Positions 1 to 58,182 of a stretch of DNA of 58,182 nucleotides are shown piece by piece. Within the stretch, counting starts at the first letter, position 1, and each line of letters starts with the position of its first letter. Source of the DNA: Gammaproteobacteria bacterium (GTDB lineage Bacteria > Pseudomonadota > Gammaproteobacteria > SZUA-140); the NCBI GenBank assembly GCA_021648525.1, contig JAKISP010000023.1:1-58182 (forward strand), read 5' to 3'. Below the pieces are notes generated by a model, which saw only the letters and a list, made by a program, of their open reading frames with translations, was not told the DNA's origin and made no database searches. Both the position numbers and the translations under genes were made by a program.

Positions 1-97
1 CAGTAAATAAGCTTCATTAACAGGCCGGATATACGACCGCAATCCTGTTCCTGTTATTTATATCACAAAGATTGCAAAACGGGGGGAGACCATATAC

Positions 98-166
98 GGG
101 CTGAGCTTCCAGCGAAACCCGGGGAGTGTGGCACTGTCTTCCCGGGTTTCGCCTAAGGCTCAGCCC
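98..166. repeat. REP-like imperfect palindrome with 26-bp arms
   Basis: The arms at 98-123 and 141-166 are inverted copies that match except for a 5-base patch near the middle, separated by a 17-base loop. The right arm and the following bases (through about 175) read as the cccgggtttcgc...agcccgggctac type of dispersed palindrome common in gammaproteobacterial intergenic DNA. The right arm overlaps the 3' end of the minus-strand kinase gene and contains its stop codon (153-155). The RNA hairpin may also serve as that gene's transcription end, although no T-run follows. The element class is inferred from its look; genome-wide copy number is not visible here. Confidence 0.75.
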
Positions 167-1712
167 GGGCTACATTTATTATTTTTTTGCAGGCTTGTGG
201 GATATCAACTGCTTTGCCTGAATCTATTGTTACTGTGTTTAATCGCTCATCCTCATTTAGCGGTTCCTGTGTTTTTATCTGGTGTTCCAGTACAGAAACA
301 TCTGCTTCGGATGGGTCATCGCCTTTTTCATTGCGTTCGATTATCCATTGGCGTAACAATGTTTCTTCGGCGTGAAAATGAAGGATGACAAATGGTACGT
401 TGAGTTCACTGGCGATGGTCTTGAACTGCTGCCGCTGCGTCTGTTTTAAAAACGTTGCATCAATGATGACTGGATAGCCGCCTGACGTGACCGCTTGTGC
501 GATTGTTGCGAGTCGTTGATAGGTGGCATCACTTGAAGTGGCACTATAGAGTTCGCCCCCGAGGGTTGATTTGCTGCGTGCATCCGTACTCAATCCATAC
601 AACCGTTTACGTTCAACATCTGAGCGCACTCGAATCGCGCCGAGTTGTTCGAGGATTAGTTGTGAGATACAGCTTTTGCCTGAACCCGAAAGCCCATGGG
701 TAATCATCAAGGGCGTTGCATGTTGTTCTATGTATGAGAGTGCCAGGTTGAGGTAACGCTGGTACTGCTCAAAATGGCCATTATCTGAATGTTGTGCATA
801 TTGAATCGCAGCCACCTTGGCGCGCACCATTGCACGGTAAACCAGGTAGAGTCGCAACAGTGGCACACCAGCATAGTCACCGCTCTGTTGTAGCCATGCG
901 TTTAGAAAGCGAAAACCGAAACCGCTTTTACTATGGGCATCAAGATCCATCATCATAAAGGCGACATCGCTGATCTGATCGATCCAGCGAAGTTCGGGGT
1001 TGAACTCAAGGCAATCAAATAGCATTACTCGGTTTTGATAGCGGGTGACATTGGCGAGGTGCAGGTCACCGTGGCATTCACGGATAAAGCCGTCTCGTTT
1101 TCTGTTTTCTAATGCGAGTGTTAGTCGTACCAGCTCATCGCTTGTCCACTGTTGTAGCTGTTCGAGCGGTTGGGGTTCAATATTGCTAGATAGGGCGGCA
1201 GTAATCTGGCTGAAGTTCTCCAGCATCGGTTTGCGAATCGTATCAATGGTGCCATAGGTGGCATTGGCATTCGCCCCATCGAGTGATTGATGAAAGCTGG
1301 CTACGCGGGTGGCAAGCTCATCGACATGCTGGTTGGTGAACTTACTTTGTTTGATCAACTGATCAAATTCCATTCCCGTTTCAAACTGGCGCATTTTGAC
1401 TGCGTATTCGACCACCTCTCCATCGCCATTCAACTGTGGGCTGTTGAACGAGCCGGTGATTGCCACCACATCGAGATAGACCTCATCAGCAAGGCGTTTG
1501 TTCAAACGGATCTCTTCTTCGCACACATGGCGGCGTTTTTCGAGTGTTGAGAAGTCGAGAAAACCGAGATCGAGCGGTTTTTTGATCTTGTAGGCGTAGT
1601 CGCCAGTTAACAGTACCCATGCGCAATGGGTCTCGATCAGCTCAAATTTGTTGACGGGATGATCGTAAATTGCCTTGTTTTGCAGTGCGGTGATCAGTGG
1701 GGACGAATCCAT
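153..1712 (-). CDS. Aminoglycoside phosphotransferase-like / P-loop kinase fusion protein
   Basis: A 519-residue two-domain protein. The N-terminal half is an aminoglycoside-phosphotransferase/ChoK-type kinase fold (COG2187-like): it has the ATP-site Lys region GDYAYKIKK near residue 37 and the catalytic HGDLHLAN loop at 214-221. The C-terminal part (about 335 on) is a P-loop small-molecule kinase (COG0645-like) with GLSGSGKS at 340-347. The substrate is unknown. I start at the ATG at 1712, which has GGAG 8 bases upstream; a TTG two codons earlier is less likely. The gene stands alone, divergent from the 1836 gene. Its last six codons and its stop fall in or beside the palindromic repeat, so the native C-terminus may have been replaced. 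Domain calls are firm; the function is open. Confidence 0.85.
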   Translation of the reverse strand: MDSSPLITALQNKAIYDHPVNKFELIETHCAWVLLTGDYAYKIKKPLDLGFLDFSTLEKRRHVCEEEIRLNKRLADEVYLDVVAITGSFNSPQLNGDGEVVEYAVKMRQFETGMEFDQLIKQSKFTNQHVDELATRVASFHQSLDGANANATYGTIDTIRKPMLENFSQITAALSSNIEPQPLEQLQQWTSDELVRLTLALENRKRDGFIRECHGDLHLANVTRYQNRVMLFDCLEFNPELRWIDQISDVAFMMMDLDAHSKSGFGFRFLNAWLQQSGDYAGVPLLRLYLVYRAMVRAKVAAIQYAQHSDNGHFEQYQRYLNLALSYIEQHATPLMITHGLSGSGKSCISQLILEQLGAIRVRSDVERKRLYGLSTDARSKSTLGGELYSATSSDATYQRLATIAQAVTSGGYPVIIDATFLKQTQRQQFKTIASELNVPFVILHFHAEETLLRQWIIERNEKGDDPSEADVSVLEHQIKTQEPLNEDERLNTVTIDSGKAVDIPQACKKIINVARAEP

Positions 1713-1835
1713 TCTCAACTCCAGTACTGGGTACTCATGTTGATATTATATAAATAATTGAAAAATAGTGTTTATTTGTTTTAAATGTTGAGTAAAATGA
1801 CCAATAATCTATAACAAAATGAGGTTCTGGGTTCT

Positions 1836-2348
1836 GTGGGTGTCTATTCGGTTGATAAACTGATCACTGAAGCGCGTCGCCTGGCGGCGGATTACCGCCG
1901 TGCGACCGGCAAGCCGCTCGCAGGTGTGAGTGGTGAGATCGCCCAGCATGACGCGATCCGGCTACTCGATCTTGAACTCTGTAATCCACCTATTGCGGGT
2001 TGTGATGCCATCGGTAACAGTGGCTCACGCAAGGGCAAAAAGGTACAGATCAAGGGCCGCACTATCTTTGATGAGGCCAAAACTGGCCAGCGTATCGGAC
2101 AGCTCAGGATGGAACAGGAGTGGGACCTGGTGGTGCTGGTATTGCTCGACGAAGAACTTGAGACCTTTGAGGTCTATGAAGCACCACGCGAAGTGTTGAA
2201 AGAGGCGATGGAGGAGGGTGGCTCCAGTAAGCGTGCCAAACGCGGTGCGATGTCAGTCGCTAAATTCAAAATTATTAGTCGCCTCGTCTGGACGCGCGAA
2301 AATGGCCTCGAAGACGATGAGTCGTGGGATAATCAGGCCGACGGTTAA
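1836..2348 (+). CDS. Small hypothetical protein, DUF6998-like
   Basis: A 170-residue soluble protein without signal peptide or membrane segment. Its N-terminal part (ARRLAADYRRATGKPLAGV, then GEIAQHDAIRLLDLEL near 31-48) and the later VQIKGRT segment near 71 resemble a widespread uncharacterised bacterial family that I know as DUF6998; this match is from memory and is tentative. The KGR core followed by an acidic/aromatic region recalls nuclease-like folds, but I see no complete catalytic motif. The start is GTG at 1836 with GAGG about 11 bases upstream; an earlier ATG at 1819 is out of frame. It lies 50 bases upstream of the helicase gene in the same direction, so co-transcription is possible. 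Confidence 0.7.
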   Translation: MGVYSVDKLITEARRLAADYRRATGKPLAGVSGEIAQHDAIRLLDLELCNPPIAGCDAIGNSGSRKGKKVQIKGRTIFDEAKTGQRIGQLRMEQEWDLVVLVLLDEELETFEVYEAPREVLKEAMEEGGSSKRAKRGAMSVAKFKIISRLVWTRENGLEDDESWDNQADG

Positions 2349-2398
2349 TACTGCTCTGGTCGTATCCCCAATTCTCCTATTTATCACTAAGTTAAGTC

Positions 2399-4357
2399 AT
2401 GTCTATTTTTTCCGATCTTAAAAGCGCAGGCGAGCTGCTGGGTGCCGATGGCCCGTTTGCGTACCATATCGATGGCTTTGCGCCGCGTATTCAGCAGCAG
2501 CAGATGAGCGATGCGGTTGAACAGGCGCTCGACAATCAATCGGTGCTGGTGTGTGAGGCCGGTACCGGTACCGGTAAGACCTTCGCCTATCTGGTGCCCG
2601 CACTCCGTTTTGGTAAGCGGGTGATTATTTCTACTGGGACAAAAACGCTACAGGACCAGCTATTCCACCGTGACCTGCCGACGGTGCAAAAGGCGCTGGC
2701 AATCCCCGCACGAGTGACGATGCTGAAAGGGCGTAGCAACTATCTCTGTAACCATCGGCTGGATCTGTTGGAGCACTCTGGTACGGCGCATGCCAAACAT
2801 CTGCTGGATGACTTTCAAGCGATTCGTCAGTGGGCAGGTAAAACCAGTACCGGTGATGTGGCTGAGATTACTGGCATTGATGACGATGCACCGATCTGGC
2901 CGCAGGTGACATCGACTAGCGAGAACTGTCTTGGCCAGGAGTGCAATGTGTTTAGTGATTGCCATGTGGTGAAAGCACGTAAGCGTGCACAAGAGGCGGA
3001 CGTGGTGGTGATCAATCATCATCTACTGTTTTCTGACATGGTGCTAAGAGAAGAGGGCTTTGGTGAATTGTTGCCGAGTGCAGATGCCTTTATCATCGAT
3101 GAAGCGCATCAGCTGCCGGAGATTGCCTCCAATTTTTTTGGTCAATTCCTCAGCGGACGACAGTTATTAGACCTTGGGCGTGATGTGATCGCCGAGCAGG
3201 TCAATGAAGCGGGTGATATGCCAGCGCTAGCGAGAATGGCGCAGGATCTTGAAAAAGCACTGTATGATTTTCGCCTCGCGCTAGGCATGAAAAAACAGCG
3301 TGCACCGTGGAGTGAGTTGCGTGATCTGCCTGCAGTAAAGGCTGGCATGGAAGAGATAGAAACACAGCTGCAACAATTATCAGACCAGCTAGAAGAGGCG
3401 GCGGTGCGGGGTAAGGGGCTTGAGAGTTGCTGGCAACGTAGTCTTGAGTTAATACATCGTCTGCAGGCATTTAGTCTGGCCGGAGAGGAGGAGCGTATTC
3501 AGTGGTATGAAACCACGCGCCGTTCTTTTATGTTGCATGATACACCGATGAATATCGCCGAGACCTTTGATAAACATGCAAAGCGTTACAACAGTGCCTG
3601 GGTCTATACCTCTGCAACACTGGCGGTGGGGGATAACTTTGATCACTTTACCAGGCGTCTAGGGGTTGAGAATGCCGAGACCGCGCGTTGGGATAGCCCC
3701 TTTAATTTTCGTGATAATAGCGTGCTCTATCTGCCAGAAAATCTACCAGAACCCAATTCACCACAGCATGTGGAGGCCGTGGTGGATAAAGCGTTGCCGA
3801 TATTAGAGGCGTGTGATGGCGGTGCCTTTATGCTATTCACCAGCCATCGTGCACTACGACGTGCGGCGGAGCTGCTGGAAGAGAAGGGGTTTGAAGCGCC
3901 GCTATTGATTCAGGGGAGTTCACCGCGTAATGAGCTGCTCGATACCTTTCGTCGCCTCGGCAATGCGGTGTTGCTGGGTACCAGCAGTTTTTGGGAAGGG
4001 GTTGATGTACGAGGTGAAGCGCTCTCCTGTGTCGTCATCGATAAGCTACCGTTTGTGACCCCCGATGATCCGGTGTTGCAGGCAAGGATGGATGCGTTAA
4101 AGAAAAATGGCGGCAATCCATTTCGAGACTTCCTTTTACCCAACGCAGTGATTACCCTTAAACAGGGCGCGGGTCGTTTGATTCGTGACGTGAATGATCG
4201 CGGTATTTTGATGATCTGTGACCCACGCCTGGTGACTAAATCTTACGGTAAAACCTTTTTGAAAGACCTGCCGCCGATGCGTCGCACACGTGATGAATCA
4301 AAAGTGGTTGGTTTTTGTGGTGCGATGAAAAAAAGAAGAGAAACGGATCAGCAATGA
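2399..4357 (+). CDS. yoaA: ATP-dependent DNA helicase, YoaA/DinG family (XPD-like)
   Basis: A 652-residue superfamily 2 helicase with 5'-3' polarity expected from its family. Visible motifs are Walker A EAGTGTGKT at 53-61, four Fe-S cluster cysteines at C117, C177, C182 and C188, and the DEAH box at 234-237. Motif VI-like QGAGRLIR occurs near the C-terminus. The cysteine spacing and length fit the YoaA branch rather than the longer exonuclease-fused DinG. In E. coli YoaA works with the polymerase III chi subunit in repair of stalled replication; that role is family knowledge. The stop overlaps the tsaB start (ATGA), so the two are translationally coupled, an arrangement also known in other gammaproteobacteria. 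Confidence 0.93.
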   Translation: MSIFSDLKSAGELLGADGPFAYHIDGFAPRIQQQQMSDAVEQALDNQSVLVCEAGTGTGKTFAYLVPALRFGKRVIISTGTKTLQDQLFHRDLPTVQKALAIPARVTMLKGRSNYLCNHRLDLLEHSGTAHAKHLLDDFQAIRQWAGKTSTGDVAEITGIDDDAPIWPQVTSTSENCLGQECNVFSDCHVVKARKRAQEADVVVINHHLLFSDMVLREEGFGELLPSADAFIIDEAHQLPEIASNFFGQFLSGRQLLDLGRDVIAEQVNEAGDMPALARMAQDLEKALYDFRLALGMKKQRAPWSELRDLPAVKAGMEEIETQLQQLSDQLEEAAVRGKGLESCWQRSLELIHRLQAFSLAGEEERIQWYETTRRSFMLHDTPMNIAETFDKHAKRYNSAWVYTSATLAVGDNFDHFTRRLGVENAETARWDSPFNFRDNSVLYLPENLPEPNSPQHVEAVVDKALPILEACDGGAFMLFTSHRALRRAAELLEEKGFEAPLLIQGSSPRNELLDTFRRLGNAVLLGTSSFWEGVDVRGEALSCVVIDKLPFVTPDDPVLQARMDALKKNGGNPFRDFLLPNAVITLKQGAGRLIRDVNDRGILMICDPRLVTKSYGKTFLKDLPPMRRTRDESKVVGFCGAMKKRRETDQQ

Positions 4358-5037
4358 AACTACTCGCAATTGATACCTCTACTGAGGCCTGTTCAGCCGC
4401 GCTCTTCATCGATGGTGAAATCAGTGAACGTTACGAGATAGCACCACGTAAACATGCCGAGTTGATTCTGCCAATGATTGATAAGCTGCTAGTGGATGCT
4501 GGTTGCACGTTGGGGCAGATGGATGCAATCGCCTTTGGGAGAGGCCCTGGTGCCTTTACCGGTGTGCGTATTGGAACTGGCGTGGTGCAGGGATTGGCAT
4601 TTTCGATTGATCGTCCGGTGGTGGCTGTTTCATCACTGGCGGCGATGGCCTATGGTGCGATGGTAGAATATCAGGTAGATAATGTGCTAGCTGGTATCGA
4701 TGCGCGCATGGCTGAGGTCTATTGGGCTGTTTATCAACGCAGTGCGAGTGGTGGGATGAAACTGCTGGATGACGAGTGTGTCTGTAAACCTGATGAGACG
4801 TTTATCCCTGAATCGGGTAATTGGGTTGGTGTGGGTACCGCATGGCAAACTTATGGTGATGAGCTAACGGCTCGATACGATGGCTTGCTCGGTGAATCTC
4901 ACTTAGCGGTGTTTCCGAAAGCTCGCGATGTTGCAGCGCTTGGTGTTATCGGTTTTGAAGCGGGAGAAGCCGTGAATGCGGATGAGGCGCAGCCGGTTTA
5001 TTTGCGTAACAATGTAGCGAAGAAGAAGTCTAGTTAA
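4354..5037 (+). CDS. tsaB: tRNA threonylcarbamoyladenosine biosynthesis protein TsaB
   Basis: A 227-residue protein of the ASKHA fold, partner of TsaD and TsaE in making t6A37 on ANN-decoding tRNAs. The N-terminus MKLLAIDTSTEACSAAL and the FGRGPGAFTGVRIG signature near 67 identify it. I chose the ATG at 4354, which overlaps the helicase stop codon and gives the family N-terminus; an upstream in-frame ATG at 4315 would add 13 residues of helicase-overlapping nonsense. TsaB is catalytically inactive by itself and scaffolds TsaD. A short hairpin with arms CCGAT/ATCGG follows the stop. Confidence 0.95.
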   Translation: MKLLAIDTSTEACSAALFIDGEISERYEIAPRKHAELILPMIDKLLVDAGCTLGQMDAIAFGRGPGAFTGVRIGTGVVQGLAFSIDRPVVAVSSLAAMAYGAMVEYQVDNVLAGIDARMAEVYWAVYQRSASGGMKLLDDECVCKPDETFIPESGNWVGVGTAWQTYGDELTARYDGLLGESHLAVFPKARDVAALGVIGFEAGEAVNADEAQPVYLRNNVAKKKSS

Positions 5038-5191
5038 CCGATTTAGTCATCGGTAGAACTACATGAGTGTTATACGAATCACGAGCAAGTCTAACCGCTG
5101 TATGGGCCATTTATGCCTTGCTGGAATGAAAATTAGTTCTCGTGTAAAGGTATCTCTCAATTTAGAATGGTACATAACCCGCCTGCGTATG

Positions 5192-5209
5192 ACTGTAAAA
5201 TTTTACAGT
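5192..5209. promoter_or_regulatory. Perfect 18-bp palindrome upstream of the giant RHS gene
   Basis: ACTGTAAAATTTTACAGT reads the same on both strands, and lies 124 bases before the start codon of the large secreted protein. It is in an AT-rich 295-base gap with no gene that I can support. The symmetry and position suit a dimeric regulator site; which protein binds is unknown. The rest of the gap holds only a short ORF without codon character. Confidence 0.45.
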
Positions 5210-5236
5210 ATATCTTCCTGGTTTTTTATGCTGTTA

Positions 5237-5261
5237 TTGTTGTGACTAATTATCACAACAA
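5237..5261. promoter_or_regulatory. 9-bp inverted repeat with 7-bp spacer upstream of the giant RHS gene
   Basis: TTGTTGTGA (5237-5245) and TCACAACAA (5253-5261) are perfect inverse complements around a 7-base AT-rich spacer. The element lies 71 bases upstream of the start codon and 27 bases after the 18-bp palindrome. It could be an operator or an mRNA hairpin in the leader; the sequence cannot tell which. The TGTGA-N-TCACA core spacing is unlike the Crp consensus. Confidence 0.45.
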
Positions 5262-5332
5262 TCATTTTCTATCGGCCAGATCCAGGGACGGATTCAGACG
5301 GTGTAGTATTTGAACCTGGGGCGTAGCGCTTT

Positions 5333-8300
5333 ATGAGTAGCAGAGCAAGTAATCCGCTGTTAATGGCGAAGCTGTTTTTTTCTTTGCCGATGGTGTGTAT
5401 CCGTAGGGTATTTCATCCACTGGGCATCATGTTGTTTTGCTCTCTCTTAACTGCTGCATCGTTAGCCTCGGCTGTAGAAGTGCCACTCGGCGGAAAACCG
5501 CAGGCCGTTGTTATCAACCCTGGCACCAACCAGGTGCTGGTCGTCGTCAAAGAGAGCCAGGCACTTGAGGTCATCGATCTGGCCAGTCAGAACAGCGTTG
5601 CAACCATCGTACTCGGGGAAAAGCCCACCAACATTGCGCTCAATCTCGCCACTAGCACGGCTGTTATCACGCATAAAAAAAGTGATTCTGTTAGCTTTAT
5701 CGACCTCACTTCTTATGTGGTGATGGGAACACTGGTGGTGGGGAAAGATCCGCACGGCGTCGCCATCGACGCTGCCAGCAACCTCGCCATTGTGGCCAAC
5801 AAAAAAGCAGACACCGTCTCGCTTATTGATCTACAAACCTTCACCGTCATCAACACACTCGCGGTGGGCGAGCGCCCCAGTGCCGTGGCAGTCGATGATG
5901 GTGTGGCCATCGTCAGCAACGAAAAGAGCGACACCCTGAGCTTCATTGATCTCGCCACACAGACAGTCACCACCACCCTTCCTGTCGCAGAGAAACCGGG
6001 CGCGATAGCAGTCAATCCCCTGACGCGTATTGCCGTCATCACCCACGAAAAAAACAATCAGATCACCACTGTCGATCTCCCCACCCGGACAGTGCTAAAC
6101 ACCTTACCTGTCGGCGAAGAGCCCCAGGCGGTCGCAATCAACCCAGTAACCAATATCGCCCTGATTAGCAATGAGCACGACGACAGCCTCAGCGTCATCG
6201 ACCTAAGTGACCTGTCGATGCTCGGCACCCTTAGTACCGGCCGTAACCCCGTCGACGTTGCCATCGATGCCGATAACAACATTGCCGTAGTCGCCAACAA
6301 AAAAGGGCACTCCATCAGCATCATCGACCTCGCCACTGCCACCTATGCTATCTCGGCCCCGGTGGGGCACGACCCACACGGCGTCGCCATTCACCCCTCC
6401 CTGAATATCGCCGTCGTCGCCAATATGAAAGACGACACCGTCACGATTCTCTCACTGCCAGACGGCGCGACCACCGCCACCATTGCCGTCGGCAAAAAGC
6501 CCCGCAGTGTCGCAATCCATACCGCGCGCAATGAAGCGCTGGTGAGTCAACGAAAAGATGACACGCTGGCAGTCATCGACCTCATTACCCACCAGGTCGT
6601 CGCCACCATCCCCGTTGGAAAAGGCCCCAGAGGGATCGTTATTGATGAAAGTGGCAATACTGCCATTGTTGCCAACAAAAAAGAGAACACCCTGAGTGTC
6701 ATCGATATCGAGACACGAACAGTAACGGCTACTATTCCCGTCGGCAAAGATCCCGTCGATGTCGCCCTGCACCCCGCACCAAACACAATACTCGTCGTCA
6801 ACAAAAAGGATGACACCCTTCAAATCATCGATCTTAATAGCGGCACGATCACCGCAACAATTGCGACCGGCAGGCAACCGCGCGCAGTGGCTGTGAGCAC
6901 TGCCCTCAACACAGAGTACCCGCAGGGTGTCGCCGTGGTCGCCAATAAAAAAGATGACAACCTGATGCTGTTTGATCTTTCCGATAACAGTGTCATCGCC
7001 ACCATTCCAGTTGGCAAAGCCCCCAGAGACCTCGTGATACGAGAAACAGATGGCCACGTGCTAGTGGTTAACAAAGGCGACAACACCGTCTCGGTCGTTG
7101 ACCTCACCACACAAAATGTCACCGAAACCCTGCCCGTCGGCAATACCCCCTTTGCCGTCGCCATCCATCCCGACACAGGGCAGGGCATCGTAACCAACGA
7201 ACACAGTGATGATATCTCGCTACTGAATTTCACCGCCACAGACAACACCGCCCCGACCATCATCGCCACGCTCTCCATACCCGCCAACGCAGCGGGATGG
7301 CACCAGCAAGATGTAACAGTAACCTTTACCTGTAGCGACGAGGGTTCAGGGATTGATGTCTGCCCCGCCCCTGTCACTGTCTCAACAGAAGCGGCAGGGC
7401 AGGTTACCAGTGGCACTGCGACAGACCTGGCGGGCAACAGCGTCTCAACCGCCATCACCCTCAATCTGGACAAAACTGCGCCCACCATCACAACCGGCAT
7501 CACACCACTCGCCAATGCTGCAGGCTGGCACAACACCGCCGTCACCGTCTCCTTCACCTGTGCGGATAGCCTCAGCGGCACCGCCGGCTGCCCGACACCC
7601 ATGATCATTAGCAGTGATGGAGCAGGGCAGGTAGTTAACGGCACCGTCACGGATGTGGCAGGCAACAGTGCCACCACCTCAATTACACTCAAACTCGACA
7701 CCATGCCGCCGACGATCACGACCAGCGTCACCCCCACGGCCAACGCAGCTGGTTGGTACAATGAGGATGTCAGCATCACTTTTACCTGTGCAGATACAGA
7801 CAGTGGTGCGGCGGATTGCCCAATACCAGTCACAGTAAACACCGAAGGAGCCGGGCAAATTGTTAACGGCACCGCCACCGACCTGGCAGGTAACAGTGCC
7901 ACCACATCTGTGACCCTCAATCTGGATAAAACAGCGCCTGCTATTCAGATCACATCACCAAGTGATGGCGCAACCGTCACAGATGCTTTATTGCTGATCA
8001 CTGGCACCGTGAGTGACTCCAATCCAGTGTCATCAGTCACCATCAACGGGGTTGCCGTCACGCTTGATGGCAGTGGTGCTTTTACCCACACAGTGACACT
8101 GGTTGCGGGGGCAAATACAGTGACAGTGCAGGCTGTTGATGTGGCAGATAACAGTAGCAATGCCGTTGCTAATGTCACACTAACGTCCAATCAACCGCCC
8201 ACCATTATTTCTATTCCTGTGACTGACGCAATAGAGGATAGCCTCTATCGCTATGATGTTGATGCCAGTGACCCTGATGTTGGAGCGCTGTTGAGCTACT

Positions 8301-11300
8301 TGCTCATCATAGCCCCTGCTGGCATGGTGGTTGATGCTGTTAGTGGACTTATCCAGTGGTCACCCAGCACGGCAGATGTGGGTGATCACAGTGTCACCGT
8401 GCGGGTGGTTGATAGTGCCGGTGGGGAAGATACACAGCTCTTTGTCGTCACAGTATCGGCAGCAAGCAGTGGCGAACCATTACCGCCAGACCCTGCCACC
8501 CTAGCGCCGGCGCTCGCCCCGACTGTCGTGACTACCCTGCAAAATGCCACCGCCTTTCTCTACAGCGGGACAGACCCGATCCAGATGGGTGTTGTACTCG
8601 GCACCATCGAAGCGCGCCGTGTGGCGGTGGTACGTGGCAAAGTCAAGGGGCGAGATAATCTTCCGTTGAGTGGTGTCACCCTGACGATCAAAAACCATCC
8701 TGAATTTGGTCAAACTCTGAGCCGTGGCGATGGCATGTTCGACATGGCGCTCAACGGTGGTGGTTTGCTCACCATCAATTATGAAAAAGCAGGGTATCTG
8801 CCGGTACAACGTCAGGTCAACGCCCCGTGGCAGGATTACATCTGGGCAGATGATGTGGTGATGATCGCGCTGGATAGTGCAGTTACAACGATTGACCTCT
8901 CATCCACCACCGCGATGCAGGTGGCACAGGGGAATCCGGTGACCGATATTGACGGCACCCGTCAGGCCACCATGCTTTTCCCACAGGGTACCAACGCCAC
9001 CATGACTCTGCCGGATGGCACTACCCAGGCGCTCACGACAGTCAATGTCCGCGCCACCGAATACACCGTGGGTGACAATGGTCCCGCCGCCATGCCGGGC
9101 GAATTGCCCGCCACCAGTGCATATACCTACGCGGTTGAACTCTCCGTCGATGAAGCGATCGCAGTTGGGGCCTCGCGCGTTGATTTTAGTCAGCCTGTGC
9201 CGTTCTATGTCGACAATTTCCTCGACTTCCCCGTTGGCGAGGCCGTTCCCGCCGGTTGGTATGACCGCGAAAAGGCCGCCTGGATACCCTCCGACAATGG
9301 CCGCATCATCGCTATTCTCGCGATTACCAATGGCATGGCTGACCTGGATATGGATGGCAGTGGCACTGCCGCAGATGGAATCCAGCTCACCGCGCTGGGT
9401 ATTACGGATGTTGAGCGTGTACGGCTTGCAGGTCTGTACGCGGTAGGGAAAAGCCTCTGGCGGACACCCATCACCCATTTTACCCCATGGGACATGAATT
9501 GGCCCTGGGGGCCGCCACCAGATGCGACCCCGCCACCGCCACCACCCCCTGAAGCTACGCCGCCGGATGATGACGAAGACTGTCTGGAAGGCTGCATTAT
9601 CCAGCCGCAGAGCCAGTCACTGGGTGAAAAACTGCCTGTTATTGGTACACCCTTTAGTTTGTACTACCAGAGTGAACGCATGCCGGGTTACGAGGCAGCA
9701 CGCATCCTGACTATTCCGCTGTCTGGCGATACCGTGCCGGACAGCCTGCAGGCCATTGAACTTACCATTGATGTGGCAGGCCAGCGTTACCAGCAGACAT
9801 TTCCAGCCATGCCTGATCAGAGCTACACCTTTGTCTGGGATGGCAAGGATGACTATGGGCGGCCGGTATCTCAGCAGAAAGCCACTATCAAAGTAGACTA
9901 TCTCTACCGGCTATTTTATTTTGGAACCGATTCTGCTGCCTTTGGTGCTGCCTTTGGGAGAGTCGGTAGAAGCGGTGGGCTTGCAATTGGTAACCGCGGT
10001 AGCCAGAGTATTAAGGTGCGTCAGCAGTGGACGAAGCAGCTGCATGGTATTGGCCAGTTGCCGCACTTGGCTGGCAGTGCGTTGGGTGGCTGGGGGATTA
10101 ATGACTACCATGCTTATGATCCCTCTGTGGAAAACCTCTACCGAGGTGACGGTTCGGTGCGGACTGCGCAGAGTAGAGCCCAAACGATTAGCACGGTGGC
10201 AGGGAGAGGGGGGCGCGGTTATAGCGGCGATGGCGGCCTCGCTACCCAGGCTAGATTTAATTCTCCATATAGCGTCGCGGTTGCTGCCGATGGCACTCTC
10301 TATATTGCAGACGATGATAATAATAGGATTCGTCGTGTTACGCCAGATGGGATCATTAGCACTGTGGTGGGTACAGGCGTGGCGGGGTACTCCGGCGACG
10401 GCGGTCCTGCCGACCAGGCGCAGTTGTCGGTTGTCAGAAATGTGGTGATTGGCTCTGATGGTAGTCTCTACATAGCGGATGTATTTAATGAACGTGTCCG
10501 CCGTGTCGATCCTGATGGGATCATCACCACCGTGGCAGGATCTGGGGGTTCAGGCGCTTATTCCGGTGATGGTGGCCCTGCCACTGAGGCTAAGCTTGAT
10601 CTCCACTCCAGCCCTGGCATGGCGTTGGGCCCTGATGGCAGTCTCTACATAGCGGATGTCTCTAATCATCGCGTCCGTCGTGTCGGCCCAGATGGCATTA
10701 TCACCACTGTGGCGGGCAGAAGTGTCTGGGGGTTTTCTGGTGATGGTGGCCCCGCTACTGAGGCATCGTTCCTCTTTCCCACTGGTATTGCACTGGCACC
10801 CGATGGCAGCCTCTATATTTCAGACAACCGGAATCATCGTATTCGCCGTGTTGCCGTTGACGGTATTGTGACCACAGTGGTCGGCACAGGCGTTCAGGGA
10901 TATGCAGGTGACGGTGGACCTGCCGTTCAGGCTCAATTACGGTTTCCCGCTGGGCTGGCCTTCGCGCCTGACGGTTACCTCTATATAGCGGATGCATCTA
11001 ATCAGCGTGTCCGCCGTGTCGGCCCTGATGGCATCATCACCACGGTAGCGGGGAGAGGCCCAGTAAGCAATCGTGATTATGGTGACGGTGGTCCTGCGGA
11101 TCAGTCTGGCTTAGAGGTCCCTTTCAACGTATCCCTGGGCCCCGACGGTAGTCTCTACATTTCAGATATATCTACATTTCGTAATAACGTCCGAAAAGTC
11201 GGTTCGACCCTGCCTGAACTGGGCGGGAGCGAATACTTGATTCCCTCCATCGACGGCACGCAGCTTTTCCACTTCGACGCGGACGGACGCCACCTGCGCA

Positions 11301-13909
11301 CCCTGGATAGCATTACTGCGGCGGTCATCTATCAATTTCGTCATGATGCTGCGGGACTTCTCAGTGAAATTGAAGATGTGGATGGCAACATCACCCGCAT
11401 CGAACGCAGTGGCGAAATTCCCACCGCCATAGTCTCGCCCGATGGCCAGCGCACAGGATTGACGTTAGACCTTAATGGCTATCTAGCATCGGTTACAGAC
11501 CCTCTGCTTGAGTCATACCAGATGCAATACACGCCGAGTGGTTTGATGACGGTTTATCATGACAGAAATAACCATCAGGCCGATTACACCTATGATACCG
11601 AAGGGCGTTTGATTCAGGATTTAAACCCTGCGGGTGGCGGTTGGCAATTGGACCATTTTACCACACCAGCGGGGCATGGCGTTGATATGATCAGTGGTGA
11701 AAATCGTGTCAGTACCTTTCAGGTCAGTTACCTGCCAAATGGCACCCGCCGGCACACCAATATAGCACCGGATGGCAGTGTCGCGATGACGGATTTTAGC
11801 AATGCAGTGACCACCATCACGCAGGCCAATGGCACGATAAATCGCGTCACTGAAGGGGCCGATCCGCGTTTAGGCATGCAGAGCCCGGTACCCCAATCCT
11901 CGGTGATTACCACGCCTGCAGGTTTAAGCAGCACGATCACGGCGAGCCGACAAGCGACGTTATCAGATCCGGTAGATCTACTGAGTCACACCAGTCTCAC
12001 TAATACCACTAGCGTCAACGGCCGAACCACGGTGAATCGTTACAATGCCGCTGCGCGCAGCTGGACATTGACCAGCCCTGAAAACCGTATTGCCACCACC
12101 CTGCTGGATGCCAAAGGGCATGTGGTGCAGTCTCAGATCACGGGTATTGAGCCAATCGACTATGGTTATGACCTTCGTGGACGCCTCGATACCATCACAC
12201 AAGGCAGCGGCATCGAGTTACGTCAGAGTCTATTGAGTTACGATACGGATGGCTTCCTCGACACCATCACCGACTCACTTAATCGAACCACCAACTTCGA
12301 TTACGATGCCGTCGGTCGCGTCACGCGTCAGACGCTACCGGACAGCCGTTTTATCGACTACACCTATGACGCCAACGGCAACCCCACCAGCATCACCCCG
12401 CCGGGCAAGAGCGCCCACTTCTTCAACTACACAGCCGTTGATTTAGAAGGTGAATACAACCCACCGGATATTGGTGTCGGGATCGATGTCACCCAGTATG
12501 ACTACAACCTCGACAAACAACTGACGCGTATTACACGACCAGACGGGCAGCTGATCGACTTTGGCTATGCGACTAGTGGTCAATTAAATCAGATCACCGC
12601 CGTGGGTGGTGAGACATTAAGCTATACCTATGACGGCTTCCTGCCACTCACAGAAACCTGGGCTGGCACCATCAACGGCAGTGTTAGCTATGGTTATGAC
12701 AATAATTTCCGTATCATCCAGCAATCCATCAACGGAGACCCGATCCCCTACGGTTACGATGATGACAACCTGATAACCCAGGTGGGCACCCTGTCGCTAA
12801 CAAGAACCCCCCATAACGGCCTGTTAACGGCAACGACAGTGGGCAGTACGACCACCAGTCGTGGCTATAACGTATTTGGTGAACTGCAAACAGCCAGTGC
12901 GAGTGATGGTGCGACCACCTTATACGATGTCAGTTATAGTCGTGATGTGCTTGGTCGCATCACCCAAAAAATTGAAACCATAGCAGGCAGCACCACCACC
13001 TATGACTACCGCTATGACCTTGCGGGCCGTCTGACCGATGTTGAACAGGATGGTAGTCCTGCCGCGAACTATGTTTACGACACTAACGGTAATCGCATGG
13101 GTGGCAACAACACCGATGGCACCATCAGTGCGGTCTATGACGCCCAGGATCGACTGACCAGCTATAACGGAACAGCCTATAGCTATACCGAAAATGGTGA
13201 ATTAACCTCAAAGACCGAAAGTGGTGTGTCCACTACCTATGACTACGACGTGCTCGGTAACCTGATGCAAGCTGTCTTGCCGGGTGATATCACGATCGAC
13301 TATGTCATTGATGGTAATGACCGCCGGATTGGGAAGCGTGTTAACGGTACCTTGACGCAGGGCTTTCTCTATCAGGATCAGCTCAACCCGGTGGCTGAAC
13401 TGGATGGCACGGGAACAATTGTCTCCCGATTCGTCTACGGTTCGAAGATAAATGTACCGGACTATATGGTCAAAGACGGCAACAGCTACCGCATCATCAG
13501 CGACCATCTGGGGAGTCCAAGATTAGTGATTAACACCACTGATGGTGCCGTTACCCAAAGAATAGACTATGATGAGTTTGGTAACATCACCCATGATACC
13601 AACTCCGGTTTTCAGCCGTTTGGGTTTGCGGGTGGGATCTATGACCAGCATACCCAGCTCACAAGATTCGGGGCGCGGGATTATGATGCCGAGACGGGCA
13701 GATGGACCGCAAAGGATCCGATTAGGTTTGATGGTGGGGATCCAAATTTGTATGGATATGTATTTAGCGATCCACTCAATTGGGTTGATCCAGATGGTTT
13801 AAATCCTGTAGCAGGTGCAATAGGTGGTGGCGTGATTGCCGGCCCTCCAGGAGCTGTAGTTGGTGCTGTTATACAAGAAGGGGTCAAGTACAATATTGCA
13901 CTATCTTAA
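5333..13909 (+). CDS. Giant secreted YVTN-propeller / Ig-like / NHL / RHS-repeat protein with truncated tip
   Basis: A 2858-residue protein. Residues 1-50 hold a long export signal with a hydrophobic segment near 26-48. About 50-633 are 14 YVTN-type repeats of about 42 residues, enough for two seven-bladed propellers. About 638-866 are three Ig-like repeats, each with a FTC...CP cysteine pair; then another Ig-like domain, a cadherin/He_PIG-like domain (to about 1045) and a carboxypeptidase-regulatory-like domain (about 1100-1190). A Pro-rich acidic linker (about 1393-1417) precedes a barrel-entry segment, six NHL-type repeats (about 1620-1956), and YD/RHS repeats (about 2000-2760). The RHS core ends with the VDPDGL motif near 2823. 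Only 35 Gly-rich hydrophobic residues follow, so no toxin domain is present. It is probably surface exposed or released. The early propeller region favours C-ending codons, unlike the flanking housekeeping genes, which suggests transfer. Confidence 0.9.
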
Positions 13910-14278
13910 ACCATCGCCAATCATTTCGACTTTCAAACTGACCTGTCGCCTGGTAGTAAGCCTCGCAGATGTGAACGTTGGCGAGCAAGGCAGCTATAAA
14001 AAAAACAGCTGAGAAGCGCCATATCGAAAGGATGGCTCTTCGTTTTCGATATAGATTTGATAAGTTCGACCACAACCATTTCGACTAGAGCGGTTGGAGC
14101 AGAATAGTCGTTTTCCCACTTTCTCAGAAAAGGTACTTGAGCGTTGTTTGTAAATAATGCCATGAGATACAAACTGGCCGCTCTTTAAACAATGAACACA
14201 TTGCACCTTGTCCTGATGATATTCGAGGGAAAGTGAGAACTGGTTAATTGAATCATAATCTTTGAAGAATCTTTTCAT
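13910..14278 (-). pseudogene. Broken zinc-ribbon transposase-like gene remnant
   Basis: Reading leftward from ATG at 14278 gives a Cys-rich N-terminal domain (VQCVHCLKSGQFVSHG, then LFCSNRSSRNGCGRTYQ) that I associate with IS-encoded zinc-ribbon proteins. The frame closes just after a run of eight T on this strand (near 13997-14004). A shift of -1 at that run continues the same protein (FIAALLANVHICEAYYQATG, then FESRNDWRW) up to about 13910, where the homologous-looking sequence stops at the end of the RHS gene. Thus it is frameshifted, or uses the T-run for frameshifting, and in any case it is cut off at its C-terminus. The exact IS family is not recognised. Confidence 0.6.
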
Positions 14279-14386
14279 GTCGGGGATTAAACAAAAACTA
14301 GCCAGTTAACTTCAAGATAAATTTTAAATTTCTAGTAGAAAATTCAATTCGCCAAATTAACGTTATAAGAAGCCCAGGGAATTACG

Positions 14387-14692
14387 ATGCTAAGTTGGTT
14401 GAAAAACAACCGATTTTTCGGCCTAAGAGTGGGAAATTACAGCTACTTGAAAACGTGGTTCAGCTCACCGAAAATGTGGGCCATCTTTAAACTTGACGCG
14501 ATCGCTAAAAATATTGAACTCGAAATGACATTCATGACACCAGAAGAGAAGCAGCAGTGTGTCGCATCGTTTTATCGAACTACTCAAGGAAAGAAAGGGG
14601 CTCCGTTATGCCAATTGATTTTCATCACGCCACAATCGCTGCTGGCCACCGCTTTCGCTATCCATGGCCGCCAGCATGTGCGGCTTAAATAG
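14387..14692 (+). CDS. Small orphan hypothetical protein
   Basis: A 101-residue ORF with a plausible AGGGA ribosome site 6 bases before its ATG. The product has no signal peptide, membrane helix or motif that I know. It begins about 110 bases beyond the transposase-like remnant, in AT-rich DNA, and ends 7 bases from the convergent end of the ybiB gene. The position downstream of an RHS gene could suit an immunity gene, but the intervening remnant and lack of any recognisable domain give no support. It could also be a fragment of a longer lost gene. Confidence 0.35.
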   Translation: MLSWLKNNRFFGLRVGNYSYLKTWFSSPKMWAIFKLDAIAKNIELEMTFMTPEEKQQCVASFYRTTQGKKGAPLCQLIFITPQSLLATAFAIHGRQHVRLK

Positions 14693-14699
14693 TTGCTGA

Positions 14700-15698
14700 T
14701 TAGCGAGGGTAGTGTGTCTTGTCACGTTTGTCCCACATCGCCTGTGCCTGCACTGTTGCATCATCAATACTCTCCGTTTTGCCCGTCATCCTGAGTGCAA
14801 TGGCGGCTGTGCCAATCACGGCGGCAACGCCATATTCGTCATCAGCGTTACCTTGCCAGACTTGCAGTAGGCGATTGACATCCATTGTTATGTCTTTTAA
14901 ATGACGTGCCTTGAATGTGGCGGGCCAAACCTCTTCACTAGCTTCTCCGTGGTGCACGGAGAAGACCTCACAGTCGCCATCAGGATTGCGCTCACATTCG
15001 CCGCCTTCGCCCTTAAAAACAGCCAGGTGAGCTTGCTCAAGGTAGATAGCCGCTTGTTGATGGATAGCTCGATAGCCTGGATGAAAGGTGCCTTGCATCA
15101 GATGGGGTGCACCAAGTGGATTTAAAATACGCAAGAGTGTGTTGATGGGGGAGCGTAGACCAAGCAGGCTGCGCAGTTCCATGATCTGTTTTAGTTTCGG
15201 ACTAAAGTGCTCTAGTGAGATGAACGCAATATTATTGTCTGAGACCTGTTGTGCAGCGTCATCCAGTGAACTGCAATTTTTAATACCTAGTAGCGTCATG
15301 ACGTCTGGCGTGTAAATTCGATTATCGCGTCGTCCTGCGGTGCCGTGCATCAGAATTTTAATGTCATTTTCAGCGAGTAGTAGAGCGGCCAGAATAAACC
15401 AGGGTAGATGGCGTCGTTTGCCTGCATAGCTTGACCAGTCGAGGTCGACATTAATCGCCTTGTCTGGCACCGGTAGTGATGCACGTGCAGCAGCGACAAA
15501 GCCAGCGAGCTCTTCAGAGCTCTCTTCCTTAACACGTAGCAGCATCAGAAATGCGCCGAGTTGTACAGCTTCAACCTCATCGTTAAGAATCATCCTCATC
15601 GCTTCAAAGGCTTCATCTTTGGTGAGCGAACGGCTGCCTTTTTTACCGCGACCTAAGATACGTACGTATTGTGCAAATGTGTGTTCGATATTATTCAT
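14700..15698 (-). CDS. ybiB: TrpD2/YbiB family glycosyltransferase-like protein
   Basis: A 332-residue homologue of anthranilate phosphoribosyltransferase. The N-terminal helical domain (RGKKGSRSLTKDEAFEAMRMIL) and the alpha/beta region (HGTAGRRDNRIYTPDVMTLLG) fit the YbiB/TrpD2 branch, which in E. coli binds nucleic acid and does not make tryptophan. The typical TrpD GTGGD motif is replaced here by HGTAGR near 118, in line with that branch. No trp genes are near. It is a single gene pointing toward the RHS scar. The function beyond nucleic-acid binding is not settled in the family. Confidence 0.88.
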   Translation of the reverse strand: MNNIEHTFAQYVRILGRGKKGSRSLTKDEAFEAMRMILNDEVEAVQLGAFLMLLRVKEESSEELAGFVAAARASLPVPDKAINVDLDWSSYAGKRRHLPWFILAALLLAENDIKILMHGTAGRRDNRIYTPDVMTLLGIKNCSSLDDAAQQVSDNNIAFISLEHFSPKLKQIMELRSLLGLRSPINTLLRILNPLGAPHLMQGTFHPGYRAIHQQAAIYLEQAHLAVFKGEGGECERNPDGDCEVFSVHHGEASEEVWPATFKARHLKDITMDVNRLLQVWQGNADDEYGVAAVIGTAAIALRMTGKTESIDDATVQAQAMWDKRDKTHYPR

Positions 15699-15726
15699 GT
15701 GGCGTATTGTGACGTGATATCAGGTA

Positions 15727-15753
15727 TAAAAAAAGCCCCGCTATTGCGAGGCT
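15727..15753 (-). terminator. Rho-independent terminator after the YccA-type gene
   Basis: On the minus strand an 8-bp stem (AGCCTCGC / GCGGGGCT with one mismatch) around a 4-base loop is followed by a run of seven T. It lies 28 bases beyond the stop codon of the Bax-inhibitor-like gene. Confidence 0.8.
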
Positions 15754-15780
15754 CTCGGTTCTACTGAGTCATACGGTTAC

Positions 15781-16482
15781 TTAATCGTCGTTATTGAATG
15801 CGCCGATCAGGTGTAGCAAGCTAACAAATAGATTGTAGATGCTGAGGTATAAACCAACGGTAGCCATAATGTAGTTAGTCTCACCACCATTGATGATACG
15901 GCTGGTGTCATACAGGATAAAGCCAGCCATCAGCATTGCAATCATCGCAGAGAGTGCTAGATGTACCAATGGCATGTGATAACCAAACAGGGTTGCGCCA
16001 AATAGTACTAACATGCAGACGATGGCAACGATCATACCGGTCATTAAGAAGCCACCCATGAAGGTGAAGTCTTTTTTGGTGATCATCACGTAGGCAGAGA
16101 GTGAAAGGAAGATAGTTGCGGTAGAGCCAAGTGCAGTCATCACAATTGATCCGCCACCTGGCATGTTCAGATAGTAAGTCAACATTGGGCCAAGGCCAAA
16201 CCCCATTAAGCCCGTGATGGCGAATACGACGCCCAGGCCTGCGGTAGAATTAGCTGTTTTTGGCAATACAAGCCAGATGAGAGCCAGGGCAGCTAGTAAG
16301 CTGACAATGCCTGTGAAGCCAGGGGGTTGAATCGCGATAGAGATACCAGCCATTACGGCGCTAAACAGTAAGGTGACTGCCAGCAGTGTATAGGTGTTGC
16401 GGATCAGTTTGGTGGTGGCAAATGTAGACTCGACGCCTGTGGTAACTGCGACCTTGAGCTGATCTTGTTGGTAAGGGTTCAT
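15781..16482 (-). CDS. yccA: Bax inhibitor-1 / YccA family membrane protein
   Basis: A 233-residue inner-membrane protein with about seven hydrophobic segments separated by short loops, as in the TMBIM/YccA family. After a short polar N-terminus (MNPYQQDQL) the first helix starts near residue 28. In E. coli YccA is a substrate and modulator of the FtsH protease; bacterial homologues can conduct calcium. Start: the ATG at 16482 gives the usual N-terminus; a TTG four codons earlier sits too close to GGAG. It is a single gene with its own terminator. Confidence 0.9.
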   Translation of the reverse strand: MNPYQQDQLKVAVTTGVESTFATTKLIRNTYTLLAVTLLFSAVMAGISIAIQPPGFTGIVSLLAALALIWLVLPKTANSTAGLGVVFAITGLMGFGLGPMLTYYLNMPGGGSIVMTALGSTATIFLSLSAYVMITKKDFTFMGGFLMTGMIVAIVCMLVLFGATLFGYHMPLVHLALSAMIAMLMAGFILYDTSRIINGGETNYIMATVGLYLSIYNLFVSLLHLIGAFNNDD

Positions 16483-16682
16483 GATTCTGTTCAATCTCCA
16501 GATTTATTTATCGTATGGTGTACTATATGGTGTTCCGTTGACTAAAATCAAGCAGGAGTTGCATCTTTTACTGGAAGCGGGTATATTCTCCCGCGCTGAT
16601 TACAAGGACTTGTTATTTCGGCAATTTTTCAGAATCTACTGTAAAATTGTCCGGGTGCCCCAGTGCACAGTTAGAGGGTATA

Positions 16683-16711
16683 GTCTTCAACTAACCTGGA
16701 TTGTTGAAGAC
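16683..16711. repeat. 9-bp inverted repeat just upstream of tRNA-Ser
   Basis: GTCTTCAAC (16683-16691) and GTTGAAGAC (16703-16711) are perfect inverse complements with an 11-base spacer, ending 16 bases before the tRNA. It may form a hairpin in the tRNA precursor leader or be a factor site; nothing else decides between these. Confidence 0.4.
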
Positions 16712-16727
16712 CGTATCAGCAGGATCA

Positions 16728-16818
16728 GGAGAGGTGGCTGAGTGGTCGAAAGCGGCGGTCTTGAAAACCGTTGAGGGTTTGTAGCCCTCCCAGGGTTCGA
16801 ATCCCTGCCTCTCCGCCA
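16728..16818 (+). tRNA. tRNA-Ser (anticodon UGA)
   Basis: A 91-base class II tRNA. The acceptor stem GGAGAGG pairs with CCTCTCC, then G73 and an encoded CCA. The anticodon loop CTTGAAA carries TGA at 16762-16764. The long variable arm (gagggtttgtagccctc) and T-loop GGTTCGAATCC confirm a serine tRNA, which reads UCA/UCG-type codons. Confidence 0.97.
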
Positions 16819-16895
16819 CATGTTTAGGCGCTAAAATTAGTGAACCTGCCGATCCTGCTAACTGATGTAAATGAATAATATGGAGTGGGGGCGTG

Positions 16896-17543
16896 ATGGT
16901 AAGTGTCTTATTAGTGGACGATCATAGATTGGTGCGTGCTGGCATTATGCGTATTCTTAATGATGCGCCGGGTATCAAAGTGATTGGCGATGTCGATAGT
17001 GGTGAAGAATCGATCCGCTTTGTTCGTCAAAGAAAGCCTGATGTTGTTTTAATGGACGTCCAGATGCCGGGCATTGGCGGCTTTGAAGCGACACGTAAAC
17101 TACTCAAATCATATCCTTCTTTAAAAATTGTTGTGCTTTCAGTCTGCGCTGAAGAGCCATTTCCATCGCGCTTGCTACAGAGTGGTGCCGTTGGCTATCT
17201 GACTAAAGGGTGCAGCCCGGAAGAGATCATCAACGCGATTAAATGTGTTAATAAAGGACAGCGTTATGTCGGTGCTGATATTGCGCAACACCTTGCTTTA
17301 ACCTTTTTACCGGGCGCAGGGCCATCATCGCCGCTCGATTCGCTCTCAAACCGTGAATTGCAGGTGATGTTAATGGTGGCGCAGGGTAAAAAGACGCAGG
17401 TAATTTCAGATGAATTATGTTTGAGTCCAAAGACCATTAGTACCTATCGCTACAGGCTGTTTGAAAAACTACGTATTCATAGCGATGCGGAGTTGACACA
17501 TGTTGCATTACGTTATGGCTTACTGGATGAGTTTCATCAGTAA
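16896..17543 (+). CDS. uvrY: Response regulator UvrY/GacA (NarL/FixJ family)
   Basis: A 215-residue two-domain regulator. The receiver has acidic pocket residues D8-D9, phospho-acceptor D54 in VVLMDVQMPG, and a Lys near 104; the C-terminal LuxR-type helix-turn-helix (LSNRELQVMLMVAQG then LSPKTISTYRYRLFEKL) follows a short linker. The full-length likeness to UvrY/GacA/SirA is high. In that system BarA/GacS phosphorylates it and it activates csrB-type small RNAs to relieve CsrA/RsmA; neither is in the window. I use the ATG at 16896, 10 bases from GGAG; GTG one codon earlier is possible. Usually uvrC follows, but here it does not. Confidence 0.9.
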   Translation: MVSVLLVDDHRLVRAGIMRILNDAPGIKVIGDVDSGEESIRFVRQRKPDVVLMDVQMPGIGGFEATRKLLKSYPSLKIVVLSVCAEEPFPSRLLQSGAVGYLTKGCSPEEIINAIKCVNKGQRYVGADIAQHLALTFLPGAGPSSPLDSLSNRELQVMLMVAQGKKTQVISDELCLSPKTISTYRYRLFEKLRIHSDAELTHVALRYGLLDEFHQ

Positions 17544-17549
17544 TTCTGG

Positions 17550-18170
17550 CTACTGTGCTGCTGTTGTTAATAATGGCATCAGGTGAGGCCATACGTTATC
17601 CAGAATCATTGGCTGGGCGCTGTTAAGCGGGTGGATCCCATCTGACTGAAACAGCGTTAAATCCTGATCCATCCCTTTCAGTAAAAAAGGCAGCAATGCA
17701 ATGTTGTATTCATCGGCTAATTGCTGGTAACTGTTCGAAAATTTTTGTGTAAATGTACGCCCGTAGTTTGGTGGTAGCTGCATGCCCGCTAAAAGGACAT
17801 CTGAATTGGCGGTTTGTGCTGATTGAATCATACTGGCCAGATTTTGCTTCATTGCCTTAAGTGGCATACCACGCAGCCCATCGTTACCCCCCAGGGCTAT
17901 AATGATGATGGTGGGTTGATGGGTGCTGATAATGGTTGAAAAGCGAGCAAGTGCACCGTGAGTGGTCTCACCGCTGATACTGGTATTAACGATACGATAC
18001 GGCAGTGTCGCTTCTTTCATCTTTATCGCCAGCAAGTTTACCCATCCTTCTTTTTGCGTCATGCCATAAGCTGCGCTTAAACTGTCGCCCACCACAACAA
18101 TAGTCTGCTGTTGTGCAGAGACGGTTGTCGGTAGGATGAAGGTAATTAACATCAGGAGTCGTTTTAGCAT
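17550..18170 (-). CDS. tesA: Periplasmic lysophospholipase/arylesterase TesA
   Basis: A 206-residue SGNH hydrolase with a signal peptide ending near residue 19 (TTVSA). The nucleophile is in GDSLS (S30), GGND forms the oxyanion block, and the catalytic Asp-His pair is in SDGIHPL near the end. Such enzymes cleave acyl-CoA, lysophospholipids and aryl esters in the periplasm. The ATG at 18170 was chosen because it gives a proper signal peptide; upstream in-frame codons would run into the divergent gene. Its start codon overlaps that of the ABC ATPase gene in a CATG. tesA divergent from ybbA is the same order as in E. coli. Confidence 0.92.
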   Translation of the reverse strand: MLKRLLMLITFILPTTVSAQQQTIVVVGDSLSAAYGMTQKEGWVNLLAIKMKEATLPYRIVNTSISGETTHGALARFSTIISTHQPTIIIIALGGNDGLRGMPLKAMKQNLASMIQSAQTANSDVLLAGMQLPPNYGRTFTQKFSNSYQQLADEYNIALLPFLLKGMDQDLTLFQSDGIHPLNSAQPMILDNVWPHLMPLLTTAAQ

Positions 18171-18873
18171 GGTGGAAAATATCTCACGTTCGATTGTGCG
18201 CGTGCAAGGGCTTTGTAAACGAGTCGTCAGCCCAGAGGGTGAGCTGGTATTGCTTGATGATCTCTCGCTCGAGATTGATGCTGGCGAGGCAGTCGCGATA
18301 GTGGGTGCGTCGGGTTCAGGAAAGTCGACCTTGCTGGGGATTCTTGCAGGGCTAGATGTGCCAAGTGACGGCCAGGTGTGGCTTGATGGGAATGACTTGT
18401 TCAAGCTCGATGAAGATGGTCGTGCCACGTTAAGGCAATCAAGCGTGGGTTTTGTTTTTCAGTCATTTCAGTTGTTACCAAATCTTACCGCGTTAGAAAA
18501 TGTGATGTTGCCACTGGAGCTAGGGGGTGTCGAAAATGTTGAATCACAGGCATCTAAAATGCTGGCACGCGTTGGTCTGGCTGAACGACTGCATCACTAT
18601 CCAAAGCAACTCTCGGGTGGTGAGCAGCAGCGTGTTGCGATTGCACGTGCCTTCGTTGTAAAACCCAAAATACTGTTTGCCGATGAGCCGACCGGGAATC
18701 TTGATAGTGCCACTGGTGAACGCGTGATAGAGCTGCTGTTTGAATTGAACCGTGAGCAAGGTGCAACCATTGTACTGGTGACCCATGATGAAGCGTTGGC
18801 ACGGCGTTGTAATCGTTTGTTTCGACTTGATGCGGGCAGGTTGGTCGCCGTTGAGCGGTCGGTGGCGGAGTGA
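18169..18873 (+). CDS. ybbA: ABC transporter ATP-binding protein, YbbA type
   Basis: A 234-residue ATPase of the LolD/MacB class. Walker A is GASGSGKST near residues 46-54, the signature is LSGGEQQRVAIARA, and Walker B is ILFADEPTGNLDSATGE. It pairs with the following permease. The ATG at 18169 has AGGAG 11 bases upstream and its start shares bases with the tesA start; an upstream ATG at 18136 would overlap tesA more deeply. The substrate of YbbAP in E. coli is linked by newer work to lipid-linked or hydrophobic envelope compounds, which I cite only as a general idea. Confidence 0.92.
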   Translation: MVENISRSIVRVQGLCKRVVSPEGELVLLDDLSLEIDAGEAVAIVGASGSGKSTLLGILAGLDVPSDGQVWLDGNDLFKLDEDGRATLRQSSVGFVFQSFQLLPNLTALENVMLPLELGGVENVESQASKMLARVGLAERLHHYPKQLSGGEQQRVAIARAFVVKPKILFADEPTGNLDSATGERVIELLFELNREQGATIVLVTHDEALARRCNRLFRLDAGRLVAVERSVAE

Positions 18874-21374
18874 GTCACAACATGGCAGCCTCTATTCGTA
18901 TGTCGTGGCGGATGTTACGGCGAGACTGGCGAGCGGGTGAACTGACTGTTCTGAGTCTGGCACTGGTGATTGCGGTGGGCAGTGTCACCTCGGTTGGTTT
19001 CTTTACCGATCGAGTGCGTCTGGCGCTTGAAAACCAGGCTAATACATTGTTAGGTGCTGACCTGGTGATGATTTCCGATCAGGCTATTGCTGACGATTTG
19101 CGGGTTGATGCCGAAAGATTTTTGTTGAAAAGTGCGACCTCAATTGAATTCCCAAGCATGATGATGACTGCTGAGCGCAATCAGCTGGTGTCGATTAAAG
19201 CGGTGGAGTCACCTTATCCACTACGTGGCGAGTTGCGTATTTCTCAGCAACGTTTTGCGCCAGACCGAGTGGCAGCAGGGGTTCCTGAGGCGGGTAGTAT
19301 CTGGATCGATATACAGCTGTTAGATCTTCTTGGGGTCAATGTGAATGATGTGGTGAAGGTGGGTGAGGCTGACTTCAAAATCGCAGCGATCCTGACGAAT
19401 GAACCGGCCCGGGCCAGTGGGCAATTGTTTAGCCTGGCACCGCGGGTGATGCTGAACCTGGCTGATATTGCCAGCACTGAGCTGATTACAGCGGCGAGCC
19501 GTGTGCGTCACCGCATGATGCTGGCTGGCGAGATTACGGCAGTGGCGAATTTCCGCGCCATGATTGAACCGAAATTGAAACCTGGACAGCGTATGGAAGG
19601 GATTGAAGAGGCGCGCCCGGAAGTACGCAGTGCGCTGGAGCGTGCGCGTCGTTTTCTGGGGCTTGCGGCGATGGTTAGTGTGCTATTGGCCGGGGTAGCC
19701 GTGGCGACATCATCACAACGATTCATTCGCCGTCATTTAGATAGTTGTGCGGTGATGCGTTGTGTGGGTGGTACTCAGCAACAGATCCTGTCGATTTTTA
19801 TGTTACAGATGTTATGGCTTGGTTTAATTGCCGGTAGCGTGGGTTGCCTGCTTGGGTTTGGTGCGCAGTTTGTACTAGTGGGGATTATTGGTTCACTCGC
19901 GGACTTTGCGCTGCCAGCGCCGTCACTACTACCGGTCCTGGTTGGATTGTTAACCGGGCTGGTGACCCAGTTTGGGTTTACGCTGCCGCCGCTACTGCAG
20001 CTGAAAAATGTCCCCTCGCTACGTGTGTTGCGCAGAGACCTTGGTGCATTGCCTACACGCAGCATTTCCACCTATGGGCTGGGGTTTGTTGTGCTTTCAG
20101 CATTGATTGTGTGGCAGGCGGGTGATTTTAAATTAGGCTTTTATGTGCTGGGCGGTTTGATCGTCGCACTGCTGTTACTGGCTGGCGTCGCTTTTTTACT
20201 GCTCAGGATTCTGGGTGCTTTTCGCGCGCATCTTTTTGTTGAATGGCGTTTTGGTGTCACTAATCTGATGCGGCGACCCATGAGTAGTGTCGCACAGGTG
20301 ATCGCCTTTGGCCTGGGTATCATGGTGTTGCTGCTATTTTCTGTGATTCGTGATGACCTGCTGGATGAGTGGGGCAATAGCCTGCCGGATGATGCCCCCA
20401 ATCGGTTTCTGATTAATATTCAGCCCGATCAGGTTGAGCCATTAAGCCATTTTTTTAGTGAACAGGGGTTAAAGGCACCCACACTATACCCGATGATTCG
20501 TGGTCGGCTCATTGAGATTGGTGGCAAAGTGGTTCAGCCAGAAAGCTATGAAAATCCGCGTGCGCAGCGTCTATTGGAAAGGCAGTTTAATCTCTCGTGG
20601 GCTGCGCAGATGCAGGTTGATAATCAATTGATCATGGGTGAATGGTGGTCGGCTTCAGAGAGTGAGGGTCAATTTTCAGTGGAAGAGGGGCTTGCAAAAA
20701 CACTGGCGATTGAGACGGGGGATACGCTGGTCTTTTTGATTGATGAGCAGCGCGTTACCGCGCGTGTGAGTAATATTCGATCAGTCGAATGGGACTCGTT
20801 TCGCCCCAATTTTTTTGTGATTGCATCCCCTGGCGTACTGGAGTCCTATTCGAGTAGTTACATGAGCGGCCTTTACCTGCCTGAAAGTGAATATTTAGTA
20901 CTCGATAAAATGGTGCGTCAATTTCCTAATATTACAGTGATCGATATTGCGGCGGTGATGACGCAGGTCCGTATTATTATTGAGCGTGTAACGTTGGCTG
21001 TCGAATATGTCTTTCTCTTTACCTTAATCGCGGGGTTACTAGTGATGTATGCGGCGATCTATTCAACACTTGATGAGCGTATACGCGAGAGTGTCATTTT
21101 GCGCACGTTGGGTGCTGGGCGTCGTCGCCTGTTGAATGGGGTGATTGCAGAATTTGTGACATTAGGCGCGCTCGCGGGAATGGTGGCAGCCACTGCTGCA
21201 AGTCTATTGGGGTATATTTTGGCGGTGTATCTGTTTCAGCTTGAATACCAGTTTAATGGATGGGTGTGGTTGACTGGTATTATTGGCGGGGGCGCTGGAA
21301 TTGGTCTGGCGGGCGTGCTGGGTACGCGAAAAGTTCTCAACTATCCACCATTACTGGCGTTACGTGAGGTGTGA
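18870..21374 (+). CDS. ybbP: ABC transporter permease, YbbP type (FtsX fold)
   Basis: An 834-residue permease with about ten membrane helices: one near the N-terminus, clusters near 265-490, and a final cluster near 705-820. Two large periplasmic regions lie between. The FtsX-like blocks (RFIRRHLDSCAVMRCVGGT and ERIRESVILRTLGAGRRR) mark the MacB/LolCE type VII superfamily. GTG at 18870 overlaps the ATPase stop (GTGA), so translation is coupled. It acts with YbbA in the inner membrane, likely as a mechanotransmitter rather than a channel. Confidence 0.9.
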   Translation: MSHNMAASIRMSWRMLRRDWRAGELTVLSLALVIAVGSVTSVGFFTDRVRLALENQANTLLGADLVMISDQAIADDLRVDAERFLLKSATSIEFPSMMMTAERNQLVSIKAVESPYPLRGELRISQQRFAPDRVAAGVPEAGSIWIDIQLLDLLGVNVNDVVKVGEADFKIAAILTNEPARASGQLFSLAPRVMLNLADIASTELITAASRVRHRMMLAGEITAVANFRAMIEPKLKPGQRMEGIEEARPEVRSALERARRFLGLAAMVSVLLAGVAVATSSQRFIRRHLDSCAVMRCVGGTQQQILSIFMLQMLWLGLIAGSVGCLLGFGAQFVLVGIIGSLADFALPAPSLLPVLVGLLTGLVTQFGFTLPPLLQLKNVPSLRVLRRDLGALPTRSISTYGLGFVVLSALIVWQAGDFKLGFYVLGGLIVALLLLAGVAFLLLRILGAFRAHLFVEWRFGVTNLMRRPMSSVAQVIAFGLGIMVLLLFSVIRDDLLDEWGNSLPDDAPNRFLINIQPDQVEPLSHFFSEQGLKAPTLYPMIRGRLIEIGGKVVQPESYENPRAQRLLERQFNLSWAAQMQVDNQLIMGEWWSASESEGQFSVEEGLAKTLAIETGDTLVFLIDEQRVTARVSNIRSVEWDSFRPNFFVIASPGVLESYSSSYMSGLYLPESEYLVLDKMVRQFPNITVIDIAAVMTQVRIIIERVTLAVEYVFLFTLIAGLLVMYAAIYSTLDERIRESVILRTLGAGRRRLLNGVIAEFVTLGALAGMVAATAASLLGYILAVYLFQLEYQFNGWVWLTGIIGGGAGIGLAGVLGTRKVLNYPPLLALREV

Positions 21375-21450
21375 CTTGAGCGAATGGCGTGCGCCTCTCT
21401 TCTCAGGTATGCTTTTATTCAAGGTCACAAAGTAATTCAGGGGATGAGGT

Positions 21451-22170
21451 ATGTTACGCAAGTTTTTTTTGATGGTGATGTGCTGCCTATGGGTGGGTGC
21501 TGCTAGTGCCGAGATGGTCACTTTAAAGACTGCTTATGGTACCTCGTTTGATGCCTATGTGGCGGGGCCGGTGGATGCTGAGATTGGCATTGTCATTGCA
21601 CATGACCGTTGGGGGCTCGCTGATGAGGTTAAGGTATGGGCTGATCGCTATGCGAAGCAGGGTTTTCGGGTGGTGATAGCCGACCTTTTTGATGGCCGCC
21701 CGGTATTGCGAAATTCAATGGCAAAAATGGTGATGGCACAGACAGACCCGGAGTGGGTCACGGCTAACCTTCGTGGTGCGATTGATTATCTGAAACGGCG
21801 GCAGGATTTAGTTGCAGCCATTGGTTGGGGTTATGGCGCTAAACACCTCTACAGGATTGTCTTGAGTAATGATACTGATATTGATGCGTTGGTGGCCTTT
21901 GATGCGATGCCGAAGGGGAATCAGCAGGTGCTTGAGCGTCTTGATGCTCCGGTTCTAAGTGTGTTCGGACGACGTGACCCTGCGTTTGGCATTGAGCAGT
22001 TAGACGAGTTGCAGCAGGTCATGCTGAGGCTTCGCAAGAACCTGGATGTGGTGACGGTGAATGCCGATAGTGGCTTTGTTAACCCAATGAGCTCATCCTA
22101 TAGTGCAGCGGCAAGCGAAGAGGCGTGGTTGGCTATTCAGCGATTTTTAAAGCGTCATTTTACTGAATAA
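21451..22170 (+). CDS. Secreted dienelactone hydrolase-fold protein lacking the catalytic residues
   Basis: A 239-residue protein with a signal peptide (cleavage after AASA, residue 20) and an alpha/beta hydrolase domain of the dienelactone hydrolase family (HDRWGLADEVKVWADRYAKQG, then VVIADLFDGRP). At the nucleophile elbow the usual G-x-C/S-x-G is GWGYG (125-129), so the Cys/Ser is Gly127. The acid survives in GRRDP (D176). The usual HGF/HAF motif near the end is SGF, placing Ser207 where His is expected. It is therefore probably not an esterase. It stands 76 bases after ybbP and may be co-transcribed. The role is unknown; a binding or scaffold function in the periplasm is my guess. Confidence 0.8.
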   Translation: MLRKFFLMVMCCLWVGAASAEMVTLKTAYGTSFDAYVAGPVDAEIGIVIAHDRWGLADEVKVWADRYAKQGFRVVIADLFDGRPVLRNSMAKMVMAQTDPEWVTANLRGAIDYLKRRQDLVAAIGWGYGAKHLYRIVLSNDTDIDALVAFDAMPKGNQQVLERLDAPVLSVFGRRDPAFGIEQLDELQQVMLRLRKNLDVVTVNADSGFVNPMSSSYSAAASEEAWLAIQRFLKRHFTE

Positions 22171-22211
22171 GCAGGTTGTCAGGGCGTGAGGCATTAACGT
22201 GTGGTGTCATT

Positions 22212-22240
22212 CCAGCCCCGAATGTGGCGTTCAGGGCTGG
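22212..22240. repeat. Inverted repeat after the DLH-like gene
   Basis: Arms at 22212-22222 and 22230-22240 match at 10 of 11 positions around a 7-base loop (CCAGCCC...GGGCTGG). It lies 41 bases after a stop codon and could end transcription, though no T-run follows. Confidence 0.45.
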
Positions 22241-22253
22241 TGGGTTCTGAAGA

Positions 22254-22364
22254 CCACTGGTTTCCCAGTTTCCTGGCGGTAGTCTCTGAGAGTTGTTTCA
22301 GTAACGCCTGTTTGATCTCTGGTTCAAGCACGATATTGGTCTGGATTTTTAGCAATAACGGGTT
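22254..22364 (-). pseudogene. Relic of a MIF-type tautomerase (N-terminal fragment)
   Basis: Read leftward, 22364-22254 encodes NPLLLKIQTNIVLEPEIKQ followed by ALLKQLSETTARKLGNQW. This follows the N-terminal pattern of macrophage-migration-inhibitory-factor-like tautomerases (P-L-L-K-I-Q-T-N, then a helix with ...LL..LS...A..LGK). The start Met is replaced by Asn and a Leu is inserted, and after LGNQW the likeness ends. The frame stays open to a stop near 22200 but not with family sequence. No intact copy or start codon with ribosome site exists, so I regard it as a decayed fragment in the ilv leader gap. Confidence 0.5.
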
Positions 22365-22524
22365 AATACGCCCCTTTTTGTGATTGGGATATCCCTGTGA
22401 TTTTCGGCATAAAACCGTACTAAATCGTGGAAATAACTTGTATTTTCTAAAATTTTCGCTTTCTTTCCTATCTTTTTGCAGCGAATCTCATTAAAATTCG
22501 ATCCCGTATATTAATTATTCAAAT

Positions 22525-22547
22525 CACCCGTTTTTGCGGGTGTTTTT
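22525..22547 (+). terminator. Terminator/attenuator-like hairpin directly before ilvI
   Basis: CACCCG (22525-22530) pairs with CGGGTG (22537-22542) and is followed by TTTTT. It ends only 10 bases before the ilvI ribosome site, so any transcript starting in the upstream 150 bases must pass it. This is the usual arrangement of an attenuator. I find no convincing leader peptide rich in Ile, Val or Leu in the leader; it could also be the end of an upstream small transcript. Confidence 0.65.
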
Positions 22548-22570
22548 ACTTGTTAAAGAGGGTATTGGCT

Positions 22571-24265
22571 GTGGAATTAACCGGTGCGGAGATACTTGTC
22601 CGTTCCCTGAAAGAAGAGGGAGTGAAACATCTGTTTGGATATCCAGGCGGAGCGGTACTGCACATCTACGATGCGCTGTATCAGCAAGAGGACGTCAAAC
22701 ATGTCCTGGTGAGACATGAGCAGGCAGCAACACACGCGGCTGATGGTTACGCACGCTCGACAGGTAAAGCCGGTGTTGCTCTGGTGACCTCTGGCCCAGG
22801 TGCGACCAATGCGGTGACCGGGATCGCAACTGCCTATATGGATTCGATTCCGATGGTGGTGATCACCGGACAGGTCTTCACCAATATGATCGGTAATGAT
22901 GCGTTTCAGGAAGTGGATTCAATCGGCATCACGCGCCCCTGTGTGAAGCATAACTTTCTGGTGAAGGATGTTGCGGATCTTGCAGAAACGATCAAAAAGG
23001 CGTTTTACATCGCGACGACGGGCCGCCCTGGGCCCGTTGTGATTGATCTTCCAAAGGACGTGACCGCAGCTAAGGCCGAATTTAACTACCCGAAAGAAAT
23101 TTCCATGCGTTCGTACAACCCGGTGGTCGAGGGCCATATTGGTCAGATCAAGCGCGCGGTTACCATGATGCTCTCTGCCAGGCGTCCAATCTTCTATACC
23201 GGCGGTGGGGTAGTACTGGGCCGCGGTGCAGCGGAATTGACTGAGCTGGCACAGCAACTTAACTACCCAGTGACCAATACACTGATGGGGTTGGGTGCCT
23301 ACCCGGCAACGGATAAGCAGTTCCTTGGCATGCTCGGTATGCACGGCACCTATGAAGCTAATATGACGATGCATCATTGTGATGTGTTGATTGCGATTGG
23401 CGCACGCTTTGATGACCGCGTAACAGGTAATATTGAGAAATTCTGTCCACATGCGAAGATCATCCATGTCGACATTGATCCCTCGTCGATTTCGAAGAAC
23501 GTGAAAGTTGATGTACCAATTGTCGGTTCAGTGACAAATGTGTTGCAAGAGATGATTGCGATGCTTAAAGAGGGTGATAAAAAGCCAGATGAGCAAGCCA
23601 TTGGCGATTGGTGGAAGCAGATCACCGAATGGCGCGGTGCAGACTGTCTTAAGTATGATACTGAGAGTGGTAAAGTAAAGCCGCAACAGGTGATTGAAGC
23701 ACTCTACAGAGAGACTAACGGTGATGCTTATGTGACCTCAGATGTGGGTCAGCATCAGATGTGGGCGGCGCAGTATTACAAGTTTGATAAACCATATCGT
23801 TGGATCAACTCGGGTGGTCTCGGCACAATGGGATTTGGTCTGCCGGCTGCGATGGGCGTGCAGTTTGCTCATCCCGATGCGACGGTCGCCTGTGTGACCG
23901 GTGAAGGCAGTATTCAGATGTGTATTCAGGAGCTTTCAACCTGTCTGCAATATAGCTTGCCGATCAAAATTGTCGCGTTGAATAACCGTTACCTGGGCAT
24001 GGTGCGTCAGTGGCAGGAGTTTTTCTACGACGGTCGTTATGCCATGTCTTATATGGATGCACTGCCAGATTTTGTCAAACTGGCTGAAAGTTATGGCCAT
24101 GTGGGGATGCGCATCGAGAATCCAGCGGATGTTGACGGTGCAATGGAAGAGGCGATGAAACTCAAAGATCGTCTGGTATTTATGGATTTCGTCACCGATA
24201 GTGAAGAGAATGTCTATCCTATGATTCCTGCTGGTGCAGGCCTCAATGAAATGATTCTGGTGTGA
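22571..24265 (+). CDS. ilvI: Acetolactate synthase large subunit (ilvI/ilvB type)
   Basis: A 564-residue ThDP- and FAD-dependent enzyme that condenses pyruvate with pyruvate or 2-oxobutyrate, the first common step to Val/Leu/Ile. Visible are the [15 protein letters not shown] and [15 protein letters not shown]-terminal blocks with the catalytic Glu of RHEQAA (near 48) and the C-terminal ThDP/Mg motif GEGSIQM...[16 protein letters not shown] at 22571 preceded by AGAGGG gives the family N-terminus [10 protein letters not shown]. The small subunit starts 4 bases downstream. Feedback by valine is expected through IlvH. A terminator hairpin just upstream suggests attenuation. Confidence 0.95.
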
Positions 24266-24269
24266 TTTG

Positions 24270-24761
24270 ATGAGATATGTAATTTCAATTTTGATGGAAA
24301 ATGAGGCAGGTGCACTGTCACGCGTTGCTGGGCTATTTTCTGCGCGTGGTTATAATATTGAATCACTAACGGTCGCGCCAACAGAAGATCCATCACTGTC
24401 GCGTATGACGGTGGTTACCAGCGGTTCTGAAGAGATCATCGAGCAGATCACCAAACAGCTTAATAAACTGATTGATGTGGTTAAACTGGTGAACCTGAGT
24501 GAAGATGAGCATATTGAGCGTGAAATGGCGCTGATCAAGGTGAAAGCCGTGGGCGAGGCGCGTGAAGAGTACAAAAGGCTCGCAGATATCTTCAATGGGC
24601 GCATTATCGATGTTACCGAGGCATCATATACGATAGAATTAACCGATTCTGGTGACAGGATTGTTGAGTTCATCGCGGCAATTAACGCTGACCAGATCAT
24701 TGAGATAGTACGCTCTGGTGTTAGTGGCATCGCGCGCGGCGAAAAAAGCCTGCATTCTTAA
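24270..24761 (+). CDS. ilvH: Acetolactate synthase regulatory (small) subunit
   Basis: A 163-residue subunit with the N-terminal ACT domain (MRYVISILMENEAGALSRV..., NIESLTVAPTEDPSLSRMT) and a C-terminal ALS-ss domain. It binds valine and activates the large subunit. I use the ATG at 24270 rather than the TTG directly before it. The 4-base gap after ilvI suggests translational coupling. Confidence 0.95.
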   Translation: MRYVISILMENEAGALSRVAGLFSARGYNIESLTVAPTEDPSLSRMTVVTSGSEEIIEQITKQLNKLIDVVKLVNLSEDEHIEREMALIKVKAVGEAREEYKRLADIFNGRIIDVTEASYTIELTDSGDRIVEFIAAINADQIIEIVRSGVSGIARGEKSLHS

Positions 24762-24830
24762 ATTTAAACAGCTGGATTTAGAGCAGCTGGTAGATTAATC
24801 GTAACTGGATTTGCAGGGCTGTTTTTTAGA

Positions 24831-24855
24831 CACGACGCCAGATGCAGGCGTCGTG
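24831..24855 (+). other. 9-bp perfect hairpin in the ilvH-ilvC spacer
   Basis: CACGACGCC (24831-24839) pairs with GGCGTCGTG (24847-24855) around 7 bases. No T-run follows, so it is unlikely to terminate; it may be an mRNA stability or processing structure that adjusts ilvC expression relative to ilvIH. It lies 36 bases before the ilvC start. Confidence 0.5.
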
Positions 24856-24867
24856 GTATGAATTTAA

Positions 24868-25908
<1,041 letters not shown>

Positions 25909-25966
25909 GTTCTTATCTGACGTCATGTTGTTAGCAGACATTCGTGGCTGATTACAACGTAATAGA

Positions 25967-26009
25967 GCCTCAAAACTGGGTGATTCTGACCCCGGTTTTG
26001 AGGCTTTTT
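25967..26009 (+). terminator. Rho-independent terminator after ilvC
   Basis: GCCTCAAAAC and GTTTTGAGGC form a perfect 10-bp stem extended by inner G/C pairs, and the TTTTTA tail begins at 26005. It is a strong intrinsic terminator dividing ilvIHC from the next genes. Confidence 0.85.
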
Positions 26010-26106
26010 AATTATTACGATGAGGCCTTTGTACAAGTAAGGCGGTTGCTCCCAGGTAAGGCAAAAGAACAATCGTGCAAATTCCTTACGGAATTGAGTT
26101 TTTATT

Positions 26107-26790
26107 ATGAGTAGTGCTCATCCCTACATTGCGCGCGAAGGGTGGCTGTTTATCGGCGCGCTTGCTGTGTCTGGTTTTGTCGCAAAGTTTTATTTTGGAT
26201 TATTGGGGGCACTACCATTCTGGTTGCTATGCCTTGTGCTGGTATATCTGTTTAGAGATCCACAGCGTGTTATTCCACCTGTCCCACTCGGGGTCGTTAG
26301 CCCCGCCGATGGTGAGGTGCTGGCGATTGAACGCGTGCATGACCACTATCTCGATCGTGACGCCTGCAAGGTCTCTATCCGGATGAACCGCTTTGGGACT
26401 TATGCTACTCGCGCGCCAATAGAAGGCAAGATTGTTCAGCATTGGCATTCGCCAGCTAATGATGATGGTAACAATGGCGAGAGGTTAGATCGTTATGCAA
26501 TGTGGTTGCAGAGTGATGAAAATGATGATGTAGTGTTGGTGATGGCGGTTGGTAACAAGGCCTTAAGGCCGGTCTGTTATCATCAAACCGGAGAGCGTAC
26601 TGGGCAGGGCGAGCGTTGTGGTCTGGTGCGCTTTGGTGGGTATATCGAGGTGCTGTTACCGGTTGATAGCAGGATTGAAGTGACGGTTGGCGATACGGTG
26701 TGTGCTGGTTCTGATATCCTGGCGATGTTGGTACATGAACAGGTTTTGGCGAGTAAAGATCGAGTAGCAAATGTTCTCCTGGAATCATAA
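26107..26790 (+). CDS. Phosphatidylserine decarboxylase-like protein without catalytic His and Ser
   Basis: A 227-residue homologue of the short (type A) Psd usually found between ilvC and pssA. The N-terminus HPYIAREGW, two helices (about 13-48), YLFRDPQR and SPADG (65-69, with Asp68) all fit. However, the family MN.FNVH motif reads MNRFGTY, putting Tyr99 in place of the catalytic His, and the FGSRVD autocleavage site reads FGGYIE, putting Gly178 where the pyruvoyl-forming Ser is required. Self-cleavage and decarboxylation should be impossible. It is full length and open, 20 bases upstream of pssA, so it looks retained rather than decaying. A membrane scaffold or regulator of PssA is an inference; a true psd should exist elsewhere in the genome. 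Confidence 0.82.
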   Translation: MSSAHPYIAREGWLFIGALAVSGFVAKFYFGLLGALPFWLLCLVLVYLFRDPQRVIPPVPLGVVSPADGEVLAIERVHDHYLDRDACKVSIRMNRFGTYATRAPIEGKIVQHWHSPANDDGNNGERLDRYAMWLQSDENDDVVLVMAVGNKALRPVCYHQTGERTGQGERCGLVRFGGYIEVLLPVDSRIEVTVGDTVCAGSDILAMLVHEQVLASKDRVANVLLES

Positions 26791-26810
26791 AGTTTAAGAG
26801 TAAACATGTT

Positions 26811-27602
26811 ATGACTGAGCATAAACAAAGACGCAGAGGTGTTTACCTCCTACCTAACCTGTTCACCACGGCAGGACTCTTCGCCGGTTTTTTTGCGATC
26901 ATCGCTGCGATTGATGGCCGCTTTGAAGCGGCTGCCATTGCGATTTTTGTCGCGATGATTATGGACGGTATTGATGGGCGTCTTGCGCGTATTACCAATA
27001 CCCAGAGTGACTTTGGTGCCGAGTACGATAGCCTGGCCGATATGGTCTCATTTGGACTGGCACCGGCACTGGTGATGTTTATGTGGTCGCTCAGTTCAAT
27101 GGGCAAACTTGGCTGGATTGCCGCCTTTGTTTATACCGCAGGGGCCGCGTTACGTCTGGCACGTTTTAATACCCAGCTGCATGTGATCGATAAAAATTAT
27201 TTTCAGGGGCTGGCATCACCACCGGCAGCCGCACTGATTGTTGGCCTGGTGTGGGCAGGCGAAGAGTATGGTATCAACGGTGAAGATATTGCTGTGTGGG
27301 CATTTCTGCTGACTATTTCTGCGGGCCTGCTGATGGTGAGCAAGGTGCGTTATCACAGCTTTAAAGGGTTCGATATCAAAGGGAAAGTGCCCTTTGTAAC
27401 GATTTTTTTTATTGCATTACTATTTGTCTTTATTTCAACTAACCCGCCTTACATCTTATTTACGATTGCCTTTATCTATGCTGTATCGGGGCCGATATTA
27501 ACCTTATGGCAGTTACGTCAACGACGTCGTGATCGTCAACAGCTGACGAAAAACGAATCAGATGACAAAAATAAAAACAGCCCTGATGATGAGCGGAAGT
27601 AA
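26811..27602 (+). CDS. pssA: CDP-diacylglycerol-serine O-phosphatidyltransferase
   Basis: A 263-residue integral membrane enzyme making phosphatidylserine from CDP-diacylglycerol and serine. The CDP-alcohol phosphotransferase signature DG-x2-AR-x8-G-x3-D-x3-D is intact in MDGIDGRLARI...DFGAEYDSLAD (about 51-77), with about six to eight helices. It is the Gram-positive/alpha-beta type with a hydrophobic fold, unlike the E. coli peripheral PssA. The C-terminus is a charged Lys/Asp/Asn tail. It follows the inactive Psd-like gene and precedes leuA. Confidence 0.93.
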   Translation: MTEHKQRRRGVYLLPNLFTTAGLFAGFFAIIAAIDGRFEAAAIAIFVAMIMDGIDGRLARITNTQSDFGAEYDSLADMVSFGLAPALVMFMWSLSSMGKLGWIAAFVYTAGAALRLARFNTQLHVIDKNYFQGLASPPAAALIVGLVWAGEEYGINGEDIAVWAFLLTISAGLLMVSKVRYHSFKGFDIKGKVPFVTIFFIALLFVFISTNPPYILFTIAFIYAVSGPILTLWQLRQRRRDRQQLTKNESDDKNKNSPDDERK

Positions 27603-27659
27603 CCTTTTGTTGAGTCGCTCACGCACACAACAAAACGGGACAGTGGATGGAGCAGTGCA

Positions 27660-29201
27660 ATGACTAAAAAAGAGAAATTAATTATCTTTGACACCACCCT
27701 GCGTGATGGTGAACAGAGCCCTGGTGCCTCGATGACGCAAGACGAAAAAGTGCGCATTGCAAAGGCACTGGAACGGATGCGGGTTGATGTCATTGAAGCG
27801 GGTTTTCCGATGGCAAGTGAAGGCGACTTTGCTTCAGTCCAGGCGGTGGCCCGTGCGGTAAAAGATAGCACTATCTGCGGCCTGGCACGTGCGCTCGATA
27901 AAGATATTGAGCGAGCCGGTGAGGCGATCAAACCGGCTAACTCCGGGCGTATTCACACCTTTATCGCGACCTCTCCGATTCATATGGAGAAGAAGCTACG
28001 CATGTCGCCAGACCAGGTGGTAGAGCAGGCGGTACGTGCGGTTAAGCAGGCGCGCAACTACACTGACAATGTTGAATTCTCACCAGAAGACGCAGGGCGT
28101 TCTGAACATGACTTTCTATGCCGGATTATCGAAGCGGTCATTGATGCCGGAGCCAGTACCATTAATATTCCCGACACGGTCGGTTATAACTTGCCGCATC
28201 AGTTTGGTTCCTTGATTGCGGAATTGATTGAGCGGGTACCGAATGCCGATAAGGCGATCTTCTCAGTCCATTGCCATAACGACCTTGGGCTGGCAGTCGC
28301 CAACTCACTGTCAGCCGTGATCAACGGCGCACGACAGGTAGAATGTACCATCAACGGCCTGGGTGAGCGTGCCGGTAACGCATCGCTTGAAGAAGTCGTG
28401 ATGGCGATCCAGACACGCCAGGATCTTTTTTCATGCAATACCACGCTTGATACCACACAGATTGTACCGTGTAGCCGTCTGGTCTCTAGTATCACTGGTT
28501 TTGCAGTGCAACCAAACAAAGCGATTGTGGGAGCGAACGCCTTTGCCCATGAATCAGGTATCCACCAGGACGGTGTATTGAAGAGCCGTGAGACCTATGA
28601 AATTATGCGCGCCGAAGATGTTGGCTGGAGTGCTAACCGCATGGTGCTGGGTAAGCATTCCGGACGAAACGCCTTTCGTTCGCGCCTACAGGAATTAGAC
28701 ATTGTCTTTGAAACAGAAGAAGCGTTAAACGAAGCCTTCTCTCGCTTTAAAGATCTGGCAGATAAGAAACATGATATCTACGATGATGACCTGCAGGCGC
28801 TTGTCACACAGACGCGAGCGGCTTCCGAGATTGAGCGAGTTAAACTGGTTTCGCTTAAGGTCTGTTCTGAAACCGGTGAAACGCCAAACGCAGCGGTAAC
28901 ACTCTCATATGATAGTGAAGAAAAAAGCGCGACTGCCAGTGGTAGTGGCCCGGTGGATGCGACCTTTAAAGCGATAGAGTCGGTGGTGAAAAGTAATACT
29001 GAGCTACAACTCTATTCAGTGAATGCGATTACTAGTGGTACCGATTCGCAGGGTGAAGTAACGGTTCGGCTAGAGAAGGGTGGCCGCATCGTAAATGGTC
29101 AGGGGGCGGATACCGATATTGTTATCGCCTCTGCCAGGGCCTATATTAATGCCGTTAATAAACTGCTTGAGCCGGTTGAACGTGCTCATCCACAAATTTA
29201 A
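27660..29201 (+). CDS. leuA: 2-isopropylmalate synthase
   Basis: A 513-residue enzyme joining acetyl-CoA and 2-oxoisovalerate, the committed step of leucine synthesis. The TIM barrel starts with [17 protein letters not shown] and contains [15 protein letters not shown] (metal-binding His pair) and NIPDTVGY; the C-terminal about 120 residues form the LeuA regulatory domain that binds leucine for feedback. ATG at 27660 has GGAG 8 bases upstream. It begins 57 bases after pssA. Confidence 0.96.
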
Positions 29202-29215
29202 ATTAGTATTCTAAT

Positions 29216-29983
29216 ATGAGCTTGCAGCAACAATATCTGGAGGCGATGGGGATTGAAAGCTGGCAACGGCGTGATCGCCCCGTGGAAGCACTTGAGTCTA
29301 CCTTAGTTGACACTGCTCCAGTGGTGGCGAGGTCAGACGCGCCTTCAACTGTAGAAGCCCCGAGTCCTATAGCCTCGGCTCCACCCATTCAAGCGGCTGA
29401 AGAGGTGGTTGTCGATGTGGCGTGTATGGATTGGGATAGCCTACGCGGCGCTGTTACAAGTTGTACTCAATGTGAGCTACATGATAGATCACAGCAACGG
29501 CTTTTTGGCGCGGGTGCGCAGCAGGCAACATGGATGATTGTCGGTGGCCCACCGAGTCAGACTGAGGCACAACAGGGAGAGCCTTTTGTTGATGTTGCAG
29601 GACAGCTACTTAATGCGATGTTGGCTGCGGTTGGGCTTCAACGTCATCAGGTCTATCTGACTAATTTGCTTAAATGTCAGCTTGAAGCGCGAGCACCCAA
29701 CATTGAGGAAGCCGCCAGCTGTGCGCCCTATCTGTTACGCCAGATTGCCCTGGTACAGCCATCAGTGATATTGGTGATGGGTGCAGTCGCGGCTCGGCAT
29801 TTATTGAAATCTGATCTTACTGCTATCGATGCGCTACGTGGCCCATCGCACAGTTTGCCCGGTAGCGCTATCCCGCTGGTAGTGACCTATCATCCCGTTG
29901 ATCTGTTGCACACGCCTGCTGATAAACGTAAAGCGTGGCAAGACCTGCTACAAGCGCAGGCGATTGTTGCTCAGGTAAACTGA
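29216..29983 (+). CDS. Family-4 uracil-DNA glycosylase-like protein with altered motif A
   Basis: A 255-residue protein. About 60 low-complexity residues lead to a UDG domain with four likely Fe-S cysteines at C83, C86, C154 and C169, the GEPFV..AGQLLNAML segment near 121, NLLKCQ at 150-155, and the HP motif at 226-227. Motif A, usually GEAPG or GEGPG followed by E-D, reads GGPPSQTEA (110-118), so the normally conserved Glu is absent. Glycosylase activity is therefore doubtful. The gene lies 14 bases after leuA and 46 bases before rimI; UDG-like next to rimI is a common pairing. It may bind DNA without cutting. Confidence 0.8.
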   Translation: MSLQQQYLEAMGIESWQRRDRPVEALESTLVDTAPVVARSDAPSTVEAPSPIASAPPIQAAEEVVVDVACMDWDSLRGAVTSCTQCELHDRSQQRLFGAGAQQATWMIVGGPPSQTEAQQGEPFVDVAGQLLNAMLAAVGLQRHQVYLTNLLKCQLEARAPNIEEAASCAPYLLRQIALVQPSVILVMGAVAARHLLKSDLTAIDALRGPSHSLPGSAIPLVVTYHPVDLLHTPADKRKAWQDLLQAQAIVAQVN

Positions 29984-30029
29984 GGTTTTGTTACCTAAGA
30001 TTTATTGCAGGTAAGCCGAAGACGTTAAT

Positions 30030-30521
30030 ATGAGAAACATGGATGATTTTCCTGCTGGTGAAGGGCTCAATGAGCCAGTTGATTACCGCTTCCGTAAAAT
30101 GTCAGCGCAAGACCTTGCCGATGTGCTTGCGATCGAGCGTAAGACTTATGAATTCCCCTGGAGCGAAACGATCTTTAAAGATTGTTTGCGTGTCAATTAC
30201 CACTGCTATGTGATTGAATCGGTGCAGCAGGTAATGGGTTACGCCGTGATGACGGTAGCAGCGGGCGAGTCTCACATCCTCAATATCTGCGTTGATGAAT
30301 CACTGCGTGGTTCTGGTATAGGGCGCAGCATGTTAGCGCATCTGGTTGATCGGGCGAGAAGCCATCGCGCAGAGATGATGTTGCTGGAAGTACGAGCTTC
30401 AAACACAGTTGCAATTGATCTCTATTTGAATAGTGATTTTAATGAAATTGGCCGTCGTAATGCCTATTATCCCGCGAAGAATGGGCGGGAGGATGCGCTG
30501 ATTTTAGCGCGTATTCTTTAG
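30030..30521 (+). CDS. rimI: Ribosomal protein S18 alanine N-acetyltransferase
   Basis: A 163-residue GNAT acetyltransferase. The acetyl-CoA loop is in NICVDESLRGSGIGRSML (RGSGIG near 92-97), and LLEVRASNTVAIDLYLNSDF, NEIGRRNAYYP follow the RimI pattern. It acetylates the N-terminal Ala of S18; the rpsR gene for that substrate is in the same window. About 20 extra N-terminal residues precede the family's usual start, so a later start at residue 24 (MSAQDL) is possible. Confidence 0.9.
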   Translation: MRNMDDFPAGEGLNEPVDYRFRKMSAQDLADVLAIERKTYEFPWSETIFKDCLRVNYHCYVIESVQQVMGYAVMTVAAGESHILNICVDESLRGSGIGRSMLAHLVDRARSHRAEMMLLEVRASNTVAIDLYLNSDFNEIGRRNAYYPAKNGREDALILARIL

Positions 30522-30541
30522 ATCCTGGTTTGTAAATTCGC

Positions 30542-30558
30542 GGGTGAACCTTTCACCC
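30542..30558. other. Hairpin between rimI and the rubredoxin gene
   Basis: GGGTGAA and TTCACCC form a perfect 7-bp stem with a 3-base loop between convergent genes. No T-run adjoins on either strand; it is a weak candidate for a shared terminator. Confidence 0.4.
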
Positions 30559-30608
30559 TCGATAATATGGTTCACTTTTTTGAGTGTTACCCGTAATTGA
30601 ATCTGTTT

Positions 30609-30773
30609 TCAAATCTCGCTCATCTCAAAATCAGATTTTCCCGCGCCACAATCAGGGCATTCCCAGCTGTCGGGCACATCTTCCCAGCGGGTACCGGGTG
30701 GGATGCCATCGCCTGGGATACCATCTGCTTCGTAATAAACAAAACCACAAATAATGCATTTCCAGATTTTCAT
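30609..30773 (-). CDS. rubA: Rubredoxin
   Basis: A 54-residue protein. Two iron-binding knuckles are visible: CIICG (C6, C9) and CPDCG (C39, C42), with WKC...[27 protein letters not shown] and KSDFE typical of one-iron rubredoxins. ATG at 30773 has AGGAG at a 7-base spacing. The protein transfers one electron in the cytoplasm, often to oxygen- or peroxide-reducing or hydroxylating enzymes. It is transcribed away from oxyR (258-base gap), suggesting peroxide control. rubA near oxyR is also known in Pseudomonas. Confidence 0.95.
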
Positions 30774-31031
30774 CTGCGCACTCCTGTTACTTGTTTTATA
30801 TTTCTAATCTAAAACCAGTTGAACTTGAATCCCTACGTTGAATGTTGCCCAGTACATTATGATACCGGCTGGTATTCCTCTTTTCGAGCTTTGGTTAGCG
30901 CATCGTGACTCTGTTTTCGGCAGTTTTGAGAGATATCATGAGTATTTACACCGGTTTCGATGATGTTAGCGATATCGATTTAACTTGGGCCAGTCAATTG
31001 CATTAATGTTATTAATTGTTAAAATCGATTG

Positions 31032-31925
31032 ATGTATTTACCCACCATCAAGCAGCTCCAGTATCTACTGGCCGTGGTTGAGTTGCGCCATTTCGGGCAG
31101 GCCGCTGAACGCTGTTTTGTCACCCAGTCGACTCTCAGTAGTGCCATTCAGGAGCTGGAGACATCACTCGGAGTGCAGTTGTTAGAGCGTACCAAGCGTA
31201 AAGTACTACCGACACCGACGGGGCTTGAGATTGCAGAACAGGCGCGAAAAATACTTAAAATATCATATAATATCATTGAATTATCGAGTAATAGTAAGAA
31301 TCCACTTTGTAATGAGGTTCGCCTCGGCGTGATCCCCACCATCGCGCCATTTCTATTGCCAAAGGTGTTGTTACCGCTGCACCAGGCATTCCCGGCGTTG
31401 TCGCTTTTATTGATAGAAGACCAGAGCGCACATCTGATGAGACGACTTGAAAGTGGTGAGATCGACTGTGCAATCCTGGCGCTGCCGTATCCTACCGAAA
31501 AGTTAGCGTGTCAATTGATTGGTGAAGAGAGCTTCTGGGTAGCGATGCCTGAAGGTGACCCGTTAACCAAAAAGCGCAAAATAAGCGCAGCAGACCTACC
31601 GATGGAGCGGTTACTATTACTTGAGGAGGGCCACTGCCTGCGCGATCATGCAATGTCCACCTGTGGTGGCAGTGAGGTGAAGGCGCAGTTTCAGGGTAGC
31701 AGCCTTTACACCCTGATAGAGATGGTGGCATGGGGTCAGGGGGTGACATTCGTGCCCGCGATGGCACTGGAATCCCCTCTGTTAAAGCACGCCAGGATCG
31801 AGCTTAGGCCGCTTGATGAACCGACACCGCATCGCCAGATGGCGCTGGTATGGCGTGCGACCAGTTACCAGAAAAATAATATGGTGATATTGGCGGATAA
31901 GTTGGCGGAATTGATGGTGGGTTAA
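31032..31925 (+). CDS. oxyR: Hydrogen peroxide-sensing regulator OxyR (LysR family)
   Basis: A 297-residue LysR-type regulator. The N-terminal helix-turn-helix spans about 5-64 (LRHFGQAAERCFVTQSTLSSAIQELE). The redox pair is C202 and C211 in GHCLRDHAMSTC, with the same nine-residue spacing as C199/C208 in E. coli. Thus disulfide formation by H2O2 should activate it. I use the ATG at 31032; a TTG precedes it directly. The ribosome site is weak. The divergent rubredoxin is the clearest local target candidate. Confidence 0.95.
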   Translation: MYLPTIKQLQYLLAVVELRHFGQAAERCFVTQSTLSSAIQELETSLGVQLLERTKRKVLPTPTGLEIAEQARKILKISYNIIELSSNSKNPLCNEVRLGVIPTIAPFLLPKVLLPLHQAFPALSLLLIEDQSAHLMRRLESGEIDCAILALPYPTEKLACQLIGEESFWVAMPEGDPLTKKRKISAADLPMERLLLLEEGHCLRDHAMSTCGGSEVKAQFQGSSLYTLIEMVAWGQGVTFVPAMALESPLLKHARIELRPLDEPTPHRQMALVWRATSYQKNNMVILADKLAELMVG

Positions 31926-32201
31926 CTTCCATGTAGTGATACATAAGCATGAATATTTTTGTTTTGCAGTCTGCCTTTTGGTAACGGTGGCGTTGCGTGT
32001 CACGTCTATTCTGGCTCGTGTTCATGATTTATGTACTGTTGCGCTTAGGGGAAGGTAACTTCGCATTAGCATCTAATGCTGAGATATTATAGAGGAAAAT
32101 ATACTCTTGACCCATTACCATTTTTTTGCGTGATAATATCAAAGCAAGAGGAGGTATGTGAGGTCGATAAGTTTCTGGATAGTTTTGTGCTTTTATTGGA
32201 T

Positions 32202-33212
32202 TTATTCAGCAATCTCCACACAGTTACGCCCAGCTTCTTTAGCACGATATAATGCTAAATCAGATTTTTTGACCAACGTCTCTGCATTATCAACATCTAA
32301 AACCATTATTGAAACACCAATGCTTAATGTTACATGATTAACTTCAGGAAATTGATGCGAAGCTATTTTCTCACGAACTTTCTCAGCGATAATTTTTGAT
32401 CCATTAACATCAGTTTCAGGTAATAGTATAAGGAATTCTTCTCCTCCCCAGCGTGCAACCACATCTGTTGCCCGTACACTTTCAGAAATGATCTTAGCGA
32501 CGGAGCGTAGTACCTCATCTCCAACATCATGACCATATTGGTCATTTATTTTTTTGAAATAATCGAGATCCATTAATAAGATAGAAACGGGCCTTTTATG
32601 ACGATTCGCACGAAGAATCTCATTTTTTAAGGCGATACTGATAGCTCTACGATTATTAATCCCAGTAAGGTAATCGGTTTTCGTTTGTTTATCTAATGAT
32701 GCTTGATATTGATTGCTCACTTTTTCGTATAAGAAGGCCATGGCAATTGATAATGAAAATGCCATGGCGGTGTTTGCGTAAACGACATCAGAAATACCTG
32801 CTATGCCTGTAACTTTAGGATAAATATATAATCGCCCAGTAAAAATAATCATTAATAATAGAGACCACCAAAAACCAATTTTTACACCCGCGACAAATAA
32901 AAAGAAAATAGGGAACACACCCATCCAGATAGATGAAGTTATATCTTCTGGAGAAACAAAAAATTGACCACCAAGTGCAAGAAATGATAAAAAAAGGAAG
33001 GTATGAATCGCAAGTACTGGACGTTTAAAATGATGAGTGATAAATATCATCGCCAAACTGATTGTTGCTAATATAAGATGAACAATAGTACCGGTAATCA
33101 AACCATCCATAAAATCAAAATAAGCACCTGCGAATAATGCAAATGTACAAAGAGGTAGCCCGTAATAAATAAAACGATGTTTGATTGGTGAATAGTAACT
33201 TTGATTTTCCAT
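32202..33212 (-). CDS. Membrane-bound diguanylate cyclase (GGDEF)
   Basis: A 336-residue protein. Residues 14-165 contain about five or six membrane helices with short loops, and 175-336 form a GGDEF domain. The active loop is GGEEF (256-260); the product-inhibition I-site RATD lies at 247-250 at the required five-residue spacing, and DLDYFKKINDQYGHDVGD carries the metal and substrate residues. It should make cyclic di-GMP under feedback control, with the membrane part as sensor (no known MASE type recognised with certainty). AT-rich codon use differs from the surrounding operons. It stands alone between oxyR and an IS3 scar. Confidence 0.93.
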   Translation of the reverse strand: MENQSYYSPIKHRFIYYGLPLCTFALFAGAYFDFMDGLITGTIVHLILATISLAMIFITHHFKRPVLAIHTFLFLSFLALGGQFFVSPEDITSSIWMGVFPIFFLFVAGVKIGFWWSLLLMIIFTGRLYIYPKVTGIAGISDVVYANTAMAFSLSIAMAFLYEKVSNQYQASLDKQTKTDYLTGINNRRAISIALKNEILRANRHKRPVSILLMDLDYFKKINDQYGHDVGDEVLRSVAKIISESVRATDVVARWGGEEFLILLPETDVNGSKIIAEKVREKIASHQFPEVNHVTLSIGVSIMVLDVDNAETLVKKSDLALYRAKEAGRNCVEIAE

Positions 33213-33274
33213 AAAGAAGTGGGCCCCATCCCTGATACTATGAATTCGCTTTTATGTAAGTGAAGTCCTGAGTT

Positions 33275-33428
33275 TTAATTATGCTGCCATTGGCAGCCTT
33301 GATCACTGTTGAAAATATCAGGTGCGCCATGACTGGCAAGGGCTTTCCAGTGTCTTATCACCTTTGAGGGCTGTCAAGGCGACCTTAGCTTTGAGTCCCG
33401 CTAAACGGTGATGTCTTTTGTGTTTCAT
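33275..33428 (-). mobile_element. IS3-family remnant: OrfA start joined to an OrfB fragment
   Basis: Leftward from the ATG at 33428, preceded by AGGAGAAAGCG, the first 24 codons read MKHKRHHRLAGLKAKVALTA LKGD, the N-terminus of IS3-type OrfA. The frame then loses likeness and stops at 33318. In the +1 frame the next stretch reads KALASHGAPDIFNSDQGCQW and stops at 33275, matching the DDE-domain block (G-x-P-E-I-F-N-T-D-Q-G-S-Q-F) of OrfB. Hence most of the element is deleted and the two ends are fused. It is a dead scar. Confidence 0.75.
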
Positions 33429-33493
33429 CGCTTTCTCCTGTGATGTATTTAAAATACTTCAGGAATTTCACTTATTACCCTGTCTAATTCTTG

Positions 33494-33517
33494 GGTTCTT
33501 CGTAGAACTGTGTGAAA
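33494..33517 (+). repeat. 24-bp IS-end-like repeat, copy 1
   Basis: This 24-base stretch starting GGTTCTTCGTAGA and ending GTGTGAAA recurs at 57860-57883 with 22 of 24 bases equal. It sits in the 475-base gene-free gap between the cyclase and dusC, shortly after the IS3 scar. The bases from 33518 to 33687 hold nothing that I can support as a gene. Confidence 0.6.
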
Positions 33518-33687
33518 GCTATAGAGCCAATGACAATAGGGCCGGGTTCTTGAGTTGTTACGGCAAAAAAAACTAAATCTTGAACCTAAATAAATCAGCT
33601 GGATTGCAACGAGAGTGTTTAAGGATTGAAAAAGGCATACTACGCACCTTATAATTTCCCAATCTAAAGTAACAGACCTAAAACTAA

Positions 33688-34659
33688 GTGAAATTAATCC
33701 TCGCGCCGATGGAAGGTGTTATCGATCACCATATGCGCCATCTGCTGACGCGTATTGGCGGATATGACCATTGTGTGACCGAATTTGTGCGTATCTCAGG
33801 CCAACTGCTGCCGCCGGTGGTGTTTTACCGTATCTGCCCGGAACTTGCGCATGGGAGTCAAACGAAATCAGGCACGCCGGTCACGCTTCAATTGCTAGGT
33901 GGCGCACCTGGCGTGATGGCGGAAAATGCACAGCGTGCGGTTGAACTCGGTGCGGCTGCGATCGATATCAATTTTGGCTGCCCATCGCGTTTTACCAACA
34001 GTAAAGCGGGCGGCGCAATTTTATTAAAAGAACCCGAACGTATTTACAGCATTACCGCAGCGGTTCGCTGTGCGGTGCCTGATGAGATCGCCGTCTCTGC
34101 CAAGATACGTCTTGGCTATGAAACCACCGATCTGGCAATGGAGAATGCAAAGGCGGTTGAGGCGGCTAACGCCAGTTTTATCACCGTACATGCCCGCACC
34201 AGGGTCGATGGCTACCATTATCCTGCACGCTGGGAGTGGCTGGGCAAGATCAATGACGCACTCTCCATCCCGCTGGTAGCCAATGGTGACATCCATAGTG
34301 TTGATGAATTTTTGCGCTGCCGTGACATCAGCAACTGCGAGGATTTCATGCTGGGGCGTGGTGCGGTGATCCAGCCAGACCTTGCGCGGCAAATTAGCGC
34401 GATTCAATTGCATACCTCGATACCGTTGATGAAGTGGCATGACGTGATTGCCTTAGTTATTGAGATGGCCGGATACATGCGAGTACAACCTGAGATGAAG
34501 GAGAAAAAGGTACTTGGGCGAATCAAACAGTGGCTTGTCTATTTGAGACGACAATATCCTGAAGCTGAGGCTTTGTTTGGCGAGATTCGCCAGGTGAAAC
34601 AGCTATCAAAAGTCGATGCGTTGCTGCGATTGGCTGATTCCTCTGGCTACAATAGTTGA
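33688..34659 (+). CDS. dusC: tRNA-dihydrouridine synthase C
   Basis: A 323-residue FMN-dependent TIM-barrel enzyme reducing U16 of tRNA in the DusC subclass. The N-terminus MKLILAPMEGVIDHHMR, the catalytic Cys98 in NFGCPSRFTNSKAGGAILL and the HARTRVDGY motif identify it; the C-terminal helical domain aids tRNA binding. The start is GTG at 33688 without a clear ribosome site. Confidence 0.93.
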   Translation: MKLILAPMEGVIDHHMRHLLTRIGGYDHCVTEFVRISGQLLPPVVFYRICPELAHGSQTKSGTPVTLQLLGGAPGVMAENAQRAVELGAAAIDINFGCPSRFTNSKAGGAILLKEPERIYSITAAVRCAVPDEIAVSAKIRLGYETTDLAMENAKAVEAANASFITVHARTRVDGYHYPARWEWLGKINDALSIPLVANGDIHSVDEFLRCRDISNCEDFMLGRGAVIQPDLARQISAIQLHTSIPLMKWHDVIALVIEMAGYMRVQPEMKEKKVLGRIKQWLVYLRRQYPEAEALFGEIRQVKQLSKVDALLRLADSSGYNS

Positions 34660-34826
34660 AGGGGCGGGGTATAAGTGTCCCGTTTATCTCAAAACGCCAC
34701 TCGCATTCAGGAAAATAGTCCTGAACTAGCCAATTTCTCACCTAAGTCCCTGTTTTTTCCATCAATCCTTGTGTCTCACGCCCAATTGCACTAAAATCCT
34801 GCGGTTCCAACAAATTGTTTTCTCCT

Positions 34827-34852
34827 TGCCTTATCGCGTTGGTCGGAAGGCA
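34827..34852 (+). promoter_or_regulatory. Leader hairpin directly upstream of rpsF
   Basis: TGCCTT (34827-34832) pairs with AAGGCA (34847-34852), ending 8 bases before the AGGAG ribosome site. In many bacteria the S6:S18 complex represses its own operon by binding a leader hairpin here. I see the position and stem but cannot confirm the CCG-type recognition motif. Confidence 0.35.
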
Positions 34853-34869
34853 TAACCATGAGGAGTGTT

Positions 34870-35277
34870 ATGAGACACTATGAAATCGTGTTTTTGGTCC
34901 ACCCTGACCAAAGCGAGCAAGTCCCAGCCATGATCGAGCGCTACCGTACCTCTATTGAGAGCCGTGACGGTACCATCCATCGTTTAGAAGATTGGGGTCG
35001 TCGTCAGCTTGAGTATCCAATCAACAAGGTTCATAAAGCACATTATGTGATGATGAACGTTGAATGTGATAAAGAAGCGCTGGAAGAGATCACCACTGCG
35101 TTCCGTTTTAACGATGCGGTTATCCGTAACCTGGTGATTACCCGTAAAGCGGCGATCACTGACGCTTCTCCTCTGGCACGTCCTGCCAAAGAAGAACGTC
35201 CAGCAGCAGCACCTGTCGCAGCACCCGTTGCTGATGCGCCAGCAAAAGCTGAGGAAGCACCAGCCACTGAAGGTTAA
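34870..35277 (+). CDS. rpsF: 30S ribosomal protein S6
   Basis: A 135-residue ribosomal protein beginning [19 protein letters not shown], with [16 protein letters not shown] and the ferredoxin-like fold. The last about 28 residues form an Ala/Pro/Glu-rich tail, where in E. coli Glu residues are added by RimK. Start at 34870 after AGGAG; an upstream in-frame ATG at 34858 is not conserved. First gene of rpsF-priB-rpsR. Confidence 0.97.
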
Positions 35278-35280
35278 TTG

Positions 35281-35589
35281 ATGTCTGCGGACAACCGTCT
35301 GGTGGTGAGTGGGGTCATTTGTAATCCGCCCGAGTCACGCAATAGCCCCGCCGGTATTCCACTGACAAGATTTACGCTGGAGCACCGTTCACAGCAGGTT
35401 GAGGCAGGCTTACCACGCGATACTTTTTTTAAGATTGTCGTGATTGCCGCCGGAACAGCACTGAAACAGGTTGCAGCTAAATTGCAGCGTGGTGATGAGG
35501 TCTGTGTTGAGGGATTTCTCAGTCGCATGAGTTATCGCGAAGACGAAGCCAGGCTCGCACTGCACGCAGAAACCATTAATAAACAGTAA
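35281..35589 (+). CDS. priB: Primosomal replication protein N (PriB)
   Basis: A 102-residue OB-fold single-stranded DNA-binding protein that links PriA and DnaT in replication restart. NRLVVSGVICNPPESRNSPAGIPLTRFTLEH and VEGFLSR mark the family. It starts 3 bases after rpsF; the preceding TTG is less likely as start. This gene order is specific to gamma- and betaproteobacteria. Confidence 0.93.
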   Translation: MSADNRLVVSGVICNPPESRNSPAGIPLTRFTLEHRSQQVEAGLPRDTFFKIVVIAAGTALKQVAAKLQRGDEVCVEGFLSRMSYREDEARLALHAETINKQ

Positions 35590-35625
35590 CGCTGAACAGA
35601 AACATTATTTATTTGGAGAGTTATC

Positions 35626-35847
35626 ATGGCAAAATATTTTCGTCGTAAAAAGTATTGTCGTTTTAGTGCAGAAGGTCTTGTTGTTGATTACAAAGACATC
35701 TATATGCTGAAAAACTACATCACCGAAACCGGTAAGATCGTACCAAGCCGCATTACTGGCACCAGTGCCAAGTATCAGCGTCAGTTGGCTACCGCAGTTA
35801 AGCGTGCACGTTTTCTTGCGCTGCTGCCTTACTGTGATTCGCACTAG
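35626..35847 (+). CDS. rpsR: 30S ribosomal protein S18
   Basis: A 73-residue protein ([53 protein letters not shown]). GGAG lies 9 bases before the ATG. It binds S6 in the 30S platform and is the substrate of RimI (gene at 30030). Confidence 0.97.
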
Positions 35848-35878
35848 ACTCAAGCTGCAATAGATTTACACTAAAATC

Positions 35879-36952
35879 ATGAAAGCATTAGCTTCGTTCA
35901 TTATGCGCGGTAGAGCTCAGGCAACCCTGGTTGCTGTAGTGGGTGCTGTGCTGTCGTTGGTGATACCACCGTTGAGTCATCTCTCTGGGGCGACGATTGG
36001 ATTGGTAACGCTGCGCAATGGCGCTAAAGAAGGGCTATTTTTGATGCTTGCCTTAGGGCTGGTGATGGGTGCGATCGGCATGATGTCATCGGTTGAAGGT
36101 GGTCTGGTACAGGCCTACGTGATTGGTATGCTGCTGCTTTCGGTGCCAGTGTTGCTTGCATCAATCGTGTTGCGTGTGACGCGCTCCCTGGGGCAGACAC
36201 TCGCTGCAGTTGCGATTATGGCGGCGCTGCTGATACTGCTGGCTAATATCCTGTTGGGTGATGCGGCTGCATGGTGGCGTTCGATGCTGGAAACGGTGAT
36301 GGCACCGATGCTGAATGAAGCTGATCTTTCGTCGGGTGACGCGAGTGACATGCTGGATGGAATGGCACGCATGATGACGGGTCTGGTTGCTGCTGTGCTG
36401 CTTTATTCCACTATGATCAACCTTTCACTGGCGCGCTGGTTTCAGGGGATGTTGTATAACCCGGGTGGCTTTCAGCAGGAGTTTCACGCACTCTTTTTAG
36501 AGAAGCGTGTGGCGATTGCCGCGGCATTGATTGGGGTTGGCGGGATGATCTTCGCGGGACAGGGTGGTATCTCGCAGGATCTCATGATTCTGGTGGTGGC
36601 GCTTTTCTCTATCCACGGCCTGGCGCTGGTGCATGGTGTGATTGGTATTACTGGCATGGGGCGCGGTTGGTTATTTGCGCTCTATGTGGGCCTGCTGATT
36701 GTACCGCCGCATATCGCGATGATGTTGGCGATGGTGGGTTATATCGATAGCTGGGTGGATATTCGTGCGCGTTTGCGTAAAAAAATCGAAGGTAGCAGTC
36801 CGCAGAACGGTGATTCTCAGTTAAATCAGGATGATCATAACGAGCGGCATGACAGCGACAATCGTGATGAACGTGATGAACGTGATGAACGTGATGAACG
36901 TGATGAACGTGATGATAACGGTCGATCAGATTCAGATGATGAGCGACGCTAA
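35879..36952 (+). CDS. DUF2232-type membrane protein
   Basis: A 357-residue protein with about eight or nine hydrophobic helices (about 15-300), and a charged cytoplasmic tail. A membrane protein of this type between rpsR and rplI is common in gammaproteobacteria; its role is unknown. The tail contains five perfect copies of a 9-base unit giving R-D-E repeats. It begins 31 bases after rpsR and so is likely transcribed with the ribosomal genes. Confidence 0.75.
   Translation: MKALASFIMRGRAQATLVAVVGAVLSLVIPPLSHLSGATIGLVTLRNGAKEGLFLMLALGLVMGAIGMMSSVEGGLVQAYVIGMLLLSVPVLLASIVLRVTRSLGQTLAAVAIMAALLILLANILLGDAAAWWRSMLETVMAPMLNEADLSSGDASDMLDGMARMMTGLVAAVLLYSTMINLSLARWFQGMLYNPGGFQQEFHALFLEKRVAIAAALIGVGGMIFAGQGGISQDLMILVVALFSIHGLALVHGVIGITGMGRGWLFALYVGLLIVPPHIAMMLAMVGYIDSWVDIRARLRKKIEGSSPQNGDSQLNQDDHNERHDSDNRDERDERDERDERDERDDNGRSDSDDERR
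36863..36907 (+). repeat. 9-bp tandem repeat, five perfect copies
   Basis: The unit CGTGATGAA is repeated five times exactly, with a sixth copy differing by one base (36908-36916). It is in frame, encoding R-D-E triplets in the C-terminal tail of the membrane protein. Copy number changes would lengthen or shorten the tail without breaking the frame. Confidence 0.9.
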
Positions 36953-37041
36953 CGTCGAGTGTGATGAAGTTTAAGTAGTAAGAGTTGATAATTTTTTAGT
37001 TTGTATTTTTAGTAATATGCTACGTAACGAGGGTTATAGAG

Positions 37042-37494
37042 ATGAATGTTATTCTTCTTGAGAAGGTAGAAAATCTGGGTGGTTTAGGTGACCTGGTCAC
37101 AGTGAAAAATGGCTATGGTCGTAACTACCTGATCCCAGGAAAAAAAGCGGTTTCTGCGACGGCAGCGAACCGTGCTGATTTTGAAGCACGTCGCGCAGAG
37201 CTAGAAGCTGCGGCGGCAGAATTACTGGCGACAGCGAATGCGCGTGGCACAGTACTGGCTGAAAAAGCGATTACGATCGCCTGTAAAGTCGGTGAAGAAG
37301 GTAAACTGTTTGGTTCTGTTGGTACGGCTGATATTGCAGCGGCCTGCGCCGAGGCCGGCACCGCCGTTAATAAGCATGAAGTACGTCTACCGGATGGGGC
37401 TTTTCGCCACATTGGTGAGTACAAAGTATCCATTCACCTGCATCCTGAAGTGAATGCAGAAATCACAGTACAGGTTGTTGCCGACGAGACGTAA
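37042..37494 (+). CDS. rplI: 50S ribosomal protein L9
   Basis: A 150-residue protein with the N-terminal signature [32 protein letters not shown], the long connecting helix rich in Ala/Glu and the C-terminal domain ([12 protein letters not shown]). It binds 23S rRNA near L1 and helps reading-frame maintenance. Preceded by GAGGG with an 11-base spacing. Confidence 0.97.
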
Positions 37495-37549
37495 GCGATC
37501 TTTGTTGTGTGGTGGTGAGCAGAGTATTGCACACCACAAAATGTTTAAT

Positions 37550-37586
37550 CTCACCCTCTATGTCCACAGTGGCAATAGAGGGTGAG
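37550..37586. other. 11-bp perfect stem-loop between rplI and dnaB
   Basis: CTCACCCTCTA and TAGAGGGTGAG pair without mismatch around 15 bases. The following CTGTTATTA is a poor T-tract, so it may slow or partly end transcription of the ribosomal operon or stabilise its 3' end. Confidence 0.5.
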
Positions 37587-37617
37587 CTGTTATTAGCGCC
37601 GGGCTGATAGAATTTAT

Positions 37618-39021
37618 ATGCAAGATTTTGCGGATATAGAGAGCGGTCTAGATCAAATATCAGACCCATTTAAAATGCCCCCTCATTCGATTGAGGCTGA
37701 ACAGGCAGTGCTTGGCGGACTCATGCTGGATAACAACGCATGGGACAAAGTCGCTGATCTGCTGATTCAGGATGATTTCTATCGCCGTGACCACGGCCTG
37801 ATTTTTAATGCGATTGCCGTATTGGCTGACAGCAGCCAGCCATGCGATGTTGTGACCATCTCTGAATGGTTAAACAATCATGATGAACTTGGCAATGCGG
37901 GTGGGCTTCCCTACCTCGGCACGCTTGCCAACAATACGCCTAGTGCGGCCAATATAAAATCTTATGCGGGCATTGTACGTGAGCGTTCGGTGTTGCGACA
38001 GCTGATCCGTGTGGGCACTGAGATTACCGATAATGCCTTTAATACAGAAGGGCGTACCAGTATTGAACTACTGGATACTGCGGAGCAGGCGGTCTTCAAG
38101 ATTGCCGAACAGGGCTTACGTAGTGATAAAGGTTATAAGTCCGTTTCTGAACTGCTTGCCAATGTGGTTGATCGCATCGATATGCTGGCTGGGATGGATT
38201 CATCAATCACTGGTATCTCAACCGGTTTTGATGACTTTGATGAGATGACCGCCGGGCTACAGGAATCTGACCTGATCATTGTGGCGGGTCGCCCTTCGAT
38301 GGGCAAAACAACCTTTGCGATGAACATTGCCGAGTATGCCGCGATTAGTGGCAAGCTTTCGGTTGCCGTTTTCAGTATGGAGATGCCGGGTGAAGCACTG
38401 GTGATGCGCATGTTGTCATCGCTCAGCCGGGTTGATCAAAACCGGGTGCGAAGCGGCAAGCTGGATGATGATGACTGGGCGAAGCTGACATCATCGATGA
38501 GTCTGTTGAGTGAAGCGCGACTCTTTATTGATGATACCCCGGCATTGTCGCCAACTGAACTGCGCGCACGCGCACGTCGTATCAAACGCGAACATGACCT
38601 TGATCTGGTGGTGATCGATTACCTGCAGTTAATGCAGGTAGCTGGTAGCAGTGAAAATAGAACCAATGAAATTTCTGAAATTTCGCGTGGCCTGAAAACG
38701 CTCGCCAAAGAGTTGAGGGTGCCAGTAATTGCGCTGTCTCAGCTTAACCGCTCACTTGAGCAACGTACCGATAAACGCCCCATTATGTCTGATCTACGTG
38801 AGTCAGGCGCGATCGAACAGGATGCCGACGTGATCTCCTTCGTCTACCGTGAAGAGGTCTATAATAAAGATGACCCTGAACTAAAAGGGCGTGCCGAAAT
38901 TATTATCGGTAAACAGCGTAACGGCCCGATTGGAGTGATACCGCTCACCTTTAATGGTATGTACACCCGTTTTGATAACTACACTGGTGAACAGGACTAC
39001 TACGATGGGGGATATGAGTGA
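37618..39021 (+). CDS. dnaB: Replicative DNA helicase DnaB
   Basis: A 467-residue hexameric 5'-3' helicase. The N-terminal domain (PPHSIEAEQAVLGGLMLDN) binds primase; a linker leads to the RecA-like domain with Walker A GRPSMGKT at 224-231, Walker B VVIDYLQLM and the arginine-finger region near the end. No intein is present at the P-loop, a common insertion site. It overlaps alr by four bases (GTGA). Confidence 0.96.
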   Translation: MQDFADIESGLDQISDPFKMPPHSIEAEQAVLGGLMLDNNAWDKVADLLIQDDFYRRDHGLIFNAIAVLADSSQPCDVVTISEWLNNHDELGNAGGLPYLGTLANNTPSAANIKSYAGIVRERSVLRQLIRVGTEITDNAFNTEGRTSIELLDTAEQAVFKIAEQGLRSDKGYKSVSELLANVVDRIDMLAGMDSSITGISTGFDDFDEMTAGLQESDLIIVAGRPSMGKTTFAMNIAEYAAISGKLSVAVFSMEMPGEALVMRMLSSLSRVDQNRVRSGKLDDDDWAKLTSSMSLLSEARLFIDDTPALSPTELRARARRIKREHDLDLVVIDYLQLMQVAGSSENRTNEISEISRGLKTLAKELRVPVIALSQLNRSLEQRTDKRPIMSDLRESGAIEQDADVISFVYREEVYNKDDPELKGRAEIIIGKQRNGPIGVIPLTFNGMYTRFDNYTGEQDYYDGGYE

Positions 39022-40097
39022 CACGTGCTGCTGAAGCGTCGATCGATCTTCAGGCGCTTCAATACAATTTGCAGCGGGTACGTGAGTCCGCTAAAAATTC
39101 TCGTGTTATTTCAGTGATCAAAGCCAACGGCTACGGCCACGGTATGTTGCGCGTAGCCAGGGCACTATCCAGTAGCGATGCCTTTGCTGTGGCAAAAATT
39201 GAAGAAGCACTAACGCTACGTAAAGCGGGTTTTATTCAGCCTGTTCTGTTGCTGGAGGGTTTTACTGATGCTGACGAGCTGGTGCTGTTAGCACAACACG
39301 CGATTGAGGCGGTGGTGCATCATCAATATCAGATCGATTTGCTAGAACAGGCGTCATTGCCATCGAAAATTAAGGTTTGGCTTAAGATTGATACCGGGAT
39401 GCATCGCCTGGGCATTGCTCTTGATGATGTTACGGCAAGTTTCAAACGCCTGCAAGATTGCGAAAATGTTGTCACTAAGATCGCAGTGATGACTCATTTT
39501 GCCAATGCGGATGACGACAATGACCCGCGTACCTCAACGCAGTTAAAACGTTTTAACAGTGCGACTCAGGAAATCGATGCGCCACGCAGCCTGGCCAATT
39601 CTGCTGCGATCCTGAGGTACGATGAGAGCCATGCCGAGTGGGTGCGCCCTGGCATTATGCTTTACGGTGTATCGCCTTTTATTAAAGGGCTTGCGGTTGA
39701 AGAAGGTTTAAAACCGGTGATGACGTTGAATTCAAAGCTGATCGCGATTAATCACTATAAAAAAGGAAATGCGCTTGGCTATGGTGGTAGTTGGCGCTGC
39801 CCTGATGATATGCCCGTTGGGGTGGTGGCTATTGGTTATGGTGACGGATATCCACGTGCTGCACGTGCCGGTACCCCCGTGTTGATTAACGGCCAGCGTG
39901 TGGCGCTGATTGGACGAGTATCGATGGATATGATCTGCGTTGATCTACGCAGCCAGCCATCCGCAGCGATTGGTGACCGTGCTGTACTGTGGGGTGAAGG
40001 GCTGCCGGTAGAGGAAATTGCCGAGTGCGCGCATACCATCCCTTACGAGTTGTTATGCCGTGTTACTGAACGTGTTCGTATGACAGAGGTGGGGTAA
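39018..40097 (+). CDS. alr: Alanine racemase
   Basis: A 359-residue PLP enzyme supplying D-alanine for peptidoglycan. The PLP lysine is K35 in VIKANGYGHG; the second catalytic residue, Tyr, lies in NALGYGGSW near 252, and GRVSMDMICVDL is the conserved C-terminal block. Start GTG at 39018 overlaps dnaB. dnaB-alr order is as in E. coli. Confidence 0.95.
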   Translation: MTRAAEASIDLQALQYNLQRVRESAKNSRVISVIKANGYGHGMLRVARALSSSDAFAVAKIEEALTLRKAGFIQPVLLLEGFTDADELVLLAQHAIEAVVHHQYQIDLLEQASLPSKIKVWLKIDTGMHRLGIALDDVTASFKRLQDCENVVTKIAVMTHFANADDDNDPRTSTQLKRFNSATQEIDAPRSLANSAAILRYDESHAEWVRPGIMLYGVSPFIKGLAVEEGLKPVMTLNSKLIAINHYKKGNALGYGGSWRCPDDMPVGVVAIGYGDGYPRAARAGTPVLINGQRVALIGRVSMDMICVDLRSQPSAAIGDRAVLWGEGLPVEEIAECAHTIPYELLCRVTERVRMTEVG

Positions 40098-40099
40098 CC

Positions 40100-41503
40100 G
40101 TGGCTGCGATTAAATCAGCAGGTAGCAAAGGCAATACCCAGGGGGCACGCCGTAAAACGGTTTTCAATTGCACCGAGTGTGGTTCTCAGGCGCCGAAGTG
40201 GGCAGGGCAGTGTGGTGACTGCGGCGCGTGGAATACCTTAATCGAAGATGTGATCACGACGAGTAGTGGTGGCAAAATACCACCACGTTATAGTGGTTAT
40301 GCAGGTGAGTCTGCAGTCTGCAATATTACTGACGTGAAAGCGATCAAGGCATCAAGAATCAGCACGGGTTTTAGTGAACTTGACCGCGTACTGGGTGGTG
40401 GCCTGGTCAATGGTTCAGCCGTTTTGATTGGTGGGGACCCCGGTATTGGAAAATCGACTTTATTGATTCAGGCAATCGCCGCCCTTAGTCAGCGCGTCGG
40501 TACACTCTATGTGACGGGTGAAGAATCATTACAGCAGGTGAGCATGCGCGCACATCGCCTTGGACTAACCACCGATAAAGTTCGTCTACTATCGGAGACA
40601 CAGGTGCAGCGTATCCTTGCGTTGGCAGATAAAGAGAAGCCGGGTGTATTGGTCATCGACTCAATCCAGACGGTTTATACCGATCAACTCAACTCAGCAC
40701 CCGGTTCGGTGAGTCAGGTACGCGAGAGCGCCGCGCATCTCGTTCAATATGCCAAGCAGACCGGTACTGCGATCTTTCTGGTTGGCCATGTTACCAAAGA
40801 AGGTGCGTTGGCTGGGCCACGTGTGCTTGAACATATGGTCGATACCGTGCTCTATTTTGAAGGGGACTCGAGCAGTCGCTACCGGGTTATCCGTGCAGTG
40901 AAAAATCGCTTTGGTGCGGTCAATGAAGTGGGTGTTTTTGATATGAGCGAGAAGGGACTGCGTGAAGTCACCAATCCTTCCGCAATCTTTGTCTCGCGTC
41001 ACGAAAAGCCGGTATCGGGCAGCGTGATTATGGTCACGCGTGAAGGGACGCGTCCGATGCTGGTTGAAGTGCAGGCACTCGTTACCGAAAGTCATCTGCC
41101 CAATCCGCGCCGCGTGACCGTTGGTCTGGATCAAAACCGTCTTGCGATGTTGCTGGCCGTATTACAACGTCATGGCGGTATTGCGATGTACGATCAGGAT
41201 GTCTTTGTTAACATCGTCGGTGGCGTGCGTGTATCCGAAACCGCAGCAGATCTTGCCGTGATCCTTTCTGCACTCTCAAGCATGCGTGATAAACCGTTAC
41301 CGACAGACCTGGCCGTGTTTGGAGAAATAGGCCTCGCAGGTGAAATACGTCCCGTACAAAATGGCCAGGAACGCATCAAAGAAGCCGTGCAGCATGGTTA
41401 TAAACGGGTTATCGTACCGCTCGCTAATAAGCCAGCTCAACCGATTAAAGGGTTAGAGGTGATTGCGGTACAGCGTCTGGTTGAGGCGATAGAGCAGTTG
41501 TAG
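40100..41503 (+). CDS. radA: DNA repair protein RadA/Sms
   Basis: A 467-residue protein. Zinc knuckle C24-C27/C38-C41, Walker A GGDPGIGKST at 111-120, the RadA-specific KNRFG at 268-272, and a Lon-protease-like domain at the end (ALSSMRDKPLPTDLAVFGEIGLAGEIR). It drives branch migration in recombination. Start GTG at 40100, 2 bases after alr; about 15 extra basic residues precede the usual N-terminus. Confidence 0.95.
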   Translation: MAAIKSAGSKGNTQGARRKTVFNCTECGSQAPKWAGQCGDCGAWNTLIEDVITTSSGGKIPPRYSGYAGESAVCNITDVKAIKASRISTGFSELDRVLGGGLVNGSAVLIGGDPGIGKSTLLIQAIAALSQRVGTLYVTGEESLQQVSMRAHRLGLTTDKVRLLSETQVQRILALADKEKPGVLVIDSIQTVYTDQLNSAPGSVSQVRESAAHLVQYAKQTGTAIFLVGHVTKEGALAGPRVLEHMVDTVLYFEGDSSSRYRVIRAVKNRFGAVNEVGVFDMSEKGLREVTNPSAIFVSRHEKPVSGSVIMVTREGTRPMLVEVQALVTESHLPNPRRVTVGLDQNRLAMLLAVLQRHGGIAMYDQDVFVNIVGGVRVSETAADLAVILSALSSMRDKPLPTDLAVFGEIGLAGEIRPVQNGQERIKEAVQHGYKRVIVPLANKPAQPIKGLEVIAVQRLVEAIEQL

Positions 41504-41551
41504 GATCGAATCTGGATTTTTTGTAGATCATTAAGTCGTTGCGTCATTCCC

Positions 41552-42754
41552 TTAAAAATACCGCGTTAACAACAACTCAAGATAGTCGTCATTACGCAAC
41601 GCAAACAGCTGTGTTTGTGGCGTGGTATTGGAAAAAAAACGCGCTTCGATATTCACACTCATATCATCCCCCAGCCGCCGTGCCCCTTCTAGTGAGATAA
41701 ACCGTTCACGTTGATCGAGATCACTTGCGACTAAAGCGAGCAAGGTGGTGTCCTGTACATCGTTAAAGGTGAGGCGGCTGCCGATGGCGATGTCGTTATT
41801 GGCGATCAGTGCCTGGTTAGCTTCGCGGCTGTCGTACTGGTATTCCATCACCAGTCCTATGTCGGTGGCTGAATCGAACAGTCCATACCATGTGTATTCA
41901 AAACCACCAACGGCGGCTTTACTGCGGTTTAAGTTCGGTGAAAGACGATTGTCATGATGTCGTGAAACCGATTCCAGTTTCCATAGCCATGATTCATAAG
42001 TGTATTGTGCATCAAGTCCTAATTGATTTAACTGCGCGTAGTAAGGCAGTAATGTTGTGACACCATTATTCATCTGTGGAATCAGTTGTGGGGTTCTATC
42101 TGTACCGTGAAAATAGGAGAGTCCAACATCCCAGTCACCGATCACATGGCTCCAGCGCAGTGCGCTGTCAATATGTTTTTCTTTATCATTGGATTCAAAC
42201 TGCGCGTTATCCTGATCGACCACAAAAGGTGGCCGCAGTCTTCCTTCAATACCTGCAAAGGTGCGTTCACGAAACCACGGCAGTATGTAAAGCGACCAGT
42301 CACCCAAGTCGGTTGAATGTGACAGCGAAACCATCGGTTGTCCAAGTTTATCTTCGCCATCAAGGTTTTCAATCGTATCGCTTTGATTAATGATATCAAC
42401 TAGATGCAACGACTCAGTGACGCCCCAAAATATCTTTCGTATCCCGAGGTAAAGGTCTGTGTTATTAAACGTTTTTCGCCAGTAGAATTCACGCAGGTCA
42501 AGATGACTTCGTTCACTGTCATGCTGGTCGATACGTGCGAATGGCGTAAAAACAATACGTTGGCTATCATCATCCCAGTCATGATAAAACTCACTTTCAA
42601 CGGTTATTGAGAGGTTGCCATCATGCTGTTGTGGGTTTAATGCATCATTAAAAAAATGGCGTGCCTCTATACTAGCTTTGGATGACCACTCGGCACTATG
42701 GAGTGCGCCGAGCGGTAGCAGTGCCAGTGATAAAATTAAAAGACGATTTATCAT
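41552..42754 (-). CDS. Outer-membrane beta-barrel protein of the RND/LolA-like operon
   Basis: A 400-residue protein with signal peptide (to about residue 20, LGALHSA). The rest alternates polar and aromatic residues in about 14-18 strand-like segments and ends in Phe, the outer-membrane assembly signal. It resembles the DUF1302-type or alginate-export-like barrels next to COG1033 exporters, but I cannot name a family. It is the last gene of the operon (9-base gap). A role as the exit or docking protein in the outer membrane is inferred. Confidence 0.75.
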   Translation of the reverse strand: MINRLLILSLALLPLGALHSAEWSSKASIEARHFFNDALNPQQHDGNLSITVESEFYHDWDDDSQRIVFTPFARIDQHDSERSHLDLREFYWRKTFNNTDLYLGIRKIFWGVTESLHLVDIINQSDTIENLDGEDKLGQPMVSLSHSTDLGDWSLYILPWFRERTFAGIEGRLRPPFVVDQDNAQFESNDKEKHIDSALRWSHVIGDWDVGLSYFHGTDRTPQLIPQMNNGVTTLLPYYAQLNQLGLDAQYTYESWLWKLESVSRHHDNRLSPNLNRSKAAVGGFEYTWYGLFDSATDIGLVMEYQYDSREANQALIANNDIAIGSRLTFNDVQDTTLLALVASDLDQRERFISLEGARRLGDDMSVNIEARFFSNTTPQTQLFALRNDDYLELLLTRYF

Positions 42755-42763
42755 AGTAACCGT

Positions 42764-43567
42764 TTAACGTGATTTTTTAAGTGCACTTTTGGTGAACTCT
42801 TTTTCGCTAAAACCATTTTTGAAGCTAAAGTCTGTCCAGTTAAGGCGTGTGCTTTTACCTGTTTGATGATTGATCATCTCCATGATATTGGCACGCCAGA
42901 ATTTTTTGAGATATTGATTATAGTCATCATAACTGAGTGTCTTCAATAACGAGTCTTTACGGTCATAGAAATCTATTTTCCAGATGCGATACTCTGCTTT
43001 ATCGATCCATACACGTTGACGTTTGTAACCTGATCGAGGATCGACAGGGTCACGTTCAATAATAAAATGATCTCGTCCATCAAAGGTTTCATCTTTAATG
43101 TAACGGTAGCTGTATTTTTCAACCTCCTGGGAGGAGATATCTTCATAGGCAAATTCACTGCCCATAAACGGGCCAGCCTTGTTACGCGAAGCGATGCGTT
43201 TAACTCGCTTCAATGCCGGTAAATAGAGCCACTGGTCATCGGGTTCAAGTTTATGGGTGAACGAGAGGAATGCGGTTCCTTTGACGTCTCTGGGTGTATC
43301 AAAGATGATAATCACCTTGTCGCCATCGTTAGTCACCTCAAGTGTTTTATTTCGCAGCAGACGTTCGCTGGTTTCACCGTGGCGGTTACGCAGGATCATC
43401 TCTAACGATGCTGATGAGTCACCAAAGCCCGCATCTCGCCGATCAGTTTCAATGGCAATCGCCAGTCCTTTTTTCTCATGAGCGCTATCATCAATAGAAA
43501 AGGCGGTGGCTGGTAGCAACATCGCTAACAGCGGAAGTATGAGTGCATAGCTTTTATTATTAATCAT
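42764..43567 (-). CDS. Periplasmic LolA-like (outer membrane lipoprotein-sorting type) protein
   Basis: A 267-residue protein with a signal peptide ending near TAFS (residue 23). The following domain (SLEMILRNRHGETSERLLRN, FDTPRDVKGTAFLSFTH, DDQWLYLPALKRVKRIASRN, GPFMGSEFAYEDI) fits the PF17131 LolA-like family that accompanies RND exporters. It probably carries a hydrophobic cargo across the periplasm in a LolA-like groove. ATG at 43567 overlaps the exporter stop by one base (TGATG); GTG one codon earlier is possible. Confidence 0.85.
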   Translation of the reverse strand: MINNKSYALILPLLAMLLPATAFSIDDSAHEKKGLAIAIETDRRDAGFGDSSASLEMILRNRHGETSERLLRNKTLEVTNDGDKVIIIFDTPRDVKGTAFLSFTHKLEPDDQWLYLPALKRVKRIASRNKAGPFMGSEFAYEDISSQEVEKYSYRYIKDETFDGRDHFIIERDPVDPRSGYKRQRVWIDKAEYRIWKIDFYDRKDSLLKTLSYDDYNQYLKKFWRANIMEMINHQTGKSTRLNWTDFSFKNGFSEKEFTKSALKKSR

Positions 43568-45930
43568 CACGCGTTATCTCCTTGTGTTGCGTTTTTAATG
43601 ATGGCCTGTTTTTTGGTTTTTATGGTTAATTTTTTGGTATCAAGGCGCATCAATAGCGCCGGTAGTAGTAGCAGGTCGGCGATGATCGCCATCACGATTG
43701 CGATTCCGGTGAGTAACGCCATTTGTGAGTTTAGACCAAAGGTTGATTGCGCCAGTACCATAAAGCCTGCGACGAGAATGACTGATGTCATGACGATTGC
43801 CACGCCGACACTGCTAAAGGCATGCCGCACGGCAGCTTCAGCGTCCATTCCTTTTTCACGCCTTGCACGCAGGTATTTACTTAGAAAATGAACGGTGTCA
43901 TCGACCACAATACCGAGGCTCATACCTGCCACCATCGACACCGCCATATTGACTTGGCCCACCATCAAACCCCAGATGCCAAAGGCGAGCCCTGCAGGTA
44001 GCAGATTGGGTATGAGGCTTAACATGCCTATTTTGAAGCTGCGCAGGGCGAACATGATGATAAATGAGATCAGGATCACGGCAGCAAAGGTGCCGCCTAA
44101 CATGCTGGTGATATTGCGTTCTGAAATATACGCAAACATGATGCCTGGCCCAACGCCAATGGCGCGGCTATTACGCGTATTTTCTGCCAGCCACTGCTCA
44201 CCTCGGAGTGCAATATCACGTAACTGCTTTGAGGTCATGTTGTCGAGCGTTGCAATCACCTGTGTGGATGACTTATCGACATTAAGCTGATTGTTCAGGT
44301 CAAGCCCATAAGGGAGTGATAGCTCATACAGCAGTAGATACTGCGCGGCGAGTGCGCGGCTTTCTGGAAGCCTGTACCAGGCGTTATCATCGCCGTGCAG
44401 ATTTTTATTTAAGCGCTTGAAGGTATCACTAATGGTATTCACATGCATCACTTCCGGCTGTGACCTTAACCATTGAGAAAAAGCATCCAGCTCTGCGAGA
44501 AATTCAGGATCACTTATGCCGTTGCTGCTATGGGTAGGCAGTGAATACTGTAGTTGATAAATGCCGGTCAGGTTAGCGGTGGTGAAATCAACATCCTGTC
44601 GGTAATCAGTGCTGGTATCAAAATAAGCAACGAAGTCATCATTGAGTTCGATCCGGGGGATAAACGAGAGGATGATCAAACTCACAATAACCGATGACCA
44701 CAGGATCGACTTACGACGTTTCACCACAACAGATGCGAGGCGATCCATGGCTAGTGTCATACGGTCAGGTCGTTGTGAGACTTTCAGCGGCATAATCGCG
44801 AGGAATGCGGGTAAGAACGTGACGGAATAAACAAAGGCAGCCATCACCCCGATCGCGGTGATATTGCCGAGGTCATGAAAAGGGGGGGAATCACTAAAAT
44901 TAAGCGATAAAAAGCCGATTGCAGTGGTGATACTGGTGAGAAAAACGGGTGATAGATTAATCCGCAGACTCTCGGCAATCGCTGCGCGTTTTTCAGTACC
45001 GTTACGCATCAGGGCTAACAGTGTGGCTAAAATATGAATCGAGTCTGCTACCACTAGCGTCATAATGATGGTGGGTGCAGAAGCTGATGGTGGGGTGAGT
45101 TTTACCCCTAGCCAACCAGCGATACCCATGGCGGTGATGACCGACATCACAATAATAATTAAGGTACCGATGGTGGCACTGAACGATCGCACCAGAAAAA
45201 AGGTGATGATGATAATCACCAGATACATGATCGGCACCAGTGAGGCCATATCATTCTGACTCGACTCCATGAATGAGTTATTCATCATCATCATGCCGAC
45301 AAGATGAACATCAATCGGGTAGTTGGCCTCGATTTCAGCGGCCAGTGCACGCGCTGCAGCTGCTGCAATCGGTACTTCATCCATCGCCTTGCCGGGTAGC
45401 TGAAAGGTGACGTTAATGCCGGTTGTGCCACCTTCGTTAGCCACTAATCGTTTGTGCAGTGCTGGCTCAGAGAGGGCGACCGCTTTAATGTTATCAAGCG
45501 CTGCCTGATCAAGGTTTAACGCATCGAATACGAGGTCTTCAACAATCAGGTCATCTCCTTCCGCCACGGTGTGCTGGAAGTTGCTGATTGAGTCGACACG
45601 TAAAGCGAATGGCAAGAGCCAGGCCTGTTCGGTAACCTGTTCAACTGCTGCGAGTGTGCTGGGGGTGAACACATCTGCATCATCGCGCGGAGCGAGGGTA
45701 AAGAGGATGTTATCAACCTTGGTATAAGTGCGTTGTAGTGCCTCAAATGCCTGCATCTGTGGGTTATCTTCACTAAAAAAGACGCGGTAATCCGTATTGA
45801 AGCCGAGATTTTTAACGCCACTGCCAGCACCGATTGCCAGTGCAAGCGTCAGGATGACAATTGGCCAGCGCCAGCGAACGACCCATTGACTGTAGCGGTG
45901 GGCAAAACTATTGTTGTTTTTGTTATTCAT
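43567..45930 (-). CDS. RND/MMPL-superfamily exporter (COG1033)
   Basis: A 787-residue inner-membrane protein. Helix 1 near 20-35; two sets of five to six helices (about 215-390 and 620-770) each after a periplasmic domain, the sterol-sensing-domain layout of MmpL/HpnN proteins. Charged residues in helices, VVADSIHIL and LGIVVDDTVHFL, are the likely proton relay. It has no membrane-fusion partner; rather a LolA-like gene follows. Its start overlaps the tetR stop (ATGA). The cargo is unknown, probably lipid-like. Confidence 0.88.
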   Translation of the reverse strand: MNNKNNNSFAHRYSQWVVRWRWPIVILTLALAIGAGSGVKNLGFNTDYRVFFSEDNPQMQAFEALQRTYTKVDNILFTLAPRDDADVFTPSTLAAVEQVTEQAWLLPFALRVDSISNFQHTVAEGDDLIVEDLVFDALNLDQAALDNIKAVALSEPALHKRLVANEGGTTGINVTFQLPGKAMDEVPIAAAAARALAAEIEANYPIDVHLVGMMMMNNSFMESSQNDMASLVPIMYLVIIIITFFLVRSFSATIGTLIIIVMSVITAMGIAGWLGVKLTPPSASAPTIIMTLVVADSIHILATLLALMRNGTEKRAAIAESLRINLSPVFLTSITTAIGFLSLNFSDSPPFHDLGNITAIGVMAAFVYSVTFLPAFLAIMPLKVSQRPDRMTLAMDRLASVVVKRRKSILWSSVIVSLIILSFIPRIELNDDFVAYFDTSTDYRQDVDFTTANLTGIYQLQYSLPTHSSNGISDPEFLAELDAFSQWLRSQPEVMHVNTISDTFKRLNKNLHGDDNAWYRLPESRALAAQYLLLYELSLPYGLDLNNQLNVDKSSTQVIATLDNMTSKQLRDIALRGEQWLAENTRNSRAIGVGPGIMFAYISERNITSMLGGTFAAVILISFIIMFALRSFKIGMLSLIPNLLPAGLAFGIWGLMVGQVNMAVSMVAGMSLGIVVDDTVHFLSKYLRARREKGMDAEAAVRHAFSSVGVAIVMTSVILVAGFMVLAQSTFGLNSQMALLTGIAIVMAIIADLLLLPALLMRLDTKKLTIKTKKQAIIKNATQGDNA

Positions 45931-46526
45931 GCTCTTAACCCCTCAAGATAATTAATCAGCCCTTCGGTGCAGGTCTCAAGCAGTGCACGATCCTGCGCAT
46001 TCTTTGCGAGGCCGATGGCACCTTCTATGCTCGCGATAAAGAAAGTGGCCACTTGCCTCGTGTCGATCTCTGTTTTAACGTGACCGGTGGCTTGTCCTCG
46101 CTTAAAGGCAGCCGCTAGTTCGTCACGCCAGTGGTTAATTTCCCGGTTAATGCGTTGACGGAACCCTTCATCAATAGGGGACATCTCCTGGCCAAGGTTG
46201 TTAACCGGGCAACCGAGGCGAATCATCTCATCCGTCATTTCATGTACCTGAGCACGTAGCAGTATGCTGATACTGGTGATAGGATCGGGGGTATTTAAGG
46301 CAGGTTCCCATCGAGTAGCGCACTCGGGTACGAAAACCTCTTCAAAAACGGCATAACCCAGTGTTAATTTGCTAGGAAAATGGTGATACAGTGCTCCTTT
46401 GGAGAGGCCGCTTTTAGTCAGGATGTCGCCAATACTGGTAGCCTGGAAGCCATTTTCAAGAATTTCTTCTGCGGCTATTTCTAGTAATTTCCGACGGTTG
46501 TCTGCTAACTGTGCGGCAGCGTTCAT
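45927..46526 (-). CDS. TetR-family repressor of the export operon
   Basis: A 199-residue regulator. The N-terminal helix-turn-helix (FQATSIGDILTKSGLSKGALYHHFPSK, about 28-55) is typical; the C-terminal half is the ligand domain. The ATG at 46526 has AAGGAG at 7 bases; the ATG two codons upstream is too near this site. It is the first gene of tetR-RND-LolA-barrel, all overlapping or nearly so, and a palindrome upstream is the likely autoregulatory operator. Confidence 0.9.
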   Translation of the reverse strand: MNAAAQLADNRRKLLEIAAEEILENGFQATSIGDILTKSGLSKGALYHHFPSKLTLGYAVFEEVFVPECATRWEPALNTPDPITSISILLRAQVHEMTDEMIRLGCPVNNLGQEMSPIDEGFRQRINREINHWRDELAAAFKRGQATGHVKTEIDTRQVATFFIASIEGAIGLAKNAQDRALLETCTEGLINYLEGLRA

Positions 46527-46563
46527 GGTCATTCTCCTTGATACGATGAGTGGATAGTATCAG

Positions 46564-46577
46564 ACCGACCGGTCGGT
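46564..46577. promoter_or_regulatory. Perfect 14-bp palindromic operator candidate for the TetR regulator
   Basis: ACCGACCGGTCGGT lies 38 bases upstream of the tetR start and 109 bases upstream of the divergent gene at 46686. This ACCGACYRGTCGGT form is known for several AcrR/TetR repressors, so autorepression of the export operon is likely. The divergent gene could be covered as well. Confidence 0.75.
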
Positions 46578-46685
46578 TTTCAAGGGGGCAATTAAATTAA
46601 ATGTGATGTTTCTGTCGGCTATGTTAGAAAAGACCAGGGTGAGGTAGCATAGAATGACAGTAAGATATTTTGAGTAAATGGGATT

Positions 46686-47630
46686 ATGGCCTCAATATAC
46701 AATAAAATACATCGGCTTAAACAGCAACCCGGTTGGGACTGGCAGCATTTTCAGGATGAGATTGATAGTGTCGACCCTGATGGGATTTCGCTCAAGCTGC
46801 TACTTAATTATTACCGCAAGCCTCATAAAAAACCCACGCTGCATGTCATTCAAATTATCGAATTTTTACATGGTGAATGTTTTCCAGGCCCATTTCCTGT
46901 AGAGCTTGACCGCTTAATGCATATTTATCGTGAATTGAGAATGAGTCGACGCTTTCTCACTAAGGAGAAGGATACTCAGGATCTTGGACGTCATGCAGAG
47001 CAGATCCTGGCGACGTCAAAAGAGACGGATAATCTGGGTAAAGCATGTCTTCACTGGCTGTTAGGCAATATTGAATTTGATCGCATTGCCGCCCATGCGG
47101 AGCGTCATGATAAAGATAAAGCGGAAATTTCGAAACAGGCAGCATTGTTGCATTACCAGGCGGTTTTAGATGCGTTAGCACAACATAATTGCAGTCACCC
47201 GGAAAACGTCGTCAATGAACAGCATATCTATCGCGCACATTACAATATGGTTGCCTGTTATTTAAATGCGATACCGGAAGATGCTTACTCAAGCCATGAT
47301 GTGGCTTCGTTGCAATATGTGCGTGAATCAGGTTATCTGGAACATTGTCGACGTGCGATTACAGCAGAGCCTTTTCAGTGGAGCATTGCACGTAACGGTT
47401 TGCGTTTTAGCTCGCTACTGGAAGATAAAAATGAGGTGAAGCGTTTTTTTAGCCTGCTAATAGCGATATACCCCAGATTTGTCGACCTGAGTTATGAACC
47501 CTATAATCAGCTTGCCATTTCAGTGATGGAAGATTATCAATGGGCGATAAAAAACGTGTTAACGCCAGCTTACCTGAGCCAGCAGAGAAAGGCACTTAAG
47601 GCGCAGGCACGAGATGATCAGGCAGCCTGA
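46686..47630 (+). CDS. Hypothetical soluble helical protein
   Basis: A 314-residue protein without signal peptide or membrane segment. It is largely helical by composition, with short repeats of A/L/Y spacing (for example ALLHYQAVLDALAQ, AHYNMVACYLNA) that could form TPR-like hairpins, but no consensus TPR is clear. I do not recognise the family. It is transcribed divergently from tetR and may share its operator. It ends in convergence with the nitrobindin-like gene 12 bases away. Confidence 0.7.
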   Translation: MASIYNKIHRLKQQPGWDWQHFQDEIDSVDPDGISLKLLLNYYRKPHKKPTLHVIQIIEFLHGECFPGPFPVELDRLMHIYRELRMSRRFLTKEKDTQDLGRHAEQILATSKETDNLGKACLHWLLGNIEFDRIAAHAERHDKDKAEISKQAALLHYQAVLDALAQHNCSHPENVVNEQHIYRAHYNMVACYLNAIPEDAYSSHDVASLQYVRESGYLEHCRRAITAEPFQWSIARNGLRFSSLLEDKNEVKRFFSLLIAIYPRFVDLSYEPYNQLAISVMEDYQWAIKNVLTPAYLSQQRKALKAQARDDQAA

Positions 47631-47638
47631 CTAACTCC

Positions 47639-47668
47639 CGTTTTAGCTCGTTTTAGCCCGTTTTAATG
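47639..47668. repeat. Three tandem 10-bp units at a convergent gene end
   Basis: Units cgttttagct, cgttttagcc, cgttttaatg follow directly, with a weaker fourth. They cover the last codons of the minus-strand nitrobindin-like gene (L-K-R-A-K-T-S end) and the gap before it. Confidence 0.6.
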
Positions 47669-48215
47669 TGTTTTGATCGGTGTGCTCAAAGCGTTTGCCA
47701 TAAATATTGAGTATTGTGGTTTCATTGTAATTAATGCTGTCACCATTCAGAATTATCTGGTGATGAAATTCATCGGTTCTCGCGTTGTCTCTCATAAAAG
47801 GTGATTGTGTGATCTGCCAGTCAGGGTCATCGCGCCTGGCAGTGACAGAAAGCACCACGTTGTCACTGTTATCCGGGCCGTGATAGTGGCCCCCCGCAAT
47901 GAGCGTGACCGCACGCGGGATTGTGAGTGAGTGCATCACCACTTTAGTTTCAGCATCCCACATCCAGTAACCGCATTCGTCATGAAACACCTGCTTATTT
48001 GATTGCCGGCTCACTTGCTGGCGATAAAAGAGTACCGCAAGCTGTTGCTGTTCGGCATTAGTGACATCACCAGCCGCTTCAAAGGTAATGGTTTCGTAGT
48101 AGGGGTTGTGTTCTATGCCATCTGACTCCGGTGCAACATCCACTCCTTTGTCGCCATGCCAGCTACCAATCAGCCCGGTGAGTGGGCCATAGTCGATCGT
48201 CGCCTGGGTATTCAT
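47643..48215 (-). CDS. Nitrobindin-like heme-binding beta-barrel protein
   Basis: A 190-residue protein. The GSWHGDKG motif (17-24), the YYETITFEAAGDV strand pair and MHSLTIPRAVTLIAGG are typical of the FABP-like/THAP4 (nitrobindin) barrel family, which may bind heme or small ligands. The His used for heme by nitrobindins cannot be fixed by eye. No signal peptide; cytoplasmic. It is a single gene divergent from dsbB. Confidence 0.8.
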   Translation of the reverse strand: MNTQATIDYGPLTGLIGSWHGDKGVDVAPESDGIEHNPYYETITFEAAGDVTNAEQQQLAVLFYRQQVSRQSNKQVFHDECGYWMWDAETKVVMHSLTIPRAVTLIAGGHYHGPDNSDNVVLSVTARRDDPDWQITQSPFMRDNARTDEFHHQIILNGDSINYNETTILNIYGKRFEHTDQNTLKRAKTS

Positions 48216-48365
48216 GCCTCACGCTCCTTATTATTGATCGCTAAAGTCTGAGCATAACAGGATTAAGGGTGTGGTCGTAGTTGCATCTTAGCGGGAAATA
48301 GTCTGCTTTTCCCTGCGTCGGTGGTGTAAAATCCCACAAGTTTTTATAATCCTGGGTTGAATTTC

Positions 48366-48821
48366 ATGGTTGGTCAAACAGAAATACCGTATCGCTCTGC
48401 ATCAATCGCTACGTGCTGGAAGCTGCTATTTACCTGCTGGTTGATTGCGATGCTGGCGACACTTGGAAGTCTTTTTTTTAGTGAGGTAATGGGGTTGATC
48501 CCCTGTGAACTCTGCTGGTACCAGCGTATTTTTATCTACCCATTGGCGGTCATGTTATTGTTTGCACTGCACCCACTGGATACGCGTGTTGTTAGATATG
48601 CCTTGCCGTTAGCCATTATCGGCACATTGTTTACCCTCTATCATAGCCTGCTTTTTTATGGACTGATTCCAGAGAATCTACAGCCCTGCCGCCAGGGTAT
48701 TTCCTGTGCCGATGAGGGGATGATGTTGATGGGGGTTTTGCCGATTCCACTATTGTCACTCGCTGCATTTGGTATGATTGTTGTATTACTGCTTAAAATA
48801 CGCACACTTGCCAGGTTATAA
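48366..48821 (+). CDS. dsbB: Disulfide bond formation protein DsbB/BdbC
   Basis: A 151-residue inner-membrane protein with four helices. The quinone-side pair is C47-C50 in CELCWYQR and the second periplasmic pair is C108 and C114. It reoxidises the DsbA-like partner encoded 59 bases downstream and passes electrons to quinones. The BdbC-like short loops suggest a dedicated pair. ATG at 48366 is preferred over TTG at 48357. Confidence 0.9.
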   Translation: MVGQTEIPYRSASIATCWKLLFTCWLIAMLATLGSLFFSEVMGLIPCELCWYQRIFIYPLAVMLLFALHPLDTRVVRYALPLAIIGTLFTLYHSLLFYGLIPENLQPCRQGISCADEGMMLMGVLPIPLLSLAAFGMIVVLLLKIRTLARL

Positions 48822-48880
48822 GTTATATCCAGCTGGCTGTCCTAAATTTGAATTATTACATGTAAACTCAGGATGAAAAA

Positions 48881-49531
48881 ATGAAACAGAGTCACTTTAC
48901 ACTGCTTGCCATACTTTTAATGGTTGTTGCGTTTATCGCAGCTGCGATGTTTCACAACTCAGGCGAAGAGCAGGCGATTAATGAACGTGTCAGTAATAAC
49001 AGCGCCGCGTTGATTAAAGATTATTCAGTTAAAGTGGGCAATCCAGATGCTAGAGTGACGTTAGTTGAGTTTCTGGATCCGGCCTGTGGTACCTGTGCAC
49101 AATTTCATCCCTTTGTGAAACAGTTGATGCAACAACAGGCGGGTAAAATGAACCTGGTGATTCGCTATCTACCATTCCACCAGGGGTCTGACAGAATGGT
49201 TGCGATGCTGGAAGCAGCCCGTCAGCAGGACAAGTTCTGGGAAGTCCTTGAGTTGATGTTTGCCACACAGGCACAGTGGACGACCAATCATGTGGCGCAG
49301 CCCGATATTTTTATGGGGTTTATCGAACGCGCAGGGGTCGATGTGGCTCGTATTAAGCAAGATATGAATAACCCCGACATTGCGAAAATTATCCAGCAGG
49401 ACATGGCGGATGGCCAATTACTCGGTGCCAATAAAACACCTGCCTTCTTCGTGAATGGGAAACCACTAACTGATTTTGGCTACCAGCAACTGCAATCACT
49501 GGTTGAAGCGGAGGTGAACGCCAATTACTAG
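48881..49531 (+). CDS. DsbA-family thiol oxidoreductase (BdbD-like)
   Basis: A 216-residue protein anchored by an N-terminal hydrophobic segment (8-24), probably uncleaved. The thioredoxin-fold DsbA domain has the active site C69-G-T-C72 in DPACGTCAQF, and the cis-Pro loop is NKTPAFFVNG near 184-193. Together with the preceding dsbB it makes a redox pair for periplasmic protein oxidation. Confidence 0.9.
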   Translation: MKQSHFTLLAILLMVVAFIAAAMFHNSGEEQAINERVSNNSAALIKDYSVKVGNPDARVTLVEFLDPACGTCAQFHPFVKQLMQQQAGKMNLVIRYLPFHQGSDRMVAMLEAARQQDKFWEVLELMFATQAQWTTNHVAQPDIFMGFIERAGVDVARIKQDMNNPDIAKIIQQDMADGQLLGANKTPAFFVNGKPLTDFGYQQLQSLVEAEVNANY

Positions 49532-49641
49532 TGGTGGTAATACGCTCATGTTGAAATAAATATAAAAAACACTATGAATCTGGAACGATTTATGGCATTT
49601 TTATATTGCGTGTGTGACTAAGTGCAATAAGCCATGCGATC

Positions 49642-49661
49642 GGCTCCCCTGAGGGGGAGCC
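49642..49661. terminator. Bidirectional terminator-like hairpin between dsbA and mfd
   Basis: GGCTCCCC and GGGGAGCC form a perfect 8-bp stem with a 4-base loop midway between convergent genes. T-rich sequence (49676 on) is somewhat distant, so efficiency is uncertain. Confidence 0.55.
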
Positions 49662-49705
49662 AGTATGGCGCTCGAATTTTTTTGATCTTTCCTGATCGTG
49701 TTCAA

Positions 49706-52700
49706 TCACCCTTCAGCAGCAATTAAACCCAGCAGTTCAGTAATGGCATCGATACGATCCTGCAACTCAGGCATCGACATTGTAAAACGTAATTTTTCCT
49801 GCCCATCAGGCTTATAGGTATTCGGTTTTCGCTGAATCAGATTAATGATCTTTAATGGATCAACATTGGGTTGATCGCCAAACACAATTCGACCACCAGA
49901 TGCGCCAGCTTCAATTTTACGAACCCCAATGGGTGCGGCAACCAGTTTAAGCTCTGTTACTGCCATCAGGTTCTTAGCGGGATCTGGCAGCAGCCCAAAA
50001 CGGTCAATCATCTCTACCTGTAGTTCGCGCAATTCAGCCTTGTCTTTGGCATTGGAGATACGCTTGTATAAAACAAGGCGACTATGTACATCGGGCAGAT
50101 AATCCTCTGGTAGCAACGCAGGGACGCCGAGGTCAATTTCAGAGCCGCTATTTAATGGCAACAATAGCTCAGGTTGTTTGCCTGCTTTGAGCGCTTCAAC
50201 GGCGCGATCAAGCAGGTCGGTGTACATTGAAAACCCGATCTCCTGGATGTGGCCACTCTGTTCATCACCCAGGAATTCACCGGCACCCCGTATCTCCAGG
50301 TCATGTGTGGCGAGGGTAAAACCAGCCCCTAGTTCTTCGATCGATTCAATTGCCTCAAGCCGTTTTTCAGCATCTTTGGTCATGCTGTTTTTAGGTGGCG
50401 TGATTAGATATGCGTAGGCCTGATGATGTGAACGTCCAACACGGCCACGTAGCTGATAGAGCTGCGCGATACCGAGTTTATCAGCACGGTTCATAATAAT
50501 AGTGTTGGCGTTGGGTACATCGATACCGCTTTCAATAATAGTGGTGCTGACCAGGATATTAAAACGTTGATGATAGAAGTCGAGCATGATCTGTTCTAGC
50601 TCGCGCTCATTCATCTGTCCATGGGCAAATTTAATCTCTGCTTCGGGTACTAGTTTCTTTAACTCTTCGGTGATCTTTTCAATAGTACGTACTTCATTAT
50701 GCAGGAAGTAGAGCTGGCCACCGCGGCGGATCTCGCGCAGGCACGCTTCGCGAATCAGGGTGTCGTTCCACTGGCGCACAAAGGTCTTGATCGCGATGCG
50801 CCGCAGCGGTGGGGTGGCGATGATCGAGAGATCGCGAATACCGGTTAACGCCATGTTAAGTGAGCGTGGAATCGGGGTGGCGGTCAGGCTTAAGGTGTCG
50901 ACATCGGTACGCAGTGATTTCAACTGCTCTTTCTGTTTAACCCCAAAGCGATGCTCTTCATCGATGATGAAGAGACCGAGGTTATCGAATTTGATGTTGC
51001 CGCTAATCAGTTTATGTGTGCCGATCACGATATCAACCTTGCCACCTTCGATCTTCTTCAATGCTTCATCGGTCTGTTTTTTAGTCTTAAAGCGTGAGAG
51101 TACTTCTATCTGCACTGGCCAGTCGGCAAAACGATCCTTAAAACTCTGGTAGTGCTGTTGTGCCAACAGTGTGGTGGGCACCAGTACGGCGACCTGCGCA
51201 CCACCTTGCACCGCGACAAATGCAGCGCGCATCGCCACTTCTGTTTTACCAAAGCCGACATCACCGCAGATCAGGCGATCCATCGGTTTATCAGTCGTCA
51301 TATCGGCAATCAATTGAATGATCGCCTCTTGCTGGTCTGGTGTCTCTTCAAAAGGAAAGCCAGCAGCAAAGGCCACGTATTGCTCATCGATGGCAGGGAA
51401 GGCGTGGCCTTTTCGCGCAGCACGTCGCGCATAGATATCGAGCAATTCGGCAGCAACATCATGGGCACGTTCAGCCGCTTTGCGTTTTGCTTTTGACCAT
51501 TGCTCGGTACCAAGGCGATGCAATGGTGAACGCTCTTCAGAGACGCCCGCATAACGGCTGATCAGGTGCAGTGAGGAGACCGGTACATAGAGTTTGTCGC
51601 CACCGGCATATTCGAGCAGCAAGTATTCATTGAGTTGACCGCCCGCATCAAGTGTCTGCAGGCCAAGGTAACGACCAACACCATGTTCTTCATGTACGAC
51701 TGGCGAACCGATGGTGAGTTCAGTGAGGTTTTTAACCACCGCTTCGATATCTCGCCCACGTTTTTTGCGGCGACGGCGCTGCATCACCTGCTCACCAAAG
51801 AGCTGTGATTCGCTGATAATCGCTAGTTTTTCAGTGCCATCGCCACCATCAAACACCATGCCATCATCGAATGGTGCAACGGTGATGGCGAGTGGGGCAT
51901 CGCTTTCAACGAACTCTGCCCAGTGTTCGAGCTGTTTAGGATAGCGTTCATGATCGCGTAACATCTCTAGCAGCGTTTCACGTCGGCCGGTGGTTTCGGC
52001 GGCGATTAATACGCGTCCTTCAAATGAATCAAGAAATGTGAGCAGTGGCCCCAGTGGATGAGGCGCGCGCGGTGGCAGGCTCAGTTTGGGTGGCGAACTG
52101 GTCGCAAAGTTGTAACCATTGGCATCTTCCAGTTCCATTCGGTTTAACTGAATGTTATTTCGTCTCTGTAGCTGCTGTAATAGCGCCGGTGGTTCAATAA
52201 AGAGCTTGTCGGGTGATAATAGCGGGCGCTCAAGGTCATGGCGACCGGACTCATAACGTTCGTTACTCTCATGCCAGAACTGTTTAGCCGCTTCGCCTGC
52301 ACCAGCGGCAGATATGATAAGGGTGTTGTCTGGCAAGTAGTCGAACAACGTCTGTGTCTGTTCAAAAAAGAGTGGCAGATAATACTCAATGCCAGCGGGG
52401 GCAAGTCCCTGGCTAACATCACGATAAATCACACCATCCTGTGGATTACCTTCAAAGTGGTGTCGGTACTGCTGACGAAAGTGATTGATGCCATCTTCAC
52501 TCAGCGGGAATTCACGTGCAGGCATGAGGCGAATTTTGTCGATATTCTCAAGTGAACGCTGCGATTCAGGATCGAAGGTGCGAATGGTTTCGATCTCATC
52601 ATCAAACAGATCGATACGAAACGGGGTCTTGCAACCCATTGGGAAAAGATCAAACAGACCGCCACGTACGGTGAACTCACCATGTTCCATCACCTGTGAG

Positions 52701-53176
52701 ACATATCGATAGCCGCTGTTATCGAGACGGGTACGCATCTGTTCGATATTGAGTTTCTGGCCGACATCAAGCATCAGCGTATTCGCTTCGAGGTAGTTAC
52801 GTGGTGGCAGCTGATGCATCAAGGTGCTCACTGGCACGATGATGATGCCGCGGTTCATCAATGGTAGCTGATGTAGCGCACCGAGACGATCAGAGATAAT
52901 ATCCTGATGCGGCGAGAAGTGATCGTAGGGTAGAGTCTCTCTATCCGGGAAGATCGACACGGGTATTTTGGGGTCATTGCCGAGATAGAAGCCCAGTGTC
53001 TGCGCGAGTGTCTCTTCGCCGTGAATATCGGCGGTAATGACCAGCAGTGGGCCGTTGTGTTGTTGCGCGGCCTGGCTGATTGCCAGCCCGTTACTGTTGC
53101 CGTAGAGTTTTCCCCATTGGATGGCGGGTTTCCGGGCGGATGGTAATGGGGGTGAAAAGGGGGTGATTACGCTCAT
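49706..53176 (-). CDS. mfd: Transcription-repair coupling factor Mfd
   Basis: A 1156-residue translocase that removes stalled RNA polymerase and recruits UvrA. The N-terminal UvrB-like region, the CarD-type polymerase-binding domain (about 480-550, GSPVVHEEHGVGRYLGL), the helicase core with Walker A GDVGFGKTEVAMR and DEEHRFGVKQKE, and the C-terminal TRCF domain are all present. The length matches the family. Confidence 0.97.
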   Translation of the reverse strand: MSVITPFSPPLPSARKPAIQWGKLYGNSNGLAISQAAQQHNGPLLVITADIHGEETLAQTLGFYLGNDPKIPVSIFPDRETLPYDHFSPHQDIISDRLGALHQLPLMNRGIIIVPVSTLMHQLPPRNYLEANTLMLDVGQKLNIEQMRTRLDNSGYRYVSQVMEHGEFTVRGGLFDLFPMGCKTPFRIDLFDDEIETIRTFDPESQRSLENIDKIRLMPAREFPLSEDGINHFRQQYRHHFEGNPQDGVIYRDVSQGLAPAGIEYYLPLFFEQTQTLFDYLPDNTLIISAAGAGEAAKQFWHESNERYESGRHDLERPLLSPDKLFIEPPALLQQLQRRNNIQLNRMELEDANGYNFATSSPPKLSLPPRAPHPLGPLLTFLDSFEGRVLIAAETTGRRETLLEMLRDHERYPKQLEHWAEFVESDAPLAITVAPFDDGMVFDGGDGTEKLAIISESQLFGEQVMQRRRRKKRGRDIEAVVKNLTELTIGSPVVHEEHGVGRYLGLQTLDAGGQLNEYLLLEYAGGDKLYVPVSSLHLISRYAGVSEERSPLHRLGTEQWSKAKRKAAERAHDVAAELLDIYARRAARKGHAFPAIDEQYVAFAAGFPFEETPDQQEAIIQLIADMTTDKPMDRLICGDVGFGKTEVAMRAAFVAVQGGAQVAVLVPTTLLAQQHYQSFKDRFADWPVQIEVLSRFKTKKQTDEALKKIEGGKVDIVIGTHKLISGNIKFDNLGLFIIDEEHRFGVKQKEQLKSLRTDVDTLSLTATPIPRSLNMALTGIRDLSIIATPPLRRIAIKTFVRQWNDTLIREACLREIRRGGQLYFLHNEVRTIEKITEELKKLVPEAEIKFAHGQMNERELEQIMLDFYHQRFNILVSTTIIESGIDVPNANTIIMNRADKLGIAQLYQLRGRVGRSHHQAYAYLITPPKNSMTKDAEKRLEAIESIEELGAGFTLATHDLEIRGAGEFLGDEQSGHIQEIGFSMYTDLLDRAVEALKAGKQPELLLPLNSGSEIDLGVPALLPEDYLPDVHSRLVLYKRISNAKDKAELRELQVEMIDRFGLLPDPAKNLMAVTELKLVAAPIGVRKIEAGASGGRIVFGDQPNVDPLKIINLIQRKPNTYKPDGQEKLRFTMSMPELQDRIDAITELLGLIAAEG

Positions 53177-53300
53177 CTAAACTCTGCGGGTTCGATCGCT
53201 AAATTGGCTGCAGCCCATGTTTAACTTAAGCGGGCTTTACTGGGCCAGCATTGTCGCATAATTTAGCGCGTAACGGTCGGTTTTTACGACGTAGTGACCA

Positions 53301-54020
53301 TCAAAGTGGCAGTGTTTCCAGGGTGAAATGGCCGTTATAACGTAACACGCTACCCTGATGGTACCAGTCACCCAGTACGGTGCGTTCTGCGGCTGTGCCG
53401 TTGAGCTCAAAGTGGTGCTGTGCGGGGCGATGGGTATGGCCGTGAATCAGATGTTTTACGTGGTACTTTTTCATGGCCAGCTCAACAGCAGTCTGATTGA
53501 CATCCATGATGTCGGCACTTTTTTCTTTTGAGCGGTTGCGGCTCTCTTCACGAAACTCGCTAGCAATCGCAATCCGTTTTTCGATGGGGTGACTTAAAAA
53601 TTCGGCACAAAAGGCAGGGTGACGAATCTGCAGGCGAAAGGCCTGATAGTCGACATCATCAGTGCAAAGAGTATCACCATGCATCAGCAACACCTCAGTG
53701 CCATCAAGTTCAACGATACATGGGTCATCAATTAACGTCGCGCCAGTTGCGTTGGCAAAAGCATCACCGAGTAAAAAATCGCGATTGCCATGCATAATAA
53801 AAACCGGAATCTGTTTTTGATGCAGCAGTTGCAGGGCATCAATGACGGCCTGGTTTCCTTTGTTGATGGCATCATCGCCAATCCATGCCTCGAATAGATC
53901 ACCCAGGATGTAGAGGCTATCACCCGTTTGTAAACGTTTGCGCAGGAATTCAATAAACAGTTGGGAGATAGCTGGCCGACTTGCGCAGAGGTGCAAGTCG
54001 GCGATAAAGAGGGTGCTCAT
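53301..54020 (-). CDS. lpxH: UDP-2,3-diacylglucosamine diphosphatase
   Basis: A 239-residue Mn-dependent enzyme of lipid A synthesis (Raetz pathway step 4). All metallophosphatase motifs are visible: IADLHL, GDLFEAWIGDD, HGNRDFLLG, MHGD and HGHTHRP. It is peripheral to the inner membrane. It begins 20 bases after the cyclophilin gene, likely in one operon with ettA and the cyclophilin. Confidence 0.95.
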   Translation of the reverse strand: MSTLFIADLHLCASRPAISQLFIEFLRKRLQTGDSLYILGDLFEAWIGDDAINKGNQAVIDALQLLHQKQIPVFIMHGNRDFLLGDAFANATGATLIDDPCIVELDGTEVLLMHGDTLCTDDVDYQAFRLQIRHPAFCAEFLSHPIEKRIAIASEFREESRNRSKEKSADIMDVNQTAVELAMKKYHVKHLIHGHTHRPAQHHFELNGTAAERTVLGDWYHQGSVLRYNGHFTLETLPL

Positions 54021-54040
54021 TTCAGATAGAGTACCTGTTT

Positions 54041-54634
54041 TTATTTTGCAATCAGGCGGGTTACTTTCTCGATAACGATCATCTTTTTAGGCACGTCAGT
54101 TGGGAAGGGGCCACCGCGACCGGTTCTAACATGCTGGATTTGATCAACAATCTTCATCCCTTTGATCACCTCACCAAATACGGTATAACCCCAGCCGCGT
54201 GAGTTTTTAGCGGTGTGGTTGAGGAAGTCGTTGTCTTTTACATTAATAAAGAACTGCGCGCTGGCAGAGTGTGGCGCATTGGTGCGCGCCATCGCGACGG
54301 TACCGCGATCATTTTTCAGGCCGTTATCGGCTTCATTCATGATGGTGTCATGGGTGGTTTTTTTGTCATAATTCTTATCAAAACCACCACCCTGAACCAT
54401 AAAGTCCGGGATAACACGGTGAAAAATGGTGCCGTCATAATAGCCTTCGTCGACGTAACGTAGAAAGTTTTTTACGCTTATCGGGGCCTTTGCCGCATCT
54501 AAAACAATTGAAATATCACCCATATTGGTTGTCACGGTGACTTCAACTTTGTCACTGGCATGAGTGGCTGTCGAATATGCGAATACAGTGGCTAACAGGG
54601 TAAAAATAGAGCGCTTTAATAGTCGTTTAATCAT
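54041..54634 (-). CDS. ppiA: Periplasmic cyclophilin-type peptidyl-prolyl isomerase
   Basis: A 197-residue protein with signal peptide (cleavage near THASD, residue 26). The cyclophilin core is clear: FLRYVDEGYYDGTIFHRVIPDFMVQGGG, AMARTNAPHSASAQFFINV, and GYTVFGEVIKGM. As in bacterial PpiA the Trp that binds cyclosporin is absent from the usual place. It aids periplasmic folding. Confidence 0.9.
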   Translation of the reverse strand: MIKRLLKRSIFTLLATVFAYSTATHASDKVEVTVTTNMGDISIVLDAAKAPISVKNFLRYVDEGYYDGTIFHRVIPDFMVQGGGFDKNYDKKTTHDTIMNEADNGLKNDRGTVAMARTNAPHSASAQFFINVKDNDFLNHTAKNSRGWGYTVFGEVIKGMKIVDQIQHVRTGRGGPFPTDVPKKMIVIEKVTRLIAK

Positions 54635-54723
54635 TATTTAACACCATTAATTGAATTTTAATTGGATCATGATAAAGGGTTTTTAGCGGATATAAAAGTC
54701 GCGAGCGCCCACCGGTCGCATCT

Positions 54724-56391
54724 TTATCCAAATTTCTTATAGGTAATCCGCTTCGGTTGAGAGACCGCCTCGTCACCGAGACGACGTTTCTTATCTTCTT
54801 CGTAATCCGCAAAGTTACCTTCAAACCATTCAACATGACTATCGCCTTCGAAGGCGAGTATGTGGGTGGCAATACGATCAAGGAACCAGCGATCATGTGA
54901 GATTACCACCGCGCAGCCTGCAAATTCCAGCAGCGCGTTTTCCAGTGCGCGCAGGGTCTCAATATCGAGATCATTGGTGGGTTCATCAAGTAACAGTACA
55001 TTGCCACCACTTTGCAATAGCTTTGCCTGGTGTAGGCGATTGCGTTCACCGCCGGAAAGGTCGCCGACACGCTTTTGCTGGTCTGAACCCTTGAAATTAA
55101 AACGACCGAGGTAAGCACGAGAGTTAATCTCCATGCCATTAACGGTAATGATATCCTGCCCATCCGAAATCTCTTCCCATGCGGTTTTGTTATTATCCAG
55201 TGCATCACGGCTTTGATCAACGTAAGCGAGCTGTACCGTCTCACCAATGCGCAGCGTGCCACTATCCGCCGCTTCAATCCCCATAATCATCTTGAAGAGA
55301 GTTGATTTACCCGCACCGTTGGGGCCGATAATGCCGACAATACCACCGGGTGGCAGACTGAAATTGAGACCGTCGAGCAGCAGGCGATCGCCAAATCCTT
55401 TCCTGACATCAATCGCTTCAATCACGTTATCACCAAGGCGAGGCCCCGGTGGAATAAACAGTTCATTGGTCTCATTGCGTTTTTCAAAGCTCTGGTTGGC
55501 CAGCTCCTCATAGCGAGCGATACGCGCCTTGCTTTTGGCATGACGTCCCTTGGCATTGCTGCGGACCCACTCCAGCTCTGTTCTCATCGCCTTGATGCGT
55601 GCACCTTCGCTCTTCTCTTCTCGTTGTAGGCGAGCCTCTTTCTGCTCCAGCCAGGAGGAGTAGTTGCCCTCCCACGGGATCCCGTGGCCACGATCCAGCT
55701 CCAGAATCCAGCCCGCGACGTTATCAAGAAAGTAACGATCATGGGTGACAGCAACCACGGTGCCTTCATATTCACGTAGAAACTGCTCCAGCCAGGCGAC
55801 AGATTCGGCATCCAGATGGTTAGTCGGTTCATCGAGCAACATCATATCGGGTGCCGACAGGATCAGACGACACAGCGCGACACGGCGACGCTCACCGCCA
55901 GAGAGTTTAGTCACATCAGCATCCCACGGTGGCAGGCGCAGGGCGTCGGCAGCGATGGCCAGTTTACGATCAAGATTGTGTGCATCAGCCGCCTGAATGA
56001 TGTTCTCAAGCGTTGCCTGTTCTTTAGCAAGTGCATCAAAGTCGGCATCGGGTTCGGCATAGGCGGCATAGACTTCATCAAGACGGGTCATCGCTCCTTT
56101 GACCTCACCCAGCGCCTCTTCAACATTGCCTCGAACGTCTTTGCTGGGATCCAGTTGCGGTTCCTGTGGCAGGTAGCCAACGCGTATCCCAGCCTGCGGC
56201 CTTGCTTCGCCATGGTGTTCGGTATCGATACCCGCCATAATGCGCAGCAATGTAGATTTCCCTGAACCATTAAGCCCAAGTACGCCAATCTTGGCCCCTG
56301 GGAAAAAAGAGAGGGAGATATCTTTGAGTATCTCACGTTTGGGTGGGACTACCTTGCCAACACCGTTCATTGTATAAATGTATTGAGCCAT
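54724..56391 (-). CDS. ettA: Energy-dependent translational throttle protein EttA (ABC-F)
   Basis: A 555-residue ABC-F ATPase with two nucleotide-binding domains: Walker A GLNGSGKST (39-47) and GPNGAGKST, signatures LSGGERRRVALCRL and LSGGERNRLHQAKL. The arm and the PtIM linker with KGRHAKSKARI lie between. It gates the ribosomal E site according to the energy state. The N-terminus MAQYIYTMNGVGKVVPPKREIL is typical of EttA. Confidence 0.96.
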   Translation of the reverse strand: MAQYIYTMNGVGKVVPPKREILKDISLSFFPGAKIGVLGLNGSGKSTLLRIMAGIDTEHHGEARPQAGIRVGYLPQEPQLDPSKDVRGNVEEALGEVKGAMTRLDEVYAAYAEPDADFDALAKEQATLENIIQAADAHNLDRKLAIAADALRLPPWDADVTKLSGGERRRVALCRLILSAPDMMLLDEPTNHLDAESVAWLEQFLREYEGTVVAVTHDRYFLDNVAGWILELDRGHGIPWEGNYSSWLEQKEARLQREEKSEGARIKAMRTELEWVRSNAKGRHAKSKARIARYEELANQSFEKRNETNELFIPPGPRLGDNVIEAIDVRKGFGDRLLLDGLNFSLPPGGIVGIIGPNGAGKSTLFKMIMGIEAADSGTLRIGETVQLAYVDQSRDALDNNKTAWEEISDGQDIITVNGMEINSRAYLGRFNFKGSDQQKRVGDLSGGERNRLHQAKLLQSGGNVLLLDEPTNDLDIETLRALENALLEFAGCAVVISHDRWFLDRIATHILAFEGDSHVEWFEGNFADYEEDKKRRLGDEAVSQPKRITYKKFG

Positions 56392-56509
56392 TATTATTCC
56401 AGTAAATGATGCATTTCGGGGCTTGCGTGAACTGCCAGTTGGCCGCTATTAATACTAAATATACTACAAATAAACAGTTTCCTGCACGGTTTCTGTTAAA
56501 GATGTGACT

Positions 56510-57805
56510 ATGTTTTTTTTATTGCGAAAATTATGCTATTGCCTCGCTGGGCTTATCTTTATTTCACCGATGGTGAAAGCTAATACACCATCAATAATCG
56601 ATGAGATACGTTTTGTCGGTAATGAAAAGACCCAGCCTACTGTGATGTTACAGGAAATGCAGGTGAAGGTGGGTGACCCTGTCGATCTTCTGCTGATTGA
56701 AAATGACCGTCAGGCGATAATGGATCTGCGTCTATTTAAATTTGTCTATGCGGATGTGATAGCGATAGATAATCGGCAGATATTGCAGATGATGGTGAGT
56801 GAAAAATACTATATTTTTCCTCTGCCGAGACTAGATCGTTCGGCTGATGGCGACATCAGTTATGGTGTTCGTTTGAAGATGGATAATCTTGGTGGTTTGA
56901 ATCAGCGTTTACGCTTAACCTATAAAAAAGTTGACGGCTGTTGCGATGCATTGGGTAAGTCAAATGAATTCTATGTGAGTTACGATTACCCCAGGATATC
57001 CGGCAGCGTCTTTGGCTTGCGAGTAGCGATGCGTTACTCTGATACACCGCTAGAAGATAAAACAGTAAGAGGCATCACCTCAACCTATAAACGAGATTAC
57101 AGAGCATTTAACTTTGCGATCAATCGCTGGTTGAGAAAAGATAGCCCAAGTGCCGGATGGTCGGCAAGTGCGGGCCCTTTTTGGCGAGAAGCTAAATATA
57201 ACTATGTAAGCGGTCAGCCAGATCTTTACCGTGATGGTGTTGCGGTTGGTTTAGATCTGGGGCTCGCTTATGGCCGAGTCCATGATTACCTCTATAGCCG
57301 TGAAGGGACTGAGTATGGCTATTCGATTCAGATTGGTGCTCGCATGCTAGGTTCTGATGAAACATTTACGCAGAATAATTTCTATTATCGCCGTTACCAC
57401 TATTTAAATGGCGAGCGGCACCATAATCTCAATGCGCAATTTTTAATGGGTTTTTCTGGTGGCAGGCTACCACTTAGTGGTGATTTCTTTGCCGTTGGCG
57501 GTAGCAGCACTATTCGTGGATACGAAAAAGGAATGTTTACTGGAGAGTCATTTTTCGCACTGAACCTTGAGTATTTAGCTCCAATTAGAGGGAGTTTTGA
57601 TAGTCGAGGCGTGCTGTTTGTGGATATTGGAAATGCCTATGATGATAATCGTACCATTGATGTGACAGACCTGAAATCAAGCGTAGGATTTGGGCTGCGT
57701 TACAAAGTGCAATCCTTTATGAATGTCGACCTGCGTTTTGATGCAGCATACGCGTTTGATATAAAAGATGTTGCCGTTTATTTCAGTTCAAGAGGAATGT
57801 TCTAA
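56510..57805 (+). CDS. Short Omp85-superfamily outer membrane protein (one POTRA)
   Basis: A 431-residue protein with signal peptide (to about KANT, residue 26), one POTRA-like domain (about 29-98, IDEIRFVGNEKTQPTVMLQEM) and a 16-strand-like barrel ending in Phe. GGSSTIRGYEKG near 330-341 is the conserved RGY/F loop-6 motif of BamA/TamA proteins. With only one POTRA it is smaller than BamA or TamA and resembles short surface-antigen proteins. The ATG at 56510 is preferred to the GTG two codons earlier. It is divergent from ettA. Confidence 0.85.
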   Translation: MFFLLRKLCYCLAGLIFISPMVKANTPSIIDEIRFVGNEKTQPTVMLQEMQVKVGDPVDLLLIENDRQAIMDLRLFKFVYADVIAIDNRQILQMMVSEKYYIFPLPRLDRSADGDISYGVRLKMDNLGGLNQRLRLTYKKVDGCCDALGKSNEFYVSYDYPRISGSVFGLRVAMRYSDTPLEDKTVRGITSTYKRDYRAFNFAINRWLRKDSPSAGWSASAGPFWREAKYNYVSGQPDLYRDGVAVGLDLGLAYGRVHDYLYSREGTEYGYSIQIGARMLGSDETFTQNNFYYRRYHYLNGERHHNLNAQFLMGFSGGRLPLSGDFFAVGGSSTIRGYEKGMFTGESFFALNLEYLAPIRGSFDSRGVLFVDIGNAYDDNRTIDVTDLKSSVGFGLRYKVQSFMNVDLRFDAAYAFDIKDVAVYFSSRGMF

Positions 57806-57817
57806 ACTCGCAACTAT

Positions 57818-57852
57818 AAAAAAACCCGGAAGATAACGCTTCCAGGCTTCTT
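57818..57852 (+). terminator. Possible terminator after the Omp85-like gene
   Basis: GGAAG (57828-57832) pairs with CTTCC (57839-57843), extended by outer C-G pairs with a mismatch, preceded by a run of seven A and followed by a weak CTTCTT tract. The A-run would make it work better for leftward transcription. Confidence 0.4.
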
Positions 57853-57859
57853 AAGTGAC

Positions 57860-57883
57860 GGTTCTTTGTAGATCTGTGTGAAA
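57860..57883 (+). repeat. 24-bp IS-end-like repeat, copy 2
   Basis: Matches 33494-33517 at 22 of 24 positions in the same orientation (GGTTCTTTGTAGA...GTGTGAAA). Sequence of a broken TIR-like gene begins directly after it, so it may mark the edge of an inserted or removed element. Confidence 0.6.
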
Positions 57884-58082
57884 TACCCGACAAAATATCA
57901 TCCTGGAACCTGGGTATTTTTACGGGGCAGAGGGCGGCTCAAATGTTTGTGTTTTATTCAAAGGAAACATAGAAATACCCAGTGACCACCCAGGGATGGC
58001 CTATGTAGAGATGGATGACCGCAGCACATGGAGATTCAGCCTCGCACCGAAACTAAAACAAACTGATATAACAAGCAAGTAG
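57882..58082 (+). pseudogene. C-terminal fragment of a TIR-like nucleotide-binding protein (PF10137 type)
   Basis: An open frame of 66 codons with no start codon of its own ends at TAG (58080-58082). It reads RQNIILEPGYFYGAEGGSNV, then CVLFKGNIEIPSDHPGMAYV, then EMDDRSTWRFSLAPKLK. This follows the C-terminal half of predicted nucleotide-binding TIR-like proteins (…N-V..E-x-G-Y-F-x-G…V-C-x-L…E-x-P-S-D…G-x-x-Y-I-x-x-D…W-x-x-x-L-A-x-E-L-K), which serve in CBASS/Pycsar-like antiphage defence. The N-terminal part with the active site is missing and the 24-bp repeat is in its place. Confidence 0.65.
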
Positions 58083-58093
58083 CCCGATGAGAT

Positions 58094-58175
58094 GGTCTCC
58101 TCCCACCTCCTAATCGGCGTCATAATGCGCCATGATGGGAGTGTAGATTCCGTCAAACAGAAGCAGGAGGAGACC
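58094..58175. repeat. 10-bp inverted repeat in the leader of the edge gene
   Basis: GGTCTCCTCC (58094-58103) and GGAGGAGACC (58166-58175) are perfect inverse complements. The right arm contains the ribosome site of the ORF starting at 58178. It could hide that site in an RNA stem or be part of a mobile element's end. Confidence 0.6.
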
Positions 58176-58177
58176 AC

Positions 58178-58182
58178 ATGAA
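58178..58182 (+). CDS. Start of a gene cut by the window edge
   Basis: ATGAA at the end of the window follows a strong GGAGG ribosome site at 7 bases. Only five bases are seen so the product is unknown. The inverted-repeat leader next to a broken defence gene suggests a transposase gene, without proof. Confidence 0.4.

Follow-up and report, generated by a model that had tools for sequence, protein, structure and literature searches.

An apparently inactive, conserved homologue of phosphatidylserine decarboxylase between ilvC and pssA in gammaproteobacteria

The gene between ilvC and pssA

The window analysed here is the whole stretch of 58,182 nucleotides of contig JAKISP010000023.1, from a gammaproteobacterium, and all features described below lie on its + strand. 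An open reading frame at 26107..26790, with its frame intact, encodes a protein of 227 residues homologous to the short (type II) phosphatidylserine decarboxylase (Psd), the enzyme of the last step to phosphatidylethanolamine (PE), the major bacterial membrane lipid. The upstream neighbour is ilvC, encoding ketol-acid reductoisomerase (24892..25908). The pssA gene, of the CDP-OH phosphatidyltransferase type, begins 20 bp downstream (26811..27602; TIGR00473 111.7 bits, over the cut-off); the catalytic motif of its product, DGxxARx8Gx3Dx3D, is intact as read from the sequence. It is followed by leuA (27660..29201), the usual gene after pssA. Between ilvC and the psd-like gene lies a hairpin with a U-run that resembles an intrinsic terminator (25964..26012; folding energy -27.2 kcal/mol, z -6.0), which suggests that the psd-like gene and pssA form a unit apart from ilvBHC in the window. 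A simple promoter and terminator scan missed this hairpin, the loop of which is apparently over the limit of the scan.

The protein belongs to the Psd superfamily, since it scores 60.2 bits against PF02666, for which the cut-off is 22. The equivalog cut-offs of the type II decarboxylase are not reached, the scores being 175 of 262 bits for NF003680 and 113 of 230 bits for TIGR00164. An earlier note on this DNA had described an intact frame with the normal fold blocks, and the blocks AREGW (residues 9-13), FRDPQR (49-54) and SPADG (65-69) are indeed all found in the 227-residue frame. Hydropathy over the alignment of relatives points to a likely membrane anchor, a hydrophobic N-terminal segment at residues 13-49 (26143..26253) that is retained in 94% of the aligned members. 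A long helix at residues 7-49 appears in a low-confidence AlphaFold model of the window protein; this model, built from six close sequences, has a pLDDT of 58, which is too poor to place the conserved residues, and it was not used. A fold search of the PDB with the same poor model gave no significant match. When solved structures were searched with a profile, the matches were only weak, with E. coli Psd first. No relatives were found in viral contigs.

The same note had called the neighbours conserved, which holds well beyond the window: among loci with enough sequence, ilvC is the immediate upstream neighbour in 98 of 100, and pssA comes next after the gene in 95 of 99. Where the gene is absent and both flanks are in hand, ilvC abuts pssA in 15 of the 16 genomes inspected; the remaining one (L193) has about 2.2 kb between the two, in which no relative is detectable. 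There are also genomes in which the gene is away from pssA. In two of them (G093 and G220) it stays with ilvC and pssA is located elsewhere, and in a third (G185, L124:4989-5615) it adjoins udg-like and rimI-like genes, with neither ilvC nor pssA.

Loss of the catalytic residues

The residues of the window protein were mapped onto E. coli Psd in an alignment that included intact enzymes of both types, I and II. Asp68 of the SPADG block (codon 26308..26310), which corresponds to Asp90 of E. coli Psd, is retained. Tyr99 (codon 26401..26403) stands at the position of His144, essential in the E. coli enzyme (PMC7952604), and Gly178 (codon 26638..26640) at that of the pyruvoyl-forming Ser254, so that the numbering of both substitutions in the earlier note proved correct. 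Had the true Ser and His lain elsewhere in the protein, the proposal of an inactive enzyme would have fallen; the alignment with both types offers no replacement for either residue, and misplacement of the catalytic residues was rejected. There is no substitute Ser, Thr or Cys at the cleavage position, which reads FGGY. The motifs NERN and VQIAG-x-x-ARR, conserved in intact enzymes, are also gone. In E. coli Psd, the S254A variant remains uncleaved, and the His144 mutants have no decarboxylase activity and are cleaved slowly (PMC7952604). Judged from its residues, the window protein should thus be incapable of making the pyruvoyl group.

The loss is shared by relatives of the window protein. 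In an alignment of 103 distinct broken sequences, Tyr occupies position 99 in 66 and Phe in 25; at position 178 there are 32 with Gly, 25 with Ala, 20 with Arg and 15 with Ser. Both catalytic residues are absent in 86. Two sequences have His in the alignment column of position 99, yet carry Ala at 178.

Occurrence among gammaproteobacteria

A profile of the pseudoenzyme (A2) matches in 128 of 369 sampled gammaproteobacterial genomes. Four of the matches are weak and belong to type I psd, and another is the distant second Psd of G344. Without these, 123 of the 369 genomes have a type II gene that belongs to this line, with the catalytic Asp, His and Ser intact in 20 (one of which, L039, is a fragment) and broken in 103. 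Roughly a quarter of the sampled gammaproteobacteria carry the broken version. The broken gene sequences were read, a few of them being contig-end fragments. These 103 genomes and the 103 aligned broken sequences are overlapping but non-identical sets, as the alignment also includes sequences from genome_contigs that are closely related to the window, and eight of the genomes were read on their own.

The state of the gene goes along with the presence of another decarboxylase. The type I psd (TIGR00163) is absent from all 20 genomes with an intact gene in the ilvC-pssA slot and present in 98 of the 103 with a broken one (Fisher p = 1.1e-18, a value that counts genomes and not independent events). 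A search of the window's own genome for a second psd, as the earlier note had proposed, found a single one, a canonical type I gene with PVDG, DYHRIH and MGST (L137, G000:C41:8854-9552). It lies near an epmA-like gene, as in E. coli, and presumably its product carries out the decarboxylation in this genome. In five genomes with a broken gene (G105, G209, G234, G258 and G332), no intact Psd was found with TIGR00163 or PF02666. These are draft genomes, 93-98% complete. Either the drafts have gaps at this gene or PE is made by another route. Their loci are L134, L101, L227, L107 and L106, respectively, and G234 and G332 come from one genus.

Origin and conservation

In a tree with the catalytic and signature columns masked, 99 broken sequences are set apart from all others by a branch with support 100, and they still form one derived clade, again with support 100, after 18 non-gammaproteobacterial (alphaproteobacterial) Psds, all with Asp, His and Ser, are added as an outgroup. 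Four very long-branched rows were excluded from both trees, which are quick searches with support by SH-aLRT only. The loss of His and Ser, for which the earlier note had proposed a comparison of homologues, is therefore common to one clade of about 100 sequences, as expected for a shared derived origin rather than for independent events of decay. Catalysis was thus probably lost in one single event, with free drift at the cleavage position thereafter.

The members of the clade have strictly conserved residues of their own. D137 and E138 of an S/T-D-E-x-D motif (residues 136-140, 26512..26526) are present in 100% of 103 pseudoenzymes and D140 in 97%. In a GERxGQGxRCG block (residues 162-172, 26590..26622), R164 reaches 99%, G166 97% and Q167 92%. 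E106 (99%), G201 (98%) and P60 (98%) are conserved clade-wide as well, and Asp68 is retained in 91% of members. Altogether 13 signature residues hardly vary within the clade, among them those of TDExD, PxEG and GERxGQG, and at least 11 of the 13 occur in 97 of 104 rows, the window being counted twice. Most intact enzymes carry 1-4 of the 13. The exceptions are the intact enzymes of family f110, with 9-11, and one f82 enzyme with 9. Three f110 members (L026, L029 and L031) combine intact Asp, His and Ser with most of the signature and are possible bifunctional intermediates. Since the signature is partly older than the catalytic loss, it suggests that a second role may already have been present in the active ancestor; plain shared ancestry could also account for it.

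Among the closest relatives of the window, dN/dS, where computable, lies at 0.07-0.22. Together with the clade-wide conserved residues, this indicates that the catalytic residues were lost in a gene that is under purifying selection. We hold with high confidence that the family is a conserved pseudoenzyme and not a decaying gene. Of the earlier proposal of a selected non-decarboxylase role, the part concerning a kept pseudoenzyme is strongly supported by the single clade, the conserved residues, the dN/dS values, the synteny and the co-occurrence with type I psd. As an apparently inactive family with strictly conserved residues of its own, it probably has a job different from decarboxylation.

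Comparison with known systems

The direct evolutionary parent is the type II phosphatidylserine/archaetidylserine decarboxylase (PF02666; TIGR00164/PRK05305). Length, domain blocks, the N-terminal membrane segment and the gene order ilvC-psd-pssA-leuA are shared with it, whereas the pseudoenzyme lacks the catalytic His and Ser, NERN and VQIAG, has new near-invariant residues and falls below the model cut-offs. The type I Psd is of the same superfamily but is longer, and differs by an MGST or LGST cleavage site, a separate locus and intact Asp, His and Ser. Among pyruvoyl-dependent decarboxylases, the nearest precedent for an inactive homologue that still has a function is the AdoMetDC prozyme of trypanosomatids, which heterodimerises with its close paralogue and activates it (PMC5201418). 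Both are kept by selection. However, the only active Psd available to the pseudoenzyme is the distant type I protein, and its neighbour is the preceding enzyme, PssA. PanZ, the regulator of the pyruvoyl enzyme PanD, is likewise accessory to a small pyruvoyl decarboxylase system but is an altogether different protein that acts on an active decarboxylase (PMC4410942). No description of inactive bacterial Psd homologues or of such a pseudoenzyme family was found in open-licence PMC texts; subscription journals lay outside this search, and novelty is not proven thereby.

The pseudoenzymes pass Pfam's cut-off for Psd and are easily annotated as phosphatidylserine decarboxylases. Should they be inactive and yet have a conserved function, a step in the control of membrane lipids would have been overlooked in a considerable fraction of the gammaproteobacteria. 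This locus is also a natural example of a single loss of catalysis in lineages where a non-orthologous enzyme serves the same reaction, with intact, broken and absent states all seen between ilvC and pssA.

Possible roles of the pseudoenzyme

Our preferred reading, held tentatively and at a little short of even confidence, is a membrane-anchored, non-catalytic role at the branch of phosphatidylserine (PS) and PE, most likely acting on PssA. The type I, E. coli-type Psd would have taken over decarboxylation in these genomes, and the old type II gene would have been retained as a non-catalytic membrane protein. It may bind the neighbouring integral-membrane PssA, or its product PS, by the conserved acidic and Arg residues, and so adjust the activity or placement of PssA. 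Two points favour PssA as the target, namely where the gene lies and the possible need of an integral PssA for control from outside. E. coli PssA is peripheral and self-limiting through its membrane association, while PE increased with rising amounts of the integral B. subtilis PssA (PMC8027125); for an integral PssA without such self-limitation, a separate means of control would be reasonable. Against a role at PssA count the frequent occurrence of pssA without the pseudoenzyme (the CDP-OH type is present in 353 of the 369 genomes, most of which lack the pseudoenzyme) and the three genomes in which the gene is away from pssA. The earlier note had suggested control or anchoring of PssA. This is plausible by position; a specific co-evolution with PssA was not found, the partial mirror-tree correlation of 0.25 showing no excess over that with LeuA (0.44) or IlvB (0.32). 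A bolder formulation, to which we give somewhat less credence, is that a pseudo-decarboxylase one catalytic loss away from a bifunctional enzyme senses or gates PS production at PssA, or else that its clade-specific acidic and Arg residues make up a new enzymatic or metal site.

Alternatively, the dead fold could be a carrier that takes PS over from PssA, holds it in the membrane and delivers it to the type I Psd, encoded elsewhere. The co-occurrence of type I psd, the place beside pssA and the retained membrane segment would agree with this. We consider it unlikely, as the substrate-pocket blocks NERN and VQIAG are gone from the clade and no type I psd was detected in five genomes. That E106, D137, E138, D140 and R164 form a new active or metal site on the old fold is, taken by itself, distinctly unlikely: the invariance or near-invariance of these residues across very diverged members speaks for it, but the structure model is too poor to show them clustered, and several of them are already present in the intact f110 enzymes.

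A role on the branched-chain amino acid (IlvC) side, such as tethering to the membrane or sensing, would fit the constant presence of ilvC upstream and the two genomes that keep the gene with ilvC after pssA has moved. It is improbable in view of the terminator-like hairpin after ilvC in the window, the genome that has the gene with neither neighbour, and the parent family, which is a lipid enzyme. A slowly decaying remnant heading for deletion is quite improbable and was already disfavoured above; the many genomes in which ilvC is directly beside pssA and the free drift at the cleavage position (G, A, R, S and others) would fit it, but the low dN/dS and the clade-specific residues, which hardly vary among about 100 diverged sequences, would not. 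That the protein is still a decarboxylase by an unusual route, as the retained Asp68, the slow cleavage of E. coli His144 mutants and the Ser at 178 in 15 members might hint, is very improbable given the Gly at the pyruvoyl position of the window protein, the uncleaved S254A variant, the inactive His144 mutants and the 86 members lacking both residues.

Some further arrangements were seen at individual loci. Apparent fusions to IlvC, suggested by long frames in L106, L123, L041, L057 and L099, were discarded, as the upstream part is off-frame and has no IlvC match. In G220 (L069:4992-6765), ilvC and the pseudoenzyme are followed by SPOR-domain-like, cvpA-like and purF-like genes in place of pssA. 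The udg-like and rimI-like genes that adjoin the pseudoenzyme in G185 come after leuA in the window, and the arrangement in G185 resembles a removal of pssA and leuA. G185 also carries two copies of type I psd and encodes a divergent PssA. The distant second type II Psd of G344 (L135:5001-5750) has Asp, His and Ser intact, lies outside the ilvC-pssA slot on a very long branch, and occurs besides a type I psd.
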